The notes under the pieces: model-generated
The model's database searches: none
What the model was told of the DNA's origin: nothing
The model's input: the letters and a program-made list of their open reading frames with translations, nothing else
Position numbers and translations under genes: made by a program
Assembly: GCF_002863865.1 (NCBI RefSeq)
Contig: NZ_CP022684.1
Coordinates: 1,579,501 to 1,643,500, forward strand
Direction: 5' to 3'
Source: Ketobacter alkanivorans
GTDB taxonomy: Bacteria; Pseudomonadota; Gammaproteobacteria; Pseudomonadales; Ketobacteraceae
DNA: 64,000 nt
Part shown: in pieces, positions 1 through 64,000 of the stretch
Position numbering within the stretch: the first letter of the stretch is position 1
Layout: every line of letters begins with the position of its first letter

Positions 1-459
1 CTTGCGGGCAGGTCGCTCCACTTCTACACCTTGACGAGCCAATTTGTACAGTGGTTGACCATTATGCTTGAGGGCTGAATACATAGAAGGGATCTGTTCG
101 ATCTCCCCGGTAAACTGTTCCAACACCGGCAGCAAAGCTGCCTGGGTCAAGCCATCGGTAGAACAGCGCTCTACCACTTCGCCATCAGCATCAGAGGTAT
201 CTGTGCGTTCGCCCCACTTTGCTTTCACAACATAGGCTTTGTCTGCATCCAGAAGAAACTGGGAAAACTTGGTCGCCTCACCAAAACACAGCGGTAATAC
301 ACCAGTCGCTAATGGATCAAGGCTGCCGGTATGCCCTGCTTTAGCGGCACCGTACATACGCTTGATCCGTTGCAGGATTTCATTGGAGGTACAGCCAGGT
401 GGCTTATCCAGCACCAATACGCCATCAATGGCCCGGCCTCGATTTCGTCGTTTTGCCAA
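1..459 (-). CDS. truB: tRNA pseudouridine(55) synthase TruB, 3' part cut by window edge
   Basis: Makes pseudouridine 55 in the T-loop of tRNAs. About 153 N-terminal codons are present; the C-terminal half lies outside the window. The catalytic region [12 protein letters not shown] is visible and its Asp falls at residue 48, the same place as in E. coli TruB. No ATG precedes the conserved [12 protein letters not shown] start, so I place the start at a TTG at 457-459. It is preceded by GGAG inside the end of rbfA and lies 2 nt after the rbfA stop. It is the last visible gene of the rimP-nusA-infB-rbfA-truB operon, so translational coupling to rbfA is likely. Confidence 0.93.
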
Positions 460-461
460 AC

Positions 462-881
462 TTATTCTCCGACCGATTCGCCAGGCTCATCATCACCATG
501 CCGGGCTTTATCTTTCGCAACGGCTTGATCAATAAGACGTGACATTCGAGGACCATCCACGATGGTGTGGTCATAGTGAAAACGTAAGCGAGGCATAACG
601 CGCAACTGAATACTTTTGGCCAAAAGACTGCGCAGGAAACCAGCGGCATGATCCAGCACCTCGAGGGATTCCTGCACGTTTTGATCTCCATCTATGCCCA
701 TAAACGTGACATAAACATCGGCGTACGCCAGATCTTTACTAACGTTCACACTGTTAATAGTCACCATACCAACCCGAGGATCCTTGATCTCCCGCTGCAA
801 TAGCATGGCCAGATCACGCTGGATCTGGTCAGCTATTCGATCAGTACGTTTGTAACCCCGAGCACTGTGACGCAATGCCAA
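462..881 (-). CDS. rbfA: 30S ribosome-binding factor A
   Basis: A small KH-type RNA-binding protein that helps late 30S subunit maturation and 16S 5' processing; it is a cold-shock factor in E. coli. The 139 aa length is typical. The family core is seen in [18 protein letters not shown] near the N-terminus, the [10 protein letters not shown] strand, and the PRLRFHYD segment before an acidic tail. It lies between infB and truB as in most gammaproteobacteria: 7 nt separate the infB stop from the ATG here, and truB follows within 2 nt. It is cotranscribed on the minus strand. Confidence 0.97.
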
Positions 882-888
882 TTACCTC

Positions 889-3582
889 TTATATGGTACG
901 AGCTACTTTTTTCACGCTGAAAACTTCGATCTTGTCGCCAGCTTTCACATCGTTGTAGCTCTTAACTGCGATACCACATTCGATACCAGCATTAACTTCG
1001 TTCACGTCATCTTTGAAGCGACGCAGCGATTCCAATTCACCCTGGAACACCACCACATCATCACGCAGTACGCGGATAGGTTTGTTTCGATAGAGCGTGC
1101 CTTCAATTACTTTACAACCCGCTACCGCACCAAACTTAGATGAGCGGAACACATCACGCACTTCAGCCACACCCATAATTTCTTCACGCAACTCAGGTGC
1201 AAGCAAGCCAGACATAGCATTCTTAACATCTTCAATGATGTCGTAAATAACGCTGTAGTAACGCAGCTCGATGTCTTCTTCCTGGCACAGCTTACGCGCT
1301 GAACCATCGGCACGAACGTTGAAACCAATCACTACCGCACTGGAAGTCAACGCCAGGTTGACGTCGGACTCGTTGATACCACCAACCCCAGACGACACGA
1401 TATTGACTCGAACTTCATCGGTAGACAGATCAACCAATGCGGTCTGCAAGGCTTCCAAAGAACCCCGCACATCGGTTTTCAATACGATATTGACCGAGGC
1501 TGCTTCGCCAGACCCCATGTTCTCGAAGATATTTTCCAACTTGGTGGCTTGCTGGCGAGCCAGACGGTTATGGCGCAGTTTCTTCTGACGGAACTCAGCC
1601 ACTTCACGTGCCTTACGCTCATCAGGTACGACCTGGAACTCTTCTCCGGCATCAGGCGCACCGGCCAGACCCAGGATTTCGACCGGAATTGACGGGCCAG
1701 CTTCTTTAATCGGCTTGCCGTTCTCATCCAGCATGGCTCGCACGCGACCAAAGTGTTCGCCCGCCAGTACCATATCGCCGTGATTCAAAATACCGTTTTG
1801 AACCAGCAGGCTGGCTACCACACCACGCCCTTTATCGACGCGAGATTCGATGACAATACCTTTAGCTGCCCCGGTGGACACCGCTTTCAGCTCCAGTACT
1901 TCTGCCTGCAGCAACACTGCATCCAACAGCTCATCGATGCCCATGCCGGTGTGAGCAGACACGTGCACAAACTGAGTGTCGCCGCCCCACTCTTCAGAGA
2001 TAACTTCTTTCTGAGAAAGGTCAGACTTAACCCGCTCAGGGTCAGCGTCTTCTTTATCCATTTTGTTAACAGCAACGATGATCGGCACGTTCGCCGCACG
2101 AGCGTGATCAATCGCTTCTGCTGTTTGCGGCATCATGCCATCATCTGCCGCTACCACCAGGATAACGATATCTGTACAGGAAGCACCCCGCGCCCGCATT
2201 TGCGTAAATGCAGCGTGTCCGGGTGTATCCAGGAACGTAATCATGCCGTGGCCGGTTTCAACGTGGTATGCACCGATATGCTGCGTTATACCACCCGCTT
2301 CACCTGCTGCTACGCGGGTACGACGGATGTAATCCAGCAATGACGTTTTACCATGATCAACGTGACCCATAATGGTGACAACGGGGGCACGCGGAGACTT
2401 ATCGCCTTCAGACTGAGAATCTTCCAAGTGCTCGACCAGGGAATCCTCAACGGCGTCCTCGCTGACCAGTTTCACGTTGTGTCCAAACTCTTCAACAATC
2501 AACTGCGCAGTATCACGATCGATGGACTGATTCATCGTTGCCATGATGCCCAAGTTAAACAGGGATTTGACAACGGAAGCACCTTTTATAGACATCTGCT
2601 GCGCGAGGTCGGACACGGTAATGCTGTCGCCCAACGCCACTTCGCGCACCACAGGGCCAGTAGGATTCTGGAAGCCATGTCGATTAACTCGAGATGCCGA
2701 TACTTTAGGAACGATTCTTCGCTCCGGCTGCTTATCTTTACCCTTTTTCTTCGGCACTTTTCGGGCACGCTTAGCCTGACGGGCTTCGCGATCAAGGCTG
2801 TCTTCAAACGCACGCTTAACAATGGCGTCCTTCTCTTCTTCCAACAGCACTTCTTCTTTAGTTTCAGGCTCTTTGCTGCGCCCTTCCAACTCACGAGCTA
2901 TGCGACGAGCTTCTTCCAGAGTGCGCTGGCTGGCTTCTTCTTCCGCTTTTTTACGAGCTTCCTCACGACGCTTGGCGTCTTCAGCACGGCGCGCATCTTC
3001 GGCCGCCTGCTCTTCAGGGGTAAGCTCCGGCTTCTCTGGCTTTTCGGCCTTTTTAGGCGCTTCTTTCTTAGCAGGAGCCTTTTTGCTCGGCTTTTCAGCT
3101 GCTGGTTTCTCTTCAGCTGCCGCCTTTTTGGCTTCTTCGGCCCGGCGCGCTTCCTCGGCAGCTTTTTTCTCTGCCTCGATGCGTTCTTGCTCGGCTTTCT
3201 TCGCCGCTTCTTCTGCTGCGCGCGCTTCCTCTTCCAAACGAGCTGCTTCTTCTGCTTTGGCTGCCTCTTCAGCTTCTACCGACGAGCGCTTTACATAGGT
3301 ACGCTTCTTACGCACTTCAACGTTGACGGTTTTGCTGCGACCCTGAGAGCCGCTCACTTTCAGAGTACTCACACTCTTGCGCTTCAAGGTGATTTTCTTG
3401 GGTGCGGAATCAGATTCACCATGGGAGCGTTTCAAGTGCGCCAACAGTTGCTCTTTCTCATTATCCGAGACAGCTTGCGCTGCGTCTTTGTGAGCCAGCC
3501 CCGCGTCTTTCATTTGCTGCAATAAGGTCTCTACGGGTACACCCACGACATCTGCTAGCTGTTCGACGGTCACTTCTGCCAT
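889..3582 (-). CDS. infB: Translation initiation factor IF-2
   Basis: GTPase that brings initiator fMet-tRNA to the 30S subunit and promotes subunit joining. 897 aa. Order of parts: IF2 N-terminal domain (about 1-50), a long Ala/Glu/Lys-rich charged linker (about 100-285), a second N-type domain (about 315-365), then the G domain with P-loop GHVDHGKT at 406-413, DTPGH and NKMD, and the C-terminal fMet-tRNA-binding domains. A GTG five codons upstream (3597) is possible, but its Shine-Dalgarno bases abut it directly. I therefore chose the ATG at 3582, which gives the family N-terminus [10 protein letters not shown]. The low-complexity linker produces long spurious open frames on the plus strand. 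Confidence 0.97.
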
Positions 3583-3641
3583 ATCAGCGTCTCTCACTCC
3601 TGTTCTTCGTGCCTGTTAGTTGCTTGGGGTTAAGGATCAGG

Positions 3642-5138
3642 TTATTCCTGACCCTCAAACCATGGGGCACGTGCAGTCATAATCAATTGCGCGGCGCGTT
3701 CTTCATCAATGCCTTCGATGTCTAAAATATCATCGACGGCTTGCTCAGCCAGATCATCCATTGTGATGATACCGGCCTTGGCCAGCGCGTAGGCGGTGGT
3801 TTTATCCATACCGTCCATATTCAGCAGATCTTCAGCAGGCGCCTGCTCGCCTTCAAGCTTCTCTTCTGATACCAATGCTTTGGTCAGCAGAGCGTCTTTG
3901 GCCCGACGACGCAGCTCATCCACCACATCTTCGTCGAAGCCGTCGATTGACATCATTTCTTCTTTTGGTACGTAGGCCACTTCTTCCAGACTGGTAAAGC
4001 CTTCTTCAACCAGAACAACTGCCACATCTTCATCAATGTCCAGATCGTTCATGAAGCGCTCAACCAGCTCTCCGGCTTCTTCTTCTTGCTTGCTCTGGGC
4101 CTGATCGATGGTCATTACGTTCAGATCCCAACCAGACAGTTCGCTGGCCAAACGGATATTCTGACCACCTTTACCGATAGCCTGAGCCAGTTGTTCTTCA
4201 TCTACTGCGATGTCCATGGCGTGACGATCTTCATCTACCACGATCGACACCACATCAGCCGGTGACATAGCGTTAATCACGAACTGTGCAACGTTGTCGT
4301 CCCACAGCACGATATCGATACGCTCACCACTTAACTCGTTGGAAACCGCTTGCACCCGGGCACCACGCATACCAACACAGGCTCCCACAGGATCCACTCG
4401 CTGATCGTGGGTTTTCACCGCAATTTTGGCACGTGCACCTGGGTCGCGAGCCGCACCTTTAATTTCAATCAAGTCTTCGCCAATTTCAGGCACCTCGATC
4501 TTGAACAGCTCGATTAACATCTCAGGGCGTGTGCGGCTCACAAACAATTGCGGCCCACGGTTCTCACGATTCACATCATGCAGTACCGCGCGAACACGAT
4601 CGTTCATGCGAAACGTTTCACGGGGAATCATTTCATCACGGGGCAGCAGAGCTTCTGCGTTATTGCCCAGATCGAGGATGACGCTGTCTCGGGTCACTTT
4701 CTTGACCGTGCCGCTAATCAGTTCACCAATGCGATCCAAATAGGCTTCTATGACCTGCTGACGTTCGGCCTCACGGACCTTTTGGACGATAACCTGCTTG
4801 GCGGTCTGGGCGGCAATACGACCAAAATCGATGGATTCAATCGGCTCTTCCCAGGTGTCACCAATATTCAGGGACTTGTCCACGTCATGGGCTTCATCAA
4901 GCGTCAAATGACGTCCGGGGAATTCGAAGTCTTCATCGGCCACAACGTGCCAAAGACGATAGCTATCGTAATCACCCGTGACCCGGTCGATATTGACTCG
5001 AATCTCTACATCATCGGAAGGGAATCGCTTTTTAGTGGCCGTTGCCAGCGCCAATTCTACTGCGCCGAAGATCACGTCCTTATCAACGCCTTTCTCGTTA
5101 GATACGGTATCCGCTACCATTAATATTTCTTTGCTCAT
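3642..5138 (-). CDS. nusA: Transcription termination/antitermination factor NusA
   Basis: RNA polymerase-associated factor that modulates pausing, intrinsic and Rho-dependent termination, and rRNA antitermination. 498 aa, the usual gammaproteobacterial length. In order: N-terminal RNAP-binding domain (about 1-130), S1 domain (about 135-200), two KH domains including the [16 protein letters not shown] loop, and two C-terminal acidic helix-hairpin repeats (about 365-490) that bind the alpha subunit CTD. It sits between rimP (49 nt upstream) and infB (59 nt downstream), the classic operon order. In E. coli NusA and IF2 autoregulate this operon; no operator is visible here. Confidence 0.98.
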
Positions 5139-5187
5139 TTCACTGCCTCACCCTGAGACTGCGCACGATAGAGTATCTATCAGCACG

Positions 5188-5649
5188 TTAGTCGAATATT
5201 GGGACCAGGTTTGCCTTATCAATTTGGTTGATGGAAACGGTCAGCTGCTGCTTATCTACTTCAAAGGTGAGCGAATCATCTTTCGCTTCCAACAGCTTGC
5301 CGGTGAAATTCCTCATGCCGTTAATGGCCATCTGCAAACGAACTTTGATCAACTCTCCTGAATAACAGGCGAACTGATCAAAGTTGAATAGGGGTCTGTC
5401 CATGCCTGGAGAAGATACCTCCAGGTTGTACTCGCCACTGATTGGGTCTTCTACATCCAGCACTCCACTGACCTGATGAGACGCTGCCTCACAGTTTTCA
5501 ATGGTTACGCCATCTGCAGAATCTATGTACACACGCAGCACAGAGTGTGGCCCCTGGGACAAGAACTCTATGCCCCATAGATCCATCCCTACAGCATTGA
5601 CTGCGGGTTCTAGCATTTCTCTCAGAGATTCGATTCGTTTTGAGGACAC
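5188..5649 (-). CDS. rimP: Ribosome maturation factor RimP
   Basis: Assists 30S subunit assembly. 153 aa, with the family signature segments GVTIENCEAASHQVSGVLD and the EVSSPGMDRPLF stretch, followed by the C-terminal SH3-like domain ending in NQIDKANLVPIF. The start codon is GTG at 5649, preceded by an AAGGA stretch about 6 nt upstream; no better ATG exists upstream. It is the first protein gene of the nusA-infB-rbfA-truB operon and is separated from the upstream tRNA genes by a strong hairpin at 5762-5789. Confidence 0.95.
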   Translation of the reverse strand: MSSKRIESLREMLEPAVNAVGMDLWGIEFLSQGPHSVLRVYIDSADGVTIENCEAASHQVSGVLDVEDPISGEYNLEVSSPGMDRPLFNFDQFACYSGELIKVRLQMAINGMRNFTGKLLEAKDDSLTFEVDKQQLTVSINQIDKANLVPIFD

Positions 5650-5990
5650 GTAATCCTTGGCTCTTCTCTTAAATCACAAACAAAAAGTGGGCACCAAGGC
5701 CCACGACTGTTTGGCCTGAGGTGGTCGGTTGAGACTGCCTGCGGCCAAAACTTATCCTAACAAAAAGCCCCTATATGTAGGGGCTTTTTATAATTCTTAC
5801 TACTAGCTCTGCTCGGATAAAACCTAAACTTGCAAGGCTTTAACCCAGTCCCATCGGCTGCGGATTATAGCAATGATTGACTCAGCGCTTCAACCACAAT
5901 GCCATACTGCAAACAAACTAAAGAGACTTCAGAGTCGCTTCAGTGGTTTAACAGGGCTGGTAACTCCTGAAAAACCACTGAGCATTTGAT
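5650..5990. other. rimP leader / tRNA(fMet) trailer region
   Basis: No protein gene is supported in this 341-base stretch. It holds the bidirectional terminator at 5762-5789. It also holds a long-armed inverted repeat at 5941-5980 (CAGTGGTTT pairing with AAACCACTG across a loop of about 20 nt), just 3' of tRNA(fMet) in the direction of its transcription and without a U-tract. The rimP operon promoter should lie between 5650 and 5760, but I cannot pick convincing -35/-10 boxes. Confidence 0.5.
5762..5789 (-). terminator. Intrinsic terminator between tRNA(fMet) and rimP
   Basis: A perfect 12-bp stem (AAAAAGCCCCTA with TAGGGGCTTTTT) and a 4-nt loop; each arm ends in a run of five T on the outgoing side, so it can work on either strand. 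On the minus strand it follows the two tRNA genes and precedes rimP. It therefore ends tRNA transcription or attenuates read-through into the nusA operon. Confidence 0.85.
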
Positions 5991-6067
<77 letters not shown>

Positions 6068-6081
6068 TCGACAAGACGCGC

Positions 6082-6110
6082 ATCTTAGAGACTTTATTTT
6101 GACCTGTCAA
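6082..6110 (-). promoter_or_regulatory. Sigma-70 promoter of tRNA-fMet
   Basis: On the minus strand TTGACA (6110-6105) is separated by exactly 17 nt from TAAGAT (6087-6082). The mature tRNA 5' end lies 15 nt past the -10 box, leaving a short leader for RNase P. It is the best-matching housekeeping promoter seen in the window. Confidence 0.85.
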
Positions 6111-6198
6111 CACAATTCCAAAAATAAAGGTTCATCTAAGTGCTGGTAATTAAAACTATTTTTCTAACAACCCCCATTACGGCGGGCGCTTTGAATAA

Positions 6199-6285
6199 TG
6201 GTGCCGAAGGCCGGACTTGAACCGGCACGACCAGAAGGCCACTACCCCCTCAAGATAGCGTGTCTACCAATTTCACCACTTCGGC
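6199..6285 (-). tRNA. tRNA-Leu (anticodon GAG)
   Basis: 87 nt with an encoded CCA and the long variable arm of class II tRNAs. The acceptor stem starts GCCGAAG and ends CTTCGGC. The anticodon loop TTGAGGG gives anticodon GAG (6249-6251), and the T-loop is GGTTCAAGTCC. It lies just downstream of secG, matching the secG-leuU arrangement in E. coli, and probably is cotranscribed with secG. Confidence 0.95.
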
Positions 6286-6349
6286 GGGGAGGCATAATTT
6301 AACGGATAACGCGTTGACGTTCCACAGAAATTACGCCTGATTCGTGCAT

Positions 6350-6751
6350 TTATTCTACCGGGGCGGACTCTACAGGCGCATCTGCCGCTTCGACAGCGGG
6401 TGCAGCAGGCACGTCTGAAACCGGCTCAGCTTCTTCTTGATACTGAGGCACATCGGTTTCTACTGCTTGCTCTACCTGCACATCCGGCGCGTCAAAAGAA
6501 AGCTCGCCTCCTGCGGCTTTGTCCCGGGCAATATAGGCGAGCCCTAAACAAACCACAAAAAACACTCCAGCAAGAAGCCATGAGGATTTAGTCAGGAAGT
6601 TGCCCGTACCGGCACTGCCAAATACGGTTTGGGATGCTCCCCCACCGAACGACGCTCCTGCATCAGCTCCTTTACCCTGCTGTATCAACACCAGACCGAT
6701 CAGGGCCAGCGCCACACACACCAACACGATCAACAATACGGTTTCTATCAT
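6350..6751 (-). CDS. secG: Preprotein translocase subunit SecG
   Basis: Small inner-membrane subunit of the SecYEG channel that aids SecA-driven export. 133 aa. Two membrane segments (about 3-22 and 54-74) flank the conserved cytoplasmic loop QQGKGADAGASFGGGASQTVFGS. The C-terminal 50 residues are an acidic, Pro/Ala-rich tail typical of pseudomonad-type SecG. It lies 13 nt downstream of tpiA and upstream of tRNA-Leu. Confidence 0.96.
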   Translation of the reverse strand: MIETVLLIVLVCVALALIGLVLIQQGKGADAGASFGGGASQTVFGSAGTGNFLTKSSWLLAGVFFVVCLGLAYIARDKAAGGELSFDAPDVQVEQAVETDVPQYQEEAEPVSDVPAAPAVEAADAPVESAPVE

Positions 6752-6764
6752 TTTAATTTCCTAA

Positions 6765-7514
6765 TTACTCTGCCGCCTGGCAGATCGCCAAAAATTCTTC
6801 TGCGTCCAGTGACGCACCACCGATCAACCCACCATCAATATCGGCACAACTGAAAAGCTCTGCCGCATTGGATGCTTTAACGCTGCCTCCGTAAAGGATC
6901 GACAGCTTTGAAGCTACTGCTTCATCCAGGTCACGCAGACACATGCGCAATATTTCATGCACTTCCTGCGCCTGACCCGGGGTGGCCGTAAGGCCTGTAC
7001 CAATAGCCCATACCGGCTCGTAAGCCAAAATAGCGCCAGCAAACGATGCTATGCCTGCTTTATCAACAACCGCCATCAGCTGCTGCAGCACAACGGTATT
7101 CGTTTCACCCGACTCACGCTGCTCCAGAGTTTCTCCCACACAGAGAATGGGGGTCAACCCAGCAGCCAATGCAGCGCAAAATTTATCCGCTATCACGTCA
7201 TCCTGCTCGGAAAACAAGGCCCGCCGCTCAGAGTGCCCCAGTATGACATGAGTGCAACCAAAGTCTTTCAGCATCTCCAGCGAGACTTCGCCAGTATAGG
7301 CACCGGCGGTATGCTGGCTTACATTTTGTGCCCCCCACTGTATAGGTGAACCACTCAGCTCATCTGATACCTGGGACAAATAGGGAAACGGCGCACAAAC
7401 AATCACTTGCGTACGGCCAGGAGCCAAGCCGGCCTTGAGTCCACGCAACAGGGATGCAACGGTCGCCTTGGTGCCGTTCATTTTCCAGTTGCCTGCTACA
7501 ACAGCTGTCCGCAT
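6765..7514 (-). CDS. tpiA: Triose-phosphate isomerase
   Basis: Interconverts dihydroxyacetone phosphate and glyceraldehyde 3-phosphate in glycolysis and gluconeogenesis. 249 aa, the usual TIM-barrel length. Visible are the substrate Lys in GNWKMNG near the start, the catalytic His in ILGHSERR, the catalytic Glu in YEPVWAIGTG and the phosphate loop GGSV. The open frame extends upstream, but the ATG at 7514 gives the family N-terminus (MRTAVVAGNWKMNG) and has GGAGG 8-9 nt upstream. It follows glmM and precedes secG, as in Pseudomonas. Confidence 0.97.
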   Translation of the reverse strand: MRTAVVAGNWKMNGTKATVASLLRGLKAGLAPGRTQVIVCAPFPYLSQVSDELSGSPIQWGAQNVSQHTAGAYTGEVSLEMLKDFGCTHVILGHSERRALFSEQDDVIADKFCAALAAGLTPILCVGETLEQRESGETNTVVLQQLMAVVDKAGIASFAGAILAYEPVWAIGTGLTATPGQAQEVHEILRMCLRDLDEAVASKLSILYGGSVKASNAAELFSCADIDGGLIGGASLDAEEFLAICQAAE

Positions 7515-7582
7515 GCCATTCCGCCTCCAATTTAACAAGGCGGCAATGGTAGCGAAGAAGGTGTCAACATACAAGAATGGGG

Positions 7583-8926
7583 TTAGGTGCGAATGACCTC
7601 TTCCACCACATCGGCGATCTGTCGGCACAATGCAGCCACTTCATTGGCATTATCGCCTTCCACCATCACCCGAATTAGAGGTTCTGTTCCAGATGGGCGC
7701 AACAAGACACGCCCCCGCCCGGACAGTTGAGCCTCTGCCGTTTTCACTGCGTCCTGAACCTGCGGGATGCTGACGACTTCGCGCTTTTCAGGCAGGCGTA
7801 CGTTGATCATAACCTGGGGCAACTTGGCCATGCCGCCACGCAACTCCGCAAGAGTCTTATTCTGGGCCATCATCACCGCAAGCACCTGAAGGGCCGACAC
7901 GATGCCATCTCCGGTGGTAGTTTTATCCAGACACACAAGGTGACCTGACGATTCACCACCCAACAACCAGCTACGATCCCGCAATTGTTCCATTACATAA
8001 CGATCACCGACACTGGCCCGAATGAAATCTATACCCAACCCTTGCAAGGCCAGCTCGAGCCCATAGTTACTCATCAGCGTGCCAACCACCCCCCCTTGCA
8101 GGGCGTTATCCTGTTGACGGCCCTGGGCAATGATAAACAGAAGCTCGTCACCGTCCACCAACTCGCCCTCTGCATCCACCATCAATACGCGATCACCATC
8201 ACCATCAAAGGCGATGCCCAGATCAGCCCGCAGCTCCAGTACTTTTTCCTGTAACAGTTCAGGGTGAGTGGAACCACAGTTGAGGTTGATATTGAGCCCA
8301 TCTGGCTTCACAGCCATGGGAATAACTTCAGCGCCCAGCTCCTCGAACACCGCAGGGCCCGGAGCGTAGGTCGCCCCATTGGCGCAATCAACCACTACGC
8401 GCAGGCCTCGCAGTGAGAGATCCCGCGGGAAAGTACTTTTGCAGAACTCGATATAACGACCACGGGCATCCTCCAGCTTCCGGGTCTTACCGATCTGATC
8501 GGAAGGCACCGTATCCATGGGCAGATCCAGATAATCTTCAATGGCATGCTCCACGTCATCGGGCAATTTTTTGCCCTCGGTACAGAAAAACTTGATGCCA
8601 TTGTCGTAGTAAGGGTTGTGAGAAGCGCTGATCACGATACCTGCCGCCGCGCGGTAAGTTCGCGTTAGATAGGCAATGGCCGGGGTCGGCATTGGCCCCA
8701 GCAACATGACATCCACACCGGATGCGGACAAACCTGCCTCCAGCGCGGACTCGAACATGTAACCGGAGATACGCGTATCCTTGCCGATAAGTATTTTCTG
8801 CCGCCCCTCACCGGTGGCAAAGACTTTTCCCGCCGCCCAACCCAGCTTAAGCATGAATTCAGGTGTAATAGCGCCTTTACCCACCGCCCCACGAATACCA
8901 TCGGTTCCAAAATATCGCTTGCTCAT
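7583..8926 (-). CDS. glmM: Phosphoglucosamine mutase
   Basis: Converts glucosamine-6-phosphate to glucosamine-1-phosphate, feeding UDP-GlcNAc for peptidoglycan and LPS. 447 aa, the normal length. The phosphoserine loop [10 protein letters not shown] places the catalytic Ser at residue 102, as in E. coli; the metal loop DGDGDR and the C-terminal phosphate-binding [12 protein letters not shown] loop are present. The start [13 protein letters not shown] is canonical. It lies 24 nt after folP, with tpiA downstream, in the folP-glmM-tpiA-secG run. Confidence 0.98.
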
Positions 8927-8950
8927 TATTTTTCCTTAAATCGCTATAAA

Positions 8951-9805
8951 CTACGCCGTCTCCAGCACAGCGGAAACTATCTTTAGCGCATCCACCGTGG
9001 GCCCTACATCATGCACCCGGATGATACTGGCGCCGTTGTGCGCTGCAATGATGGCAGCAGCCACACTGCCATGGAGCCGCTCATCTACATGCTTGCCCAA
9101 TATCGCGCCAATCATAGATTTGCGCGACATCCCTACCAACACGGGGAAGCCTAACGCCACCAGCTGATCAAGATGCTTCAACAGGCTGAGATTATGTTGC
9201 AAACTTTTGCCAAAGCCAAAACCTGGGTCCAGCAGGATACGGTCATCGACAATCCCCGCATCACGGCAGGCACGGACCCGCTCCATAAGATAGCCAGCCA
9301 CATCGCTCACGACATTACTGTATTGAGGATTATTCTGCATTGAAACAGGATCACCCTGCATGTGCATAAGACAGACGGGAAGTGTGCTGTTTTTTGCACA
9401 CTCGAGGGCTCCCTCTCGCTCCAGGGCTCGCACGTCATTGATCAAACCGGCACCAGATGATTCGGCCTCCGCCATCACAGCGGGCGTACTGGTATCGACA
9501 GAAATGATCGCATCCACTTCAGCCGCCAGCGCCAGCACCACTGGGATCACCCGATCCAGTTCCTCTTGCTCTGAAACCGGATCGGCTCCCGGACGCGTAG
9601 ATTCACCCCCCACATCAATGATAGCGGCACCCTGGTCAACCATGCGCAGAGCCTGGCTGATGGCTTGCTCATGATTGCAGAATTTTCCACCATCGGAGAA
9701 CGAATCAGGCGTGACATTGAGCACACCCATAACAGCAGGTTTTGACAGATTTAAAAAACGGCCTCCGCACTGGAGACCGTTTGGGGGCGAACCTTTTTCG
9801 GGCAT
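8951..9805 (-). CDS. folP: Dihydropteroate synthase
   Basis: Condenses p-aminobenzoate with dihydropterin pyrophosphate in folate synthesis; it is the sulfonamide target. 284 aa TIM barrel. The signatures VLNVTPDSFSDGG and GGESTRPGA are near the N-terminus, with KSLQHNLSLLK and VGMSRKSMIG (substrate-binding Ser-Arg-Lys) later. It begins 15 nt after the ftsH stop and is followed by glmM. The N-terminal 20 residues are less conserved, so an internal start is possible though no better one is evident. Confidence 0.95.
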   Translation of the reverse strand: MPEKGSPPNGLQCGGRFLNLSKPAVMGVLNVTPDSFSDGGKFCNHEQAISQALRMVDQGAAIIDVGGESTRPGADPVSEQEELDRVIPVVLALAAEVDAIISVDTSTPAVMAEAESSGAGLINDVRALEREGALECAKNSTLPVCLMHMQGDPVSMQNNPQYSNVVSDVAGYLMERVRACRDAGIVDDRILLDPGFGFGKSLQHNLSLLKHLDQLVALGFPVLVGMSRKSMIGAILGKHVDERLHGSVAAAIIAAHNGASIIRVHDVGPTVDALKIVSAVLETA

Positions 9806-9820
9806 TCGCTTATCTTGATG

Positions 9821-11761
9821 TTAATGAGTGTTGGCGGGGCCACCGATGGAACCGGTGCTTGAATCATCCTGCTTTTCTGTCGCAGACGTATCCACCGCAG
9901 GGCTGCCACCGGTAGGGCCTTCATTGGAATCATTCCAACCCTTAGGTGGTCGCGGCTTACGGTCGTTCATAATATCCTCTATCTGCTGGGCATCGATGGT
10001 TTCATACAGCATCAGTGCTTCAGCCATCGCGTGCAATCTCTCCATATTTTCTTCTAATATGGTCTGCGCCCGCTGGTAGCATTCGTCAATTATCTTACGA
10101 ACTTCAGCATCAATTTCTTTGGCTGTCTGGCTGGACACCATTTTGCGCTGAGTATATTGGCGACCCAAAAAGACTTCGCCTTCATCCTCTTCGTAGCTCA
10201 GTGGCCCCATCTTCTCCGACAACCCCCACTTGGTGACCATATTGCGGGCGATCTCAGTGGCACGATGAATATCGTTGGAGGCTCCGGTGGTAACACCATC
10301 CCGACCTAAGGTTATCTCTTCGGCAATACGGCCACCGAACAATGAACAAACCATGCTTTCGAGGGCGCGCTTGCTCTGACTGTATTTGTCTTCCAAGGGC
10401 AGATACATGGTCACACCCAGCGCACGACCACGGGGAATGACGCTGACTTTGTATACCGGATCATGCTCAGGCACCAGGCGCCCGACAATCGCATGGCCTG
10501 CTTCATGGTAGGCTGTATTGAGTTTTTCTTTCTCGGACATGACCATACTGGTGCGCTCAGCGCCCATCAGGATCTTGTCTTTAGCTTTTTCAAATTCATT
10601 CATTTCCACCACGCGCTTACTGGCACGGGCAGCGAACAAAGCAGCTTCGTTGACCAAATTGGCCAAGTCCGCGCCGGAAAAACCGGGTGTGCCTCGGGCA
10701 ATAGCCTTGGCATCCACATCGTCGCCCAAGGGCACTTTGCGCATGTGTACTTTCAGGATCTGTTCTCGACCCCGGATATCCGGAGCAGATACCACAACCT
10801 GGCGATCGAAACGACCAGGACGCAACAAAGCGGAATCCAGTACATCCGGGCGGTTGGTAGCGGCAATAACAATAACGCCATCGTTGGGCTCGAAGCCGTC
10901 CATTTCAACCAGCAACTGGTTCAGAGTCTGCTCACGCTCATCGTGACCACCCCCTAAACCAGCTCCACGGGAGCGGCCTACCGCATCGATTTCATCAATA
11001 AAGACGATACAGGGTGCTTGCTTTTTCGCCTGCTCGAACATGTCACGAACGCGGGACGCGCCCACACCCACAAACATTTCCACAAAGTCGGAGCCTGATA
11101 TGGTAAAGAAAGGCACTTTGGCCTCACCCGCTATGGCTTTAGCCAACAGGGTTTTACCCGTACCTGGCGAACCCACCATCAGCACGCCGCGCGGGATCTT
11201 GCCGCCAAGGCGCTGGAATTTTGCAGGGTCTCGCAAAAACTCTACCAGCTCTTGCACTTCGTCTTTGGCCTCATCACAACCGGCAACGTCGGCGAACGTG
11301 GTTTTGATCTGATCTTCGCTTAATAAACGAGCACGACTCTTACCGAACGTCATGGGGCCGCCACGACCACCACCGCCGCCCTGCATCTGGCGCATGAAGA
11401 ACATGAAAATGGCAACGATCAGGATAATCGGGAAACAGGCAACCAACAGCTGAGCCCACAAGCTCTGCTTTTCAGGAGCGCGACCTTCAATAGCAACGTT
11501 GTTTTCCAACAGCATTGGCATCAAGTCAATATCAGCAATAGCGGGTAAGACGGTTTCGAACTTCTCGCTGGTAACGGTTCGACCGGACACTGTCTCACCA
11601 TCAATGACCACTTTGTCCACCTGGCCATTCTGTACGTATTCAATAAACTGAGAATACGGAATCGCCTGGGAGCTGGTATTGGCGCTGAAATTATTGAAAA
11701 CGGAAAGCAGGACAATTGCGATCACAACCCACAAAATTAGGTTTTTTGCCATATCGTTCAA
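9821..11761 (-). CDS. ftsH: ATP-dependent zinc metalloprotease FtsH
   Basis: Membrane-anchored AAA+ protease that degrades misfolded membrane proteins and regulators such as sigma-32 and LpxC. About 646 aa. Two membrane segments (about 5-23 and 105-122) bracket a periplasmic domain. Then come Walker A GSPGTGKT, Walker B IVFIDEID, the SRH region and the zinc site HEAGH. The family N-terminus MAKNLILW begins at an ATG at 11752, but a GAGG motif has better spacing (8 nt) to a TTG at 11761, which adds three residues. I give the longer form; both remain possible. It is followed by folP. Confidence 0.96.
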
Positions 11762-11879
11762 GGGTTTACCCTCTCTTCACATTCGTCATGAGCGAGTCAG
11801 ACGAGAATACTTATTACTGCGTTTAATGACCTACATTACTACACAATAGACGCTTACACCATCTTTCGCAGGAAACAGG

Positions 11880-12503
11880 TCACGAACCTAGAAACCCCTT
11901 ACCAAGCAGATACACTTCCTTGGAGCGGGGCCTTGATGCGTCGGGTTTGCGGGTAATCAGCTTACCAAAACAACGCTGCATATCCTGACGGTATTCGGGC
12001 AACCCTGCTCCCTGGAATACTTTGACCAAGTAATCTCCGTTTTTGTTCAGTACTTGCTTCACCATATCTAAAGCAAGCTCAGCGAGATACATACCACGGG
12101 GCTGATCAACCGCATTCACCCCACTCATATTGGGGGCCATATCGCAGATTACAAGGTCAACGGGGCGATTTCCTATAATTTCAAGCAGTTGTTGATAGAC
12201 CGACTCTTCACGGAAGTCGCCCTGCAGGAAGCTGACTCCGGCAATGGGATCCATTTCCAGAATATCCGAGGCAATCACCAAGCCATGATCACCCACCAGC
12301 TTGGCGGCTATCTGGCTCCAGCTTCCCGGCGCAGCCCCCAGATCCAGCACCGTCATCCCGGGTTTGATCAGCTTATCCTTTTCGTTTATTTCCAACAACT
12401 TATAAGCAGCTCGCGAGCGCCAGCCCTCATCTTTGGCTCGTTGCACATAGACATCATCAAAATGCTCACGCAGCCATTTACCACTGGTTTTGGATCGCGA
12501 CAA
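11880..12503 (-). CDS. rlmE: 23S rRNA (uridine-2552-2'-O)-methyltransferase RlmE
   Basis: SAM-dependent enzyme that methylates U2552 in the peptidyl-transferase A-loop during 50S maturation; also known as FtsJ/RrmJ. 207 aa. The SAM site [13 protein letters not shown], the catalytic Asp in CDMAPNMSG and the catalytic Lys in LVKVFQG are visible. The start is a TTG at 12503 preceded by AGGTAGG; no ATG fits. It lies upstream of ftsH and divergent from yhbY, the widespread rlmE-ftsH arrangement. Confidence 0.96.
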
Positions 12504-12575
12504 AACCTACCTCACCTAATTATTCGAATTACCAAGCGCCTATTTTGCCTGATGGCGCTCTGCGCTGCGAATTTT

Positions 12576-12605
12576 TTGGTGTCCTGAGCCGGACTGCTCT
12601 ACAAT
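12576..12605 (+). promoter_or_regulatory. Probable yhbY promoter
   Basis: TTGGTG (12576-12581) and TACAAT (12600-12605) with an 18-nt spacer, about 39 nt before the yhbY ATG in the divergent rlmE/yhbY gap. Confidence 0.5.
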
Positions 12606-12643
12606 ACGCGCCCGGTGACTTTCAGGTAGGCAGGTAAATTTCC

Positions 12644-12952
12644 ATGGCTTTGACTCAAGATCAGAAAAAACGCTTTCGCAAGCTGGCCCATCATTTAAAG
12701 CCGGTGGTTATGGTGGCGGAAAACGGCCTGTCCGAAGGGGTTATGGCAGAGCTGGAGCGCGCCCTGGAAGACCACGAGCTGATCAAGATACGCATTAACG
12801 TGCTGGATCGAGACGAAAAAGTCGCCATCATTGAGGAAATCTGCAAGCAAACCCGTGCCGAAAAGGCCCAGGTGATCGGCAAAATGGCTGTGATTTATCG
12901 CCCGGCCAAGACACAAAACCCAAAGCTGTCGAATCTGCTCCGCTTCCAGTAG
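12644..12952 (+). CDS. yhbY: Ribosome assembly RNA-binding protein YhbY
   Basis: Small CRM-domain RNA-binding protein associated with pre-50S particles. 102 aa, the typical length. The first residues MALTQDQKKRFRKLAHHLKP and the GLSEGVMAELERALEDHELIKIR core match the family; the CRM loop GNGL-type motif appears as ENGLSE. It is divergent from rlmE, which also works on the large subunit, and precedes the two-component system by 85 nt. Confidence 0.95.
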   Translation: MALTQDQKKRFRKLAHHLKPVVMVAENGLSEGVMAELERALEDHELIKIRINVLDRDEKVAIIEEICKQTRAEKAQVIGKMAVIYRPAKTQNPKLSNLLRFQ

Positions 12953-13037
12953 CAACCGCTGCTGATCAGCCCCTCTCCAAAGTTCTTGGACATTTTACCG
13001 GTATACTGACTCTAGAGATCAAACTTGAAGAGTCAGT

Positions 13038-14435
13038 ATGTCCATCCATAAAAAGCTTGCTCTAATCTTTATTGCATTCAGCTGCGTGCTGATTATTTGT
13101 ATGGCGCTGCTGGTTAAGTGGAGCTTCCAGCGCAGCTTTACGGATTACGTGCAGGAACAAAACCGCACCCGCCTGCAAGAAACCGCGTTGCGCCTGGGAG
13201 ACTACTACCGCCAGACCGGAAGCTGGGCATCCTTGCGTGACAACCCCCGACTATTGCGACGACTGGCTGGCCGCTCGTTCCACGAGCAAGCACAGGACAC
13301 AGGAGAACACCACACCAAAGAGGAACACCCACGCAAACCCAAACCGCCATTGCGCGCCCTGTTCCTGCTGGATGCCAACAGGCAACCGGTGGCAGGCGAG
13401 CACATAGATACCGCATCGACCAGAGCAGCCATCCCGATCGAAGTAGACGATGTTGTTGTGGGCTATACCGGTTTCAAAGTGGGCCCCAGACCATTCAGCA
13501 TGACCGATGAGCGCTTTGCCAAGCGTCAGGGCGAACATTTGCTGCTGATCTCTGTCACGGCCGTGATTCTCTCGCTGATGTTCGCCCTGCCTTTATCACG
13601 CTTTTTGGTGAACCGCATTAACCTGCTGGGTCGACAGATTCGACTGCTGAGTGAAGGCCAGTTTGACGAGCGAATCACGCTGAGCGGTCACGATGAGTTG
13701 TCGCAACTGGCCAATCATTTAAATCATCTCGCCCTCACATTACGGCAAACCGAACAATCAAGGCGCAAATGGGTAGCCGATATCTCCCACGAGCTGCGCA
13801 CACCTCTGGCCACCTTGCGTGCCCAGCTGGAAGCCATCGAAGACGGTGTTCACCAATACAACGATGCAACGCACACTCGATTGGCTAATCAGACCCATCG
13901 CCTACAACAGCTGGTTGAGGATTTGTACCAATTGTCACTGGCGGATGTTGGGGCTTTGCAATACAAAAAACAAAACTGTAATGCAGTGCAGCTGCTGGAC
14001 GAGAGCATTCAACCATTCAAGCAACGCTTTGAACAAGCCGGGCTCTCGCTGCGCTGCGACTTCGAACTGGACGATAATGCGCTTCTGTTCGCCGACCCGC
14101 AGCGAATTCAACAGCTTTTCAATAACCTTTTGGAAAACAGCCTGCGCTACACCCGCGCGCCGGGCGAAATCAGGATTGGTGCCCTCTGCGAACACAGCAA
14201 CTTGATCATCACCATAAGCGACAGTGCGCCGGGGGTACCGGAGCCGCAACTGCACCGTTTATTTGAGCGTTTCTTTCGTGGGGAAAGCTCACGCAATAGA
14301 GACACTGGCGGGGCGGGGCTTGGTTTGAATTTGTGCCGCACCATTGTGGAGGCCCATGAGGGCACTATCACCGCTCGCCACAGCAAACTCGGCGGCCTCG
14401 AAATCATTATAAACGTGCCGATGGATTGCCCATGA
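13038..14435 (+). CDS. BaeS-like sensor histidine kinase
   Basis: Membrane sensor kinase, 465 aa. Membrane segments at about 7-28 and 169-187 bracket a periplasmic domain of about 140 residues. Then a HAMP domain (to about 240), the H-box DISHELRTPLATL with phosphoacceptor His251, and an HATPase domain with the N-box NNLLENSLRYT and a GxGLGL lid. The periplasmic loop carries a His-rich, charged stretch (about 81-104; several His among Glu/Lys), which may sense metal or envelope damage (inference). The stop overlaps the response-regulator start (ATGA). With a Spy-like gene downstream it resembles BaeSR, but the true stimulus is unknown. Confidence 0.9.
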   Translation: MSIHKKLALIFIAFSCVLIICMALLVKWSFQRSFTDYVQEQNRTRLQETALRLGDYYRQTGSWASLRDNPRLLRRLAGRSFHEQAQDTGEHHTKEEHPRKPKPPLRALFLLDANRQPVAGEHIDTASTRAAIPIEVDDVVVGYTGFKVGPRPFSMTDERFAKRQGEHLLLISVTAVILSLMFALPLSRFLVNRINLLGRQIRLLSEGQFDERITLSGHDELSQLANHLNHLALTLRQTEQSRRKWVADISHELRTPLATLRAQLEAIEDGVHQYNDATHTRLANQTHRLQQLVEDLYQLSLADVGALQYKKQNCNAVQLLDESIQPFKQRFEQAGLSLRCDFELDDNALLFADPQRIQQLFNNLLENSLRYTRAPGEIRIGALCEHSNLIITISDSAPGVPEPQLHRLFERFFRGESSRNRDTGGAGLGLNLCRTIVEAHEGTITARHSKLGGLEIIINVPMDCP

Positions 14436-15127
14436 ATCGCATTTTTATCGTTGAAGATGAAAAAGATCTAGCCCACCTGCTTGAGGACTATCTGCGACAC
14501 CATCAGTTTGACACCAAGATTGCGACCGACGGCAATGACGTCATCAGCGGGGTAAAAAACTTTGATCCGGATCTAATACTGTTGGATCTGATGTTACCCA
14601 ACAAGGACGGCCTCACCCTGTGCAAAGAAATTCGCAGTTTCAGCACGGTGCCGATCATTATGGTAACCGCCAAGGTAGAAGAGATCGACCGCCTGCTGGG
14701 ATTGGAGCTGGGGGCCGATGACTATATTTGCAAACCTTACAGCCCCAGGGAAGTAGTCGCTCGCGTGAAGGCTGTTCTGCGCCGCGCCGCGCCGTTGCAG
14801 CCGGGCGCAGACAGACCCCCATCGGCATTGATCATGGATGAGGCCTCCCTAAGCGTATCCCTGTTGGGCCGCCCGCTGGCGCTGACCGCAGTAGAATTCC
14901 GCCTGCTCAAAGCCCTAAGCGACGACCCTCGCCGCATTTTTAGCCGCGATCAATTAATGGATCGCATCTACCGCGATCATCGCATTGTGCATGACCGCAC
15001 TATTGACTCTCACATCAACAAGTTGCGAAAGAAGCTATCGTTAGCGTGCCCGGAACACGAGGTAGTGCATTCGGTATACGGCATCGGCTACAAGTATGAG
15101 CTTCCACATTCTTTGGATAATTACTGA
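14432..15127 (+). CDS. BaeR/OmpR-family response regulator
   Basis: DNA-binding response regulator, 231 aa. The receiver domain holds acidic residues VEDE at 7-10, phosphoacceptor Asp52 in LLDLMLP, the Thr/Ala switch VTAK, and Lys in CKPYSPRE. The winged-helix trans_reg_C domain spans about 130-225 with RTIDSHINKLRKKL. I chose the ATG at 14432, which forms the 4-nt ATGA overlap with the kinase, over a TTG two codons upstream. Cotranscription with the kinase is nearly certain; the following periplasmic chaperone-like gene is a likely target. Confidence 0.93.
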   Translation: MNRIFIVEDEKDLAHLLEDYLRHHQFDTKIATDGNDVISGVKNFDPDLILLDLMLPNKDGLTLCKEIRSFSTVPIIMVTAKVEEIDRLLGLELGADDYICKPYSPREVVARVKAVLRRAAPLQPGADRPPSALIMDEASLSVSLLGRPLALTAVEFRLLKALSDDPRRIFSRDQLMDRIYRDHRIVHDRTIDSHINKLRKKLSLACPEHEVVHSVYGIGYKYELPHSLDNY

Positions 15128-15187
15128 GTTTTTGTTGCACAGAGTGCGACGACAATGACTCCACACTTAAACGAAAGGAGCTACACC

Positions 15188-15526
15188 ATGAGAACATTTA
15201 TAGCACTGGTAATCAGCGCAGTGATTGCCATCCCCGTATTAGCCATGCCCCCTGGCGACGGCAGCCACATGCTGAAAGGTTTAACTCGGCATTTGGATCT
15301 ATCAGAGGAGCAGCAAGCCCAGGTCAAAGCCATTCTTGATGCGAAAAAGCCTCAAATGGATGCAATCCACAAGCAAATGCAGGCATTGAAAGCTGAAACT
15401 GATGGTGAAATCAAAGGCATCCTGACCACGGAACAAGTTGAGAAATTTGAGTCTATGCAGGAAAAGCGCAAAGAAAGATTCAAGGAAAAACGGGAGCATC
15501 GCAAGGAAAAGCTCAACAAGGAATAG
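15188..15526 (+). CDS. Spy/CpxP-like periplasmic protein
   Basis: Exported protein of 112 aa with a signal peptide (1-19, ending PVLA) and an all-helical, highly charged mature part. LTxxQ-like motifs occur twice: LDLSEEQQAQVKAIL and LTTEQVEKFESM. The C-terminus is a Lys/Glu/Arg-rich helix. This is the Spy/CpxP/heavy-metal-resistance family: periplasmic chaperones or sensor modulators induced by envelope stress. The ATG at 15188 follows AAAGGAG with good spacing; the frame is open further upstream but without a signal. It lies 60 nt after the BaeR-like gene and ends at a strong terminator. Confidence 0.85.
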   Translation: MRTFIALVISAVIAIPVLAMPPGDGSHMLKGLTRHLDLSEEQQAQVKAILDAKKPQMDAIHKQMQALKAETDGEIKGILTTEQVEKFESMQEKRKERFKEKREHRKEKLNKE

Positions 15527-15550
15527 ACTGAAACCAATATCTTAACCTGT

Positions 15551-15580
15551 AAAACGCCGCCTCCCCTGCGGCGTTTTTTT
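15551..15580 (+). terminator. Intrinsic terminator after the Spy-like gene
   Basis: Stem AAAACGCCGC / GCGGCGTTTT with a 7-nt loop followed by a run of seven T. It closes the kinase-regulator-chaperone operon. It abuts the stop codon of the convergent membrane-protein gene and has a shorter T run on the minus strand, so it may serve both. Confidence 0.9.
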
Positions 15581-16001
15581 ATTCTGTATGCAAACGCACT
15601 GACACAAAATAACCCAACCCCAATAGCGATTGCAGCACGCTGACCCAGCTGCGATATTGCAGCGTCTGAGATAGATCCTGCATCAACATCATCGCCAGAG
15701 AAAGCCCGGCAATTACAACAACGAAGCCCAGCGGCATCCACTGGCCCGCCGCAGCGCGGCCCTGAGCCAGCCTCACCACAATCAACACCGACGCCAAACC
15801 CAACACCACCAGCCACTGCAGGGTTTGCACCGATTCAGGCACCTGCAGATCACCCCCATTTTGGAAATATGGCATCCACACCAGCACAAACAACCATACC
15901 GCGCCCAACAGCAGAGTCTCCAGCGCCTCCATCAAAAAACGCGGCGATACCATGGCAGGTTGGTCTGGCGCAGCGCTGGTTTGAACGGGAATTTTTTTCA
16001 T
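15579..16001 (-). CDS. Small four-helix inner-membrane protein, unknown function
   Basis: 140 aa with four predicted membrane segments (about 24-44, 63-80, 91-107 and 122-136) and a short N-terminal cytoplasmic tail. I recognise no motif or family. It is convergent with the Spy-like gene and shares its terminator region, and lies downstream of greA but is separated from it by the greA terminator. The start ATG at 16001 is the only sensible one. A role in membrane physiology is all that can be said. Confidence 0.65.
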   Translation of the reverse strand: MKKIPVQTSAAPDQPAMVSPRFLMEALETLLLGAVWLFVLVWMPYFQNGGDLQVPESVQTLQWLVVLGLASVLIVVRLAQGRAAAGQWMPLGFVVVIAGLSLAMMLMQDLSQTLQYRSWVSVLQSLLGLGYFVSVRLHTE

Positions 16002-16002
16002 A

Positions 16003-16028
16003 AATAAAAAAGGGCGGTTAACCCGCCC
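16003..16028 (-). terminator. Intrinsic terminator after greA
   Basis: On the minus strand GGGCGG and CCGCCC pair (16028-16012) around a 5-nt loop, followed by six T and then ATTT. It lies about 40 nt after the greA stop and ends the carA-carB-greA operon. Confidence 0.85.
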
Positions 16029-16066
16029 CTCCTGTTGATCATCGCAAACCTTTACGGGCGCAAATC

Positions 16067-16543
16067 TTAGATATGCTTAACCTTGAGGATCTCATATTCA
16101 ACTGTACCCCCAGGGGTGTCCACAGCCACCTCATCCCCTTCGAACTTGCCAATCAAGCCGCGGGCAATCGGTGAATTCACCGACAGCTTGCCTTGCTTGA
16201 TATCGGCTTCATCGTCACCTACGATCTGGAAGGTTTTTTCTTCTTCCTTATCCAGGTCGTATAAATCCACCGTCACACCAAAGATCACCTTACCGGTGTA
16301 ATCAATTTTGGAGATATCGATAATTTGGGCGTTACCCAGCTTACCTTCGATCTCCATGATACGGCCTTCCGCGAAACCCTGCTCTTCTCGGGCTGCGTGG
16401 TATTCCGCATTCTCTTTGAGGTCACCGTGCTCACGGGCTTCGGCGATAGCCGCTACGATTCGGGGCCGCTCCACTCTCTTCAAGTGATCCAGCTCTTCGC
16501 GTAGCTTCTCCGCACCTTGTACGGTCATTGGAAATCGATTCAT
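16067..16543 (-). CDS. greA: Transcription elongation factor GreA
   Basis: Rescues backtracked RNA polymerase by stimulating transcript cleavage through the secondary channel. 158 aa, the standard length. The N-terminal coiled coil carries the conserved acidic tip in [19 protein letters not shown]; the C-terminal FKBP-like domain includes [17 protein letters not shown]. The ATG at 16543 overlaps the carB stop by 4 nt (ATGA), so the genes are translationally coupled, as in Pseudomonas carAB-greA. Confidence 0.98.
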
Positions 16544-19500
16544 GATTGCAGCTCCGCGTGCAGATCTTGTAAACGTCGAACGGTAGTTTCCACATTAGCC
16601 TCCAGCGCAGCACAGATAGCCTGAGCGCCTGCTATGGTGGTGGTGTAGCATACTTTGCTTTGCAGGGCCTCGCGGCGGATATGATAAGAATCTGCCACCG
16701 CCTTGGTACCCTCGGTGGTATTGATAATCAAATCCACTTCGCGATTCTTGATGGCGTCCACAATATGGGGGCGACCTTCTTTCACCTTGTTGATGGATTT
16801 CACCGGTAAGCCTGCTTCTTTCAATACCCGTGCGGTTCCACCGGTGGCAATCAGTTTGAAACCGAACCCAACGAGCTTGCCAGCCACCTCAAGCGCGGCT
16901 GGTTTGTCGCTTTCGCGCACGCTGATAAACACGCTGCCTTTGGTAGGCAGCTTTTCACCTGCCCCCAGCAATGCCTTACCGAATGCCTCACCAAACTGGT
17001 CACCTACACCCATCACCTCTCCGGTGGACTTCATCTCCGGCCCAAGAATGGGGTCGACTCCCTGGAATTTGGCGAAGGGGAAGACGGCCTCTTTTACAAA
17101 GTAATGCTTGGGTACGATTTCGCTGGTGAAGCCTTGCTGTTCGAGGCTGATTCCAGCCATACAGCGGGCAGCCACTTTGGCCAGGGACACACCGATGCAC
17201 TTGGACACAAAAGGCACCGTACGAGAGGCACGAGGATTCACTTCCAGCACGTAGACTTCGTTACGCTTAACGGCAAACTGTACGTTCATCAAGCCGACCA
17301 CGCCCAGTTCAAGGGCCATCTTGCGGGACTGATCACGCATGATGTCCTGCACTTCCTGGTTGAGGCTGTATGGCGGCAGGGAGCAGGCAGAATCGCCAGA
17401 GTGAACACCGGCTTGCTCAATGTGCTGCATCAAGGCTCCGATAACAACCTGCTTACCGTCTGAAACGGCGTCCATATCCACTTCGATGGCATCATCGAGG
17501 AAGCGATCCAGCAACACCGGCGCATCATTGGACACGCTGACGGCTTCTGTCATGTAACGTCGCAGCTCGGATTCCTTGTAGACGATTTCCATCGCTCGGC
17601 CACCCAACACGTATGAAGGGCGCACCACCAATGGATAACCAATATCTTCAGCAAAGCGCACGGCCTCTTCGGTAGAGCGCGCTGTACGGTTGGGCGGCTG
17701 ACGCAGCCCCAAGCGCTCTATCATTTGCTGGAAACGCTCACGATCCTCGGCCCGGTCGATGGCGTCAGGGGTGGTGCCAATAATAGGCACACCTGCAGCT
17801 TCCAATGCGCGCGCCAGTTTCAGCGGGGTCTGACCGCCGAACTGAACGATGACGCCCTTGGGCTTCTCCAGATCAACGATAGCCAATACGTCCTCAAAGG
17901 TTACCGGCTCAAAATAAAGCCGGTCAGAGGTATCGTAATCCGTCGAAACCGTCTCGGGGTTACAGTTCACCATGATGGTTTCATAGCCATCATCACGCAT
18001 GGCAAGTGCCGCGTGCACACAGCAATAATCGAACTCAATGCCTTGACCAATACGGTTGGGACCACCACCCAGAACCATGATTTTGTCACGATTGCTGGGT
18101 GCAGCTTCGCACTCTTCCTCATAAGTCGAGTACATATAGGCAGTTGTGGTCGCAAACTCGGCTGCACAGGTATCAACGCGCTTATAGACAGGCTTGATGC
18201 CCATCTCCAATCGGCGCTGGCGTACCTGCTTTTCGGACACACCCAGCAGCTTGGCCAGGCGGGCATCCGAGAACCCTTTTCGCTTTAGTTGCCACAGACG
18301 ATCTCTGTCAACGTCACTGATGGCGGTTTTTTTCAGCGCCTGCTCATCGCGGATGATGTCTTCGATCTGCACCAGATACCAGGGATCAATACCGGTGAAC
18401 TCGTATATGTCTTCGATGGGCAAACCCGCACGGAAAGCATCACCCAGCACCCAAATGCGATCCGGGCCTGGCGTTTTAAGCAGGTGACGCAACTGATCTT
18501 CTGCATCATCGGCTTCCAGATCCAGGTAGGGATCAAAGCCGTCGACGCCCACTTCCAAGCCACGCAGCGCTTTATGCATGGACTCTTGGAAGGTACGGCC
18601 AATGGCCATGACTTCGCCCACTGATTTCATCTGGGTAGTCAGTACCGGTGCAGACTTGGGGAATTTTTCGAAATTGAAACGAGGAATTTTGGTCACAACG
18701 TAATCGATGGAGGGTTCGAATGACGCCGGGGTGTTACCGCCGGTAATGTCGTTCTGCAACTCATCCAGGGTGTAACCCACTGCCAGTTTGGCAGCCACTT
18801 TGGCAATCGGGAAACCGGTGGCTTTGGAGGCCAGTGCCGAGGATCGAGATACCCTTGGGTTCATCTCGATCACCACCAGACGCCCTGTCTCTGGGCACAT
18901 GCCGAACTGCACGTTGGAGCCACCGGTTTCTACGCCGATTTCGCGCAGCACGGCCACCGAGGCATCCCGCAGGATTTGATATTCTTTGTCGGTTAGGGTT
19001 TGAGCCGGCGCTACGGTGATGGAGTCACCGGTGTGCACCCCCATCGGATCAAAGTTTTCGATGGAGCAGACAATGATGCAGTTGTCGTTTTTGTCCCGCA
19101 CCACTTCCATTTCATATTCTTTCCAACCGATGAGGGACTCGTCGATCAACAGCTCATTGGTGGGAGACAGATCCAGGCCGCGTTCACAGATTTCCATGAA
19201 TTCTTCGCGGTTGTAGGCGATACCACCGCCAGAGCCACCCATGGTGAAGGAGGGGCGAATGATGCAGGGGAAACCCAGCATATCCAGCACCTGCAACGCT
19301 TCTTCCATGCTGTGAGCGATGGAAGCGCGGGGCGTTTCCAGGCCGATGGCTTTCATGGCGTGATCGAAACGCTCACGATCCTCTGCCTTGTCGATCGCAT
19401 CCTGGCTGGCACCGATCAGCTCACAACCGAATTTTTCCAGTACACCGTTTTTGGCCAGATCCAGGGCGCAGTTCAGCGCCGTCTGCCCGCCCATGGTGGG

Positions 19501-19761
19501 CAATACGGCATCGGGGCGCTCCTGCTCAATCACTTTGGCAACGGTTTTCCATTCCACCGGCTCTATATAGGTGGCGTCGGCCATGGCTGGGTCGGTCATG
19601 ATGGTGGCGGGGTTGGAGTTCACCAGAATGACCCGGTAGCCTTCTTCACGCAGGGCTTTACAGGCTTGCGCGCCGGAGTAGTCGAATTCGCAGGCCTGAC
19701 CGATCACGATGGGACCGGCACCCAGAATCAAAATACTTTTTATGTCAGTACGTTTTGGCAT
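16540..19761 (-). CDS. carB: Carbamoyl-phosphate synthase large chain
   Basis: Makes carbamoyl phosphate from bicarbonate, ammonia (channelled from CarA) and two ATP, for arginine and pyrimidine synthesis. 1073 aa, full length. Two homologous ATP-grasp halves are visible (each with [10 protein letters not shown]- or [10 protein letters not shown]-type starts), an oligomerisation domain (about 400-550), and a C-terminal MGS-like allosteric domain with FISVRESDK and IATGGT. It starts 18 nt after carA and overlaps greA. No truncation or odd feature is seen. Confidence 0.99.
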
Positions 19762-19779
19762 TGCATCCTACCGTTGGCG

Positions 19780-20916
19780 TTAATTGGCTTGCTTGGCGCT
19801 TTCTTGCATCAGTTCAATAAAGTGATCAAACAGCGGCGCTGCATCGTGCGGACCGGGGCTGGCTTCCGGGTGACCCTGGAAACTGAACGCCGGTTTGTCC
19901 GTACGGTGAATACCCTGCAGAGAGCCATCGAACAATGAGCGATGGGTTGCACGCAGATTGGCAGGCAGGGTTGCTTCGTCTGCCGCAAAACCGTGGTTCT
20001 GGCTGGTGATCAGTACAGTATTGTCATCCAGATTCTTAACCGGGTGATTGGCACCATGATGGCCAAACTTCATTTTTACCGTCTTGGCACCGCTGGCCAG
20101 CGCCAGCAACTGATGGCCCAGGCATATTCCAAACACCGGAATGTCGGTTTCAAGAATGGCTTTGATGGCGTCAATGGCGTAGTCACAGGGCTCTGGATCG
20201 CCGGGGCCGTTAGACAGGAAAATACCATCTGGATTCATGGCCAGCACGTCGCTGGCGGGGGTTTGTGCAGGCACTACCGTGAGGTCACAACCGCGATCCA
20301 CCAGCATGCGCAGGATGTTGCGTTTTACGCCGAAATCGTAGGCTACTACTTTAAATGTGCTGGCTTCTGGCTTGCTGTAGCCTTCGCCCCAAGCCCAGCT
20401 GCCTTCTTTCCACTGGTAAGCCTCTTTGACGGTGACTTCTTTCGCCAAATCCATGCCTTTCAAGCCACCGAAACCTTTAGCGGCGGCAATGGCTGCGGCT
20501 TCGTCGATGTCACCGGCCATGATGCAACCGCCCAGAGCGCCCTTCTCCCGCAGGATTCGGGTGAGTTTGCGGGTATCTATGTCGGCAATACCGAGGATAT
20601 TTTTGTCACGCAGGTATTGATCCAGACTCTTCTGGCTGCGCCAGCTGCTGGCCATCAAGGGCAGGTTGCGAATGATCAGGCCGGTGGCCCAGATCTGAGC
20701 AGACTCTTCGTCCTCGTCGGTTACGCCGGTATTGCCAATATGGGGATAGGTCAGGGTGACCATCTGGCGGGCATAGGATGGGTCAGTCAGGATTTCCTGA
20801 TAACCGGTCATCGCTGTATTGAAAACTACTTCGCCTACGGATTGCCCGTCTGCGCCAATGGATACACCCCGAAACAGGGTGCCGTCTTCTAGGGCCAAAA
20901 TGGCTGGTTTGTTCAA
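19780..20916 (-). CDS. carA: Carbamoyl-phosphate synthase small chain
   Basis: Glutamine amidotransferase subunit that supplies ammonia to CarB. 378 aa. The class I amidotransferase domain shows the nucleophile Cys in [13 protein letters not shown] and the His/Glu pair in [11 protein letters not shown]. Start choice: the open frame begins at an ATG at 20928, but that ATG sits within the GGAGG Shine-Dalgarno region. A TTG at 20916, 5 nt after GGAGG, gives the family N-terminus ([11 protein letters not shown]). I therefore use TTG. Upstream lies a 370-nt gap and then the giant repeat gene, instead of the usual dapB. Confidence 0.96.
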
Positions 20917-21289
20917 GCCAACCTCCATTGCTGGTCGATGCGGGTGCAGAGCACTGTGTTAGAGCAATAAAACACCAGTTGCAAAAAAGCGGAATAGATT
21001 TGGTGAGATCCATCCCGCTTCCTAATATTGTACACTGGCTTGATCATATCAAGTCGTTGCGGCCGGGCAATCTACTCTTTCTGCTGAACTCTGGGCCGAA
21101 CAATACCCGGCTTGATACAGTTGACTGTTAAGCCTTTCGATATTGTAAGTAGATGAATATGGCAGATGATGGCAGCCCGACCATAAGCTGATCGGGCGGT
21201 ATTTTATCGAATAGACACCAGTGCGTCTACGCTTTTATGGACATGAACAACAAGGCTTGGGGGGTGTGCTGGATCACACCCCGATCACC
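20917..21289. other. carA upstream region, non-coding
   Basis: No gene is supported. On the minus strand it should carry the carA promoter. A TACAAT (21032-21027) is a candidate -10 box, but its TTGATA (21052-21047) partner is only 14 nt away, which is too close. That TTGATA lies inside a 15-nt perfect palindrome (CTTGAT-CAT-ATCAAG, 21039-21053) that could be an operator. A second inverted repeat, GCCCGA/TCGGGC, lies near 21176-21200. Arginine or pyrimidine control of carAB is known in other bacteria but cannot be shown here. Confidence 0.4.
21261..21282 (-). terminator. Hairpin after the giant repeat gene
   Basis: GGGGTGTG pairs perfectly with CACACCCC around a 6-nt loop, only 8 nt past the stop codon of the 2056-aa gene. 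No U-tract follows on the minus strand, so it is a weak intrinsic terminator, or a 3'-end stabiliser used with Rho. Confidence 0.4.
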
Positions 21290-24200
21290 TTAGCGATACT
21301 CTATGTGTAACGTCGGCGCAGCGGCCCTTTCACCGTTGTATGACTCAACAGTTCTGGTGCCACTACCAGTGAAGATAAATGACATCGCGCCGCCGCTGAC
21401 CCAGTCACCACGATCCACCAGCACCTGAATCAGGCTGGACAGATCGGCGGTGTTGAAACGCTGATCCACGCTCCAGGCACCGGATATATCCCACTGCACG
21501 CTGGACACCAGCGTTGTACGGTTGGTGATATTGTAGGCATCATTACTGAAAGTAACGGGGTTTGCGCTGTCCTCTGCCGTGATACTGATAAAGGCATCGC
21601 CCGACGAGGCTTCATCAACTTCGAAGGTTATATAGGCATTGACGATTTCAGCGTTGGCAGGAATCGCCACGCCCTGGAACCTGACCCCTACGGTTTGCAG
21701 GCTGTAGCCCACTTCATCGACGATCTCAAGATCCGAGCTGTACAACTGGATGGAGCCATCGGCCTGCTCTTCGGCGTCGTCTTCGGACAATGAAACCTGA
21801 ATATCCAGGGTTTGCACGACAGAGTCGATCACGACCACGGCAGAGGTGGACTCATCTGATTGGTTACCGGCATAGTCATAGGCTCCAACCACATAGGTGT
21901 AGCTGCCTACCCCCAGGCCTGAATCCACAAAACCGCCCGCACCTGACTGATCCGATACCTGTACACCATTCCGGTATACCCAATAACCAGCAACACCGGT
22001 ATTGTCGGTAGAGGCTGCCCAGTTTACCAAGACATCACCATTGGCTTGCAGTACAGCACTGACGCCCTGAGGCACCGAGGGCGACTCGATATCAGGGGCC
22101 AGCACCGTAACAATGACGCTGTCGCTGGCGGTAAATTCACCGTCGTCCGCAGACAGTTGCAGTTCATAGGTGCCTTCCGCCATGAAGGTGGCATCGGTTA
22201 CCGCTGCCATATCATTGCTGAAGGTAACACCGGCCGGGCCTGAGAGAACAGTCCAGGATAGATCCATATAGCTGGTCAAACCATCATCAATGAGGCTGCC
22301 ATTCAAGGTTATGGTGTCCGCAGGCAAGCTGAGCAACTGATCCGCTCCCGCATTCACCACTGGCGCCTGGTTAACCGGCTCGCCTTCGTAATATTCAATG
22401 TGCAGAACCGGAGCCGCTGGTCGCTCACCGTTATAGGACTCTGCTGTGCGAGTGCCCGTGCCGGTAATGACAAAGCCCAGTGCGTTGCCAGCCCCCCAGG
22501 TAGAGCTGCTTACCAGAGGCTGAATCAGGCCTGCCAGATTCGGAGACTGGTGCACTTGATCAACCGACCAGGCGGGTAACGCATCCCAGATCACACTGCC
22601 AGCGGTTGCACGGGAGGACACGTTGTAGGCATCCGCCGTGAAGGTGGGCATATTGGCTTCATCTACAATGGCGATGGTCAGGGTAGAGGCACCGGAGCCC
22701 GCTTCATCGGCTTCGAATTGCAGCCAGGCATTGGTGATCACCACCCCTGCTGGCAGCTGCACATCGGCAAACCGCAAGCCAACGCGCTGGTTACCCATAC
22801 CCACTTCGTCGACCAGCTCAAGATCCGTGCTGTACAAATCCATACGACCATCTTCGCCTTCTTCCACATCGTCTTCGCCTGCGGAAATAGCCACATCCAG
22901 CGTAAACACTGCATCCGGAATAAACGGCGTAGTAACACCGACGGTGAACGAGTAAATTGATTCATTACCCGCTGCATCCAGCGCGCTGATCTGGTATTCG
23001 TAGTAGGTTTCAGAATCCAGACCCACGTCTGTAAAAGTGAGATCAGCAACTTCTGCTATCTGCAGGGCGCTACGGTAAACACGATAGGCCACCACGCCGA
23101 CGTTATCAGTCGCAGCATTCCAGCTCAGCGTTACCGAGGCATCGCCGTTTGCCACGGCGACCACACCAACAGGTGCGTCGGGTGCAGTTGCATCCGGTGC
23201 GGTGACGGTAACGGTTACGGTGTCAGACACGATGAACTCACCATCATCGACACTGAACATCAGTGTGTAGACGCCCGCATCGCTGAAAGTTACCTCAGGT
23301 GATGCCACATCAGGCGCTGAGAACACGACCATTGCCGGGCCTCCTACCTGACTCCACTCCACGGTCACGGGAGTCACGCCATCATCGGCATAGGCACCTG
23401 ACAATACCGTCACAGGGCTGGACATGGACACAACCAGATCGCTGCCGGCATTGGCTACCGGAGCCTGATTCACCGGATCACCCTCGTAGTATTCAACGTG
23501 CAGTATCGGTGCGGCTGTGCGCTCGCCGTTATAAGATTCCGCGGTGCGGGTACCGGTTCCGGTGATCACAAAGCCCATAGCATTGCCTGACACCCAGCCT
23601 GGGTTGTTCACCACTTGCTGCACCAGCCCGGCGATATCCGGGGTAACGTGATTCTGATCCACGCTCCAGGCTGGCAGCGAGTTCCACTGCTCTGCGGCCG
23701 TCACGTTGCGAGATGAGATGTTAAAGGCGGCCGAAGTAAAGGTGGGCGTGTTGGCTTCATCAATGGCTCGAATGTTCAAGTTGGTAGCAGAACCGCCAGC
23801 CTCATCAGCCTGGAATTGCAGATAGGCATTGGTGATGATGGCACCAGCCGGTACCGGCACGCTGGCGAAGCGCACACCAACGGTCTGGTTGCCCATGCCG
23901 ACTTCATCCACTAATTCAAGATCGGTGCTGCCCAGATCTATGCGACCATCATCTGCTTCTTCTGCATCATCGGTACCGGTACTTACAGCCACATCAACCA
24001 CTGTGACTGAATCCGGTACGAACGGTGTGGTAGCGCCATCGGCAACCGACAAAGGCGAAGTATTACCTGCTACGTCCACAGCAAGAACCTGGTATTCGTA
24101 ATAGGTTTCAGCGTCCAAGTCGGTATCAACGTACTCCAGCCCGGCCAATTCCACCAGCAGAACGCCATCCCGATATAAACGATAGAGTTGAATGCCTACG

Positions 24201-27200
24201 TTGTCGGTGGCAGCAGACCAGCTGACGGTAATGGAACCCACACCACTGACTGCCGCGGTGAGGCTGTCCGGTGCTATCGGCGCAATCAGATCAGGCTCAG
24301 AAACGGTTACTGTAATACTATCGGCGGCCACAAATTCACTGTCATCCGCTTGCAACTGTAATACGTAAACGCCTGCCGTGGTGAAGGTTGCAGTAGTGGA
24401 TGCCGACCCCGGTGCGGAAAAACTCACTGTGTCCGGCCCGGAAATCACGCTCCACTCTAGATCGAGCGAGCCACTTAAGCCGTCGTCGGTAACAGAGCCG
24501 GTCAGCGCTAGCTGATTGTCAGGCAGAACCAGCACTGCATCTGCGCCAGCATCTACAGTTGGTGCCTGATTAACCGGCGCGCCTTCGTAGTATTCAATAT
24601 GCAGGGTGGGAGCGGCGGCTTGCTCGCCATTATAAGATTCCGCTGTGCGGGTGCCTGTGCCGGAAACCACAAAGCCCATGGCATTACCCGCAGCCCAGCC
24701 AGGGGTGTTGACCACAGCCTGAACCAAAGACGCGATGCTTGGAGTCTGGTGTTTCTGATCCAGCGCGTTCCAGGCTGGCAGGTTGTTCCAGGCAACCGAG
24801 CCCATTGTGCTACGGGAGGTGATGTCGTAAGCAGCTGTGCTAAACGCGGCAACGTTGGTATCGGCAAAAATGGCGATATTCAGGGAGGTAGCTGAACCAC
24901 CGGTTTCATCGGCTTCAAATTCCAGCCAGGCATTGGCAATGGTGGCTCCGCTGGGCACAGGCACACCCACAAAACGCAACCCTACATGCTGATTACCCAT
25001 ACCTATTTCATCGACCAGTTCCAGATCGGTGCTGCCCAGGTCAATGCGGCCATCATCGGCCTCTTCCGCATCATTGTTACCAGAGCTGATTCTAATATCC
25101 ACCATAATGCCTGGCAGCGGCGCAGCGGGAACCGTGACAAACTGAACAGCGCTGAGGGCTGACACGTTACCAGAGAAATCTTCGGCCTGGATCTGATAAC
25201 CATACTCGGTAAGCTCGGACAAGCCGACATCCATATGGGTCAAGGCAGCCAGATGGGCCACTTCAACACCATCACGATACACATAATAAGCCTGCACCCC
25301 GGTGTCATCCGTGGCGGCTTCCCAGGAGATAGTCACCGAGCCATCATTGGCTGCAGACAGCTGGACGTTAGCAGGTACGCTGGGAGCGGTAACGTCCGGC
25401 GCGTACACCGATACCGTTACCGTATCAACAACGCTCAATTCGCCATCGCTCACGCTCAGTTCCAACTCATACACACCGTCCATAGGGAAAGTCGCGGTAG
25501 GAGAAAGGCTGTATGCATCCGAGAACACAACAGAATCGGGGCCACTTACCTGACTCCAAGTGCTGGTTAATGTACCCGCAGGCAGGCCATCATCGGCGGC
25601 ACTGCCACTCAACATAAGCTCGTATGTTGGCAACAGCAGGGTTGCATCATCACCAGCATCCACCATCGGTGCTTGGTTGACTGGCGGGCCCATTATGTAT
25701 TCAACGAACAGGCGTGGCGCAGCATAAGGCGATGCATCATAGGATTCCGCTACTCGACGACCACTGCCGGTAATCACAAAGCCCAGGTTATTGCCACTTT
25801 GCCAACCCGCACGATCCACCAGCTCTTGTACAACAACAGCGATATCCACCGATGCGTGCAACTGACCCACCGTGTTCCAAGAGGGCAATGAATTCCAATC
25901 AGCATAAGCAACGGTTTGGGGGCGACTGGAGATATCAAAAGCGTTACCACTGAAGGCAGCAGGTGCATCCTCTGCCAGACCGCGAATGGTCAGTGACGTT
26001 GGCTCGGAACTGGTTTCATCGGCTTGGAATTCCAGCCATGCATGCACGATCTCGACACCGGCAGGCAACGCAACACCCTGGAAGCGCAGCCCCACATGCT
26101 GAGCGCCACGGCCACCGTCTTCCACCAATTCCAGATCGCCGCCAAAGCGATCCACGCCACCGTCGACAAATTCTTCTGCATCGTCAGCACCGCTGCTGAT
26201 CTGCACGGCCAACAGGGCCTCAGACAGGGTCACCACAACCCCGCTGGACAGGTCGGAGACATTACCGGCAGGATCTTGCGCCTGCACTGTGTACCAATAA
26301 GTGGTCGCTGCATCCACCATGAAATCGCGATAGAACAGATCCGTGGTAGTGGTCAGCAGGACATCGTTTCGATAAATATTATAGTGTTGGACAGCGATGT
26401 TGTCGGAGCTGGGCTCCCAGGCGAGGGCAACCCCGGTATTACTTAGCGTGGAACCTTGCAGGTTAAGTGGAGCAGTCGGTGCCTGGCTGTCGGCCGCCGT
26501 AACGGTGACAGTCATAGTATCCAGACTATTGAGCACACCATCAGAGGCAGTCAGTTGCAGCTCATAGGTGCCGACTTGAGGAAATGTAACCTGAGAACCC
26601 GGTGATGCAGAATTACTGAACAGCACTCCAGCAGGGCCAGATACCTGAGACCAGGCAGAAGTCAGCGTGTCTGAAGGCAAACTATCATCCACGATACCAC
26701 CGGCCAACGTTACAGTATCGGCTGGCAGGCTGATGATCCGATCACTGCCGGCATCAACCTCGGGGGCGTAATTACCCTTGGCGGCTGAATGCAGCGCTGC
26801 CGCTCCAGCCAGTTCGGGCACACCCAGCTGTGGATAAGCAGGGTTGTACCAAGCCACATCACCGTTTTCCATCAAAGGAGAGGTGAGGAATACTCGGTAA
26901 ACGCTGGCTCCTTCTGCCACGCCGAGATCCGACAGGTCGATATAAGCAATGGTGACCTGAATACAGTTATTGTAATAGGGCGTGGGCATGGCCACAGGAT
27001 CAGAAATAACGGTCACAGAGCCTGGGGCATAGGGCGCTTGAATGGACGCTTTGTCCAAACCAACCCGAACCGAGTTGGCAGTACCGATCTGGAACACGGC
27101 CAAGTCATTGCCGGGGTTATTCACCACCACGTTATCGGTAAACGCCAACTCGATATATTGATAAGGAGGGGCGGCACTGTTGTAGTCGCCATTGGGGCCC

Positions 27201-27460
27201 GGCTCCATATCATGGTAGCCGTAGTTGATCCAGGTGTTGAGATCGCTACCGGCAATAGCCTCATCAATAGAGGCGGGAACGACACCACCACACCCGGTCA
27301 GATCACCGGTAAAATCGGTGGAAAGCACCCGGTCTGCAAACGCATTATCGTCGAAACTGATGCCGCCAAACTCGATAGCGGCCTGAGACCATGAAGCACT
27401 AACACTAGCAATCGTGAGCAAGGCGGGCTTTATCCACGATTTAACAGAAATGATGGTCAT
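21290..27460 (-). CDS. Giant exported modular protein with five PKD-like/FN3/beta-sandwich repeats
   Basis: 2056 aa. A Sec signal peptide (1-27, cleavage after SWSQA) is followed by a unique domain (about 28-228) with two Cys, resembling N-terminal jelly-roll domains of PEP-CTERM-type surface proteins (inference). Five tandem units follow (about 230-2056, 360-367 aa each). Each has a PKD/K319L-like domain starting NQAP-VDAG-D, a fibronectin type III domain with YRDG and AGN motifs, and a third domain running from DDAEE-DG to TRTAESYNGE-AAP-LHIEY. The protein stops at the end of the fifth third-domain, with no membrane anchor, PEP-CTERM, LPXTG or T9SS tail. It is likely secreted and used in adhesion or polymer binding (inference). 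It splits the dapB-carA neighbourhood. Confidence 0.9.
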   Translation of the reverse strand: MTIISVKSWIKPALLTIASVSASWSQAAIEFGGISFDDNAFADRVLSTDFTGDLTGCGGVVPASIDEAIAGSDLNTWINYGYHDMEPGPNGDYNSAAPPYQYIELAFTDNVVVNNPGNDLAVFQIGTANSVRVGLDKASIQAPYAPGSVTVISDPVAMPTPYYNNCIQVTIAYIDLSDLGVAEGASVYRVFLTSPLMENGDVAWYNPAYPQLGVPELAGAAALHSAAKGNYAPEVDAGSDRIISLPADTVTLAGGIVDDSLPSDTLTSAWSQVSGPAGVLFSNSASPGSQVTFPQVGTYELQLTASDGVLNSLDTMTVTVTAADSQAPTAPLNLQGSTLSNTGVALAWEPSSDNIAVQHYNIYRNDVLLTTTTDLFYRDFMVDAATTYWYTVQAQDPAGNVSDLSSGVVVTLSEALLAVQISSGADDAEEFVDGGVDRFGGDLELVEDGGRGAQHVGLRFQGVALPAGVEIVHAWLEFQADETSSEPTSLTIRGLAEDAPAAFSGNAFDISSRPQTVAYADWNSLPSWNTVGQLHASVDIAVVVQELVDRAGWQSGNNLGFVITGSGRRVAESYDASPYAAPRLFVEYIMGPPVNQAPMVDAGDDATLLLPTYELMLSGSAADDGLPAGTLTSTWSQVSGPDSVVFSDAYSLSPTATFPMDGVYELELSVSDGELSVVDTVTVSVYAPDVTAPSVPANVQLSAANDGSVTISWEAATDDTGVQAYYVYRDGVEVAHLAALTHMDVGLSELTEYGYQIQAEDFSGNVSALSAVQFVTVPAAPLPGIMVDIRISSGNNDAEEADDGRIDLGSTDLELVDEIGMGNQHVGLRFVGVPVPSGATIANAWLEFEADETGGSATSLNIAIFADTNVAAFSTAAYDITSRSTMGSVAWNNLPAWNALDQKHQTPSIASLVQAVVNTPGWAAGNAMGFVVSGTGTRTAESYNGEQAAAPTLHIEYYEGAPVNQAPTVDAGADAVLVLPDNQLALTGSVTDDGLSGSLDLEWSVISGPDTVSFSAPGSASTTATFTTAGVYVLQLQADDSEFVAADSITVTVSEPDLIAPIAPDSLTAAVSGVGSITVSWSAATDNVGIQLYRLYRDGVLLVELAGLEYVDTDLDAETYYEYQVLAVDVAGNTSPLSVADGATTPFVPDSVTVVDVAVSTGTDDAEEADDGRIDLGSTDLELVDEVGMGNQTVGVRFASVPVPAGAIITNAYLQFQADEAGGSATNLNIRAIDEANTPTFTSAAFNISSRNVTAAEQWNSLPAWSVDQNHVTPDIAGLVQQVVNNPGWVSGNAMGFVITGTGTRTAESYNGERTAAPILHVEYYEGDPVNQAPVANAGSDLVVSMSSPVTVLSGAYADDGVTPVTVEWSQVGGPAMVVFSAPDVASPEVTFSDAGVYTLMFSVDDGEFIVSDTVTVTVTAPDATAPDAPVGVVAVANGDASVTLSWNAATDNVGVVAYRVYRSALQIAEVADLTFTDVGLDSETYYEYQISALDAAGNESIYSFTVGVTTPFIPDAVFTLDVAISAGEDDVEEGEDGRMDLYSTDLELVDEVGMGNQRVGLRFADVQLPAGVVITNAWLQFEADEAGSGASTLTIAIVDEANMPTFTADAYNVSSRATAGSVIWDALPAWSVDQVHQSPNLAGLIQPLVSSSTWGAGNALGFVITGTGTRTAESYNGERPAAPVLHIEYYEGEPVNQAPVVNAGADQLLSLPADTITLNGSLIDDGLTSYMDLSWTVLSGPAGVTFSNDMAAVTDATFMAEGTYELQLSADDGEFTASDSVIVTVLAPDIESPSVPQGVSAVLQANGDVLVNWAASTDNTGVAGYWVYRNGVQVSDQSGAGGFVDSGLGVGSYTYVVGAYDYAGNQSDESTSAVVVIDSVVQTLDIQVSLSEDDAEEQADGSIQLYSSDLEIVDEVGYSLQTVGVRFQGVAIPANAEIVNAYITFEVDEASSGDAFISITAEDSANPVTFSNDAYNITNRTTLVSSVQWDISGAWSVDQRFNTADLSSLIQVLVDRGDWVSGGAMSFIFTGSGTRTVESYNGERAAAPTLHIEYR
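21293..26773 (-). repeat. Five tandem 1.1-kb coding repeats
   Basis: In-frame repeat units of the giant gene, read on the minus strand: unit 1 about 26773-25691, unit 2 25681-24581, unit 3 24580-23480, unit 4 23479-22382, unit 5 22381-21293. Units 2-4 are most alike; the end of the third domain (coding for GTGTRTAESYNGE) is also similar at DNA level near 22430, 23520 and 24630. Units 1 and 5 are the most diverged, which suggests expansion from the middle by unequal recombination (inference). Confidence 0.85.
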
Positions 27461-27502
27461 TGTCTGATTTCACCCTTAAAGCGTCTAAATAGGAACGTCA
27501 GT

Positions 27503-27530
27503 ATTATAATGAAAGGGCTTTCTGCAAAAA
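27503..27530 (-). promoter_or_regulatory. Candidate promoter of the giant repeat gene
   Basis: A perfect TATAAT (27508-27503, minus strand), 42 nt before the ATG, with a T-rich but poor -35 region (TTTTTG, 16-nt spacer). It suggests independent transcription of the giant gene rather than read-through from dapB. The poor -35 may mean an activator is needed. Confidence 0.45.
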
Positions 27531-27666
27531 TCAGACCATAGAATAAAGGCAATACTTTTCAATAAGTTGCATTGCATTCAAGATAAAAAAGGAGGGGAAA
27601 CTGTAATTTTTTTCGACAACAAAAACGATTAGGAAAGAGCCAGATATGGCCAAGATGGATTGAAAT

Positions 27667-27692
27667 AGGCGCCACCCTGCCCGGCAGCGCCT
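27667..27692 (-). terminator. Weak hairpin after dapB
   Basis: AGGCGC and GCGCCT pair around a GC-rich loop that can form extra pairs, 14 nt past the dapB stop; only ATTTC follows, so the U-tract is poor. It may partly separate dapB from the giant gene. Confidence 0.35.
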
Positions 27693-27705
27693 CAACGTCA
27701 GACGT

Positions 27706-28536
<831 letters not shown>

Positions 28537-28556
28537 TTAATGGTTCTTAGCGGCCC

Positions 28557-29699
28557 TTAAAGCATGTCATCAAAGAACGATTTCACGCCGTCGAACCAGC
28601 CACTCTTTTTCGGCGACTGACGATGGCCTTCTTTTTCCAGGCTCTCCTGGAACTGTTTTAACAATTCTTTCTGCTCTTTGGAAAGGTTAACCGGCGTTTC
28701 AATGATAACTCGACACAGCAGATCGCCCGCGTTGCCACCGCGCACCGGAGTCACACCTTTGCCACGCAGACGGAACAGCTTTCCTGTCTGAGTTTCGGTA
28801 GGAATCTTCAGCTTAACGCGTCCATCCAGCGTGGGCACTTCCAGCTCACCACCCAAGGCGGCATCCACAAAACTGATGGGCACCTCAGTATACAGATCCT
28901 TGCCTTCACGACGGAAAATTGAGTGATCACGTACGGCTACCTGCACATACAAATCACCGGCCGGGCCACCGTTCATACCGGCTTCACCCTCCCCTGCCAA
29001 ACGAATACGGTCGCCCGTGTCCACGCCTGGAGGAATTTTCACCGACAGTGTTTTACGCTTTTCTTTGCGGCCCTGACCATGACAGTCGGAGCAAGGATCT
29101 TTAATTATTTTGCCCTGGCCACGACAGGCCGGACAGGTCTGCTGCACGGAAAAGAAGCCTTGTTGCATACGCACCTGACCAACACCACCGCAGGTGGTAC
29201 AGGACACAGGACTTGTGCCTTTCTTGGCACCAGAACCGTCACAGGTATCACAATGCACCATCGTCGGCACACGAATCTCTACGCTGGTGCCTTTTACGGC
29301 TTCCTCCAGATCCAGTTCCAGGGTATAGCGCAAATCCGAACCGCGATTATGGCGCGATCCGCCGCGGCCACCCGCTCCACCGCCACCAAAAATGTCGCCG
29401 AACACGTCACCGAATATATCGCTGAAACTGGCACCACCTGCACCGGCATGGAAACCGCCGCCGCCCATATTGGGGTCTACCCCGGCATGACCGTATTGAT
29501 CGTATGCTGCTCTTTTTTGTTCATCAGAGAGCACTTCGTAGGCTTCGCTGGCTTCCTTGAACTTGGCTTCGGCCTCTTTGTCGTCCGGGTTACGGTCCGG
29601 GTGAAACTTCATGGCCAATTTGCGGTAGGCCTTTTTGATTTCCGGCGCTTCCGCAGATTTGCTAACCCCGAGTACTTCGTAAAAATCTCTTTTCGACAT
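28557..29699 (-). CDS. dnaJ: Chaperone protein DnaJ
   Basis: Hsp40 co-chaperone that delivers clients to DnaK and stimulates its ATPase. 380 aa. The J domain (1-70) has the HPD motif in [10 protein letters not shown]; a Gly-rich linker (about 75-125) follows. The zinc domain has four CxxCxGxG repeats ([32 protein letters not shown]), then the C-terminal substrate-binding domains. It lies 147 nt downstream of dnaK; that gap has a GC-rich hairpin near 29758-29777 but no U-tract, so read-through is expected. Confidence 0.98.
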
Positions 29700-29846
29700 G
29701 CGTTCAGACCAATGTAATAAGTTTAATGGTGGAAAGCGTGAGAGCTTGACGCAAGAGCGCGGAGACAGGGCTCCGCGACTCGTTAACGCCTTTAGTAAAC
29801 TAGCGAGGGGACCGGCTCACCAAGGAACCGGCCCGCCCCGTCACGC

Positions 29847-31778
29847 TTACTTCTTGTTTTCGTCCACTTCTTCGAACTCGGCATCAACCGCGTCATCGGC
29901 AGCACCGGCATTACCGGAATCTGCCGCAGCGTCAGTAGCCTGGGCACCGCCTTCGGCTTGCTGCTCAGCATACAACCGCTGGGCCAAGCCGGATGAAGCT
30001 TCGGTTAGGGCTTTGGTTTTGGCTTCGATATCGTCTTTATCATCGCCTTTCAATGCCTCTTCCAGTGCGGTAATCGCTGCTTCGATGGCCGTTTTCTCAT
30101 CTGGCTGAACTTTATCAGCAGCTTCTTCCAGGGTCTTCTTGGTGGCGTGAATCATGCCATCAGCCTGATTGCGCACGGTGACCAGCTCTTCGAACTTGCG
30201 GTCTTCCTCAGCGTGAGATTCCGCATCGCGTACCATTTGTTCGATCTCTTCATCATTCAAGCCCGAAGAAGCCTTGATGACGATGGACTGCTCTTTACCG
30301 GTGGCCTTGTCCTTCGCGCTAACATTCAAAATACCGTTAGCATCGATGTCGAAGGTCACTTCGATTTGCGGCATACCGCGAGGTGCCGGTGGAATGTCGG
30401 AAAGATCGAAACGACCCAGCGACTTATTCTGGGCAGCTTGCTTACGCTCACCCTGGCACACATGCACGGTTACTGCAGTTTGATTGTCATCTGCTGTGGA
30501 GAAGATCTGCGATTTCTTGGTCGGAATCGTTGTGTTCTTCTCGATCAGGGACGTCATCACGCCACCCATGGTTTCAATACCCAGAGTCAGAGGGGTTACG
30601 TCCAGCAGCAATACGTCTTTTACATCACCCGCCAGAACCGCCGCCTGGATAGAGGCACCCACGGCAACCGCTTCATCCGGGTTCACGTCTTTACGTGGCT
30701 CTTTACCGAAGAAGTCTTTTACCTTCTCCTGTACCAGAGGCATACGGGTCTGACCGCCCACCAGGATAACCTCGTTGATGTCAGACGCTTTCAAACCGGC
30801 ATCTTTCAATGCTGTAGCACAAGGCTTCAGCGAGTCCACCACCATTTTCTCAACCAGTGATTCCAACTTGGCGCGGGTCAGCTTGATGTTCAAGTGTTTC
30901 GGGCCAGAGGCATCGGCAGTGATATAAGGCAGGTTCACTTCAGTCTGCTGACTGGAAGACAGTTCGATCTTGGCTTTCTCGGCAGACTCTTTCAGACGCT
31001 GCAGAGCCAAAGGATCGTTGTGCAGATCGATACCGGAATCTTTCTTGAATTCATCGGCCAGATACTCGATCAGGCGCAAATCAAAATCTTCACCACCCAG
31101 ATGGGTATCACCGTTGGTGGCCAGCACTTCAAACTGGTGCTCACCGTCCACTTCAGCGATTTCGATGATGGAGATATCGAACGTACCACCACCCAGATCG
31201 TAAACCGCTACCACGGAGTCGCCACGTTTTTTATCCATACCGTAGGCCAGGGCCGCTGCGGTAGGCTCGTTGATGATACGCTTGACATCCAAACCAGCGA
31301 TGCGGCCGGCATCTTTAGTGGCCTGACGCTGGCTGTCATTAAAGTAGGCCGGTACAGTGATTACCGCCTCGGTTACTGGCTCGCCCAGATAGTCTTCTGC
31401 GGTTTTCTTCATCTTTTTCAGAATTTCCGCAGACACCTGAGGAGGCGCCATTTTCTTGCCCTGCGCTTCTACCCAAGCATCACCATTATCGGACTTGATG
31501 ATTTTGAATGGGGCGCGCTTGAGGTCTTTCTGCACCTCGTCGTCAGTGAACTTGCGACCAATCAGACGCTTCACTGCGTACATGGTGTTATGTGGGTTGG
31601 TTACCGCCTGACGCTTAGCGGATTGCCCCACCAGGATTTCTCCATCTTCGTTATAAGCAATGATGGACGGGGTGGTACGATCACCTTCGCTGTTCTCGAT
31701 AACCTTGGGCTTGTCGCCTTCCATTACCGCTACGCACGAGTTGGTTGTACCCAGGTCGATGCCGATAATTTTACCCAT
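29847..31778 (-). CDS. dnaK: Chaperone protein DnaK
   Basis: Hsp70 ATP-driven chaperone; also titrates sigma-32 in proteobacteria. 643 aa. The ATPase domain opens with [17 protein letters not shown] and includes [13 protein letters not shown]; the substrate-binding domain and the helical lid follow, ending in the conserved acidic tail [11 protein letters not shown] well-matched sigma-32 promoter lies at 31900-31925, giving a leader of about 115 nt that contains a CGGGC/GCCCG hairpin (31806-31820). grpE and hrcA lie upstream, dnaJ and dapB downstream. Confidence 0.99.
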
Positions 31779-31899
31779 TTTAACTCTCCGCTGATTCGCT
31801 CGGTGCGGGCTTATAGCCCGTTTAATGTTTAAAAAACTGTTTAATTACTGTGTTCGAGGGATTGGCTGTATTAGCCTCACCCTGTGTCTGGTTACCTAG

Positions 31900-31925
31900 A
31901 TGGGGACTGACGCCATCTTTTCAAG
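31900..31925 (-). promoter_or_regulatory. Sigma-32 heat-shock promoter of dnaK
   Basis: Minus strand CTTGAA (31925-31920; the next bases continue AA) and CCCCAT (31905-31900) with a 14-nt spacer. This matches the RpoH consensus (CTTGAAA, 11-15 nt, CCCCATNT), with the following CT also fitting. It lies about 120 nt upstream of the dnaK ATG and just downstream of grpE. Confidence 0.85.
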
Positions 31926-31966
31926 GGTTCTGCAATGTTCCTGCTGCAAACCGCTCACCCCGCAGA

Positions 31967-32569
31967 TCAACCGGCTTTAGACACCACCACCATGGCGGGG
32001 CGCACCAATCGACCTTTCAGCACATAACCCTTCTGCATCACTGCCATAACGGAGTTAGGCTCCATATCGGGGTTAGGCACCATGGACATCGCCTGATGCA
32101 ACTCAGGATTGAAGGGCTCGCCCATTGGGCAGATCTGCTCTACACCGTGTTTACTCAAGGTGTCCACAAACATCTTCAGAGTCAGCTCGACCCCGTCGCG
32201 CATCCCCTTAACCACCTCGTCCTCCAGGTTATCTGCCGCATCCAGGGCTCGCTCCAGGCTGTCGATCACAGGCAACAGATCCGAGGAAAACTTGTCCAGC
32301 GCGAACTTGTGAGCATTCTCCACATCCCGCTCGGCACGACGGCGCACGTTCTGCATCTCGGCCTGAGCCCGCAACACCGACTCAGACTGATCATTGATTT
32401 TGGCCTGCAACGCGGCAACTTCTTCCAACAGGGATTCGACTGTGGGCGCTTCCAAATTTTCAGTGGCTTCAGCTGAATCCGCTGCCTGCTCTACCGCTTC
32501 CGGCTCCGCTGCCTGGATTTGCTCTTCTTCCTGGGGTTCCTGGGGGCGCGTCGCTTCATCATTGGACAT
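31967..32569 (-). CDS. grpE: Nucleotide exchange factor GrpE
   Basis: Releases ADP from DnaK. 200 aa: an acidic, disordered N-terminus (1-55), a long coiled coil (about 60-130) with [20 protein letters not shown], and the C-terminal beta domain containing [15 protein letters not shown] and VLQKGY-like ([20 protein letters not shown]). It lies between hrcA (88 nt upstream) and dnaK (188 nt downstream, across the sigma-32 promoter). Confidence 0.97.
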
Positions 32570-32657
32570 AAAGAATTCTCCAAATAAAACAAAAACTTAC
32601 CTTAAGCCCTGCCAGACAGAGCCAGATAGTCGTAAAAATTTGAGAGCTATATGGGGA

Positions 32658-33689
32658 TTAATTGGCAGGCTTCAAGGCCGCACTGAGAATTTTTGCAGTC
32701 AAATCAACCATGGGGATAACTTTCTGGTAGGGCATACGGGTAGGGCCGATCACCGCCAGCACTCCCAGCACCTCATCCTCGGTGCCATAAGTAGAGGACA
32801 CCAGACTGCATTCATCCAGCATATGGTAGCCGGACTCCTGCCCGATGAAGATCTGCACACCGTCTGCTTTAACACAATGATCCATAAGATCCAGCAGATC
32901 CCGTTTGCGCTGGAAGGCATCAAACAGATCCCGCAGGCGATCAACCCCCTGATGATCCACCATACCCAGCAGATTCGACTGGCCAGACACCACACATTCC
33001 GATTCATTGGGGCTTTGAAAACTCTGGGATGCCACCTCAATCACTGTCTGCATCAACGAATCCATGCGGACTTTGTCATCCTGCATGGAGCACAGCAAAC
33101 TGTCGCGAATCCGCCCCAGCGCATTACCAATAAAGTGCTGATTCAGATAGTTGGCTGCCTCCTGCAGCTCCGATTCGCTGTAGCGGTGGCTGGTGGTAAT
33201 GATGCGGTTCTGCACCTCGCGGTCATTGAGCACCAGAATCACCAGCACCCGATTGCCCTCCAGCGGCAGAAACTCCACCTGTCGCAAGCTGGAGCGATCA
33301 CTCTTGGGCACCATAACAATGCCCGCCATGGAGGTAAGATCGGACAGGACTTCAGACGCCTCCTCCATTAATTCCTGTGGCGTTTTGTCCGGCAACAGGC
33401 GCTTTTTCACCTGATCAACGTTATCAGCCCCCGGCGATGACACCGTCAGCAGAGTATCCACAAACATGCGGTACCCCAACTGCGTGGGCACCCGCCCGGC
33501 AGAAGTATGGGGAGAATGGATCAGCCCCCGCTGCTCCAGCTGGGCCATTACATTACGGATTGTGGCGGGGCTGGCGGAGTTGACCATAGCCTGCGCAATG
33601 GCTTTTGAGCCCACTGGCTCGCCATCCTGAATGTAGCGCTCAACCAGCGCTTTCAGCACCTCTTCCGCACGGTCTATTTTGGCTCGCAT
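32658..33689 (-). CDS. hrcA: Heat-inducible transcription repressor HrcA
   Basis: Winged-helix repressor that binds CIRCE elements and is maintained by GroEL in other bacteria. 343 aa. The N-terminal HTH region contains the family motif NSASPATIRNVMAQLEQRGLI followed by HTSAGRVPTQLGYR. A GAF-like domain and the C-terminal VIGPTRMPYQKVIPMVD signature follow. The start is an ATG at 33689, right after an in-frame TTG. No CIRCE inverted repeat (TTAGCACTC, 9 nt, GAGTGCTAA) is visible in this cluster, so its targets are probably elsewhere, for example groESL (inference). Confidence 0.95.
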   Translation of the reverse strand: MRAKIDRAEEVLKALVERYIQDGEPVGSKAIAQAMVNSASPATIRNVMAQLEQRGLIHSPHTSAGRVPTQLGYRMFVDTLLTVSSPGADNVDQVKKRLLPDKTPQELMEEASEVLSDLTSMAGIVMVPKSDRSSLRQVEFLPLEGNRVLVILVLNDREVQNRIITTSHRYSESELQEAANYLNQHFIGNALGRIRDSLLCSMQDDKVRMDSLMQTVIEVASQSFQSPNESECVVSGQSNLLGMVDHQGVDRLRDLFDAFQRKRDLLDLMDHCVKADGVQIFIGQESGYHMLDECSLVSSTYGTEDEVLGVLAVIGPTRMPYQKVIPMVDLTAKILSAALKPAN

Positions 33690-33730
33690 CAAGGTCCTGT
33701 CATATGATTGAATTGCAGCAACATTTTTTG

Positions 33731-33760
33731 ATTCTAGCGCGGCTTTCCCGATGGCGACAA
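33731..33760 (-). promoter_or_regulatory. Probable sigma-70 promoter of hrcA
   Basis: Minus strand TTGTCG (33760-33755) and TAGAAT (33736-33731) with an 18-nt spacer, about 42 nt before the hrcA ATG. The -35 region lies within a small GGCGG/CGCC inverted repeat. Confidence 0.55.
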
Positions 33761-33822
33761 GCCGCCATTTTCTCTAATATGGGTCACTCACCCGGATCAA
33801 ACAGGCGCGAACACGTCCAATC

Positions 33823-35493
33823 ATGCTCACACACATCACCATAAGCAACTTCGCCATTGTCGAACAGCTGGATCTACACATCCCCAACAAACTCACGGTG
33901 ATCACCGGAGAAACCGGGGCCGGTAAATCCATCATGATTGATGCACTGGGGCTCGCCCTGGGGGATCGCGCCGAATCGGGCTCGGTGCGCCATGGAGCCG
34001 ACAAAGCCGAAATCCTGGCCACGTTCGACATCAGCAACAACCGGGATGCCCGCGACTGGCTGCAGTCCCGCGATCTGGACGCCGATCACGAGTGCATCCT
34101 GCGCCGGGTGGTATCCGCCGACGGCCGCAGCCGCGCCTACATCAACGGCACCCCCTCCCCCATCCAAAGCCTGAAAGAGCTGGGGGAGATGTTAGTAAGC
34201 ATTCACGGACAACACGAACACCAGTCCCTGCTGAAAAAAGACACACACCGCGCCCTGCTGGATGAATTTGCCGGACTGAACCCCCAAGCCAAAACCGTTG
34301 CCGAAGCCTTCCGCCACTGGCAAAAGCAACAGCAGGCCTACGAACACTTCCGCGATCATGCCAAAGAAATGCAGGATCGCGCCGACCTGCTGCGCTTCCA
34401 GATCAGCGAGCTGGACGAACTGAAACCACAGGCGGACGAACTGGCAGAGCTGGAAGCCGAACACAAAAAACTGTCCAACGTTGACGCCCTGATGAGTCGC
34501 GGACAGCAAGCCCTTACCGGCTTAAGCGAAGGCGACTCCACCGTGGTGGATCTGGCTCAATCCATTTTGCACCTGTTAAAAGACATGCAGGAAGACGACC
34601 CGGACCTGAAAGACGTAACCGAGATGGTAGACAGCGCCCGCATCCAACTGGAAGAAGCCGGTTCCAGCCTGCGCCACTATCTGGATGGGCTGGACATCGA
34701 CCCGGAACGCTATCAGGAACTGGATAACCGAATTTCCAGCTACTTCCACTTAGGCCGTAAACACCGGGTTGACCCACACCAACTGGCAGAGTTATGGCAG
34801 GAACTGCAACAGGAGCTGGACGCCATCGACGGTGGCGATGAGAAACTGGCCAAGCTGGAACAGGCTGCCAACCAGTCCCGCCAGGACTACCTGGGCGCGG
34901 CGGAAAAACTCTCCAAAGGCCGCAGCAAAGAAGCCAAAAAGCTCAGCAAACTGATTACCGAAAAAGTACAACCCCTGGGCATGCCCGGCGCGGAATTCCA
35001 AGTGGATTTACAGGCACTGGAAGCAGAACAATACAACGCCCACGGACTGGAACTGGTGGAATTTATTGTTCGCACCAACCCGGGCCAACCCGTCAAACCT
35101 TTAAATAAAGTGGCGTCCGGCGGTGAACTGTCCCGCATCAGCCTGGCGATTCAGGTTGCTTGTGCCGCCAAAACCAATGTGGCCACCCTGGTGTTCGATG
35201 AGGTGGACGTGGGCATCGGTGGTGCAGTGGCACAGATCGTAGGCAATCTGCTGCGAAAACTGGGGCAGGATAACCAAGTGCTCTGCGTCACCCACTTGCC
35301 ACAAGTTGCAGCTCAGGGACACACCCATCTGCACGTCAACAAACAAACCAGCAAAAAGCAGACACACACCGACATCGCCGAGCTGTCACAGGATGAAAAA
35401 GTGGCGGAAGTCGCCCGTATGCTGGGGGGCTTGAAAATTACCGAACAGACATTGGCTCACGCCAGAGAGTTGATTGAGGAAAGCCAAGGCTAA
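33823..35493 (+). CDS. recN: DNA repair protein RecN
   Basis: SMC-like ATPase that acts in double-strand-break repair. 556 aa, typical. Walker A GETGAGKS near residue 30, long coiled-coil arms (about 150-400), signature SGGELSRISLAI, and Walker B LVFDEVDVGIGG near the C-terminus. It is divergent from hrcA and convergent with fur. A canonical LexA box (CTGT, 8 nt, ACAG) was looked for upstream and not found, so SOS control is not supported by sequence here. Confidence 0.98.
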   Translation: MLTHITISNFAIVEQLDLHIPNKLTVITGETGAGKSIMIDALGLALGDRAESGSVRHGADKAEILATFDISNNRDARDWLQSRDLDADHECILRRVVSADGRSRAYINGTPSPIQSLKELGEMLVSIHGQHEHQSLLKKDTHRALLDEFAGLNPQAKTVAEAFRHWQKQQQAYEHFRDHAKEMQDRADLLRFQISELDELKPQADELAELEAEHKKLSNVDALMSRGQQALTGLSEGDSTVVDLAQSILHLLKDMQEDDPDLKDVTEMVDSARIQLEEAGSSLRHYLDGLDIDPERYQELDNRISSYFHLGRKHRVDPHQLAELWQELQQELDAIDGGDEKLAKLEQAANQSRQDYLGAAEKLSKGRSKEAKKLSKLITEKVQPLGMPGAEFQVDLQALEAEQYNAHGLELVEFIVRTNPGQPVKPLNKVASGGELSRISLAIQVACAAKTNVATLVFDEVDVGIGGAVAQIVGNLLRKLGQDNQVLCVTHLPQVAAQGHTHLHVNKQTSKKQTHTDIAELSQDEKVAEVARMLGGLKITEQTLAHARELIEESQG

Positions 35494-35494
35494 C

Positions 35495-35538
35495 AGCCAT
35501 GGCTTCCTCGGATCACAAGAACGTGCTGGCTATTTTTT
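35495..35538 (+). terminator. Possible recN terminator
   Basis: AGCCA (35495-35499) can pair with TGGCT (35527-35531), followed by ATTTTTT; the loop is long (27 nt) and the fur stop lies inside. The T-rich tail favours a terminator, but the stem is short. Confidence 0.35.
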
Positions 35539-35937
35539 AGGCTTAACGTACAACACAAGCTTGTGATCCACCAGATCAAAGCCATGCTTTTCGGCAATGG
35601 TGTGCTGAAGCTGCTCGATCTCATCATCGACAAATTCAATGACCTGACCAGAGTCCACACACACCATATGGTCATGATGATCACCCTTATCCAGCTCGAA
35701 AACTGCATGCCCCCCATCAAAATTCAAGCGGCTCACCAGCCCGGCACTCTCAAACTGCGTCAATACGCGATAGACCGTGGCCAGCCCCACGTCGTCACCG
35801 GCTTCCAGCAGGGCCTTATAGACATCCTCCGCACTCATATGATGGCTGTCAGAAGCCTCCAATATCTGCAGGATCTTGACCCGCGGCAAGGTAACCTTCA
35901 GGCCAACCTTACGTAATTCCACATTTTCATTTGTCAT
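35530..35937 (-). CDS. fur: Ferric uptake regulator Fur
   Basis: Fe(II)-dependent repressor of iron acquisition. 135 aa, the usual Pseudomonas-type length. The winged helix covers LRKVGLKVTLPRVKILQIL to FESAGLVSRL; the metal sites include HHDHMVC. There is no C-terminal CxxC pair, as in other pseudomonad Fur proteins. The frame is open upstream, but the ATG at 35937 gives the family N-terminus. It is divergent from bamE across a gap holding the inverted repeat CCGGTTT/AAACCGG (35957-35976), which could be an operator. Confidence 0.97.
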   Translation of the reverse strand: MTNENVELRKVGLKVTLPRVKILQILEASDSHHMSAEDVYKALLEAGDDVGLATVYRVLTQFESAGLVSRLNFDGGHAVFELDKGDHHDHMVCVDSGQVIEFVDDEIEQLQHTIAEKHGFDLVDHKLVLYVKPKK

Positions 35938-36060
35938 AGGGATCTTTCTTCGTTTTCCGGTTTCTAATAAAACCGGGTTACCTGTATGATGTTCGTTTTT
36001 TGCGAAGATAGTGGAAAACCAAACCAGATGCAAAACTTGTTGAATTGTTTACGTTCCACA

Positions 36061-36522
36061 ATGAAGATTCCTGCACTGATAGTGCTTGCCGTCGCCCTGC
36101 TGGTCAGCGGGTGCAGTTCACTGCGCTTTCCTGGGGTATTTCGAATCGACGTTGGCCAAGGCAACCTGATCACCAAAGAGATGATCGAAAAACTCCGCGT
36201 TGGCATGACACCCAGACAAGTAGAGTACGTTATGGGCTCAGCCATGATCACGGACACCTTCCACCCGGATCGCTGGGACTACCTATACAGCCTGGAGACA
36301 GGCAAAGGCATTTTGGTACAAAACCAACTCACTCTTTACTTTGATAACGAACGCTTGGCTCGCATTGACACTTCCCGCTACAAAGATCCGGAAGCCCTGA
36401 GAAACGATCTCCTGAAACAAATGGGCCTGCCCGTTCCTGCGGCCAACGCACCCGCTGCAGACTCAGAGATTCAACCCAAACCCGAACCCGATACAGCCCC
36501 ACCAGAAAACGCAGAAGCCTGA
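36061..36522 (+). CDS. bamE: Outer membrane assembly lipoprotein BamE
   Basis: Small lipoprotein of the BAM complex that inserts beta-barrel proteins in the outer membrane (also SmpA/OmlA). 153 aa. A lipoprotein signal ends in VSGC (Cys18). The domain contains IDVGQGNLITKEMIEKL, GMTPRQVEYVMG and RWDYLYS, all family signatures. The C-terminal 35 residues are Pro/Ala/Glu-rich and low complexity. The frame is open upstream; I chose the ATG directly before the signal peptide although no strong Shine-Dalgarno is visible. Divergent from fur, the standard arrangement. Confidence 0.95.
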   Translation: MKIPALIVLAVALLVSGCSSLRFPGVFRIDVGQGNLITKEMIEKLRVGMTPRQVEYVMGSAMITDTFHPDRWDYLYSLETGKGILVQNQLTLYFDNERLARIDTSRYKDPEALRNDLLKQMGLPVPAANAPAADSEIQPKPEPDTAPPENAEA

Positions 36523-36558
36523 CGCAACACTGAGCAGGCTTTCTACCGACCGGCCCTG

Positions 36559-36882
36559 TTAGGCCCCGCCGTCAGCCCCCTGCTCTTCCGCCGCTTTTTT
36601 CGCAGCCCGCTTCTTACGCACCTCTTTCGGATCAGCAATCAACGGCCGATACAGCTCAACCCGCTCACCGTCTTCCAGCAAGCGCTCTTTAGGCTTGCGC
36701 TCGGCCTTGCCGAACACCCCCATTGGAACCGAATCCACATCCAGACCCTCAAACTTACTGCTGATGCCAGACTGCACCACAGCATCGTACATGGATGTGC
36801 CTTTCTTCACTGTTAACGGAATAATCATCTGCTTTTCGGGCAAAGCATAAGCCACTTCCACTTGAATCATCGGTTCACTCAT
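36559..36882 (-). CDS. rnfH: RnfH/RatB-family ubiquitin-like protein
   Basis: 107 aa. A beta-grasp (ubiquitin/ThiS-like) fold is expected from IQVEVAYALPEKQMIIPL, MGVFGKAE and DGERVELYRPL, followed by a basic tail. Its biochemical role is not established; the gene usually pairs with ratA between bamE and smpB. Here ratA is absent and an SNF-type transporter ends 2 nt upstream, so the two are probably cotranscribed. It is convergent with bamE. Confidence 0.92.
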   Translation of the reverse strand: MSEPMIQVEVAYALPEKQMIIPLTVKKGTSMYDAVVQSGISSKFEGLDVDSVPMGVFGKAERKPKERLLEDGERVELYRPLIADPKEVRKKRAAKKAAEEQGADGGA

Positions 36883-36883
36883 A

Positions 36884-38239
36884 TCATTCCATCAACTTAT
36901 TGAACATCACCACTGCCACACCCACCGGCGCCACAAACCGCACCAGAAAAAACCAGGCCTTATATATAGAAGGATGATCGATATCCACTTCGGACCGCAC
37001 AATGGCGCGATCCATTACCCACGCCACAAACACACAAATCAACAGCCCGCCCAAAGGCAACATAATATTGGTGGTTAGCTTATCGAAGAAATCAAAAATA
37101 CTGTTATCAAAGATCTTAACATCCGACCAGATATTAAGAGACAGCGCACAGGCCACACCCAACACCCAGGCTGTAACCCCCACAATTAGAGCCGCCACTC
37201 CACGATTCATTCCCAAGGTTTCTACGGCCCAGGCCACCGCCGGTTCCGCCAGCGAAATGGCCGAACTCCAGGCCGCCGCCACCACCAGCACAAAGAACAT
37301 CGTACCCAGCACCACCCCTCCGGGCATCTGGCTAAACGCTATAGGCAATGTCTGAAACATCAACGAAGGCCCCGCCCCAGGCTCCAAGCCATTGGCAAAC
37401 ACAATGCTGAAAATCACAATACCGGCCACCAATGCCACCAACGTATCCAACAGCCCCACCGTCACCACCGTGGACGCCAGATTCTGCTGCCGCGACATAT
37501 AAGCCCCGTATGCCATGATCGCCCCCATACCCAGACTTAAGGTAAAGAACGAATGCCCCAGCGCACTCAGGATCGCCTCCTCAGTCAACTTGCCGAAATC
37601 AACCCTAAACATAAAACTAAGGCTGTCCGAGAACGAATCCAGCGTTGCGGAATAGCCCAATAACAGCAGCAGCATCACAAACAGCAGCGGCATCAACCAC
37701 TGCACCGCCATTTCCAAACCTTTATGAATACCGTTAGCCACAACCACCACCGTCATGGCCATAAACAGCGTATGCCAATCCACCAGCTTGCCAGGATCAC
37801 TCACCAGGTTGCCGAACTCCCCGCTGATCATCTCAGCATTCTGGCCTTCAAAAGTACCCGAAGCCATCAGATAGACATAAGAAACCGCCCATCCGGCCAC
37901 CACACTATAGAAAGAAAGAATAAACAGGCCCGCCAATGCCCCCAGCCAGCCAATACCACCCCAAAAAGGCGTCGCTTTCGCCTCATTGGCCAGAGTATGC
38001 ATACTGTTAATCGGGCTGGCACGCCCACGACGCCCCAGCAGAATCTCCGCCAGCATGACCGGAATACCAATCGCAAAGATAAAAAACAGATAGATCAGAA
38101 CAAAAGCACCACCGCCGTTCTCCCCCGCCATATAAGGGAACTTCCAGATATTACCCAACCCAACCGCAGACCCTGTGGCCGCCAGAACGAAGGTCCAGCG
38201 TTTGGTCCAGATACCATGTATCGATTGCTGCTCAGACAT
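36884..38239 (-). CDS. SNF-family sodium-dependent transporter
   Basis: Neurotransmitter:sodium symporter family (LeuT fold), usually moving amino acids with Na+. 451 aa with about 11-12 membrane segments. The family signature follows the start: [25 protein letters not shown] contains the unwound TM1 substrate/Na+ site. The substrate cannot be told from sequence. The 11-TM architecture typical of bacterial members fits. The gene occupies the place of ratA, between smpB (divergent) and rnfH (2 nt downstream). No glycine riboswitch is visible in its leader. Confidence 0.93.
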
Positions 38240-38333
38240 TGAATGTCCCTTTTACGAAGCACAACATTATTAGGATTATTGAGCGCATTTTCCTTGCGTT
38301 TGGTCGGCCTGTCAAAACAACACCCTGTATTAC

Positions 38334-38363
38334 TTGGGTTTCCAGGGTCAAAAGCCCTATACT
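38334..38363 (+). promoter_or_regulatory. Probable smpB promoter
   Basis: TTGGGT (38334-38339) and TATACT (38358-38363) with an 18-nt spacer, 65 nt before the smpB ATG. The two boxes flank a CCCTG/CAGGG inverted repeat. Confidence 0.55.
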
Positions 38364-38427
38364 TAGCCCCCTGCCCCGGGTTGAACAACCCAACGGCATG
38401 CTGTCTTACGCAACCCATTCGGAAACT

Positions 38428-38898
38428 ATGTCAAAGAAGAAACCCGGCGGTGGCTCAACCATTGCCCTGAACAAAAAAGCCAAACACGAATTCTATCTGG
38501 AGGAACGCTTCGAAGCGGGCGTTGCCCTGGAAGGCTGGGAAGTCAAAAGCCTCCGCGAAGGCAAAATCAGCTTCATGGACAGCTACGTGCTCATGAAAGA
38601 CGGCGAGGCGTTCCTGTTCGGCTGCCACATATCGCCCCTGCCCACGGTATCCACCCACTTCGTGCCAGATCCCACCCGCACCCGCAAGTTGCTGCTGCAC
38701 CGCAAAGAGCTGGGGCGAATCTTTGGTGCCATCGCCAAACAACAACTTACCTGTGTGCCGCTGGCTCTGTATTGGAAAAACGGCGTTGTGAAATGTGAAA
38801 TAGCCTTGGCCAAAGGCAAAAAGCTGCACGATAAACGCGCCACCGAGAAAGAAAGAGACTGGGATCGAGAAAAGCATCGAGTGCTGAAAACAGGCTAG
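38428..38898 (+). CDS. smpB: SsrA-binding protein SmpB
   Basis: Binds tmRNA and delivers it to stalled ribosomes in trans-translation. 156 aa, normal. Signatures [31 protein letters not shown] and the basic C-terminal helix [14 protein letters not shown] are present. The frame opens far upstream, but the ATG at 38428 gives the family N-terminus MSKKK. Its RNA partner ssrA lies about 580 nt downstream on the same strand, with a DoxX-type gene between them. Confidence 0.97.
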
Positions 38899-38976
38899 AC
38901 GCAAACAGTCAACCAATATTGACCATTTGGCATTTCAACGCTACAGTGGGGCCTCAGATCGAAAGGTACCCACTCC

Positions 38977-39375
38977 ATGCTCATCACTGCACAAATCCTT
39001 AGCACCATACTCGGCCTCTTCTTTTTAGTCACCGGTTGGCTTAAAACCAGCGGCCACCCCCACATGATCGAAGAGTTCGACAAATTCCAATACCCCCACT
39101 GGCTGCGCGTCGTGGCTGGCGTACTGGAACTGATCAGCGCCCCAATGATGCTGGCGGTCTGGTGGTCACCCGCGCTCGCCAGCCTGGGCGCATTAATCAT
39201 TAGTGCCGTGATGGTGGGTGCCGCCTACACCAACTTCGTCAAACGGCCCGCTGTGTTCGGCTGGGGCACACTCGCCATCCTTGCGCTGTGCCTTGCCCCT
39301 GTAGCAATACACTGGACAGAAACCGAACAAACTTTGCACCACATACTAAGCGTTGTGTTTCCGCCCTCGCCTTAA
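38977..39375 (+). CDS. DoxX-family membrane protein
   Basis: 132 aa with four membrane segments (about 4-22, 45-63, 69-88 and 98-115). The features match the DoxX/DoxD-like group: a glycine-rich first helix (FFLVTGWLKTSG) and the central VVAGVLELISAP helix. Functions in this family are poorly known; some members associate with oxidoreductases. It sits between smpB and ssrA and seems unrelated to trans-translation. Start ATG at 38977. Confidence 0.8.
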   Translation: MLITAQILSTILGLFFLVTGWLKTSGHPHMIEEFDKFQYPHWLRVVAGVLELISAPMMLAVWWSPALASLGALIISAVMVGAAYTNFVKRPAVFGWGTLAILALCLAPVAIHWTETEQTLHHILSVVFPPSP

Positions 39376-39473
39376 CTATACCCGACCAGCCAGTGAACTT
39401 TTCCTGACGGGCGAGGTCGAAATGAGCGTAACCGTTATATTAAATATCGTGGACGTGTTACAATCGAAAAACT

Positions 39474-39825
39474 GGGGGCGACATTGGCTTCGACGTTGAT
39501 TACAAACCCTTTGGTGCATGTCGTGTGGGTAGCAACACACGTACTTCAAGTGCTGCAAATGATAGTTGCAAACGACGACAACTACGCTTTAGCCGCTTAA
39601 GGCTAAACCGCCACAAGGGCTTGCTTGTGGGAACGAAGTGGCGGTAATTAAACACAAGATCGCGGCGCGGCCTGCCTGGTGCCAAACCGCTAAAACCTTA
39701 CAGGCTGGCTTTTTACTCCCTGTCTAGTCGGGTCGTAACGAGCGAGATTAATAGACAAGACTAAGCATGTAGATCCTTAGGCAGCGGATTGGCGGACGCG
39801 GGTTCGATCCCCGCCGCCTCCACCA
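39474..39825 (+). ncRNA. ssrA: Transfer-messenger RNA (tmRNA, SsrA)
   Basis: 352 nt. The tRNA-like ends pair: GGGGGCG (39474-39480) with CGCCTCC (39815-39821), then A and an encoded CCA. The T-arm GGTTCGATCCC is present. The 5' part has the conserved GGCTTCGACG. The resume codon GCA at 39568 opens the tag frame ANDDNYALAA, ending at TAA 39600; E. coli has ANDENYALAA. A possible -10 box TACAAT lies at 39459-39464 with a poor -35 (TTATAT). smpB lies upstream. No integrase flanks this common island attachment site. Confidence 0.97.
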
Positions 39826-39832
39826 ACAACGA

Positions 39833-39865
39833 AGCCCCTGCAGCGATGCAGGGGCTTTTTGTTTT
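39833..39865 (+). terminator. Intrinsic terminator of ssrA
   Basis: Stem AGCCCCTGCA / TGCAGGGGCT, loop GCGA, then TTTTTGTTTT, starting 8 nt after the tmRNA CCA end. Confidence 0.92.
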
Positions 39866-39954
39866 CTACGCTGGGAAAGACAGCCGGGATGCTGCTATCA
39901 CAACTATCAGGTGAGCGGCTTTTTCTCAGCCATTCCCTCATGGTTTCGCGCTAC

Positions 39955-41232
39955 TTATTCCGGATCATTTTGTGCAGAGTTTTTTAACCGGTTTTTGGCT
40001 TCAATCCACTGCGACATATAGCGCGTACTTTTCAAACTGTGATGTCTCAGCATCTGGCTGTAGAAGTGCGCCTGCCGGTGCTCATCCAGCGTTGCCCTTA
40101 ACTGGGTAATCCGCTGTTTCAAACGCGGTGCGTGGGTGGCAAATGAAAAGCGCTGCTCCAGTAACCCTAAGCCATTACGGTGCAGGGGCAGCCACTGATC
40201 TTCATTCTGATACAGACCCACCGCAGCTAACGCAAACGCCTCTGGCGTATCGGCCACCACAGCACATGGCGGGGCATCATCACCGTACATGCCTTCGGCA
40301 CCGATGCTGGTGGTGACGGCAGGCGTGCCATTGCGGGCTGCATCAATCAATTTACCTTTAAGACCGGCGCCAAAGCGCAGCGGGGCCAGCATCACCCGTG
40401 CCTGCCCCACCACCTGTTGAGCATCCGGGGCCCAGCCTTTCACCAGAAAACCACTACGATCATTGTGGAGCTGTGTGGTTTTTTTCGGAGGGTAGGCGCC
40501 GTAAATATGCAGCTCCGCCTGTGGCAGTTGCTGGCGGATTAACGGCCACAAAGCCTCTTTTAAATAACGTACCGCGTCCCAGTTGGGTTCGTGGCGGAAA
40601 TTACCGATGGACACAAAATGCGCCCGCTGTGCAAACGGCACGGTGCTTTGTGCATTCGTCACCTCTTCCATAAACGGCACGTACAGTAACTGAGTCGGCG
40701 GCGCCTGAAAAAAGCGGGTTAAATATTCGATTTCTGCTTCGGAAATCATCAGCGACACATCGCAGCGCAGTATAGAGGCCACCTCGCGCAGGGCTAGCTC
40801 GCTGTGACGGAATTCAATGTCAGGAATAAGCGGCATGTTGAGGGGCTGCCGCTTCAGCTGGGCGGCGCGGGCATGGCGCAGGCAGTGAAGATCTTCGGAG
40901 TCCAGCACACGCAATGCCCGCGGGCATTGCTCTTCAACGCGCCAGCCGAATTGTTCTTCCATCATAAATCGGTCGAACATCACCACATCCGGCTTTAGAT
41001 CACGAATGAAGCCGTCAAAAGAGGCGCAATTCAACGCCAGTGCCACGGCCTCGATATCAAGTGCTGCCAGATCAGGGGCATGGGGACTGGCCTCCGCAGG
41101 CGTTCCATACACCACGCGATAACCATCCTGCTGAAAGGCTTGGATCAGCTGCAGCAGGCGGCTGCCTGCCGCAGAGGATGCGGGTTCCGGCCAGACATAG
41201 CCGATGACGAGTAATACGGGGGATACGGACAT
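39955..41232 (-). CDS. GT4-like glycosyltransferase
   Basis: 425 aa. An N-terminal Rossmann domain (VLLVIGYVWPEPASSAAGSR) and a C-terminal glycosyltransferase group 1 domain with VSIGNFRHEPNWDAVRYL, VKGWAPDAQQV and the sugar-nucleotide loop PLRFGAGLKGKLIDAARNG are visible; this layout is the GT-B fold of family 4 (Glyco_trans_1_4). Acceptor and sugar are unknown. It stands alone: no other glycan gene is adjacent, and it follows ssrA in the opposite direction. A TATAAT lies about 29 nt before the ATG. Confidence 0.85.
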   Translation of the reverse strand: MSVSPVLLVIGYVWPEPASSAAGSRLLQLIQAFQQDGYRVVYGTPAEASPHAPDLAALDIEAVALALNCASFDGFIRDLKPDVVMFDRFMMEEQFGWRVEEQCPRALRVLDSEDLHCLRHARAAQLKRQPLNMPLIPDIEFRHSELALREVASILRCDVSLMISEAEIEYLTRFFQAPPTQLLYVPFMEEVTNAQSTVPFAQRAHFVSIGNFRHEPNWDAVRYLKEALWPLIRQQLPQAELHIYGAYPPKKTTQLHNDRSGFLVKGWAPDAQQVVGQARVMLAPLRFGAGLKGKLIDAARNGTPAVTTSIGAEGMYGDDAPPCAVVADTPEAFALAAVGLYQNEDQWLPLHRNGLGLLEQRFSFATHAPRLKQRITQLRATLDEHRQAHFYSQMLRHHSLKSTRYMSQWIEAKNRLKNSAQNDPE

Positions 41233-41553
41233 AATTCAGCTCAGAGTTAAACGAGCCTACATTATACATGTGTACCACCAGCGAGCAGGATAACGATGCA
41301 CGACGCCATCTCCTGGTGGCGTCGAAAGGTTAACCACCAAGGAAGACAACGTCCTCTACCGCACACCCTCTCGTAGCTATGAGCTACGGTGGAATGGCAT
41401 CTCTGGCACCTTACAGCACACCAGCTCAAACTATAAACCTGTCTGATTAGTTACGCGCATAATTAGAGTTTTCCAGCCCTCCGTATTGGGCCAAACTTCA
41501 TATTAAATTTATGGCCAAACTTTTGGATGCGCCCATTCAGTTGGGGTATTTTA
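41233..41553. other. Structured intergenic region with glycosyltransferase promoter
   Basis: No gene is supported. On the minus strand TATAAT (41266-41261) is a good -10 box for the glycosyltransferase; the -35 is unclear. The stretch 41281-41440 is rich in inverted repeats: CGACGCCA/TGGCGTCG (41301-41324, 8 bp perfect) and CGTAGCT/AGCTACG (about 41372-41388). It also has direct copies of GCACACC and, near 41491 and 41512, of GGCCAAACTT. None of these is followed by a U-tract. It could be an unrecognised small RNA or a remnant of a small repeat element. Confidence 0.4.
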
Positions 41554-41976
41554 TTACCAAACCTTATCAACAACCAACAAACGTTGTAACTCCGATGATT
41601 GCTCCATCTCGCTTATACTGCCTCGAAATAACTCAACACGATCTACATTCTGCGGATTAGGTATTTTTAGTATGTAGCTATCAGGCGCTTGGTAATCTTG
41701 TAGCGCTTCCACGGGTAACGCAGCGAGGCGAAGCCAACTGTCTTCCAAGAAATACTCATAAACTTGGCCACCTGAGTTGTTGTAAGCAACCACCCGAATG
41801 AACTGTTCTGCGGGGGCATTGCGTTCGGCGGCAACATCTCTCGTAGTTGTCCATGCTTTAAACAACCTATGGTTTTGATGTTCTACCGTTATTTGCAGCA
41901 TAAGGGTGTCGGCATGGCTCAATGCAGATACGAACAACGCTGATACAAGTACAATCTTTTTAGTTACATTCATCAT
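41554..41976 (-). CDS. Small exported protein paired with the M64 peptidase, unknown function
   Basis: 140 aa. A clear signal peptide (about 1-22, ending SHA) precedes a mature beta-rich domain of about 118 residues with no Cys. I know no family for it. It begins only 12 nt after the M64 peptidase stop, with AAGGGA before a double ATG (41976/41973), so it is cotranscribed and probably under the same riboswitch. A role as inhibitor, chaperone or accessory factor of the peptidase is plausible but only inference. Confidence 0.75.
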   Translation of the reverse strand: MMNVTKKIVLVSALFVSALSHADTLMLQITVEHQNHRLFKAWTTTRDVAAERNAPAEQFIRVVAYNNSGGQVYEYFLEDSWLRLAALPVEALQDYQAPDSYILKIPNPQNVDRVELFRGSISEMEQSSELQRLLVVDKVW

Positions 41977-41987
41977 AAAAATTTCCC

Positions 41988-44258
41988 TTATTGAGCTGTG
42001 ACTTGCCAATGGATTTCTGTAGATGAGTAATTATCCACGTCCTTCAGAATCGTTCCGCTCTGGTCGGTCACCACAGCGACAACTTCATAGCTCCCCTGTT
42101 TAAAATATGGAATTCTAAATTGCTTATCAGGGCTGCTGGCCATCAACATACCATCAACATACCAATCGACTTTCTGAATGCCAAATTCATGCACAGACTC
42201 TACCGAGAAAAGAGCGAGTTCGTTTCTACTATGAAAATACATCTGCGTAGTATCCGGAATCGCTGTATGCACCGGTTTGGCTTTACTGTATACCCGTAAC
42301 GCCCAGGCTTCACTGTTGACTGCGTGAAACGGATTGCTTCCCGCCGAATTCATTTGTGAATTTATTGTTGGCCTCCAAACCCCGGAATTCCGATAGTTAC
42401 CGCCTTCATACAACCCGACTTTGCCTTCACCTTCAGTCAAGTGCGCGGTAGGTTCGAGCCAGTGCCGCCATTTTACCGTTTCAAGGTCGTTATTAATGGT
42501 TATATTTGCATTGCCGGGTTCAGTAGTTCTTGGCTCCGACGATCCACCATATTCATCAGCCAGTCCGCCAAAGGAATGCCCTAGCTCATGAATACTCACA
42601 CCAATGCTTGTAGGCGTTGCTGTCGATGTTGCAACACCACCAGCAACACCACCGTATTTCGTGCTATTAACCAACACAAGCACCGCATCGTACTGAGGGA
42701 AGTGCTCTGCGGCTACGCCTTTCGCAATAGTGCCATTCGCACTAACAACTCTGCTTGCACTGCTACAGCCTTTGCAAGACTCAAAGTATGTATCCTTTTC
42801 TATAGCAGGCTCAACTGAGCGGTCTGTTACCCCCGACTCATTTGATACCACACCCACCGCATGAATGTTCCAAGCCGATTGATGTATAGCGATTTCATGA
42901 AAACTCAAATACTTTTCTACAAAGTTTAGTACGGTTTGCTTGAACTTAGCTGCCTCTTCCTCTGTGAAACCATCACCGAGAACCACTAAATCTACGCCTT
43001 CACCATCATGTCGACCGATGAGAGTAACCGGCCCAAGGCCATCCCAGCGCTCTGCCGTGGGCAAAACAGAGTAGCTGTCCGTACACACCTGCTCACCACG
43101 GGCCGGCGTACCCTTAGCCGATACGGGGGTAACACAAGCCGATATCAACCTGCCAATATCGGCCTCTGCGGGTGTGTATCTGCGTTGATCAAATGTGACA
43201 TCTCCCACCTGCCAAACTACTTCGCTGCTTCCTTCATTTGAAAAATCACGATCATAGAAGAAATAGTTTAGTGAAAGCTCCTCTCCAACGGCAGGAACCC
43301 GAGCGAAAGCAAGATTCTGAATTTCGGGGGCATAGCCAAACGGTCCGATTCCTCTCGAGACTTCTTCGGCATTACTCATGCCATCATCGTCTGCATCTTC
43401 ATAGGCTCCATCAAGAGAAGACAATGGATCGAGCCCCCAACGGGCTTCTGATCCATCCAGAAGCCCATCAGAATCAGAGTCTTGCATATCTGGATTTGAG
43501 CCTATCAGGGTTTCACGAACGTCGGCCAAGCCATCGTTGTCAGAATCTAGCAGATCACACTCTGCTTTTACCTCAACCCTGAAAAACTCGGCCTTATATC
43601 CCACAAGCTGTAAGGTTTCAGTCCGGCTATCAAGGCGATCGATGTTATACCACTGGGTGGCAGGGGTATCGACAGCCGAGATGTCTAACCGCGGCTCGAT
43701 GACTAAACCATCCTCCGCGCGGGTAAGTGTATAGTAACGGTTGCCCCACCAATCTCCCCTCGTATGGGTAACACCCAATTGATAGCTATCACAAAACATA
43801 TCGCTAAGTGACAAATCTATATTCACTTTGTAATACAGAGAGTGCGTACTACTACGGAATTTTGCGTCGTCACCGCCGAAAGCAACCGGCGACAGACTGG
43901 CATTCAAATGTTGTTTGGTGACCAGTTGCGAGAATAGCTCCTCAGTCAAGGGGGCATCCCCCGAAGAAATATCAGAGAAGTCTTCTATTAGGTGGTAGTT
44001 AGTCGTGATAACAACCGGCATAAGCGGTCGCTGCTCTAGAAAGGGGGCAACAGAGTCTTGGGGTTCCTCACTGGCATCATCTACGCCGTCAGAATCGTTA
44101 TCTACATTACTATCGCTACTGCCTGAACCCAATTGCGTCCCGTCACCCTGATTCCCTTCGGTGTTCGGCGCTGAAGTACTACCACCCCCGCCGCAAGCAG
44201 CAAGGGTTAACAGGGTATAAGCCAGAAGCGAGATTTTGAATCTAGACTGAAAGGGCAT
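41988..44258 (-). CDS. M64-family zinc metallopeptidase lipoprotein with Ca-binding repeats
   Basis: 756 aa. A lipoprotein signal ends LAAC (Cys22), followed by a Gly/Ser/Asn-rich linker. Calcium-binding thrombospondin-3-like Asp repeats occur at about 53-64, 238-249, 260-271 and 288-298 (for example DSDNDGLAD, DSDSDGLLDGSE). The peptidase domain starts near 410 (GEGVDLVVLGDGF), with the zinc site HELGHSFGGLADE at 557-569. A C-terminal beta-sandwich (about 675-756) resembles a PKD/Ig domain. M64 enzymes include IgA protease of Clostridium ramosum; the substrate here is unknown. A GTG 12 nt upstream is possible, but the ATG at 44258 has GAGGA 6 nt upstream. A c-di-GMP riboswitch precedes it. 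Confidence 0.88.
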   Translation of the reverse strand: MPFQSRFKISLLAYTLLTLAACGGGGSTSAPNTEGNQGDGTQLGSGSSDSNVDNDSDGVDDASEEPQDSVAPFLEQRPLMPVVITTNYHLIEDFSDISSGDAPLTEELFSQLVTKQHLNASLSPVAFGGDDAKFRSSTHSLYYKVNIDLSLSDMFCDSYQLGVTHTRGDWWGNRYYTLTRAEDGLVIEPRLDISAVDTPATQWYNIDRLDSRTETLQLVGYKAEFFRVEVKAECDLLDSDNDGLADVRETLIGSNPDMQDSDSDGLLDGSEARWGLDPLSSLDGAYEDADDDGMSNAEEVSRGIGPFGYAPEIQNLAFARVPAVGEELSLNYFFYDRDFSNEGSSEVVWQVGDVTFDQRRYTPAEADIGRLISACVTPVSAKGTPARGEQVCTDSYSVLPTAERWDGLGPVTLIGRHDGEGVDLVVLGDGFTEEEAAKFKQTVLNFVEKYLSFHEIAIHQSAWNIHAVGVVSNESGVTDRSVEPAIEKDTYFESCKGCSSASRVVSANGTIAKGVAAEHFPQYDAVLVLVNSTKYGGVAGGVATSTATPTSIGVSIHELGHSFGGLADEYGGSSEPRTTEPGNANITINNDLETVKWRHWLEPTAHLTEGEGKVGLYEGGNYRNSGVWRPTINSQMNSAGSNPFHAVNSEAWALRVYSKAKPVHTAIPDTTQMYFHSRNELALFSVESVHEFGIQKVDWYVDGMLMASSPDKQFRIPYFKQGSYEVVAVVTDQSGTILKDVDNYSSTEIHWQVTAQ

Positions 44259-44290
44259 AGCTTTCCTCACCGATGATGTAAATTTCGAGA

Positions 44291-44320
44291 AAAGCAGCCC
44301 GGATTTACTGGGCTATCCGG
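44291..44320 (-). terminator. Expression platform of the riboswitch: terminator/antiterminator
   Basis: AGCCC (44314-44310) pairs with GGGCT (44300-44296), then GCTTTTCTC, a plausible short terminator before the M64 start. CCGGAT (44320-44315) can instead pair with ATCCGG (44304-44299), which would break that stem. CCGGAT's first bases also pair with the preceding TCCGG. Such mutually exclusive stems are what a transcriptional riboswitch needs. Confidence 0.6.
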
Positions 44321-44337
44321 CCAATGTCCGGAAATAT

Positions 44338-44420
44338 GGCAACCCCGCTATCATAAGATCCCAATACAGGATCTCTTAGACTGGAAGCTTTGCGCCTCAA
44401 GGTTTTCACCCAGATTTGCC
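44338..44420 (-). promoter_or_regulatory. Cyclic-di-GMP-I (GEMM) riboswitch
   Basis: Read on the minus strand, all GEMM-I landmarks occur in order: GGCAA (44420-44416) closing P1 with TTGCC (44342-44338); a hairpin with GGT-GAAA-ACC carrying the GNRA tetraloop (44410-44401); the invariant CGCAAAGC (44394-44387); a second arm with the tetraloop receptor TCTAAG ... TATGA and a perfect AGATCC/GGATCT stem (44373-44356); and TAGCGGGGTTGCC, nearly identical to the Vibrio Vc2 3' end. The only downstream gene is the M64 peptidase, so c-di-GMP should control its expression. Confidence 0.88.
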
Positions 44421-44686
44421 TTTCTCATAACAGTTCTAGGGCAGCTGAAAACGCCTGCCGCTGAGATTTCAGTGGTTAGTATCAAGTAACATGTCACTTA
44501 AATCCAATGCATTAAAATCACCATTACGATGCATTAAACGCATCATGGGTCTATGATTAGCGGGGTTCCTAAAGGGTTTTCGATAATGGCCATCACCATC
44601 AAGGTTTTAATGTCAGCGACGACAGCGGTTAACGCACGCAATAAAATTGCTTTAGATACAACAACATGTGAGCACATTAGATACGT
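44421..44686. other. Gap between riboswitch and lysR
   Basis: Must hold the minus-strand promoter of the riboswitch-M64 transcript and the plus-strand promoter of the LysR gene. No clear boxes can be chosen. Copies of GATGCATTAAA/AATGCATTAAAA around 44505-44535 look like a short repeat and could be a LysR-type binding region. Confidence 0.35.
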
Positions 44687-45592
44687 ATGATTAATTCTAA
44701 GAAAATCATGCATTTTGTTGGAGTCGCTAAAGCGGGAAACTTTAATGATGCCGCGCGGCAACTGCACATATCGCAACCAGCACTATCAAGGAGCATTCAA
44801 AGCCTAGAACAAAGCCTCAATGTAACGCTGTTCGATAGAAGCCAGCGCGTCATCAAACTGACCAAGGATGGATTCCACCTGCTAAAACATGCCCACTCTG
44901 TCATGCAGGATCTGGAAAACTTTGTTATCGAGTCTAAACGGCTAACCCAATTAGAAGCAGGATCTTTAACTGTTGGTACAGGCCCCTTGCCTGCCGATCA
45001 TGTTGGTGCGCAAGCCTGCGCAGACTTTCTAATTCAACATCCGGATGTACAACTCACCCTCACCGTCGACGAACCAGCAAACCTGGTTAAGAAATTAGTT
45101 CAAGGCGAAATTGATATATTGATTGCGGATCCCCGCGGCCTGGACTCTGTTGAAAACCTTCACTTTGCTCACTTATCTAAATTCCCGACACTGGCTGTCG
45201 CGAGAGCAAACCACCCTCTATCGACCAAACACAGTTTAACCGCTGAAGACATTACACAGTTCCCTCTTGCCAGCATCAGCAAAGCTGCTTCTCGTTTTTT
45301 CATGGATCACCTCGGAGTTGCAGATAGTGGGGGGAACCGGTTTTTCAATTACCACTGTAATAGCGTACAACTCATGCTCACAACTTTAAAACACAGTGAT
45401 CTGATAGGCATATTGTTAAGCTGTAACGTTATCAAAGAATTGGAGCGAGAGGAGTTATGTATCCTAGACGTACCAGCTATTAACCATAGAATATACAGCG
45501 ACTACGCGATTATCACTTATCAGCCCAGGCTGCTTTCACTCGCAGCAGAGGCTTTCATTGAAATATGCAAAGAACTCATAGCATCAAACTGA
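44687..45592 (+). CDS. LysR-family transcriptional regulator
   Basis: 301 aa. The N-terminal winged helix (1-65) has the family pattern FVGVAKAGNFNDAARQLHISQPALSRSIQSLE; the effector-binding periplasmic-binding-protein-like domain covers about 90-300. It points toward the L,D-transpeptidase gene 146 nt downstream and away from the M64 gene. LysR proteins commonly control a divergent neighbour, so the M64 leader is a candidate target (inference). The ligand is unknown. Confidence 0.9.
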   Translation: MINSKKIMHFVGVAKAGNFNDAARQLHISQPALSRSIQSLEQSLNVTLFDRSQRVIKLTKDGFHLLKHAHSVMQDLENFVIESKRLTQLEAGSLTVGTGPLPADHVGAQACADFLIQHPDVQLTLTVDEPANLVKKLVQGEIDILIADPRGLDSVENLHFAHLSKFPTLAVARANHPLSTKHSLTAEDITQFPLASISKAASRFFMDHLGVADSGGNRFFNYHCNSVQLMLTTLKHSDLIGILLSCNVIKELEREELCILDVPAINHRIYSDYAIITYQPRLLSLAAEAFIEICKELIASN

Positions 45593-45738
45593 TTCTATTG
45601 GTGAACACCATAAGCGATCCAACCCCTAGTTCAAACTCTCCAATAAAAATATATTATTAAACTACATATTGTTTGTGTCTCCGCGTTCTTCTATCCTTCT
45701 ATTCATCTTCCTTTCATACCGTAAATTTGAGGCTGTTA

Positions 45739-47382
45739 ATGCTCAATCTGCCCCACCGAATAGTGGCTTTGAGGCTTGCCCGCACAGTTGTTTTGGCACT
45801 GGCTGCCGTATTCCATTCAAGCACCTTGTTGGCAGACAGCTTACCGCCAAGCGTTATTGTCATTAGGCAGCTGCTGGAAAGCTGGGGTGCAGGCTACCCT
45901 GCACAAATCAAAGATAGCGTGATTCATAATCACCAGGCCTTATTAGAGCTTTACACCGAGCGTGGCTTTACTCCCATTTGGTTAGCTGTCGAGGAAAGCG
46001 GCCAGCTGGAGCCAAACCACTCTGCTACAGAGTTGCTACAGACTATCAGCAACGTTGGTGATGAGGGCCTTAACGCATCAGATTACCACTTCAACGCAAT
46101 CCAGGATGCGCTACAAGATGGCACATCAATGTCATTGGATCTGCTTCTAACTGATGCTTTCCTAACGTTGGCCCAACACCTGCTATCAGGAAAGGTTGAC
46201 CCGGAGAAACTCACCTCTGAGTGGAAAAGCTATAGGGAATACATAAACCCCAAGGCCTTAATCGCAAATCTGGATCACCAATCCGTAGCTGAAGTATTGG
46301 ATTCTGTTCGCCCACGCCCACCGCGCTACAGACGCTTGATTAAGGCACTCGCCATGCTGAAAGATTTGCCCAGTGATAACTGGGGCCCGCTGGCGCTTAG
46401 CCCTGCAATCAAACCAAATCAGCAAGATGATCGCCTACCTGAAATCACCCGAAGATTGACTGTTTGGGGGGATCTGGAAGCAGGCTTCTATTCTGATGAA
46501 ACTTACAACCAAGCGTTGAACGCTGCAGTGATACGATTCCAAACACGCCATGGTTTGGATGCGGACGGCATTATAGGTAAAAACACGCTGACTGCGCTTA
46601 ATCTGTCCCCGGCGGATAGGGCCAATCAAATCGTTGTCAACCTGGAACGCTGGCGCTGGCTGGATCAGAATATGGGTGATTCCTTCATCGTCGTTAATAT
46701 TGCCAATTTTGATTTGAGGGTATTCAACCAGGGCGAATTGGTCATGCAGATGCCCGTCATTGTCGGCAGAAATTTCAGAAAAACGCCAGTTTTCAGCGAC
46801 AAGATCCGTTATTTGGTGCTTAACCCAACCTGGACCGTGCCACAAAAACTGGCTGTGCAAGATAAACTGCCTGAAATCAAAAAGGATATCTCTTATCTTA
46901 AAAAGTACGGCTTTACCCTTTATGACTTTGGCTCCAACAACGTTGTAAACCCTGAGAATGTCGATTGGGCCAGGCTGCACAAACAGTTCCCGTACCGTTT
47001 AGTTCAGTCTCCAGGCCCCCTGAACGCATTGGGACAGGTAAAATTTATGTTTCCGAATTCATACGATGTGTACTTGCACGACACACCATCCAGAGATTTA
47101 TTCAGTAAAAACGAGCGGGCGTTCAGCTCTGGTTGTATTCGGGTTTCCAAACCAATTGAATTGGCGGAGTTGCTGTTACGGCCTCAGGGGATGACGGCGG
47201 AGGATATTAATCAGATACTTGCTGCCCCCAACAACGTTACTTTAAATTTAAAGCAGACAATGCCAGTACATATTGAATACTGGACTGCCTGGGTGGATGA
47301 CCAAGGCACACTGCAATTTAGAACCGATATTTATGAACGTGACAACCCTGTCTTGGAAGCACTAAAGCAGCCTTTGGAATAA
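45739..47382 (+). CDS. L,D-transpeptidase (YcbB/LdtD-like)
   Basis: Forms 3-3 cross-links in peptidoglycan, a beta-lactam-tolerant route. 547 aa. A signal peptide (about 1-32, ending LLADS) precedes a scaffold domain (about 40-240), a peptidoglycan-binding domain (LNAAVIRFQTRHGLDADGIIG, about 260-290) and the YkuD catalytic domain (about 315-480). Catalytic residues are His447 in YLHDTP and Cys466 in SSGCIRVSKP. The frame is open upstream; the ATG at 45739 is preceded by GAGG 7-8 nt away and gives the signal peptide. It is followed 37 nt later by an M15-like peptidase, a usual pair. Confidence 0.93.
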   Translation: MLNLPHRIVALRLARTVVLALAAVFHSSTLLADSLPPSVIVIRQLLESWGAGYPAQIKDSVIHNHQALLELYTERGFTPIWLAVEESGQLEPNHSATELLQTISNVGDEGLNASDYHFNAIQDALQDGTSMSLDLLLTDAFLTLAQHLLSGKVDPEKLTSEWKSYREYINPKALIANLDHQSVAEVLDSVRPRPPRYRRLIKALAMLKDLPSDNWGPLALSPAIKPNQQDDRLPEITRRLTVWGDLEAGFYSDETYNQALNAAVIRFQTRHGLDADGIIGKNTLTALNLSPADRANQIVVNLERWRWLDQNMGDSFIVVNIANFDLRVFNQGELVMQMPVIVGRNFRKTPVFSDKIRYLVLNPTWTVPQKLAVQDKLPEIKKDISYLKKYGFTLYDFGSNNVVNPENVDWARLHKQFPYRLVQSPGPLNALGQVKFMFPNSYDVYLHDTPSRDLFSKNERAFSSGCIRVSKPIELAELLLRPQGMTAEDINQILAAPNNVTLNLKQTMPVHIEYWTAWVDDQGTLQFRTDIYERDNPVLEALKQPLE

Positions 47383-47419
47383 TCGCTTTGATTCAACAAA
47401 CGTGGCCATTGAGAACACT

Positions 47420-48349
47420 ATGATTATTAGTTGGAAAAAAATATGCCTTACCATGCTGCTTATAGGTGCCGCAATGGAATCCTTTGCCTTTGAAACTGGC
47501 CAATCAGGGTATGTCATTAATGTGGGCGGTGCTAAATCAGAATACACATTGATGAGTTTCTTTGTATTACCCAACCAATCCCTGAGCATAGAGGTAGTAA
47601 AGGCCGGAAAACACATCCCATTTAAAGTGGGCTCTGGCACACATCTCAACAAATTTGACTGGACTGCCCCTGCCAACCCAGGCCTGCAAACGTTGCTGAT
47701 ACAACCCGATGGTGAACTGCCTTCAACGCTGCACATGTTTATCCTGCACCCCATGAATTTGGTAAAAAATAACAAACTTAATGGTTACACCATAGGCGAG
47801 TACCCTAAGGACGTATATAAAGGCCTGGATAGCTATCGCCCACCATTGGGTTTTGTAGAGGTAACCAAGTCCAATCAGGATATGTTGATTTCACCCCATT
47901 ACACTTTGCGGCAGTTTCTGTGCAAGCAGAATGAGGGTTATCCTAAATATGTGGTGCTGCAAACACGGCTATTGCGAAAGCTGGAATACCTGACTACCGC
48001 AGTAAACGCACAAGGCATCGCAATGGACAGCTTTACGGTGATGAGCGGCTACCGTACGCCTTATTACAATACAGCCATCAAGAATAAAAAATATTCTCGA
48101 CATCAATGGGGTGGTGCTGCAGACATCTATGTTGATGTAAACCCAAAAGACGGGGTGATGGACGATTTGAACCGCGATGGTAAGGTTAACGAGAAGGATG
48201 CGAAATACTTGTGGGACATGGTGGAATCATTTTACAGAGGTGTTCCAGAATATAAGCCTTTCATTGGCGGGCTGGGTTTATACAAAGCGAATGCAGTCCA
48301 TGGCCCATTCGTGCATGTTGATGTACGCGGTACTCGGGCAAGATGGTAG
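47420..48349 (+). CDS. M15-like (YcbK/DUF882) zinc peptidase with an EF-hand loop
   Basis: 309 aa. A signal peptide (about 1-23) precedes an N-terminal beta domain (24-110) and an M15-type peptidase domain. Zinc-site pattern: SRHQWGGAADIYVD (His228, Asp235) and PFVHVD (His299), as in D,D/L,D-carboxypeptidases that trim peptidoglycan stems. Between them residues 249-260 (DLNRDGKVNEKD) match a calcium EF-hand/dockerin loop. The start is uncertain between a GTG-led form (47402) and the ATG at 47420, which begins the signal peptide. It follows the L,D-transpeptidase closely, so the two likely act together on the wall. Confidence 0.85.
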   Translation: MIISWKKICLTMLLIGAAMESFAFETGQSGYVINVGGAKSEYTLMSFFVLPNQSLSIEVVKAGKHIPFKVGSGTHLNKFDWTAPANPGLQTLLIQPDGELPSTLHMFILHPMNLVKNNKLNGYTIGEYPKDVYKGLDSYRPPLGFVEVTKSNQDMLISPHYTLRQFLCKQNEGYPKYVVLQTRLLRKLEYLTTAVNAQGIAMDSFTVMSGYRTPYYNTAIKNKKYSRHQWGGAADIYVDVNPKDGVMDDLNRDGKVNEKDAKYLWDMVESFYRGVPEYKPFIGGLGLYKANAVHGPFVHVDVRGTRARW

Positions 48350-48646
48350 AGCCTGCTATTTTTTGACAGCTATTCCCCCATCTACGCGCCAACAATAAGT
48401 TGATGTAGTTTTCATATGGCTACAATTACTGGGCAACCAGGCCAAACCAGCATATCAGGTTAGCGCCGATTATTTTTCCATACCTATACTTTTTCACGTT
48501 TCGTAGAAGCGGACAACCTTCCTCTATTTCCTTAACAACACAATGCAGTTGTTGCCACGGATGCAGTTAGCAGGGGCACCTGTAAGTAACTGTTCGATAC
48601 CAATCGTGCAGTTACTTGATCTCAAAGAATATAAAAAGGAACGAAC
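48350..48646. other. Leader region of the PETase-like gene
   Basis: No gene is seen. An inverted repeat AAGTAACTG (48584-48592) / CAGTTACTT (48609-48617) with 16 nt between the arms lies 30 nt before the ATG, placed to act as an operator or as an mRNA hairpin. GCAGTT occurs repeatedly (48545, 48563, 48608). AAAGGA before the ATG is a good Shine-Dalgarno. No convincing -35/-10 pair. Confidence 0.45.
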
Positions 48647-49582
48647 ATGAGAAAGTACCCCACCTCTTCCAGATGGATTGCAGCTCTTAGTTTTGCTGCA
48701 ATGGGATTGTTTTCAACCCAACTTCTAGCAATGAGCCAAGTACCACCCACTCCACCCACCGATGACCCCATGGGCGATTGTCCTTCCACGGCGATCTGTC
48801 GTGGGGAAGCCCCCGGCTCCTATAGTGGAAACGGCCCGTACGGCTCCCGCTCTTATACGTTGTCTCGGTTCCAAACACCGGGCGGTGCCACTGTTTATTA
48901 CCCCTCTAATGCCGAGCCTCCCTATTCGGGCCTGGTATTCACACCACCTTACACCGGCACCCAAGCAATGTTCCGTGCGTGGGGTCCATTCTTTGCTTCC
49001 CACGGTATCGTTCTGGTTACCATGGATACCTCCACCACAGTAGATACTGTAGACCAACGCGCCAGCCAGCAAAAACGCGTATTGGATGTGCTGAAGCAGG
49101 AAAACACCCGCTCAGGCAGCCCGCTGCGTGGCAAGCTCGACACTTCACGTTTAGGTGCTGTAGGCTGGTCTATGGGCGGCGGTGCCACCTGGATCAACTC
49201 AGCAGAATACAATGGCTTGAAAACCGCTATGTCTTTAGCGGGCCACAACATGACTGCAATAGATCTGGATTCAAAAGGCGGCAACACCCGCGTACCTACG
49301 CTGTTGTTTAACGGCGCGCTAGATTTAACAATGCTGGGCGGCCTCGGCCAGTCCATCGGTGTTTATAACGCTATTCCCCGTGGCATTCCTAAAGTAATCT
49401 ACGAAGTAGCATCTGCTGGCCATTTCGATTGGGGCAGCCCTACTGCAGCCAATCGCTCCGTTGCAGGAATTGCCTTGGCTTTCCACAAAACGTTTTTGGA
49501 TGGCGACACTCGCTGGGTTTCTTACATCAAGCGCCCAAGCAGTGACGTAGCCACCTGGCGAACCGAGAACCTACCACAGTAA
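48647..49582 (+). CDS. PETase/cutinase-like secreted polyester hydrolase
   Basis: 311 aa alpha/beta hydrolase. A signal peptide (about 1-28) is followed by a linker with the only two Cys (45, 51). Catalytic triad by alignment in mind with Ideonella PETase: Ser175 in GWSMGGG, Asp226 in VPTLLFNGALD, His259 in SAGHF. Oxyanion residues Tyr102 (PPYTGTQ) and Met176 agree, and so do HGIVLVTMDT, GKLDTSRLG and FLDGDTRW. Differences: both PETase disulfides are absent, and the flexible Trp185 position is His200 (AGHN). It should hydrolyse polyesters or short-chain esters outside the cell; activity on PET is not implied. It stands alone between hairpins. Confidence 0.88.
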   Translation: MRKYPTSSRWIAALSFAAMGLFSTQLLAMSQVPPTPPTDDPMGDCPSTAICRGEAPGSYSGNGPYGSRSYTLSRFQTPGGATVYYPSNAEPPYSGLVFTPPYTGTQAMFRAWGPFFASHGIVLVTMDTSTTVDTVDQRASQQKRVLDVLKQENTRSGSPLRGKLDTSRLGAVGWSMGGGATWINSAEYNGLKTAMSLAGHNMTAIDLDSKGGNTRVPTLLFNGALDLTMLGGLGQSIGVYNAIPRGIPKVIYEVASAGHFDWGSPTAANRSVAGIALAFHKTFLDGDTRWVSYIKRPSSDVATWRTENLPQ

Positions 49583-49602
49583 GCATACCGGTAGGATACA
49601 TA

Positions 49603-49642
49603 GCCATAGATGTACCGATGCCCCCCTTGGTGCATCTATGGC
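49603..49642 (+). terminator. Long hairpin after the PETase-like gene
   Basis: GCCATAGATG (49603-49612) pairs perfectly with CATCTATGGC (49633-49642); the 20-nt loop can add further pairs (ACC/GGT). It starts 21 nt past the stop. The following bases TTCACC are not a U-tract, so it may be a Rho-independent-like or mRNA-protecting hairpin. Confidence 0.5.
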
Positions 49643-49673
49643 TTCACCTGAAACGAACAGGAGGGAAAGATAA

Positions 49674-50351
49674 ATGCCAGAATCAACTCTGCAAGCCAAA
49701 GCATCTCGCTTTAGGTGGCATTGGGTTATTATAATCGCTGCACTGACGACAGTGCTGTCTTACCATTTCCTATCCGGCGACTTCACCGACACACCAGCAG
49801 CTGATTCCTCTACATTAATAGCAGAACCAACAATGGGCGTGGTGGCATCGCCTGTAACATCCGAATTAGTGGCCAATACAACCATAGAAGTTGATGTGGA
49901 ATCTTACGTAGAGGCATGGCCTACAGAAACCGAAACAGACCTGGATCAAAGCCATGAAAGCGAAAACGAGGCTCGCCGCCAACAATTACAGTACCTACAA
50001 GAAGTTCTGCCCCACACGTTAATGATACCCACAGAGAAGACTGAAGCCGAAATCGATCAGATGATGGCAGAGTTGGAGCAACACCGAACCCTTCAGCAAA
50101 GAATCGACGACAACTCCGCCACACTGGACGAACGATTTGAATACGTCGAATTACATCGACGAAAACTGGAAGAAGAGAAAGAATTGATCCAACTGTGCGA
50201 AAACGAAGCCGCCAACTCGCTTGCCTCAGCAGCAGAGCAGAACGCGCAGCTATGCACCCACATGGCAGAATCAGCGACTGAGCGGTTGCGCATTATCGAA
50301 GATCTACTGCTGGAACTGGACGACATTCTGCTTGCCGCTGAACTTAACTAG
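49674..50351 (+). CDS. Membrane-anchored coiled-coil protein, unknown function
   Basis: 225 aa. A short cytoplasmic N-terminus, one membrane segment (about 15-32) and then a Thr/Ser/Glu-rich linker and a strongly acidic, Gln/Glu-rich helical region (about 80-220) likely to form a coiled coil. Two Cys (about 183 and 198) lie in the helix. No family was recognised. AGGAGGGAAAG precedes the ATG at ideal spacing. It converges on the ParA-like gene, with 15 nt between the ends. Confidence 0.7.
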   Translation: MPESTLQAKASRFRWHWVIIIAALTTVLSYHFLSGDFTDTPAADSSTLIAEPTMGVVASPVTSELVANTTIEVDVESYVEAWPTETETDLDQSHESENEARRQQLQYLQEVLPHTLMIPTEKTEAEIDQMMAELEQHRTLQQRIDDNSATLDERFEYVELHRRKLEEEKELIQLCENEAANSLASAAEQNAQLCTHMAESATERLRIIEDLLLELDDILLAAELN

Positions 50352-50366
50352 TTTGCGCCTCTACAA

Positions 50367-51086
50367 TCAGTAGGCCGGGGCCAATGTGTCATTGGCCTCA
50401 TACGTAAGAATGGTATCAATCTGCAGATAATTTTTATTCAACCAAGCCCGAACTCTATGCCGCTCAACAGTCGACATCAGATCCGTGTTATTGGCTGCAG
50501 CCCAAAAACTGGAATCGCTAAAATCGATTTTCTTAACCAAGGAGCTCTGCAGCTTGGATAACACCATCGTGTGAGCGCCCAACTCTTTAGCTTCCGCAAA
50601 TATCCCAGACCCATCTATTAAATCAAAATCCTCACCACGGCCATGATTTTCAACCACAACCAATTGCACCTGATCCGGGTTAAAGCTTTGCAAGGTTTTG
50701 CCCAACAATGTCAGCGAGTCCGCACCATCGTCCATAACGTGCCATACATAAACCCGAAAACCCAACTCACCCATCAGCGCCAGTATTTCGCTTTCATCTA
50801 TCCACTTATTCAAACTGGAAAACGTCTGAGCAGCCAGATCCACGATGATGTTTTGGTCCGGTTTCTGTTCTGCGGTTTCCACGATCCGATCCAGACTATC
50901 AAACGAATGGGTATTGATCGGCGATGCAAACTCCTGATAGAAACGAGAAAAGGTTCCGTGAGACTGATCAGAGTCAAAGCCTATAAACGGTTGTTGCTTG
51001 TCAATGAAATACTGAGCCAACAACCGAGCTGTAAATGACTTCCCCACACCGCCTTTTTCACCACCAACCAAATGCAAACTTGCCAT
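50367..51086 (-). CDS. Orphan ParA/MinD-type P-loop ATPase
   Basis: 239 aa. The deviant Walker A motif KGGVGKS near residues 11-17 (after ASLHLVGGE) and a Walker B-like IIVDLAAQT identify the MinD/ParA/CobQ superfamily. No ParB-like partner or centromere-like repeats are adjacent, so chromosome segregation is unlikely; related stand-alone proteins occur near plasmid transfer genes. The frame is open 57 codons upstream, but the ATG at 51086 has AGGAG 6-7 nt upstream and directly precedes the P-loop strand. The function is unknown. Confidence 0.8.
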   Translation of the reverse strand: MASLHLVGGEKGGVGKSFTARLLAQYFIDKQQPFIGFDSDQSHGTFSRFYQEFASPINTHSFDSLDRIVETAEQKPDQNIIVDLAAQTFSSLNKWIDESEILALMGELGFRVYVWHVMDDGADSLTLLGKTLQSFNPDQVQLVVVENHGRGEDFDLIDGSGIFAEAKELGAHTMVLSKLQSSLVKKIDFSDSSFWAAANNTDLMSTVERHRVRAWLNKNYLQIDTILTYEANDTLAPAY

Positions 51087-51302
51087 ACCCTGCTCCTGTA
51101 ACATCGCCATCAACGGTTCTACTACGCTTATAAGTATGGATGGTACTTTTATAATCAACAGGTTGGAAGCAATTACTAAAGAATCGTTACCCCATCTCGT
51201 TGACGCCCCCCCCGAAAATCTCATTCCCCGGAATCTGCCCATAATTGTCTCACCCATTAGAGTCGCGCCCTATCATTGCACACAGAATCAACAAAACTAT
51301 CC

Positions 51303-51332
51303 TTGTCACCCCTGAATCAGTATGACTACAAT
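51303..51332 (+). promoter_or_regulatory. Probable promoter of the AraC-type gene
   Basis: TTGTCA (51303-51308) and TACAAT (51327-51332) with an 18-nt spacer, 60 nt before the ATG. Confidence 0.55.
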
Positions 51333-51392
51333 CAGGCCTAATAATAATTCGAAAGCGTTAATAACCCTGTCAATAGGGGCTTACTGGGGATC

Positions 51393-52421
51393 ATGACACA
51401 AAGGACTGTATCGGCTTCGTGGCTCAAAAACCTATGTGATATGTTTGCAGCTGAAGGGGTCAACGTCGTTACGCTGCTGCAGGAGTGTGGCCTTACGGAG
51501 CAGGATCTTCTGGATAATGACGCTCGCCACCCCAGCGAATACGTTGGACACCTCTGGGATGCGGCCGTATTACAAACGGGCAACCGCCACCTTGGCTTAA
51601 AACGTGAGCTGTGCGATCGCTTCGGAGGATTACATCAAGTCGGGTTTGCCATGATGGCCAGCCCAACACTAATTGAAGCGTTGAAGATTTTGCACAACTA
51701 CCTGGCTGTGGTGTCTGAGGACGTGAGCCTCACCTTGGAACCGTCAGAAGAGGGATACTGGCTCAAACTATCCCTCGCCAAACATCATGACGCGTTTCGA
51801 ACCCGCATCGAATTCAGCTTTCTGACCACGCTGATGCTGTGTACCTGGATCACCCGAAAAAATATCACCCCCATTTCTCAGCAGTGGACTTTCACCGCCC
51901 CTCTGGATATTCAGCCTTACATGAGTGCATTTGGGTGTGAACAGCAGTTTGACCAAGCAGAAAACCGGATACTACTGGCAGGCGATGTACTGCAGGCTGA
52001 ACTGCCCACCGAAAGCGCGGCAGTTTGCGAATTACACCAAAACATTCTGCGGGAGCAGATGGCTCGGCTGGGCTTCGCCTCAATCCATTATCGTGTTTAC
52101 ACTGAGATTCTGCGTAGCCTGCGCCACGGAGAGCCGCGCCTTAGCGACATAGCATCTTCCATGCACGTATCCGACCGCACACTGCAGCGCAAACTCAAAC
52201 AAGAAGACCTTACTTATCAAGACGTATTAGACCAAACCCGCCGAGAATTAGCAGAGCAATACCTCGCCAACTCCGCTATCAGCATGATGGAAGTATCACA
52301 ACAACTAGGGTTTGTGGATTTAAGCAATTTCTACAGGGCGGCTAAACGTTGGTTTGGTATTCCTCCCGGCCAATATCGCAATCAGCTCGAAGCCGAGCGC
52401 ACACTTCACTTATCCAAGTAG
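51393..52421 (+). CDS. AraC-family transcriptional regulator
   Basis: 342 aa. An N-terminal arabinose_bd-type domain (about 20-205) and a C-terminal AraC double helix-turn-helix (about 235-330) with PRLSDIASSMHVSDRTLQRKLKQEDLTYQ-like spacing and VSQQLGFVDLSNFYRAAKRWFGIPP. This is the OruR/ArgR-like subgroup that often controls lipid or amino-acid catabolism; the target is not known. The neighbours are an orphan ATPase and an exported protein of unknown function, the latter convergent with it, so the regulon may lie elsewhere. Confidence 0.9.
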   Translation: MTQRTVSASWLKNLCDMFAAEGVNVVTLLQECGLTEQDLLDNDARHPSEYVGHLWDAAVLQTGNRHLGLKRELCDRFGGLHQVGFAMMASPTLIEALKILHNYLAVVSEDVSLTLEPSEEGYWLKLSLAKHHDAFRTRIEFSFLTTLMLCTWITRKNITPISQQWTFTAPLDIQPYMSAFGCEQQFDQAENRILLAGDVLQAELPTESAAVCELHQNILREQMARLGFASIHYRVYTEILRSLRHGEPRLSDIASSMHVSDRTLQRKLKQEDLTYQDVLDQTRRELAEQYLANSAISMMEVSQQLGFVDLSNFYRAAKRWFGIPPGQYRNQLEAERTLHLSK

Positions 52422-52451
52422 CAGCGCTGGTCACACAATGGCGATCTGCAT

Positions 52452-53744
52452 TTAGAACGCAAAACGCAGCGGGCGAACTTCTATTTCAGGCAAACTGCGG
52501 GCCTCGACGGCAAACAGCCGGGGATCACCCTCAAAGCCGTTACTCATTAACAAGCTCACCACCACACCGACAAACCCGCTTTTAGGGAACTCCTCAATCA
52601 CATAACCCGTGTTAGGTAGCTGCCCCGGATACAGCTCGTTCGGGCGCTCTCGATGCAAGTCATCCTCTAACAGCAACGTCAATTTTGAGTCAAATCCTCC
52701 CAGATAATCCACATAAGACAAAAAGTCCAAATAGCGCTTAGTGCTCACCCATATCCAATTACTGTGTGGATCCAACCCTGCATCAATCAAACCTTGTTCG
52801 GCCTCATCAATCCTGCCATCGACCAAGCCGGTCAATTCAGGGTTGCCGGAGGATCGAATCGTTGCACCCAGTAATCCATTAGCATCAATGGACATTGTAA
52901 TCGTGGGATCTACCACAAAACTGCGCCTGAATTCAGGAATCACACCCCGAACATCATAGATTAAGGACTGCGGCGCATGATGAATTTGTACACTAAGGTT
53001 TAAAATGGGTACCGACATAAACATGACATTAAATTCAAGCTGCGTAGTGGTTCTGATTGGCCCAATCAGCTCGCCTTTTGGTAATGCCACCAGGTCATTG
53101 CTATTTAATTCGACTTCTGCCAAAGACGTTAGTACACCGCCACGCAGGATCAACCGCAAGGAATCAAGTGGGCGATCCCCGACATAACTGCCGTAGCTAA
53201 AATCAACCCACTCTAGATGATTGTCTCGATTGTAGCGAATGCTATAGAAATCGGTCTCGACCAGGCCTTCTTCAGCGCTATAACGCACATATTGCTCATC
53301 GGATCGCAAGCGTGAATTACGCACCAGGTACACATATCGCACATGACCTTCACTGTCACGGGTAAGGATCTCGGCCAGCAAACTGCCATCATGGGGCACG
53401 CCATTCGTGTATCGCTCCCCTGCGTCCTTGAACAGAAACAGGATCTTATCTGTTACATCCAAGCGTTCTGGCGTGCCCGCCATCGGCACATCCCAGCCAT
53501 CAAAATACACCGCGCCGCCAATATTGTACTGATCGATTTGGAAGGGAATCGGCTCCATAGAGCCGTCAATCATAGCTGCCATGGATAATTCAGCCACAGG
53601 CAGCCCTATTGCGCCCTTAACATCCCCGCCATCCAGCGCGATTATTTTAAATGCATCAATCTGCTTTAAGGGTGGCGTAAGGGCAAAACAGTTCGCAGCC
53701 AAAAGGCCACTGAGCACCCACAACAACGGTTTCATGAGCTTCAC
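52452..53744 (-). CDS. Exported protein of unknown function
   Basis: 430 aa with a signal peptide (about 1-22, ending NCFA). The mature protein is beta-rich, without Cys or a known catalytic motif; an Asp-rich DGRIDEAEQGLIDAGLD segment (about 305-322) may be a loop. I recognise no family. The start is GTG at 53744, with GAGG 7 nt upstream, and gives the signal peptide. It is convergent with the AraC gene (30 nt apart), and its 5' side faces the 246-aa membrane-protein gene. Confidence 0.7.
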   Translation of the reverse strand: MKLMKPLLWVLSGLLAANCFALTPPLKQIDAFKIIALDGGDVKGAIGLPVAELSMAAMIDGSMEPIPFQIDQYNIGGAVYFDGWDVPMAGTPERLDVTDKILFLFKDAGERYTNGVPHDGSLLAEILTRDSEGHVRYVYLVRNSRLRSDEQYVRYSAEEGLVETDFYSIRYNRDNHLEWVDFSYGSYVGDRPLDSLRLILRGGVLTSLAEVELNSNDLVALPKGELIGPIRTTTQLEFNVMFMSVPILNLSVQIHHAPQSLIYDVRGVIPEFRRSFVVDPTITMSIDANGLLGATIRSSGNPELTGLVDGRIDEAEQGLIDAGLDPHSNWIWVSTKRYLDFLSYVDYLGGFDSKLTLLLEDDLHRERPNELYPGQLPNTGYVIEEFPKSGFVGVVVSLLMSNGFEGDPRLFAVEARSLPEIEVRPLRFAF

Positions 53745-54058
53745 AGCATCACCTCAAGTATATATATTTTTGTTATTTATTTATGGTAGCGAGGTAATGC
53801 CAGAGTAAAAGCGGCAAGAAAATCTAAAATATGGCGGTTGTGTGAATCTTTTAGCCAATCCAGCTATGCAGCGATAGTAAGCGATTGAGCGAAATTGCAC
53901 CCCTAAGCTGGCTGTAAGGGTATATTTTTCAGAGCAGCTATATTATAACAACCCAACAATTCGATGACCGACTATAATGTAGCGATCACGCATTGTGTTT
54001 GACTTCTTCATTCTATATTCAGATTCGGGCAGCGCTTGACCATACAGGGAGTATATCC
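53745..54058. other. Divergent intergenic region
   Basis: AT-rich, no gene supported. It must hold promoters for the exported-protein gene (minus) and the membrane-protein gene (plus). TATAAT at 53973-53978 is a candidate plus-strand -10 box, but without a good -35; TTGACT at 54000-54005 lacks a -10 at the right distance. The ATG at 54059 follows AGGGAG. Confidence 0.35.
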
Positions 54059-54799
54059 ATGAGCAACAACTATTCCGCACCCAGTGCAACGCTAGTGAAC
54101 AGCAACGACTCAGGGCAAACCGTACAGGACGCAATAGAAGGCAATTATTCTGTAGAGCTGGCAGACATCCTGTCTGAAGCCTGGCAAAAAACCAAAGGGA
54201 TTAAGCGCTATATTCTGGGTGCTGGTGCCACTATGTACGCCATCGTATTTGTGGTTATCTTCGCGGTTACCATGCTTACTATAATGGTATCAGGAGCCGA
54301 CCCGGAATCAGCAGGCCCGGCAGCAATACTGATACAATTCATCATCCAGATTGCTATGATGGCTATTATTCTGCCGTTCTCTGCCGGCATTTTTGTTATG
54401 TGCATGAAGCAGGTTCAGGGCGAGCAACCTGCATTCAGTGATGCTTTCTCCTGTTTTGGGAAAACAGGCACGCTACTGTTAACCATGATACTTATGTACA
54501 TCATGATATTTATCGGATTCCTTCTGTTTATCATCCCTGGCATATATCTGAGCATTGCCTATGTCATGGCTATCCCGCTGATAGTGGATAAGGACATGGG
54601 CCCCTGGGAAGCATTAGAGGCCTCCCGCAAAGCAATTACAAAACACTGGTTTTCGATGTTTGTGTTTTTAATTGTGCTCTCGCTGATCATGTTCGTCAGT
54701 ATGCTGCCCCTGTTTATCGGAATGATTTGGAGCATCCCGATGATGTCAGTGGCCATGGCAGTGCTGTATCGTGAGATTTTTGGTATCAGTAGTTATTAG
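54059..54799 (+). CDS. Multi-pass membrane protein, unknown function
   Basis: 246 aa. A soluble N-terminus (about 1-55) precedes five to six membrane segments (about 60-85, 95-120, 143-170, 195-215 and 220-240). The layout and the motif IPGIYLSIAYVMAIPLIVDKDMGPWEALEASRKA resemble the YciC/DUF975-like and glycerophosphoryl-diesterase-type membrane domain families found in many bacteria; the function is not known. Alone, with its own terminator downstream. Confidence 0.75.
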   Translation: MSNNYSAPSATLVNSNDSGQTVQDAIEGNYSVELADILSEAWQKTKGIKRYILGAGATMYAIVFVVIFAVTMLTIMVSGADPESAGPAAILIQFIIQIAMMAIILPFSAGIFVMCMKQVQGEQPAFSDAFSCFGKTGTLLLTMILMYIMIFIGFLLFIIPGIYLSIAYVMAIPLIVDKDMGPWEALEASRKAITKHWFSMFVFLIVLSLIMFVSMLPLFIGMIWSIPMMSVAMAVLYREIFGISSY

Positions 54800-54828
54800 T
54801 TTGATTTAAGGCATTGTCAAAAACAGTC

Positions 54829-54857
54829 AAGGGGTGATCATTCGATCACCCCTTTTT
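54829..54857 (+). terminator. Bidirectional intrinsic terminator
   Basis: AAGGGGTGATC pairs with GATCACCCCTT around a 4-nt loop, followed by TTT on the plus strand. It lies between the membrane-protein gene and the convergent dihydroorotate-dehydrogenase-like gene, whose stop codon overlaps the T run. Confidence 0.88.
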
Positions 54858-55869
54858 AATAATGAACACCACTTTTTGGAGTATAACTATCTAACACATC
54901 CAAATAGTTGGCTCGTTCATAGCCATTGGGATTGACAGCATTCTGGTAGCTCAAACTACCTTTCAACTGCTGTATAGATTCGTATTCCTTCTCCTCCATC
55001 CATTGTGTCATGTCGCTTATAATGTGATGAATGGCATGTTCACCTTGTTGCAGCAGCACAGAGCACAGATGCACCACATCGCCACCTGCCAGCAATGCTT
55101 TCATCACATCCTCATAACGGTGAAAGCCACCCGTGGCAGCCAGGGTCATCCTGACTTGCGGACGTAACATTGCCAACCAACGTATACGCAGCAACGATTC
55201 GTTAGAGTCAGAAAGACTCAGTTGTGGGTTTATCTGCAAAGTTTCAAGATCGATATCAGGTTGATAAAACCGGTTAAACAGCGACACCCCTCTAACGCCT
55301 GCACTTTCAAGTTGTGAAACAAAATGGCCAAGGCCTGTCACCTGATTTGATAATTTAACAACGCAAGGCACTTTAATTGCTTCCACCATACGCCTAACAA
55401 TGCTCAGATAAGCGTGCTCGATACTATCACTGCTATCATGTCGATCTGCGTTAATTCCATATAAATTCAGCTCAATAGCATCACACCCGGCAGACTCAAG
55501 ATCTTTAGCATGCTCAATCCAGCCACTATCGGAAACTCCATTCAGGCTGGCAATCACAGGAATAGACAAAGAAGACTTGAAACGGCTTATATTCTCCAGC
55601 GCTTGATCCAACTTAGATGCATACTGATGTGATACCGGCAGAAAGCTATCGGCCTCATGGTGACCAATATCCTGCATGTCCATAAAGCGGTGCATGTGTT
55701 CTTGCTCATAAATCAGCTCCTCCTCAAAAAGTGAGGGTAAAATCAAAGCCGACGCGCCTGCATCTTCCAGACGACGCGCACTATCCAGATTGCGGGTTAA
55801 GGGGCTGGATGATGGCACCAACGGATTTTTTAACGTCAAACCACAATACGATGTCGTCAGATCCATCAT
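54856..55869 (-). CDS. Dihydroorotate dehydrogenase-like flavoprotein linked to PFOR
   Basis: 337 aa FMN-binding TIM barrel. Family segments visible: GLTLKNPLVPSSSPLTRN, IPVIASLNG, DAIELNLYG, VVKLSNQVTG and AATGGFHRYEDVMKALLAG. Its start overlaps the nifJ stop by 1 nt (TAATG), so it is translationally coupled to it. Such genes next to nifJ occur in many bacteria and are annotated as dihydroorotate dehydrogenase-like; they are distinct from the pyrimidine enzyme PyrD, and their substrate is not established. Confidence 0.9.
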   Translation of the reverse strand: MMDLTTSYCGLTLKNPLVPSSSPLTRNLDSARRLEDAGASALILPSLFEEELIYEQEHMHRFMDMQDIGHHEADSFLPVSHQYASKLDQALENISRFKSSLSIPVIASLNGVSDSGWIEHAKDLESAGCDAIELNLYGINADRHDSSDSIEHAYLSIVRRMVEAIKVPCVVKLSNQVTGLGHFVSQLESAGVRGVSLFNRFYQPDIDLETLQINPQLSLSDSNESLLRIRWLAMLRPQVRMTLAATGGFHRYEDVMKALLAGGDVVHLCSVLLQQGEHAIHHIISDMTQWMEEKEYESIQQLKGSLSYQNAVNPNGYERANYLDVLDSYTPKSGVHY

Positions 55870-58800
55870 TATTTTTGCTCCTTATTCCAATCAAGCGATG
55901 CGAGCTGTTGATACCGTTCAAAGCGCGTTTTGACTTCCTGACGCGCCTGGTTCAATAACGCATCCGCACGGTCAGGGCTGGTATTCCAAAGCATATTGAA
56001 ACGGGTTTCACTTTTAACAAAATCTGCGTAATCGATTGAAGCTGGCTTTGAATCCAGCTTCAGCGGATTAACACCTTGTTCTGCCCTGCGCGGATCAAAT
56101 CTGAATAGAGGCCAGTGGCCGGAATCCACCGCCAGATTCTGCTGCCGGTGATTATGGCTCATATCCACTCCATGAGCGATGCATGGCGCATAAGCTATGA
56201 TGAGCGAAGGCCCGGGATAGGATTCTGCTTCAAGAAATGTATGTAGTGTATGTACATCTTTTGCACCATAGGCCACATGGGCAACGTACACGTTCTCATA
56301 AATCATCGCTATCCTGGCCAAATCTTTTTTAGCTGTGGCCTTACCACTGGCGGAAAACTTAGCAACCGCTCCGCGCGGCGTAGCTTTCGAAGTCTGACCA
56401 CCGGTATTGGAATACACCTCTGTATCCAGTACCAGGATATTTACATCCCGGCCCGAAGCCAACACATGATCCAAGCCACCGAATCCAATATCATATGCCC
56501 AGCCATCTCCCCCTATAATCCAGACACTTTTCTTTACCAAGGCATCCAGAACCGACTCTAATTGACGAGCTGAAGGCTCATCGATTCGTGCTATCTGAGC
56601 ACGTAACTGCTCGACACGTTCCCGTTGTTCATAAATGTCCGCTTCGCTTTCCTGCTTGCATGCCAAGATGCCACTCACTAAAGCTGGATCTAAACGCCCT
56701 TTCAAATTCAGCATGCAATCTTCAGCAATCAAACGCTGCTGATCATAACCTGCCCGAATCCCCAAGCCAAACTCTGCGTTATCTTCAAACAATGAGTTAT
56801 TCCATGCCGGCCCTCTACCTTCTGCGTTTTTCGTCCACGGTGTTGTAGGCAAATTCCCCCCGTAAATAGAAGAGCACCCTGTGGCATTGGCCACCAGCAT
56901 CCGATCACCAAACAGTTGGCTGGCCAACTTTATGTACGGCGTTTCACCACAGCCTGAGCATGCACCTGAAAACTCGAACAGTGTATCCAACAGCATAGAG
57001 CCCTTCATTGTGGACTCTTTTACCTCTGTTCGATCGATATTAGGTAACGAGAGAAAGTACTCCCAATTGAGCTTCTCTTGCTCTTTCAAAGGCCCTATCG
57101 GTGCCATATTGAGCGCTTTATGGCTTGCGTTACTCTTGTCACGAATTGGACAAATGTCCACACACAACGAACAACCAGTGCAATCCTCTGGTGCGACCTG
57201 ATAACTGATATGAGTGCTTGCCTCATAATCCTTACCCAGAATCTGAACGTGCTTAAATGCCTCTGGAGCAGCTTTAAGCGCGCTTGCTGGAAACGCTTTG
57301 CTTCGGATCACTCCATGTGGACATACGAACGCACATTTACCACAGTGAGTACAGATTGACTCGTCCCACACCGGGATCTCCAAACCGATGTTACGTTTCT
57401 CTATTCTCGCCGTTCCTGTGGGATAGGTACCATCTACAGGCAACAGGCTAACGGGGATCAGATCACCCCGCCCGGCAATGATCTCTGCAGTCACATTTCT
57501 CAAAAAAGGATTGCTCTCCTGCGCACCAACCTCATGAAGCTCAATCAGAGAGCAGATCTCCTTGGGCACAATGACTTCTTGGATGGCTGCCAACGTATTA
57601 TCAATGGCTTCAAAATTACGTTGCGTAATATGCCGTCCTTTGCGGCCATAGGTTTTTTCTACTGACGCTTTGATCTGTGCAATAGCATCTTCTTTTGGAA
57701 GCACTCCGGATATTGCAAAAAAGCAGGTTTGCATCACTGTATTGATCCTACGCCCCATACCGCTTTCCTGTGCCACAGCATAGGCATCAATGACATAGAA
57801 CCTGATTTTCTTTTCAATAATGTTCTTCTGGGCTGAGCGTGGCAAAGACGCCCATACTTGCTGCTCTGACAATGCACTATTTAAAACAAACACTGCATTC
57901 ATAGCAGCTTTCTTTAGCATGTCATACTTCTCAAGAAACACAGTTTGGTGACAACCAATATACTGCGCACTATTATCTGCAATCAGATAGGCTGAACGAA
58001 TCGGCTGTTTACCAAACCGTAGGTGAGAAACGGTAACAGCGCCCGATTTTTTTGAGTCATAGACAAAGTATCCCTGAGCATGCAGGTCTGTACACTCGCC
58101 AATGATTTTGATGCTGTTCTTGTTAGCGCTGACAGTACCATCTGAGCCTAAGCCGTAAAACAAACATTCTATTGTATCTTGGTTAGCATTAACCCCTTTG
58201 CCCTCATCCCAAGGCAAACTATGATGACCAACGTCGTCATTGATGCCAACCGTGAACTGATTTTTAGGCTTGGCATTTTTTAAATTGTCAAATATCGAGC
58301 ACACCATCCCTGGAGTAAACTCTTTAGAAGATAGACCAAATCGCCCGCCGACTATTTTAGGCATTGCGGCAAAAGGAAGTCTGTCATCGCATAATGCCTC
58401 CATGACTGCTGCGGCCACATCCTTGTACAATGGCTCACCCTCTGCTCCCGGCTCCTTGGTACGATCCAGTACAGCTATTGCTTTGGTTGTTATGGGTAAC
58501 GCGGCCATTAAAGCCTCGCCATTAAAAGGCCGATACAAGCGCGGCTTAAGCACACCCACTTTTTCGCCGCCAGATGCCAGGTTGATCACGGTTTCGGCCA
58601 CCGTTTCCGCCCCTGACCCCATGACGATAATCACCCTTTCAGCATCAGCAGCTCCCTCGTAATCAAACAACTGATATTGACGCCCAGTTAAATCCGCGAA
58701 CTCGTTCATTGCCTGCTGCATTATCTGAGGGAACGCATCATAGTATGGGTTCACGGTTTCGCGAGCTTGAAAGAATACATCCGGGTTCTGCGATGTACCT

Positions 58801-59456
58801 CGAATTACCGGATGATCTGGGGAAAGTGCCCGCTTGCGATGCTGCTGGATTGCATCTCGATCTATCATCGCGTCAATTACTTCGTCACCAATCAAATCTA
58901 TTTTGGCCACCTCATGGGAAGTGCGGAACCCATCAAAAAAATGCAACACCGGGATGCGACTACGCAAAGATACGGCCTGGGTGATCAACGCCATATCATG
59001 GGCTTCCTGCACCGAATTCGACGCGACAATGGCAAACCCTGTACCGCGCGCCGACATTACATCACTGTGATCAGCGAATATGGATAGTGCCTGCGCCGCG
59101 ATCGAACGCGCGGCAATATGAAACACAGCCGGGGTCAATTCGCCCGCAATCTTGTACATATTAGGCAGCATTAACAGCAAGCCCTGGGATGCAGTAAACG
59201 TTGTGGCTAATGTCCCCGCTTGCAAGGCGCCATGTATTGCCCCTGCGGCCCCTGCTTCACTTTGCATTTCAATGATTTGCGGAACACTCCCAAATATATT
59301 GGGTTTTCCCTGGGCAGACCACGCATCAGCATGCTCACCCATTGCCGAAGCTGGTGTAATAGGATAAATCGCTATGACTTCGTTTGTTTTGTGAGCAATA
59401 TAAGCAACCGCTTCGTTACCATCAATCGTCACCTTCTGCGCAGATTCCTGGGGCAT
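55869..59456 (-). CDS. nifJ: Pyruvate:ferredoxin (flavodoxin) oxidoreductase
   Basis: Oxidatively decarboxylates pyruvate to acetyl-CoA, reducing ferredoxin or flavodoxin. 1195 aa single-chain form. In order: pyruvate-binding domain I (YPITPASAMGEHAD), domain II, gamma-type domain III, a 2[4Fe-4S] domain with CTHCGKC-x3-C (about 702-712) and CTGCSLC-x3-C (about 759-769), then the TPP domain with CSGCGE (about 833) and GGDGWAYDIG. The ATG at 59456 follows GAGAGG and gives the family N-terminus. This is an oxygen-sensitive enzyme in a presumed aerobe; an FNR-like box lies upstream. Confidence 0.97.
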   Translation of the reverse strand: MPQESAQKVTIDGNEAVAYIAHKTNEVIAIYPITPASAMGEHADAWSAQGKPNIFGSVPQIIEMQSEAGAAGAIHGALQAGTLATTFTASQGLLLMLPNMYKIAGELTPAVFHIAARSIAAQALSIFADHSDVMSARGTGFAIVASNSVQEAHDMALITQAVSLRSRIPVLHFFDGFRTSHEVAKIDLIGDEVIDAMIDRDAIQQHRKRALSPDHPVIRGTSQNPDVFFQARETVNPYYDAFPQIMQQAMNEFADLTGRQYQLFDYEGAADAERVIIVMGSGAETVAETVINLASGGEKVGVLKPRLYRPFNGEALMAALPITTKAIAVLDRTKEPGAEGEPLYKDVAAAVMEALCDDRLPFAAMPKIVGGRFGLSSKEFTPGMVCSIFDNLKNAKPKNQFTVGINDDVGHHSLPWDEGKGVNANQDTIECLFYGLGSDGTVSANKNSIKIIGECTDLHAQGYFVYDSKKSGAVTVSHLRFGKQPIRSAYLIADNSAQYIGCHQTVFLEKYDMLKKAAMNAVFVLNSALSEQQVWASLPRSAQKNIIEKKIRFYVIDAYAVAQESGMGRRINTVMQTCFFAISGVLPKEDAIAQIKASVEKTYGRKGRHITQRNFEAIDNTLAAIQEVIVPKEICSLIELHEVGAQESNPFLRNVTAEIIAGRGDLIPVSLLPVDGTYPTGTARIEKRNIGLEIPVWDESICTHCGKCAFVCPHGVIRSKAFPASALKAAPEAFKHVQILGKDYEASTHISYQVAPEDCTGCSLCVDICPIRDKSNASHKALNMAPIGPLKEQEKLNWEYFLSLPNIDRTEVKESTMKGSMLLDTLFEFSGACSGCGETPYIKLASQLFGDRMLVANATGCSSIYGGNLPTTPWTKNAEGRGPAWNNSLFEDNAEFGLGIRAGYDQQRLIAEDCMLNLKGRLDPALVSGILACKQESEADIYEQRERVEQLRAQIARIDEPSARQLESVLDALVKKSVWIIGGDGWAYDIGFGGLDHVLASGRDVNILVLDTEVYSNTGGQTSKATPRGAVAKFSASGKATAKKDLARIAMIYENVYVAHVAYGAKDVHTLHTFLEAESYPGPSLIIAYAPCIAHGVDMSHNHRQQNLAVDSGHWPLFRFDPRRAEQGVNPLKLDSKPASIDYADFVKSETRFNMLWNTSPDRADALLNQARQEVKTRFERYQQLASLDWNKEQK

Positions 59457-59521
59457 TGCCACCTCTCCAATGTTCCTTGATAGAACTCTCACCACTTTTG
59501 CATGGAGCCTACAAAACGGAA

Positions 59522-59535
59522 TTGATCTGGAACAA
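59522..59535 (-). promoter_or_regulatory. FNR/Anr-like box upstream of nifJ
   Basis: TTGTT-CCAG-ATCAA on the minus strand (TTGAT-CTGG-AACAA on the plus), 9 of 10 positions of the FNR/Anr consensus TTGAT-4-ATCAA. Its centre lies about 72 nt before the nifJ ATG, leaving room for a class II promoter. The -10 box is unclear. Confidence 0.6.
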
Positions 59536-59622
59536 TGGATATAGGGATTTTATGATGCTGTCTCATCAGGTACTCTTTCAAAGCAGTCCTATCGGGGTAG
59601 TTTATGCCTCCCAATTAGATAG

Positions 59623-59853
59623 AAGAACAAACTCAACAATAGGGAACTAACCCGACGCGCCGTATTGAAAGGGGCTCTTTTTGGTGGTGCCGTACCTGGC
59701 GCAATCACAGGCTTCTGGCAACAGCATCTTCGCGCCCCTCTTGGCAATGTCTTTTGGGCCGGCACAGAGACTTCTGATTACTGGGCAGGGTACATGGAGG
59801 GAGCTGTACGTTCAGGGCTAAGAGCCGCCAGGGAGGTGCTGGAAACCCGATAA
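59623..59853 (+). pseudogene. Remnant of a Tat-exported FAD amine oxidase
   Basis: One frame reads KNKLNNRELTRRAVLKGALF, a Tat-type N-terminus (double Arg plus Leu/Lys), and then passes directly into the C-terminal signature of flavin monoamine oxidases, GNVFWAGTETSDYWAGYMEG followed by AVRSGLRAAREVL. The middle of the enzyme, usually 400 or so residues with the FAD fold, is missing. The codon just before is TAG (59620-59622) and no ATG start remains, so an internal deletion plus loss of the start is inferred. A TTG-started 62-aa peptide remains possible but makes no enzyme. Confidence 0.75.
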
Positions 59854-59912
59854 GCGCCTGCTCCGCCCCCCCTAAGTAAGATCTATCGATCTGGTAGTAA
59901 CCATGAACAACT

Positions 59913-60857
59913 TTAGGCTTCCACCAGGTCGAGATCGATTCCTTCTTGCTCCAATACCGATTGCAATAATGTTTCCATTATTTCTCTGGCCTCAGCAGTA
60001 CGCATGTATATGTGGCGATGCAAATCTTCGCTGGCTTTGTCTTTGTTCTGACATTGAGCGCTGTATTGCTCGAACGCCACCAAACTCTTTATGAGTTCAG
60101 CCATGTGATGAGGGCACTCACAATCAATACTGGATGTGAGATTAGCCGCCTTGCTCAATGCAGTGTCGGTGAATTGTCGTGAAGGTGCCCGACGCATTGG
60201 CAGGATCTTGGCGCTCCTGTGCTGAGGATTTGCCAAGTCGCTCAGCATCGTATGCAACTCGATACGATCCAGAGGAGCCTTCAGCATTCTGACGCCCAAC
60301 GTACGCAAATAACTAACATCCTGCTGGCGTGCAAAGCGATAAGATAAAACAACATTGCGTGCTGTCACTTTCTTTATACACGCACCGAGCGCTTTAGCCT
60401 CTACCGCACTAAAAGAGGGAACATCCAACATAAGCAAATCGTATTCAACACCGCTGTAGATGGATTCAAACTCTGACAACGTAGCATACCGCTCAATATC
60501 TTTAACGTTCAGGTATTGCTGAATGGTTTGTTCCAATGAAGGCAAAATTTCATTACCCACGAAGCACACCTTCAACGAAGGTTTGGCTGCCGCCACCTTT
60601 GATTCCAACTTGCCAAACTCTAACAGAGTGTCACGCAGCTCAGCGTCACTCATTCCTGCTACTGAGCTTATGGCTAATCCATTATCCACGCACGCCTTCA
60701 GCAGCTTCAAACGGTTTAGCGCCTCTTCACTGTAAACTCGGCGACCACTTTCGGTACGTTCGGTATGAACGGCACTGTGACGTTTTTCCCAGACCCGCAA
60801 ATTATGTACAGACAACCCGGTTAATTTGGCAATAGCACCGATTCGATACTGTTTCAT
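59913..60857 (-). CDS. MerR-family regulator with a B12-fold-like C-terminal domain
   Basis: 314 aa. The N-terminal MerR winged helix (1-70: YRIGAIAKLTGLSVHNLRVWEKRH, GRRVYSEEAL) is followed by a linker and a Rossmann-like domain (about 90-210: LKVCFVGNEILPSLEQTI, YDLLMLDVPSF, ARNVVLSYRFA). This layout recalls CarH/LitR regulators, but the cobalamin-binding His motif (DxHxxG) is absent. The C-terminal 90 residues are helical. I chose the ATG at 60857 (GGAG 9 nt upstream) over a GTG whose Shine-Dalgarno would touch it. It may regulate the nearby nifJ or RND genes (inference). Confidence 0.85.
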   Translation of the reverse strand: MKQYRIGAIAKLTGLSVHNLRVWEKRHSAVHTERTESGRRVYSEEALNRLKLLKACVDNGLAISSVAGMSDAELRDTLLEFGKLESKVAAAKPSLKVCFVGNEILPSLEQTIQQYLNVKDIERYATLSEFESIYSGVEYDLLMLDVPSFSAVEAKALGACIKKVTARNVVLSYRFARQQDVSYLRTLGVRMLKAPLDRIELHTMLSDLANPQHRSAKILPMRRAPSRQFTDTALSKAANLTSSIDCECPHHMAELIKSLVAFEQYSAQCQNKDKASEDLHRHIYMRTAEAREIMETLLQSVLEQEGIDLDLVEA

Positions 60858-61178
60858 GGTTATCACTCCTCTTTAGCGCCTGCCCTGACAAAAACAACAT
60901 ATGGACAATATATGAATTTTATATGGACGCAGGCATATTTAGAGACATAACTGCCCACCTGTCAACAACAAAATGTAGACAACATGCAAACGCTACCTGG
61001 ACAGCAATCAAGGGCAACAATTGAGGAAATCGCTATACTACTGATATAAAAGGCTTTTTTCGAAGGAAGGTCTAACAACTGTCAAATCTGTCAGACCTTT
61101 ATTGATTGACGTAGCGATGACTATTCGAATGACCAGAATGCCATCGCATTGTACTTAACTGTGAAAACGCCTCGAGTT
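60858..61178. other. Gap between the merR-like and RND genes
   Basis: No gene is supported in these 321 bases. It holds the MerR promoter region with the ATATGGAC repeats, and an inverted repeat AAGGTCT / AGACCTT around 61064-61098 with a 20+ nt loop and no U-tract in the direction of RND transcription. Confidence 0.4.
60899..60928. promoter_or_regulatory. Direct repeats upstream of the MerR gene
   Basis: ATATGGAC occurs at 60899-60906 and 60921-60928, exactly 22 bp (two helical turns) apart, 42-71 nt before the MerR start. Spacing on one DNA face suggests an operator for the MerR-type protein itself. Confidence 0.45.
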
Positions 61179-64000
61179 CTATTGTGGAAACTCGCCCTCT
61201 TGAGATGATAACCGTCGCGCAACATCCCCAGGTGAGCCGGTCTTACGCGCAAGCAGCTCGTATGCAACCGGCACCACAAACAATGTGAACACTGTTGCGG
61301 CAAGAGTTCCAGCCAACACCACCACCCCGATTACCATTCGAGTCTCAGAACCAGCGCCACTGGACATAATCAGCGGAATGGAGCCTGCAGCAGTGGTGAT
61401 ACCGGTGATCAATATAGGGCGAAATCGCACTTGCGTTGCCTCCAGTATCGCATCCTTAAACGGCATCCCCTGATCTCTCAGTTGATTGGCAAATTCCACA
61501 ATCAAAATACCGTTCTTCGATGCCAGCCCAACCAGCATCATCAACCCAATTTGGGAATAGATATTCAAAGAGCCATTCGTAAGGTATAACCCCAGCAACC
61601 CACCACACATAGCCAGGGGTACCGTAAGCATGATAATGAAAGGATGCACATAGCTTTCAAACTGAGCCGCCAATACCAGATAGGTCACGATTACACCCAG
61701 GAAAAATATAAACATTATACTCTCACCTGCGAACTGGTAATCCCGTGATTGACCTTTGTAATCAATATTTACGCTCTCAGGTAGCTTTGCCCGAGCCAGA
61801 TCCTCGAGGTAGGTTAAGGCGCTTCCTAGCGGAAGATCATCTGCCAAGTTTGCCTCTAACGTTATAGCACGCACCCTGTTATAACGATTTAAAGAGGTGG
61901 CCCCGGCAAACTCTTCCAGTTTTACCAAATTAGATAATGGGATCAACTGCCCTAAACGCCCTGACTTTACATAGATATTCTGCAGGCTAATAGGTGTGTT
62001 CTGATTACTTCTTTCTCCTTCCAATATCACATCATACTCTTCACCCTGATCTACATAATTAGTCACACGGCGTGAGCCCAGCATGGTCTCCAACGTACGG
62101 CCAATATCACCAACTGAAACACCCAAATCAGCTGCCCGGTTGTAGTCAATCACCACATTAAGCTGGGGCTGGGTTTCCTTATAATCCCAGTCGATGCCTA
62201 ACAAACCAGGATTATTCTTATTAATTTCATTTGTCAGAATGTCGCGCCACTGAGAAAGCTGCTCATAAGTTCCGCCCCCTAGAACGAATTGCACAGGCTT
62301 TTGTGCTCGCGCACCAAACCCCTGTCGCATCACGGGAAATGCACGCACCCCAGGTAAATCCTGCAATTTCTCGCGCACTTCATTCATGATCTCAAACCCA
62401 CTTCTGCGCTGCGCCCAATCACTCAATACATTGATAATGATACCTGAGTTAAAGTTCTCCAGGTTGCCAAATCCTCTAGGCGCTCTCACCAGCAAACGAG
62501 TGATCTCGCCCTGATCGACATATGGCATCATGCGGCGTTCAATTTCATCCATGTACTTTTCCATGTATTCGTAGGTGGCGCCTTCCGGGCCATTAACGAT
62601 CAGGTAAAACACACCGCGATCCTCTTTCGGAGAATACTCCGACGGAATTTCTTTGAATAATAAATAACTCGCAAGGATAATTCCAACAAAAGCCACCACC
62701 ACAAGCCAGGGGGCTCCCATACAGAAACGAATACTTTGACCATACCCAGCCTTTAACCAGTTAAATGCTTTATCCACAACATGGACCACCGGGCTATGAT
62801 CATTCTGCTTTAGAATCTTCGATGCCAACATGGGAGAAAGAGTGAGTGCTATCAAAGTCGAGAAGCATACTGCCGCTGTCATGGTAAGGGCGAATTCAGA
62901 AAAAAGACGCCCCAGGTCACCCTGAAGAAAGGCAATTGGTACAAATACCGAAACCAAAACCAGCGTTGTTGCTATTACGGCAAAACCTACCTGTCGTACA
63001 CCGCGGTAAGCAGCCAACAAAGGAGGCTCACCATAATCATGCATACGACGAACCACGTTTTCCAGCACCACAACGGCGTCATCCACCACCAGCCCGATCG
63101 CAAGCACCAGCGCCAACAACGTGAGCAAATTAACCGAAAAACCAAAGATCAATAATGCTATGAACGTAGCAATAATAGACACCGGCACCGTTACGGCAGG
63201 CACCAGCATCGCGCGCGCACTGCCAAGAAACAGATAAATCATCAGCACCACTAAACCAATCGCAATAGCCAAGGTGCTGTATACTTGAGCAACGGCATCT
63301 TCTACAAAAACAGACGAATCATAGCTTTGCTCCAGGCTCATGTTATCAGGCAGTGTGGCATTAATTCGTTCACGTTCACGCTTTGCAGCGCGTGCCACAT
63401 CAATGGTGTTAGCAGTGGACTGTTTGATGATGCCTATACCTACCTGTGGTATACCATTGCCACGAAACAGAACGCGACTTTCTTCAGTGCCCTTCTCTAC
63501 TCGCGCCACATCCCCCAAACGCACCAGATAGCCATTATCACCTCGCATTAAAACAAGATTGGCAAAGTCGTCGACTTTACTAAAGGTACGCTTTACCCGC
63601 ACAGTTAACTGTCGAGTCTCACCTTCCACCGTTCCGGCAGGCAACTCCACGTTTTCAGCGCGCAAGGCAGCTTCCACATCATTGGCCGTTAACCCTCTTG
63701 CCGCCATCTGATTACGATCAAGCCACACTCTCATGGCATAGCGTTGCCCGCCACCTACTCGTACTCGAGCGACACCATTGAGCACTGAAAACCGATCCAC
63801 CAAATAGCGATCGGCATAATCAGAAAGCTCAGGCACCGTCATCCCTTCACCCACAAGATTCAGCCAAACAATGACATCATCGTCGCCGCTTTGCTTCTGA
63901 ATTTCCGGTGGATCTGCCTCCGGAGGAAGATCGTCTGAAATACCCGCCACGCGATCACGCACATCGTTAGCGGCAGAATCAATATCACGATCTATTTCAA
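61179..64000 (-). CDS. RND-family efflux pump inner-membrane subunit, 5' part cut by window edge
   Basis: About 940 of the usual 1020-1050 residues; the first 90 or so lie beyond the window. Proton-driven export of drugs, solvents or lipids across the envelope with a periplasmic adaptor and TolC-like channel. Visible: porter-domain segments, the TM4 proton-relay pair in LVVDDAVVVLENVVRRM, the large second periplasmic loop, and the C-terminal GLASKNGILIVEFANQ helix. The overall sequence looks like the AcrB/MexI-type HAE group. The adaptor gene would lie upstream, off the right edge. The substrate is unknown. Confidence 0.93.
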   Translation of the reverse strand, partial: EIDRDIDSAANDVRDRVAGISDDLPPEADPPEIQKQSGDDDVIVWLNLVGEGMTVPELSDYADRYLVDRFSVLNGVARVRVGGGQRYAMRVWLDRNQMAARGLTANDVEAALRAENVELPAGTVEGETRQLTVRVKRTFSKVDDFANLVLMRGDNGYLVRLGDVARVEKGTEESRVLFRGNGIPQVGIGIIKQSTANTIDVARAAKRERERINATLPDNMSLEQSYDSSVFVEDAVAQVYSTLAIAIGLVVLMIYLFLGSARAMLVPAVTVPVSIIATFIALLIFGFSVNLLTLLALVLAIGLVVDDAVVVLENVVRRMHDYGEPPLLAAYRGVRQVGFAVIATTLVLVSVFVPIAFLQGDLGRLFSEFALTMTAAVCFSTLIALTLSPMLASKILKQNDHSPVVHVVDKAFNWLKAGYGQSIRFCMGAPWLVVVAFVGIILASYLLFKEIPSEYSPKEDRGVFYLIVNGPEGATYEYMEKYMDEIERRMMPYVDQGEITRLLVRAPRGFGNLENFNSGIIINVLSDWAQRRSGFEIMNEVREKLQDLPGVRAFPVMRQGFGARAQKPVQFVLGGGTYEQLSQWRDILTNEINKNNPGLLGIDWDYKETQPQLNVVIDYNRAADLGVSVGDIGRTLETMLGSRRVTNYVDQGEEYDVILEGERSNQNTPISLQNIYVKSGRLGQLIPLSNLVKLEEFAGATSLNRYNRVRAITLEANLADDLPLGSALTYLEDLARAKLPESVNIDYKGQSRDYQFAGESIMFIFFLGVIVTYLVLAAQFESYVHPFIIMLTVPLAMCGGLLGLYLTNGSLNIYSQIGLMMLVGLASKNGILIVEFANQLRDQGMPFKDAILEATQVRFRPILITGITTAAGSIPLIMSSGAGSETRMVIGVVVLAGTLAATVFTLFVVPVAYELLARKTGSPGDVARRLSSQEGEFPQ

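Follow-up and report, generated by a model that had tools for sequence, protein, structure and literature searches.

In the gammaproteobacterium Ketobacter alkanivorans, a genuine c-di-GMP-I (GEMM-I) riboswitch stands in front of a gene encoding a metallopeptidase lipoprotein of the M64 (igalysin) family, and this riboswitch may control translation of the M64 operon as an OFF switch, a reading that we hold to be about evenly balanced between right and wrong. The aptamer, the order of the genes and the complementarity of a pyrimidine stretch both to the Shine-Dalgarno (SD) sequence and to the 5′ strand of the aptamer are seen directly in the window, the 64,000-nucleotide stretch of contig NZ_CP022684.1 that was analysed and to which all positions given below refer. 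If the reading is true, a lifestyle signal carried by c-di-GMP would be tied by RNA directly to a surface-anchored M64 peptidase, and a testable, defined translational platform would be available for a proteobacterial GEMM-I riboswitch.

A cmscan search against Rfam 15 matched the c-di-GMP-I model RF01051 to positions 44430-44335 of the minus strand, completely covering model positions 1-87 with 62.2 bits (E 8.9e-10) against a gathering score of 35 bits, in agreement with the initial annotation, which had placed a GEMM-I aptamer in the M64 leader. Genome-wide, this was the only match to the model in 4.9 Mb (E 1.6e-11). The contact and interhelical bases are intact, with G44420, C44394, A44391, G44348 and C44339 corresponding to G20, C44, A47, G83 and C92 of the Vibrio cholerae Vc2 aptamer, whose c-di-GMP contact residues have been named (PMC4744006) and whose numbering was transferred to window positions within the present analysis. 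The interhelical pair equivalent to Vc2 C44-G83 is formed by C44394 and G44348; helix P2 (44392-44419, minus strand; alignment and base check) carries a GAAA tetraloop at 44407-44404, and helix P3 (44341-44389, minus strand; alignment) contains the tetraloop receptor CUAAG/UAUGA. An A at position 20 marks the cGAMP-sensing GEMM-Ib subclass. The equivalent position in the Ketobacter aptamer is a G (G44420) and not an A, so that c-di-GMP rather than cGAMP is the expected ligand. Judged by these bases, the aptamer should bind c-di-GMP, and the 71 GGDEF matches in the genome make it very probable that this second messenger is produced. The individual motifs named in the initial annotation are all present and in the right order, but the consensus fold has no GGCAA/TTGCC helix; its P2 pairs GC44419-44418 with GC44393-44392. 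Likewise, the range given there for the element, 44420-44291, takes in most of the platform, yet its first base lies some 10 nt within the Rfam match, and it cuts the pyrimidine anti-SD and leaves the SD outside.

The M64 gene (41988-44258, minus strand; 756 amino acids) begins with an ATG at 44258, 76 nt downstream of the aptamer. Its product matches PF09471 with 119.1 bits against a cut-off of 26 (E 2.8e-34), the M64 domain being C-terminal, and it also contains aspartate-rich TSP3-like repeats and a lipoprotein signal peptide with the lipobox LLAYTLLTLAAC (LAAC), predicted by eye from the translation; the repeats are of the calcium type, and the earlier description of the riboswitch target as an M64 lipoprotein is supported. 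The zinc motif HELGHSFGGLAD in the translation fits the igalysin signature HExxHxxxGxxD, including the extra residue before the glycine (PMC12237041). This motif and the catalytic domain are shared with other M64 peptidases, namely the IgAse of T. ramosa and the nearest solved relatives, Bacteroides PDB 3p1v (E 8.4e-19) and 4df9; unlike these proteins, the Ketobacter peptidase has TSP3 repeats and a riboswitch, and there is no hint of IgA as its substrate. The small partner proposed for the M64 protein is encoded in the same direction, starting 11 nt past the M64 stop codon (41554-41976, minus strand), and is a secreted protein of 140 amino acids for which Pfam and NCBIfam searches returned no match and a single-sequence structure model had low confidence (pLDDT 61). 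In three other genomes (L106, L107, and L108), weak homologues of this partner lie directly 3′ of the closest M64 genes, from which it follows that the pairing of M64 gene and partner is probably older than the link to the riboswitch.

The expression platform contains a strong anti-SD, GCUUUUCUC (44287-44295, minus strand), which is fully complementary, with one G-U pair, to two partners. One is the SD GAGGAAAGC (44260-44268, minus strand), located immediately 5′ of the ATG; the anti-SD can pair with the SD region over 10 contiguous positions, and the duplex with the SD has -10.5 kcal/mol. The other is the 5′ strand of the aptamer, GAGAAAGGC (44418-44426, minus strand), a proposed anti-anti-SD that contains the ligand-contacting G44420 as well as the P2 bases 44419-44418 and whose duplex with 44295-44287 is nearly equal in strength (-10.7 kcal/mol). 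Without bases 44420-44418, which are held by the aptamer, the latter duplex is reduced from -10.7 to -4.3 kcal/mol. A linker hairpin, UCCGG/CCGGA (44316-44332, minus strand), has pair probabilities of mostly at least 0.9 in the apo and bound models. In the folding model, for which one energy-parameter set was used, the probability of the SD hairpin in a 171-nt transcript, the length at which the SD has emerged, is 0.07 for the apo form versus 0.84 when the aptamer fold is enforced, and this shift keeps the same sign, the bound form favouring the SD hairpin, across most of the RNA lengths and 5′ ends folded. Lengthening the leader at its 5′ end, to 44480, nearly abolishes the contrast between bound and apo forms at intermediate lengths, and in a 206-nt RNA that includes more coding sequence, equilibrium folding sequesters the SD in the apo and bound forms alike. 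Folding thus backs the predicted OFF direction only for 3′-truncated RNAs, and since the SD is hidden in both states at 206 nt, an OFF switch would need co-transcriptional timing.

Some likeness between a GEMM-I leader and any SD is expected, because both are purine-rich. When the linker was submitted to 10,000 dinucleotide shuffles, a post hoc test that was run after the pattern had been noticed, the complementarity of the anti-SD gave P = 0.015 for the SD, 0.003 for the leader and 0.0004 for both together. The SD duplex of the M64 gene is far stronger than those at 12 other start sites in the window, and the balance between leader and SD ranks with the strongest when some 50 riboswitch loci are compared, a level reached in none of 60 shuffles. 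A homologous leader was found in none of the genomes searched. The exchange of leader, anti-SD and SD was rejected as a general feature: locus L002 scores as high as the M64 locus, a level that its close relatives L003 and L146 fail to reach, and a weaker, similar exchange at four riboswitches of lipase genes from the same family (L012, L017, L019, and L020) concerns sequence shared by descent. These four conserved c-di-GMP-I riboswitches lie 5′ of lipase-like genes, and their leader ACAACACG is complementary to CGUGUUGCCG, which lies farther downstream within the linker.

According to the proposed translational OFF mechanism, GAGAAAGGC would pair with GCUUUUCUC at low c-di-GMP and so keep the anti-SD off the ribosome-binding site. 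Binding of c-di-GMP would lock G44420, G44419 and C44418 in the aptamer and deprive the leader duplex of three pairs, whereupon the freed GCUUUUCUC would shift onto GAGGAAAGC and initiation would be blocked. Conversely, when c-di-GMP falls, the peptidase would be made and might cut surface or matrix proteins at detachment. A class I riboswitch that represses a secreted metalloprotease is already known from Clostridioides difficile, where rising c-di-GMP lowers ZmpI (PPEP-1, CD2830) through Cdi-1-12 (PMC6200980) and where ZmpI cleaves surface proteins (PMC6200980, PMC6366702). In both organisms a c-di-GMP-I riboswitch precedes the gene of a secreted zinc metalloprotease; however, the Ketobacter peptidase belongs to M64 and not to PPEP-1, and whereas the host of ZmpI is Gram-positive, the Ketobacter enzyme is a lipoprotein encoded behind a predicted translational platform.

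The same RNA could in principle work in the opposite direction. As an ON switch, the bound aptamer would dock a P1 helix, GAGAAA:UUUCUC, that holds the anti-SD off the SD, or the AGCCC/GGGCU hairpin would break a GGGC:GCCC clamp and thereby free the AUG. The GAGAAA:UUUCUC pairing is still possible in the bound model, with a probability of 1.0 at 145-160 nt, the clamp beside the start codon drops from 0.95 in the apo form to 0.21 in the bound form at 206 nt, and Vc1 of V. cholerae activates the surface-protein gene gbpA (PMC4744006). We nevertheless regard an ON switch as unlikely, given that ligand binding strips three leader pairs, after which the model favours the SD hairpin, and that the 3′ strand of this P1 would lie approximately 44 nt from the aptamer. 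Control could also be exerted on transcription, the initial annotation having described the stems behind the aptamer as terminator and antiterminator. In such an OFF switch the ligand would free AGCCC, so that the AGCCC/GGGCU hairpin (44296-44314, minus strand; loop of 9) terminates transcription at UUUUCUC, the apo antiterminator being formed by the 3′ strand of P3 (GGGGUU:AGCCC). This latter pairing exists, reaching 0.89 in the 206-nt apo fold, and UUUUCUC follows the hairpin. At 140-150 nt, the length that matters, the hairpin nonetheless has a probability of at least 0.87 in both states (0.87 apo and 1.00 bound at 145 nt) and the antiterminator of at most 0.1 (0.10 at 145 nt). The hairpin is, moreover, worth merely -7.2 kcal/mol and is followed by a poor tail of broken U residues, GCUUUUCUCG, and a promoter/terminator scan of 44200-44760 detected no intrinsic terminator consisting of a GC-rich stem and a U-rich tract. 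The scan and the length-series folding together disfavour a terminator/antiterminator platform, and we consider transcriptional control quite improbable. Another riboswitch locus (L026, 1574-1690), where the aptamer is followed by an evident, strong terminator-like hairpin and a T run (CCCCTGCAG...CTGCAGGGGTGTTTTTG), would serve well as a contrasting case for transcriptional control.

Finally, the platform might be inert, an intact aptamer standing in front of a recently acquired gene whose main regulator is the divergent LysR protein. The riboswitch, the M64 gene and the LysR gene are all missing from the five sampled congeners, and the riboswitch occurs at no other sampled M64 locus; however, every ligand-contact base is retained and the anti-SD is unusually strong and balanced, which makes this explanation very unlikely in our view. 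The LysR-type regulator in question is encoded at 44687-45592 on the plus strand (PF00126/PF03466), divergently from the riboswitch leader, and may regulate the M64 promoter. Its best match in the sampled congeners has 30% identity. As neither riboswitch, nor M64 gene, nor close LysR relative was found in the five congeners, the locus looks like a species-specific accessory module. The glycosyltransferase gene at 39955-41232 has homologues of 88-89% identity in two congeners, where its neighbours differ. A tmRNA gene (39474-39825, plus strand) lies near the M64/LysR module; a second copy of the tmRNA 3′ end was sought in the window and none was found, so that no attachment repeat was seen there.

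M64 genes are scarce among relatives, being present in 8 of the 369 genomes from the class and 15 of the 392 from the order. An Rfam scan detected no RF01051 match near about 20 other M64 loci from class and order, and a conserved riboswitch-M64 pair was therefore rejected; four genomes (G013, G517, G596, and G634) carry both elements, at separate places. A whole-protein search of genome contigs was set aside, since it retrieved mostly TSP3-type repeats of unrelated proteins. In the open-access literature we found no paper on a riboswitch preceding an M64 gene, and the pairing with this family looks new. The claim in the initial annotation that the link to a protease was undescribed holds in this restricted sense but not generally, as ZmpI/PPEP-1 of C. 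difficile is controlled through Cdi-1-12 (PMC6200980) and other protease families are found behind such riboswitches in the order; in the broad sense, a riboswitch-protease link is already known. The Ketobacter aptamer shares its class and contact bases with the likewise gammaproteobacterial Vc1/gbpA and Vc2/tfoX of V. cholerae, and the target of Vc1 is also a secreted surface protein. Vc1 has been reported as activating and without apparent terminator or anti-SD, whereas an anti-SD is evident in the Ketobacter leader; the mechanism of both Vc1 and Vc2 was stated as unknown (PMC4744006).

A census of 392 genomes of the order yielded 75 c-di-GMP-I matches, spread over 50 of them. At least 11 of these 75 riboswitches stand in front of genes for secreted proteases (eight M11/M12-like, two S8 and the present M64), a number that is a lower bound because the downstream genes were classified in part. 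The M11/M12-like loci (L160, L170, L184, L185, L191, L192, L193, and L022) mostly encode Big_9/cadherin repeats; L022 was placed among them on account of an HExxH motif and a resemblance to the neighbouring L192. These are large secreted proteins from three families of the order, with the riboswitch immediately ahead of each gene, L022 and L192 being 9 kb apart in one genome. At the two S8 loci (L144 and L145), which come from two genomes of one family, the riboswitch lies 5′ of subtilases with a fervidolysin-like prodomain and an Ig domain. The M11/M12-like and S8 loci have the riboswitch family and the secreted-protease theme in common with the M64 locus but differ from it in protease family and in expression platform. 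If the Ketobacter reading is true, the riboswitch-protease pairs together suggest that riboswitches of this class act repeatedly on secreted proteases, in parallel to C. difficile PPEP-1. A wider proposal, tentative and more likely wrong than right, is that the 5′ strand of the aptamer, comprising the G that contacts c-di-GMP and two bases of P2, would act as an anti-anti-SD that is removed by ligand binding, and that GEMM-I riboswitches would have been recruited independently to M64, M11/M12-like and S8 proteases, which could free cells or matrix as c-di-GMP declines.

The other target genes inspected encode, in many cases, PEP-CTERM proteins, DUF4114 proteins, other secreted proteins or lipases. 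In one genome of the order (G554, contig 1, 1739317-1763549), five c-di-GMP-I matches (L149, L159, L161, L181, and L188) are clustered within about 24 kb, and one of these riboswitches precedes a gene whose large product contains SpaA-type prealbumin-like domains. In the window itself, positions 48647-49582 of the plus strand encode a PET-hydrolase-like secreted protein (PF12740, E 3e-46), which scores below the cut-off of the NCBIfam BHET hydrolase model.
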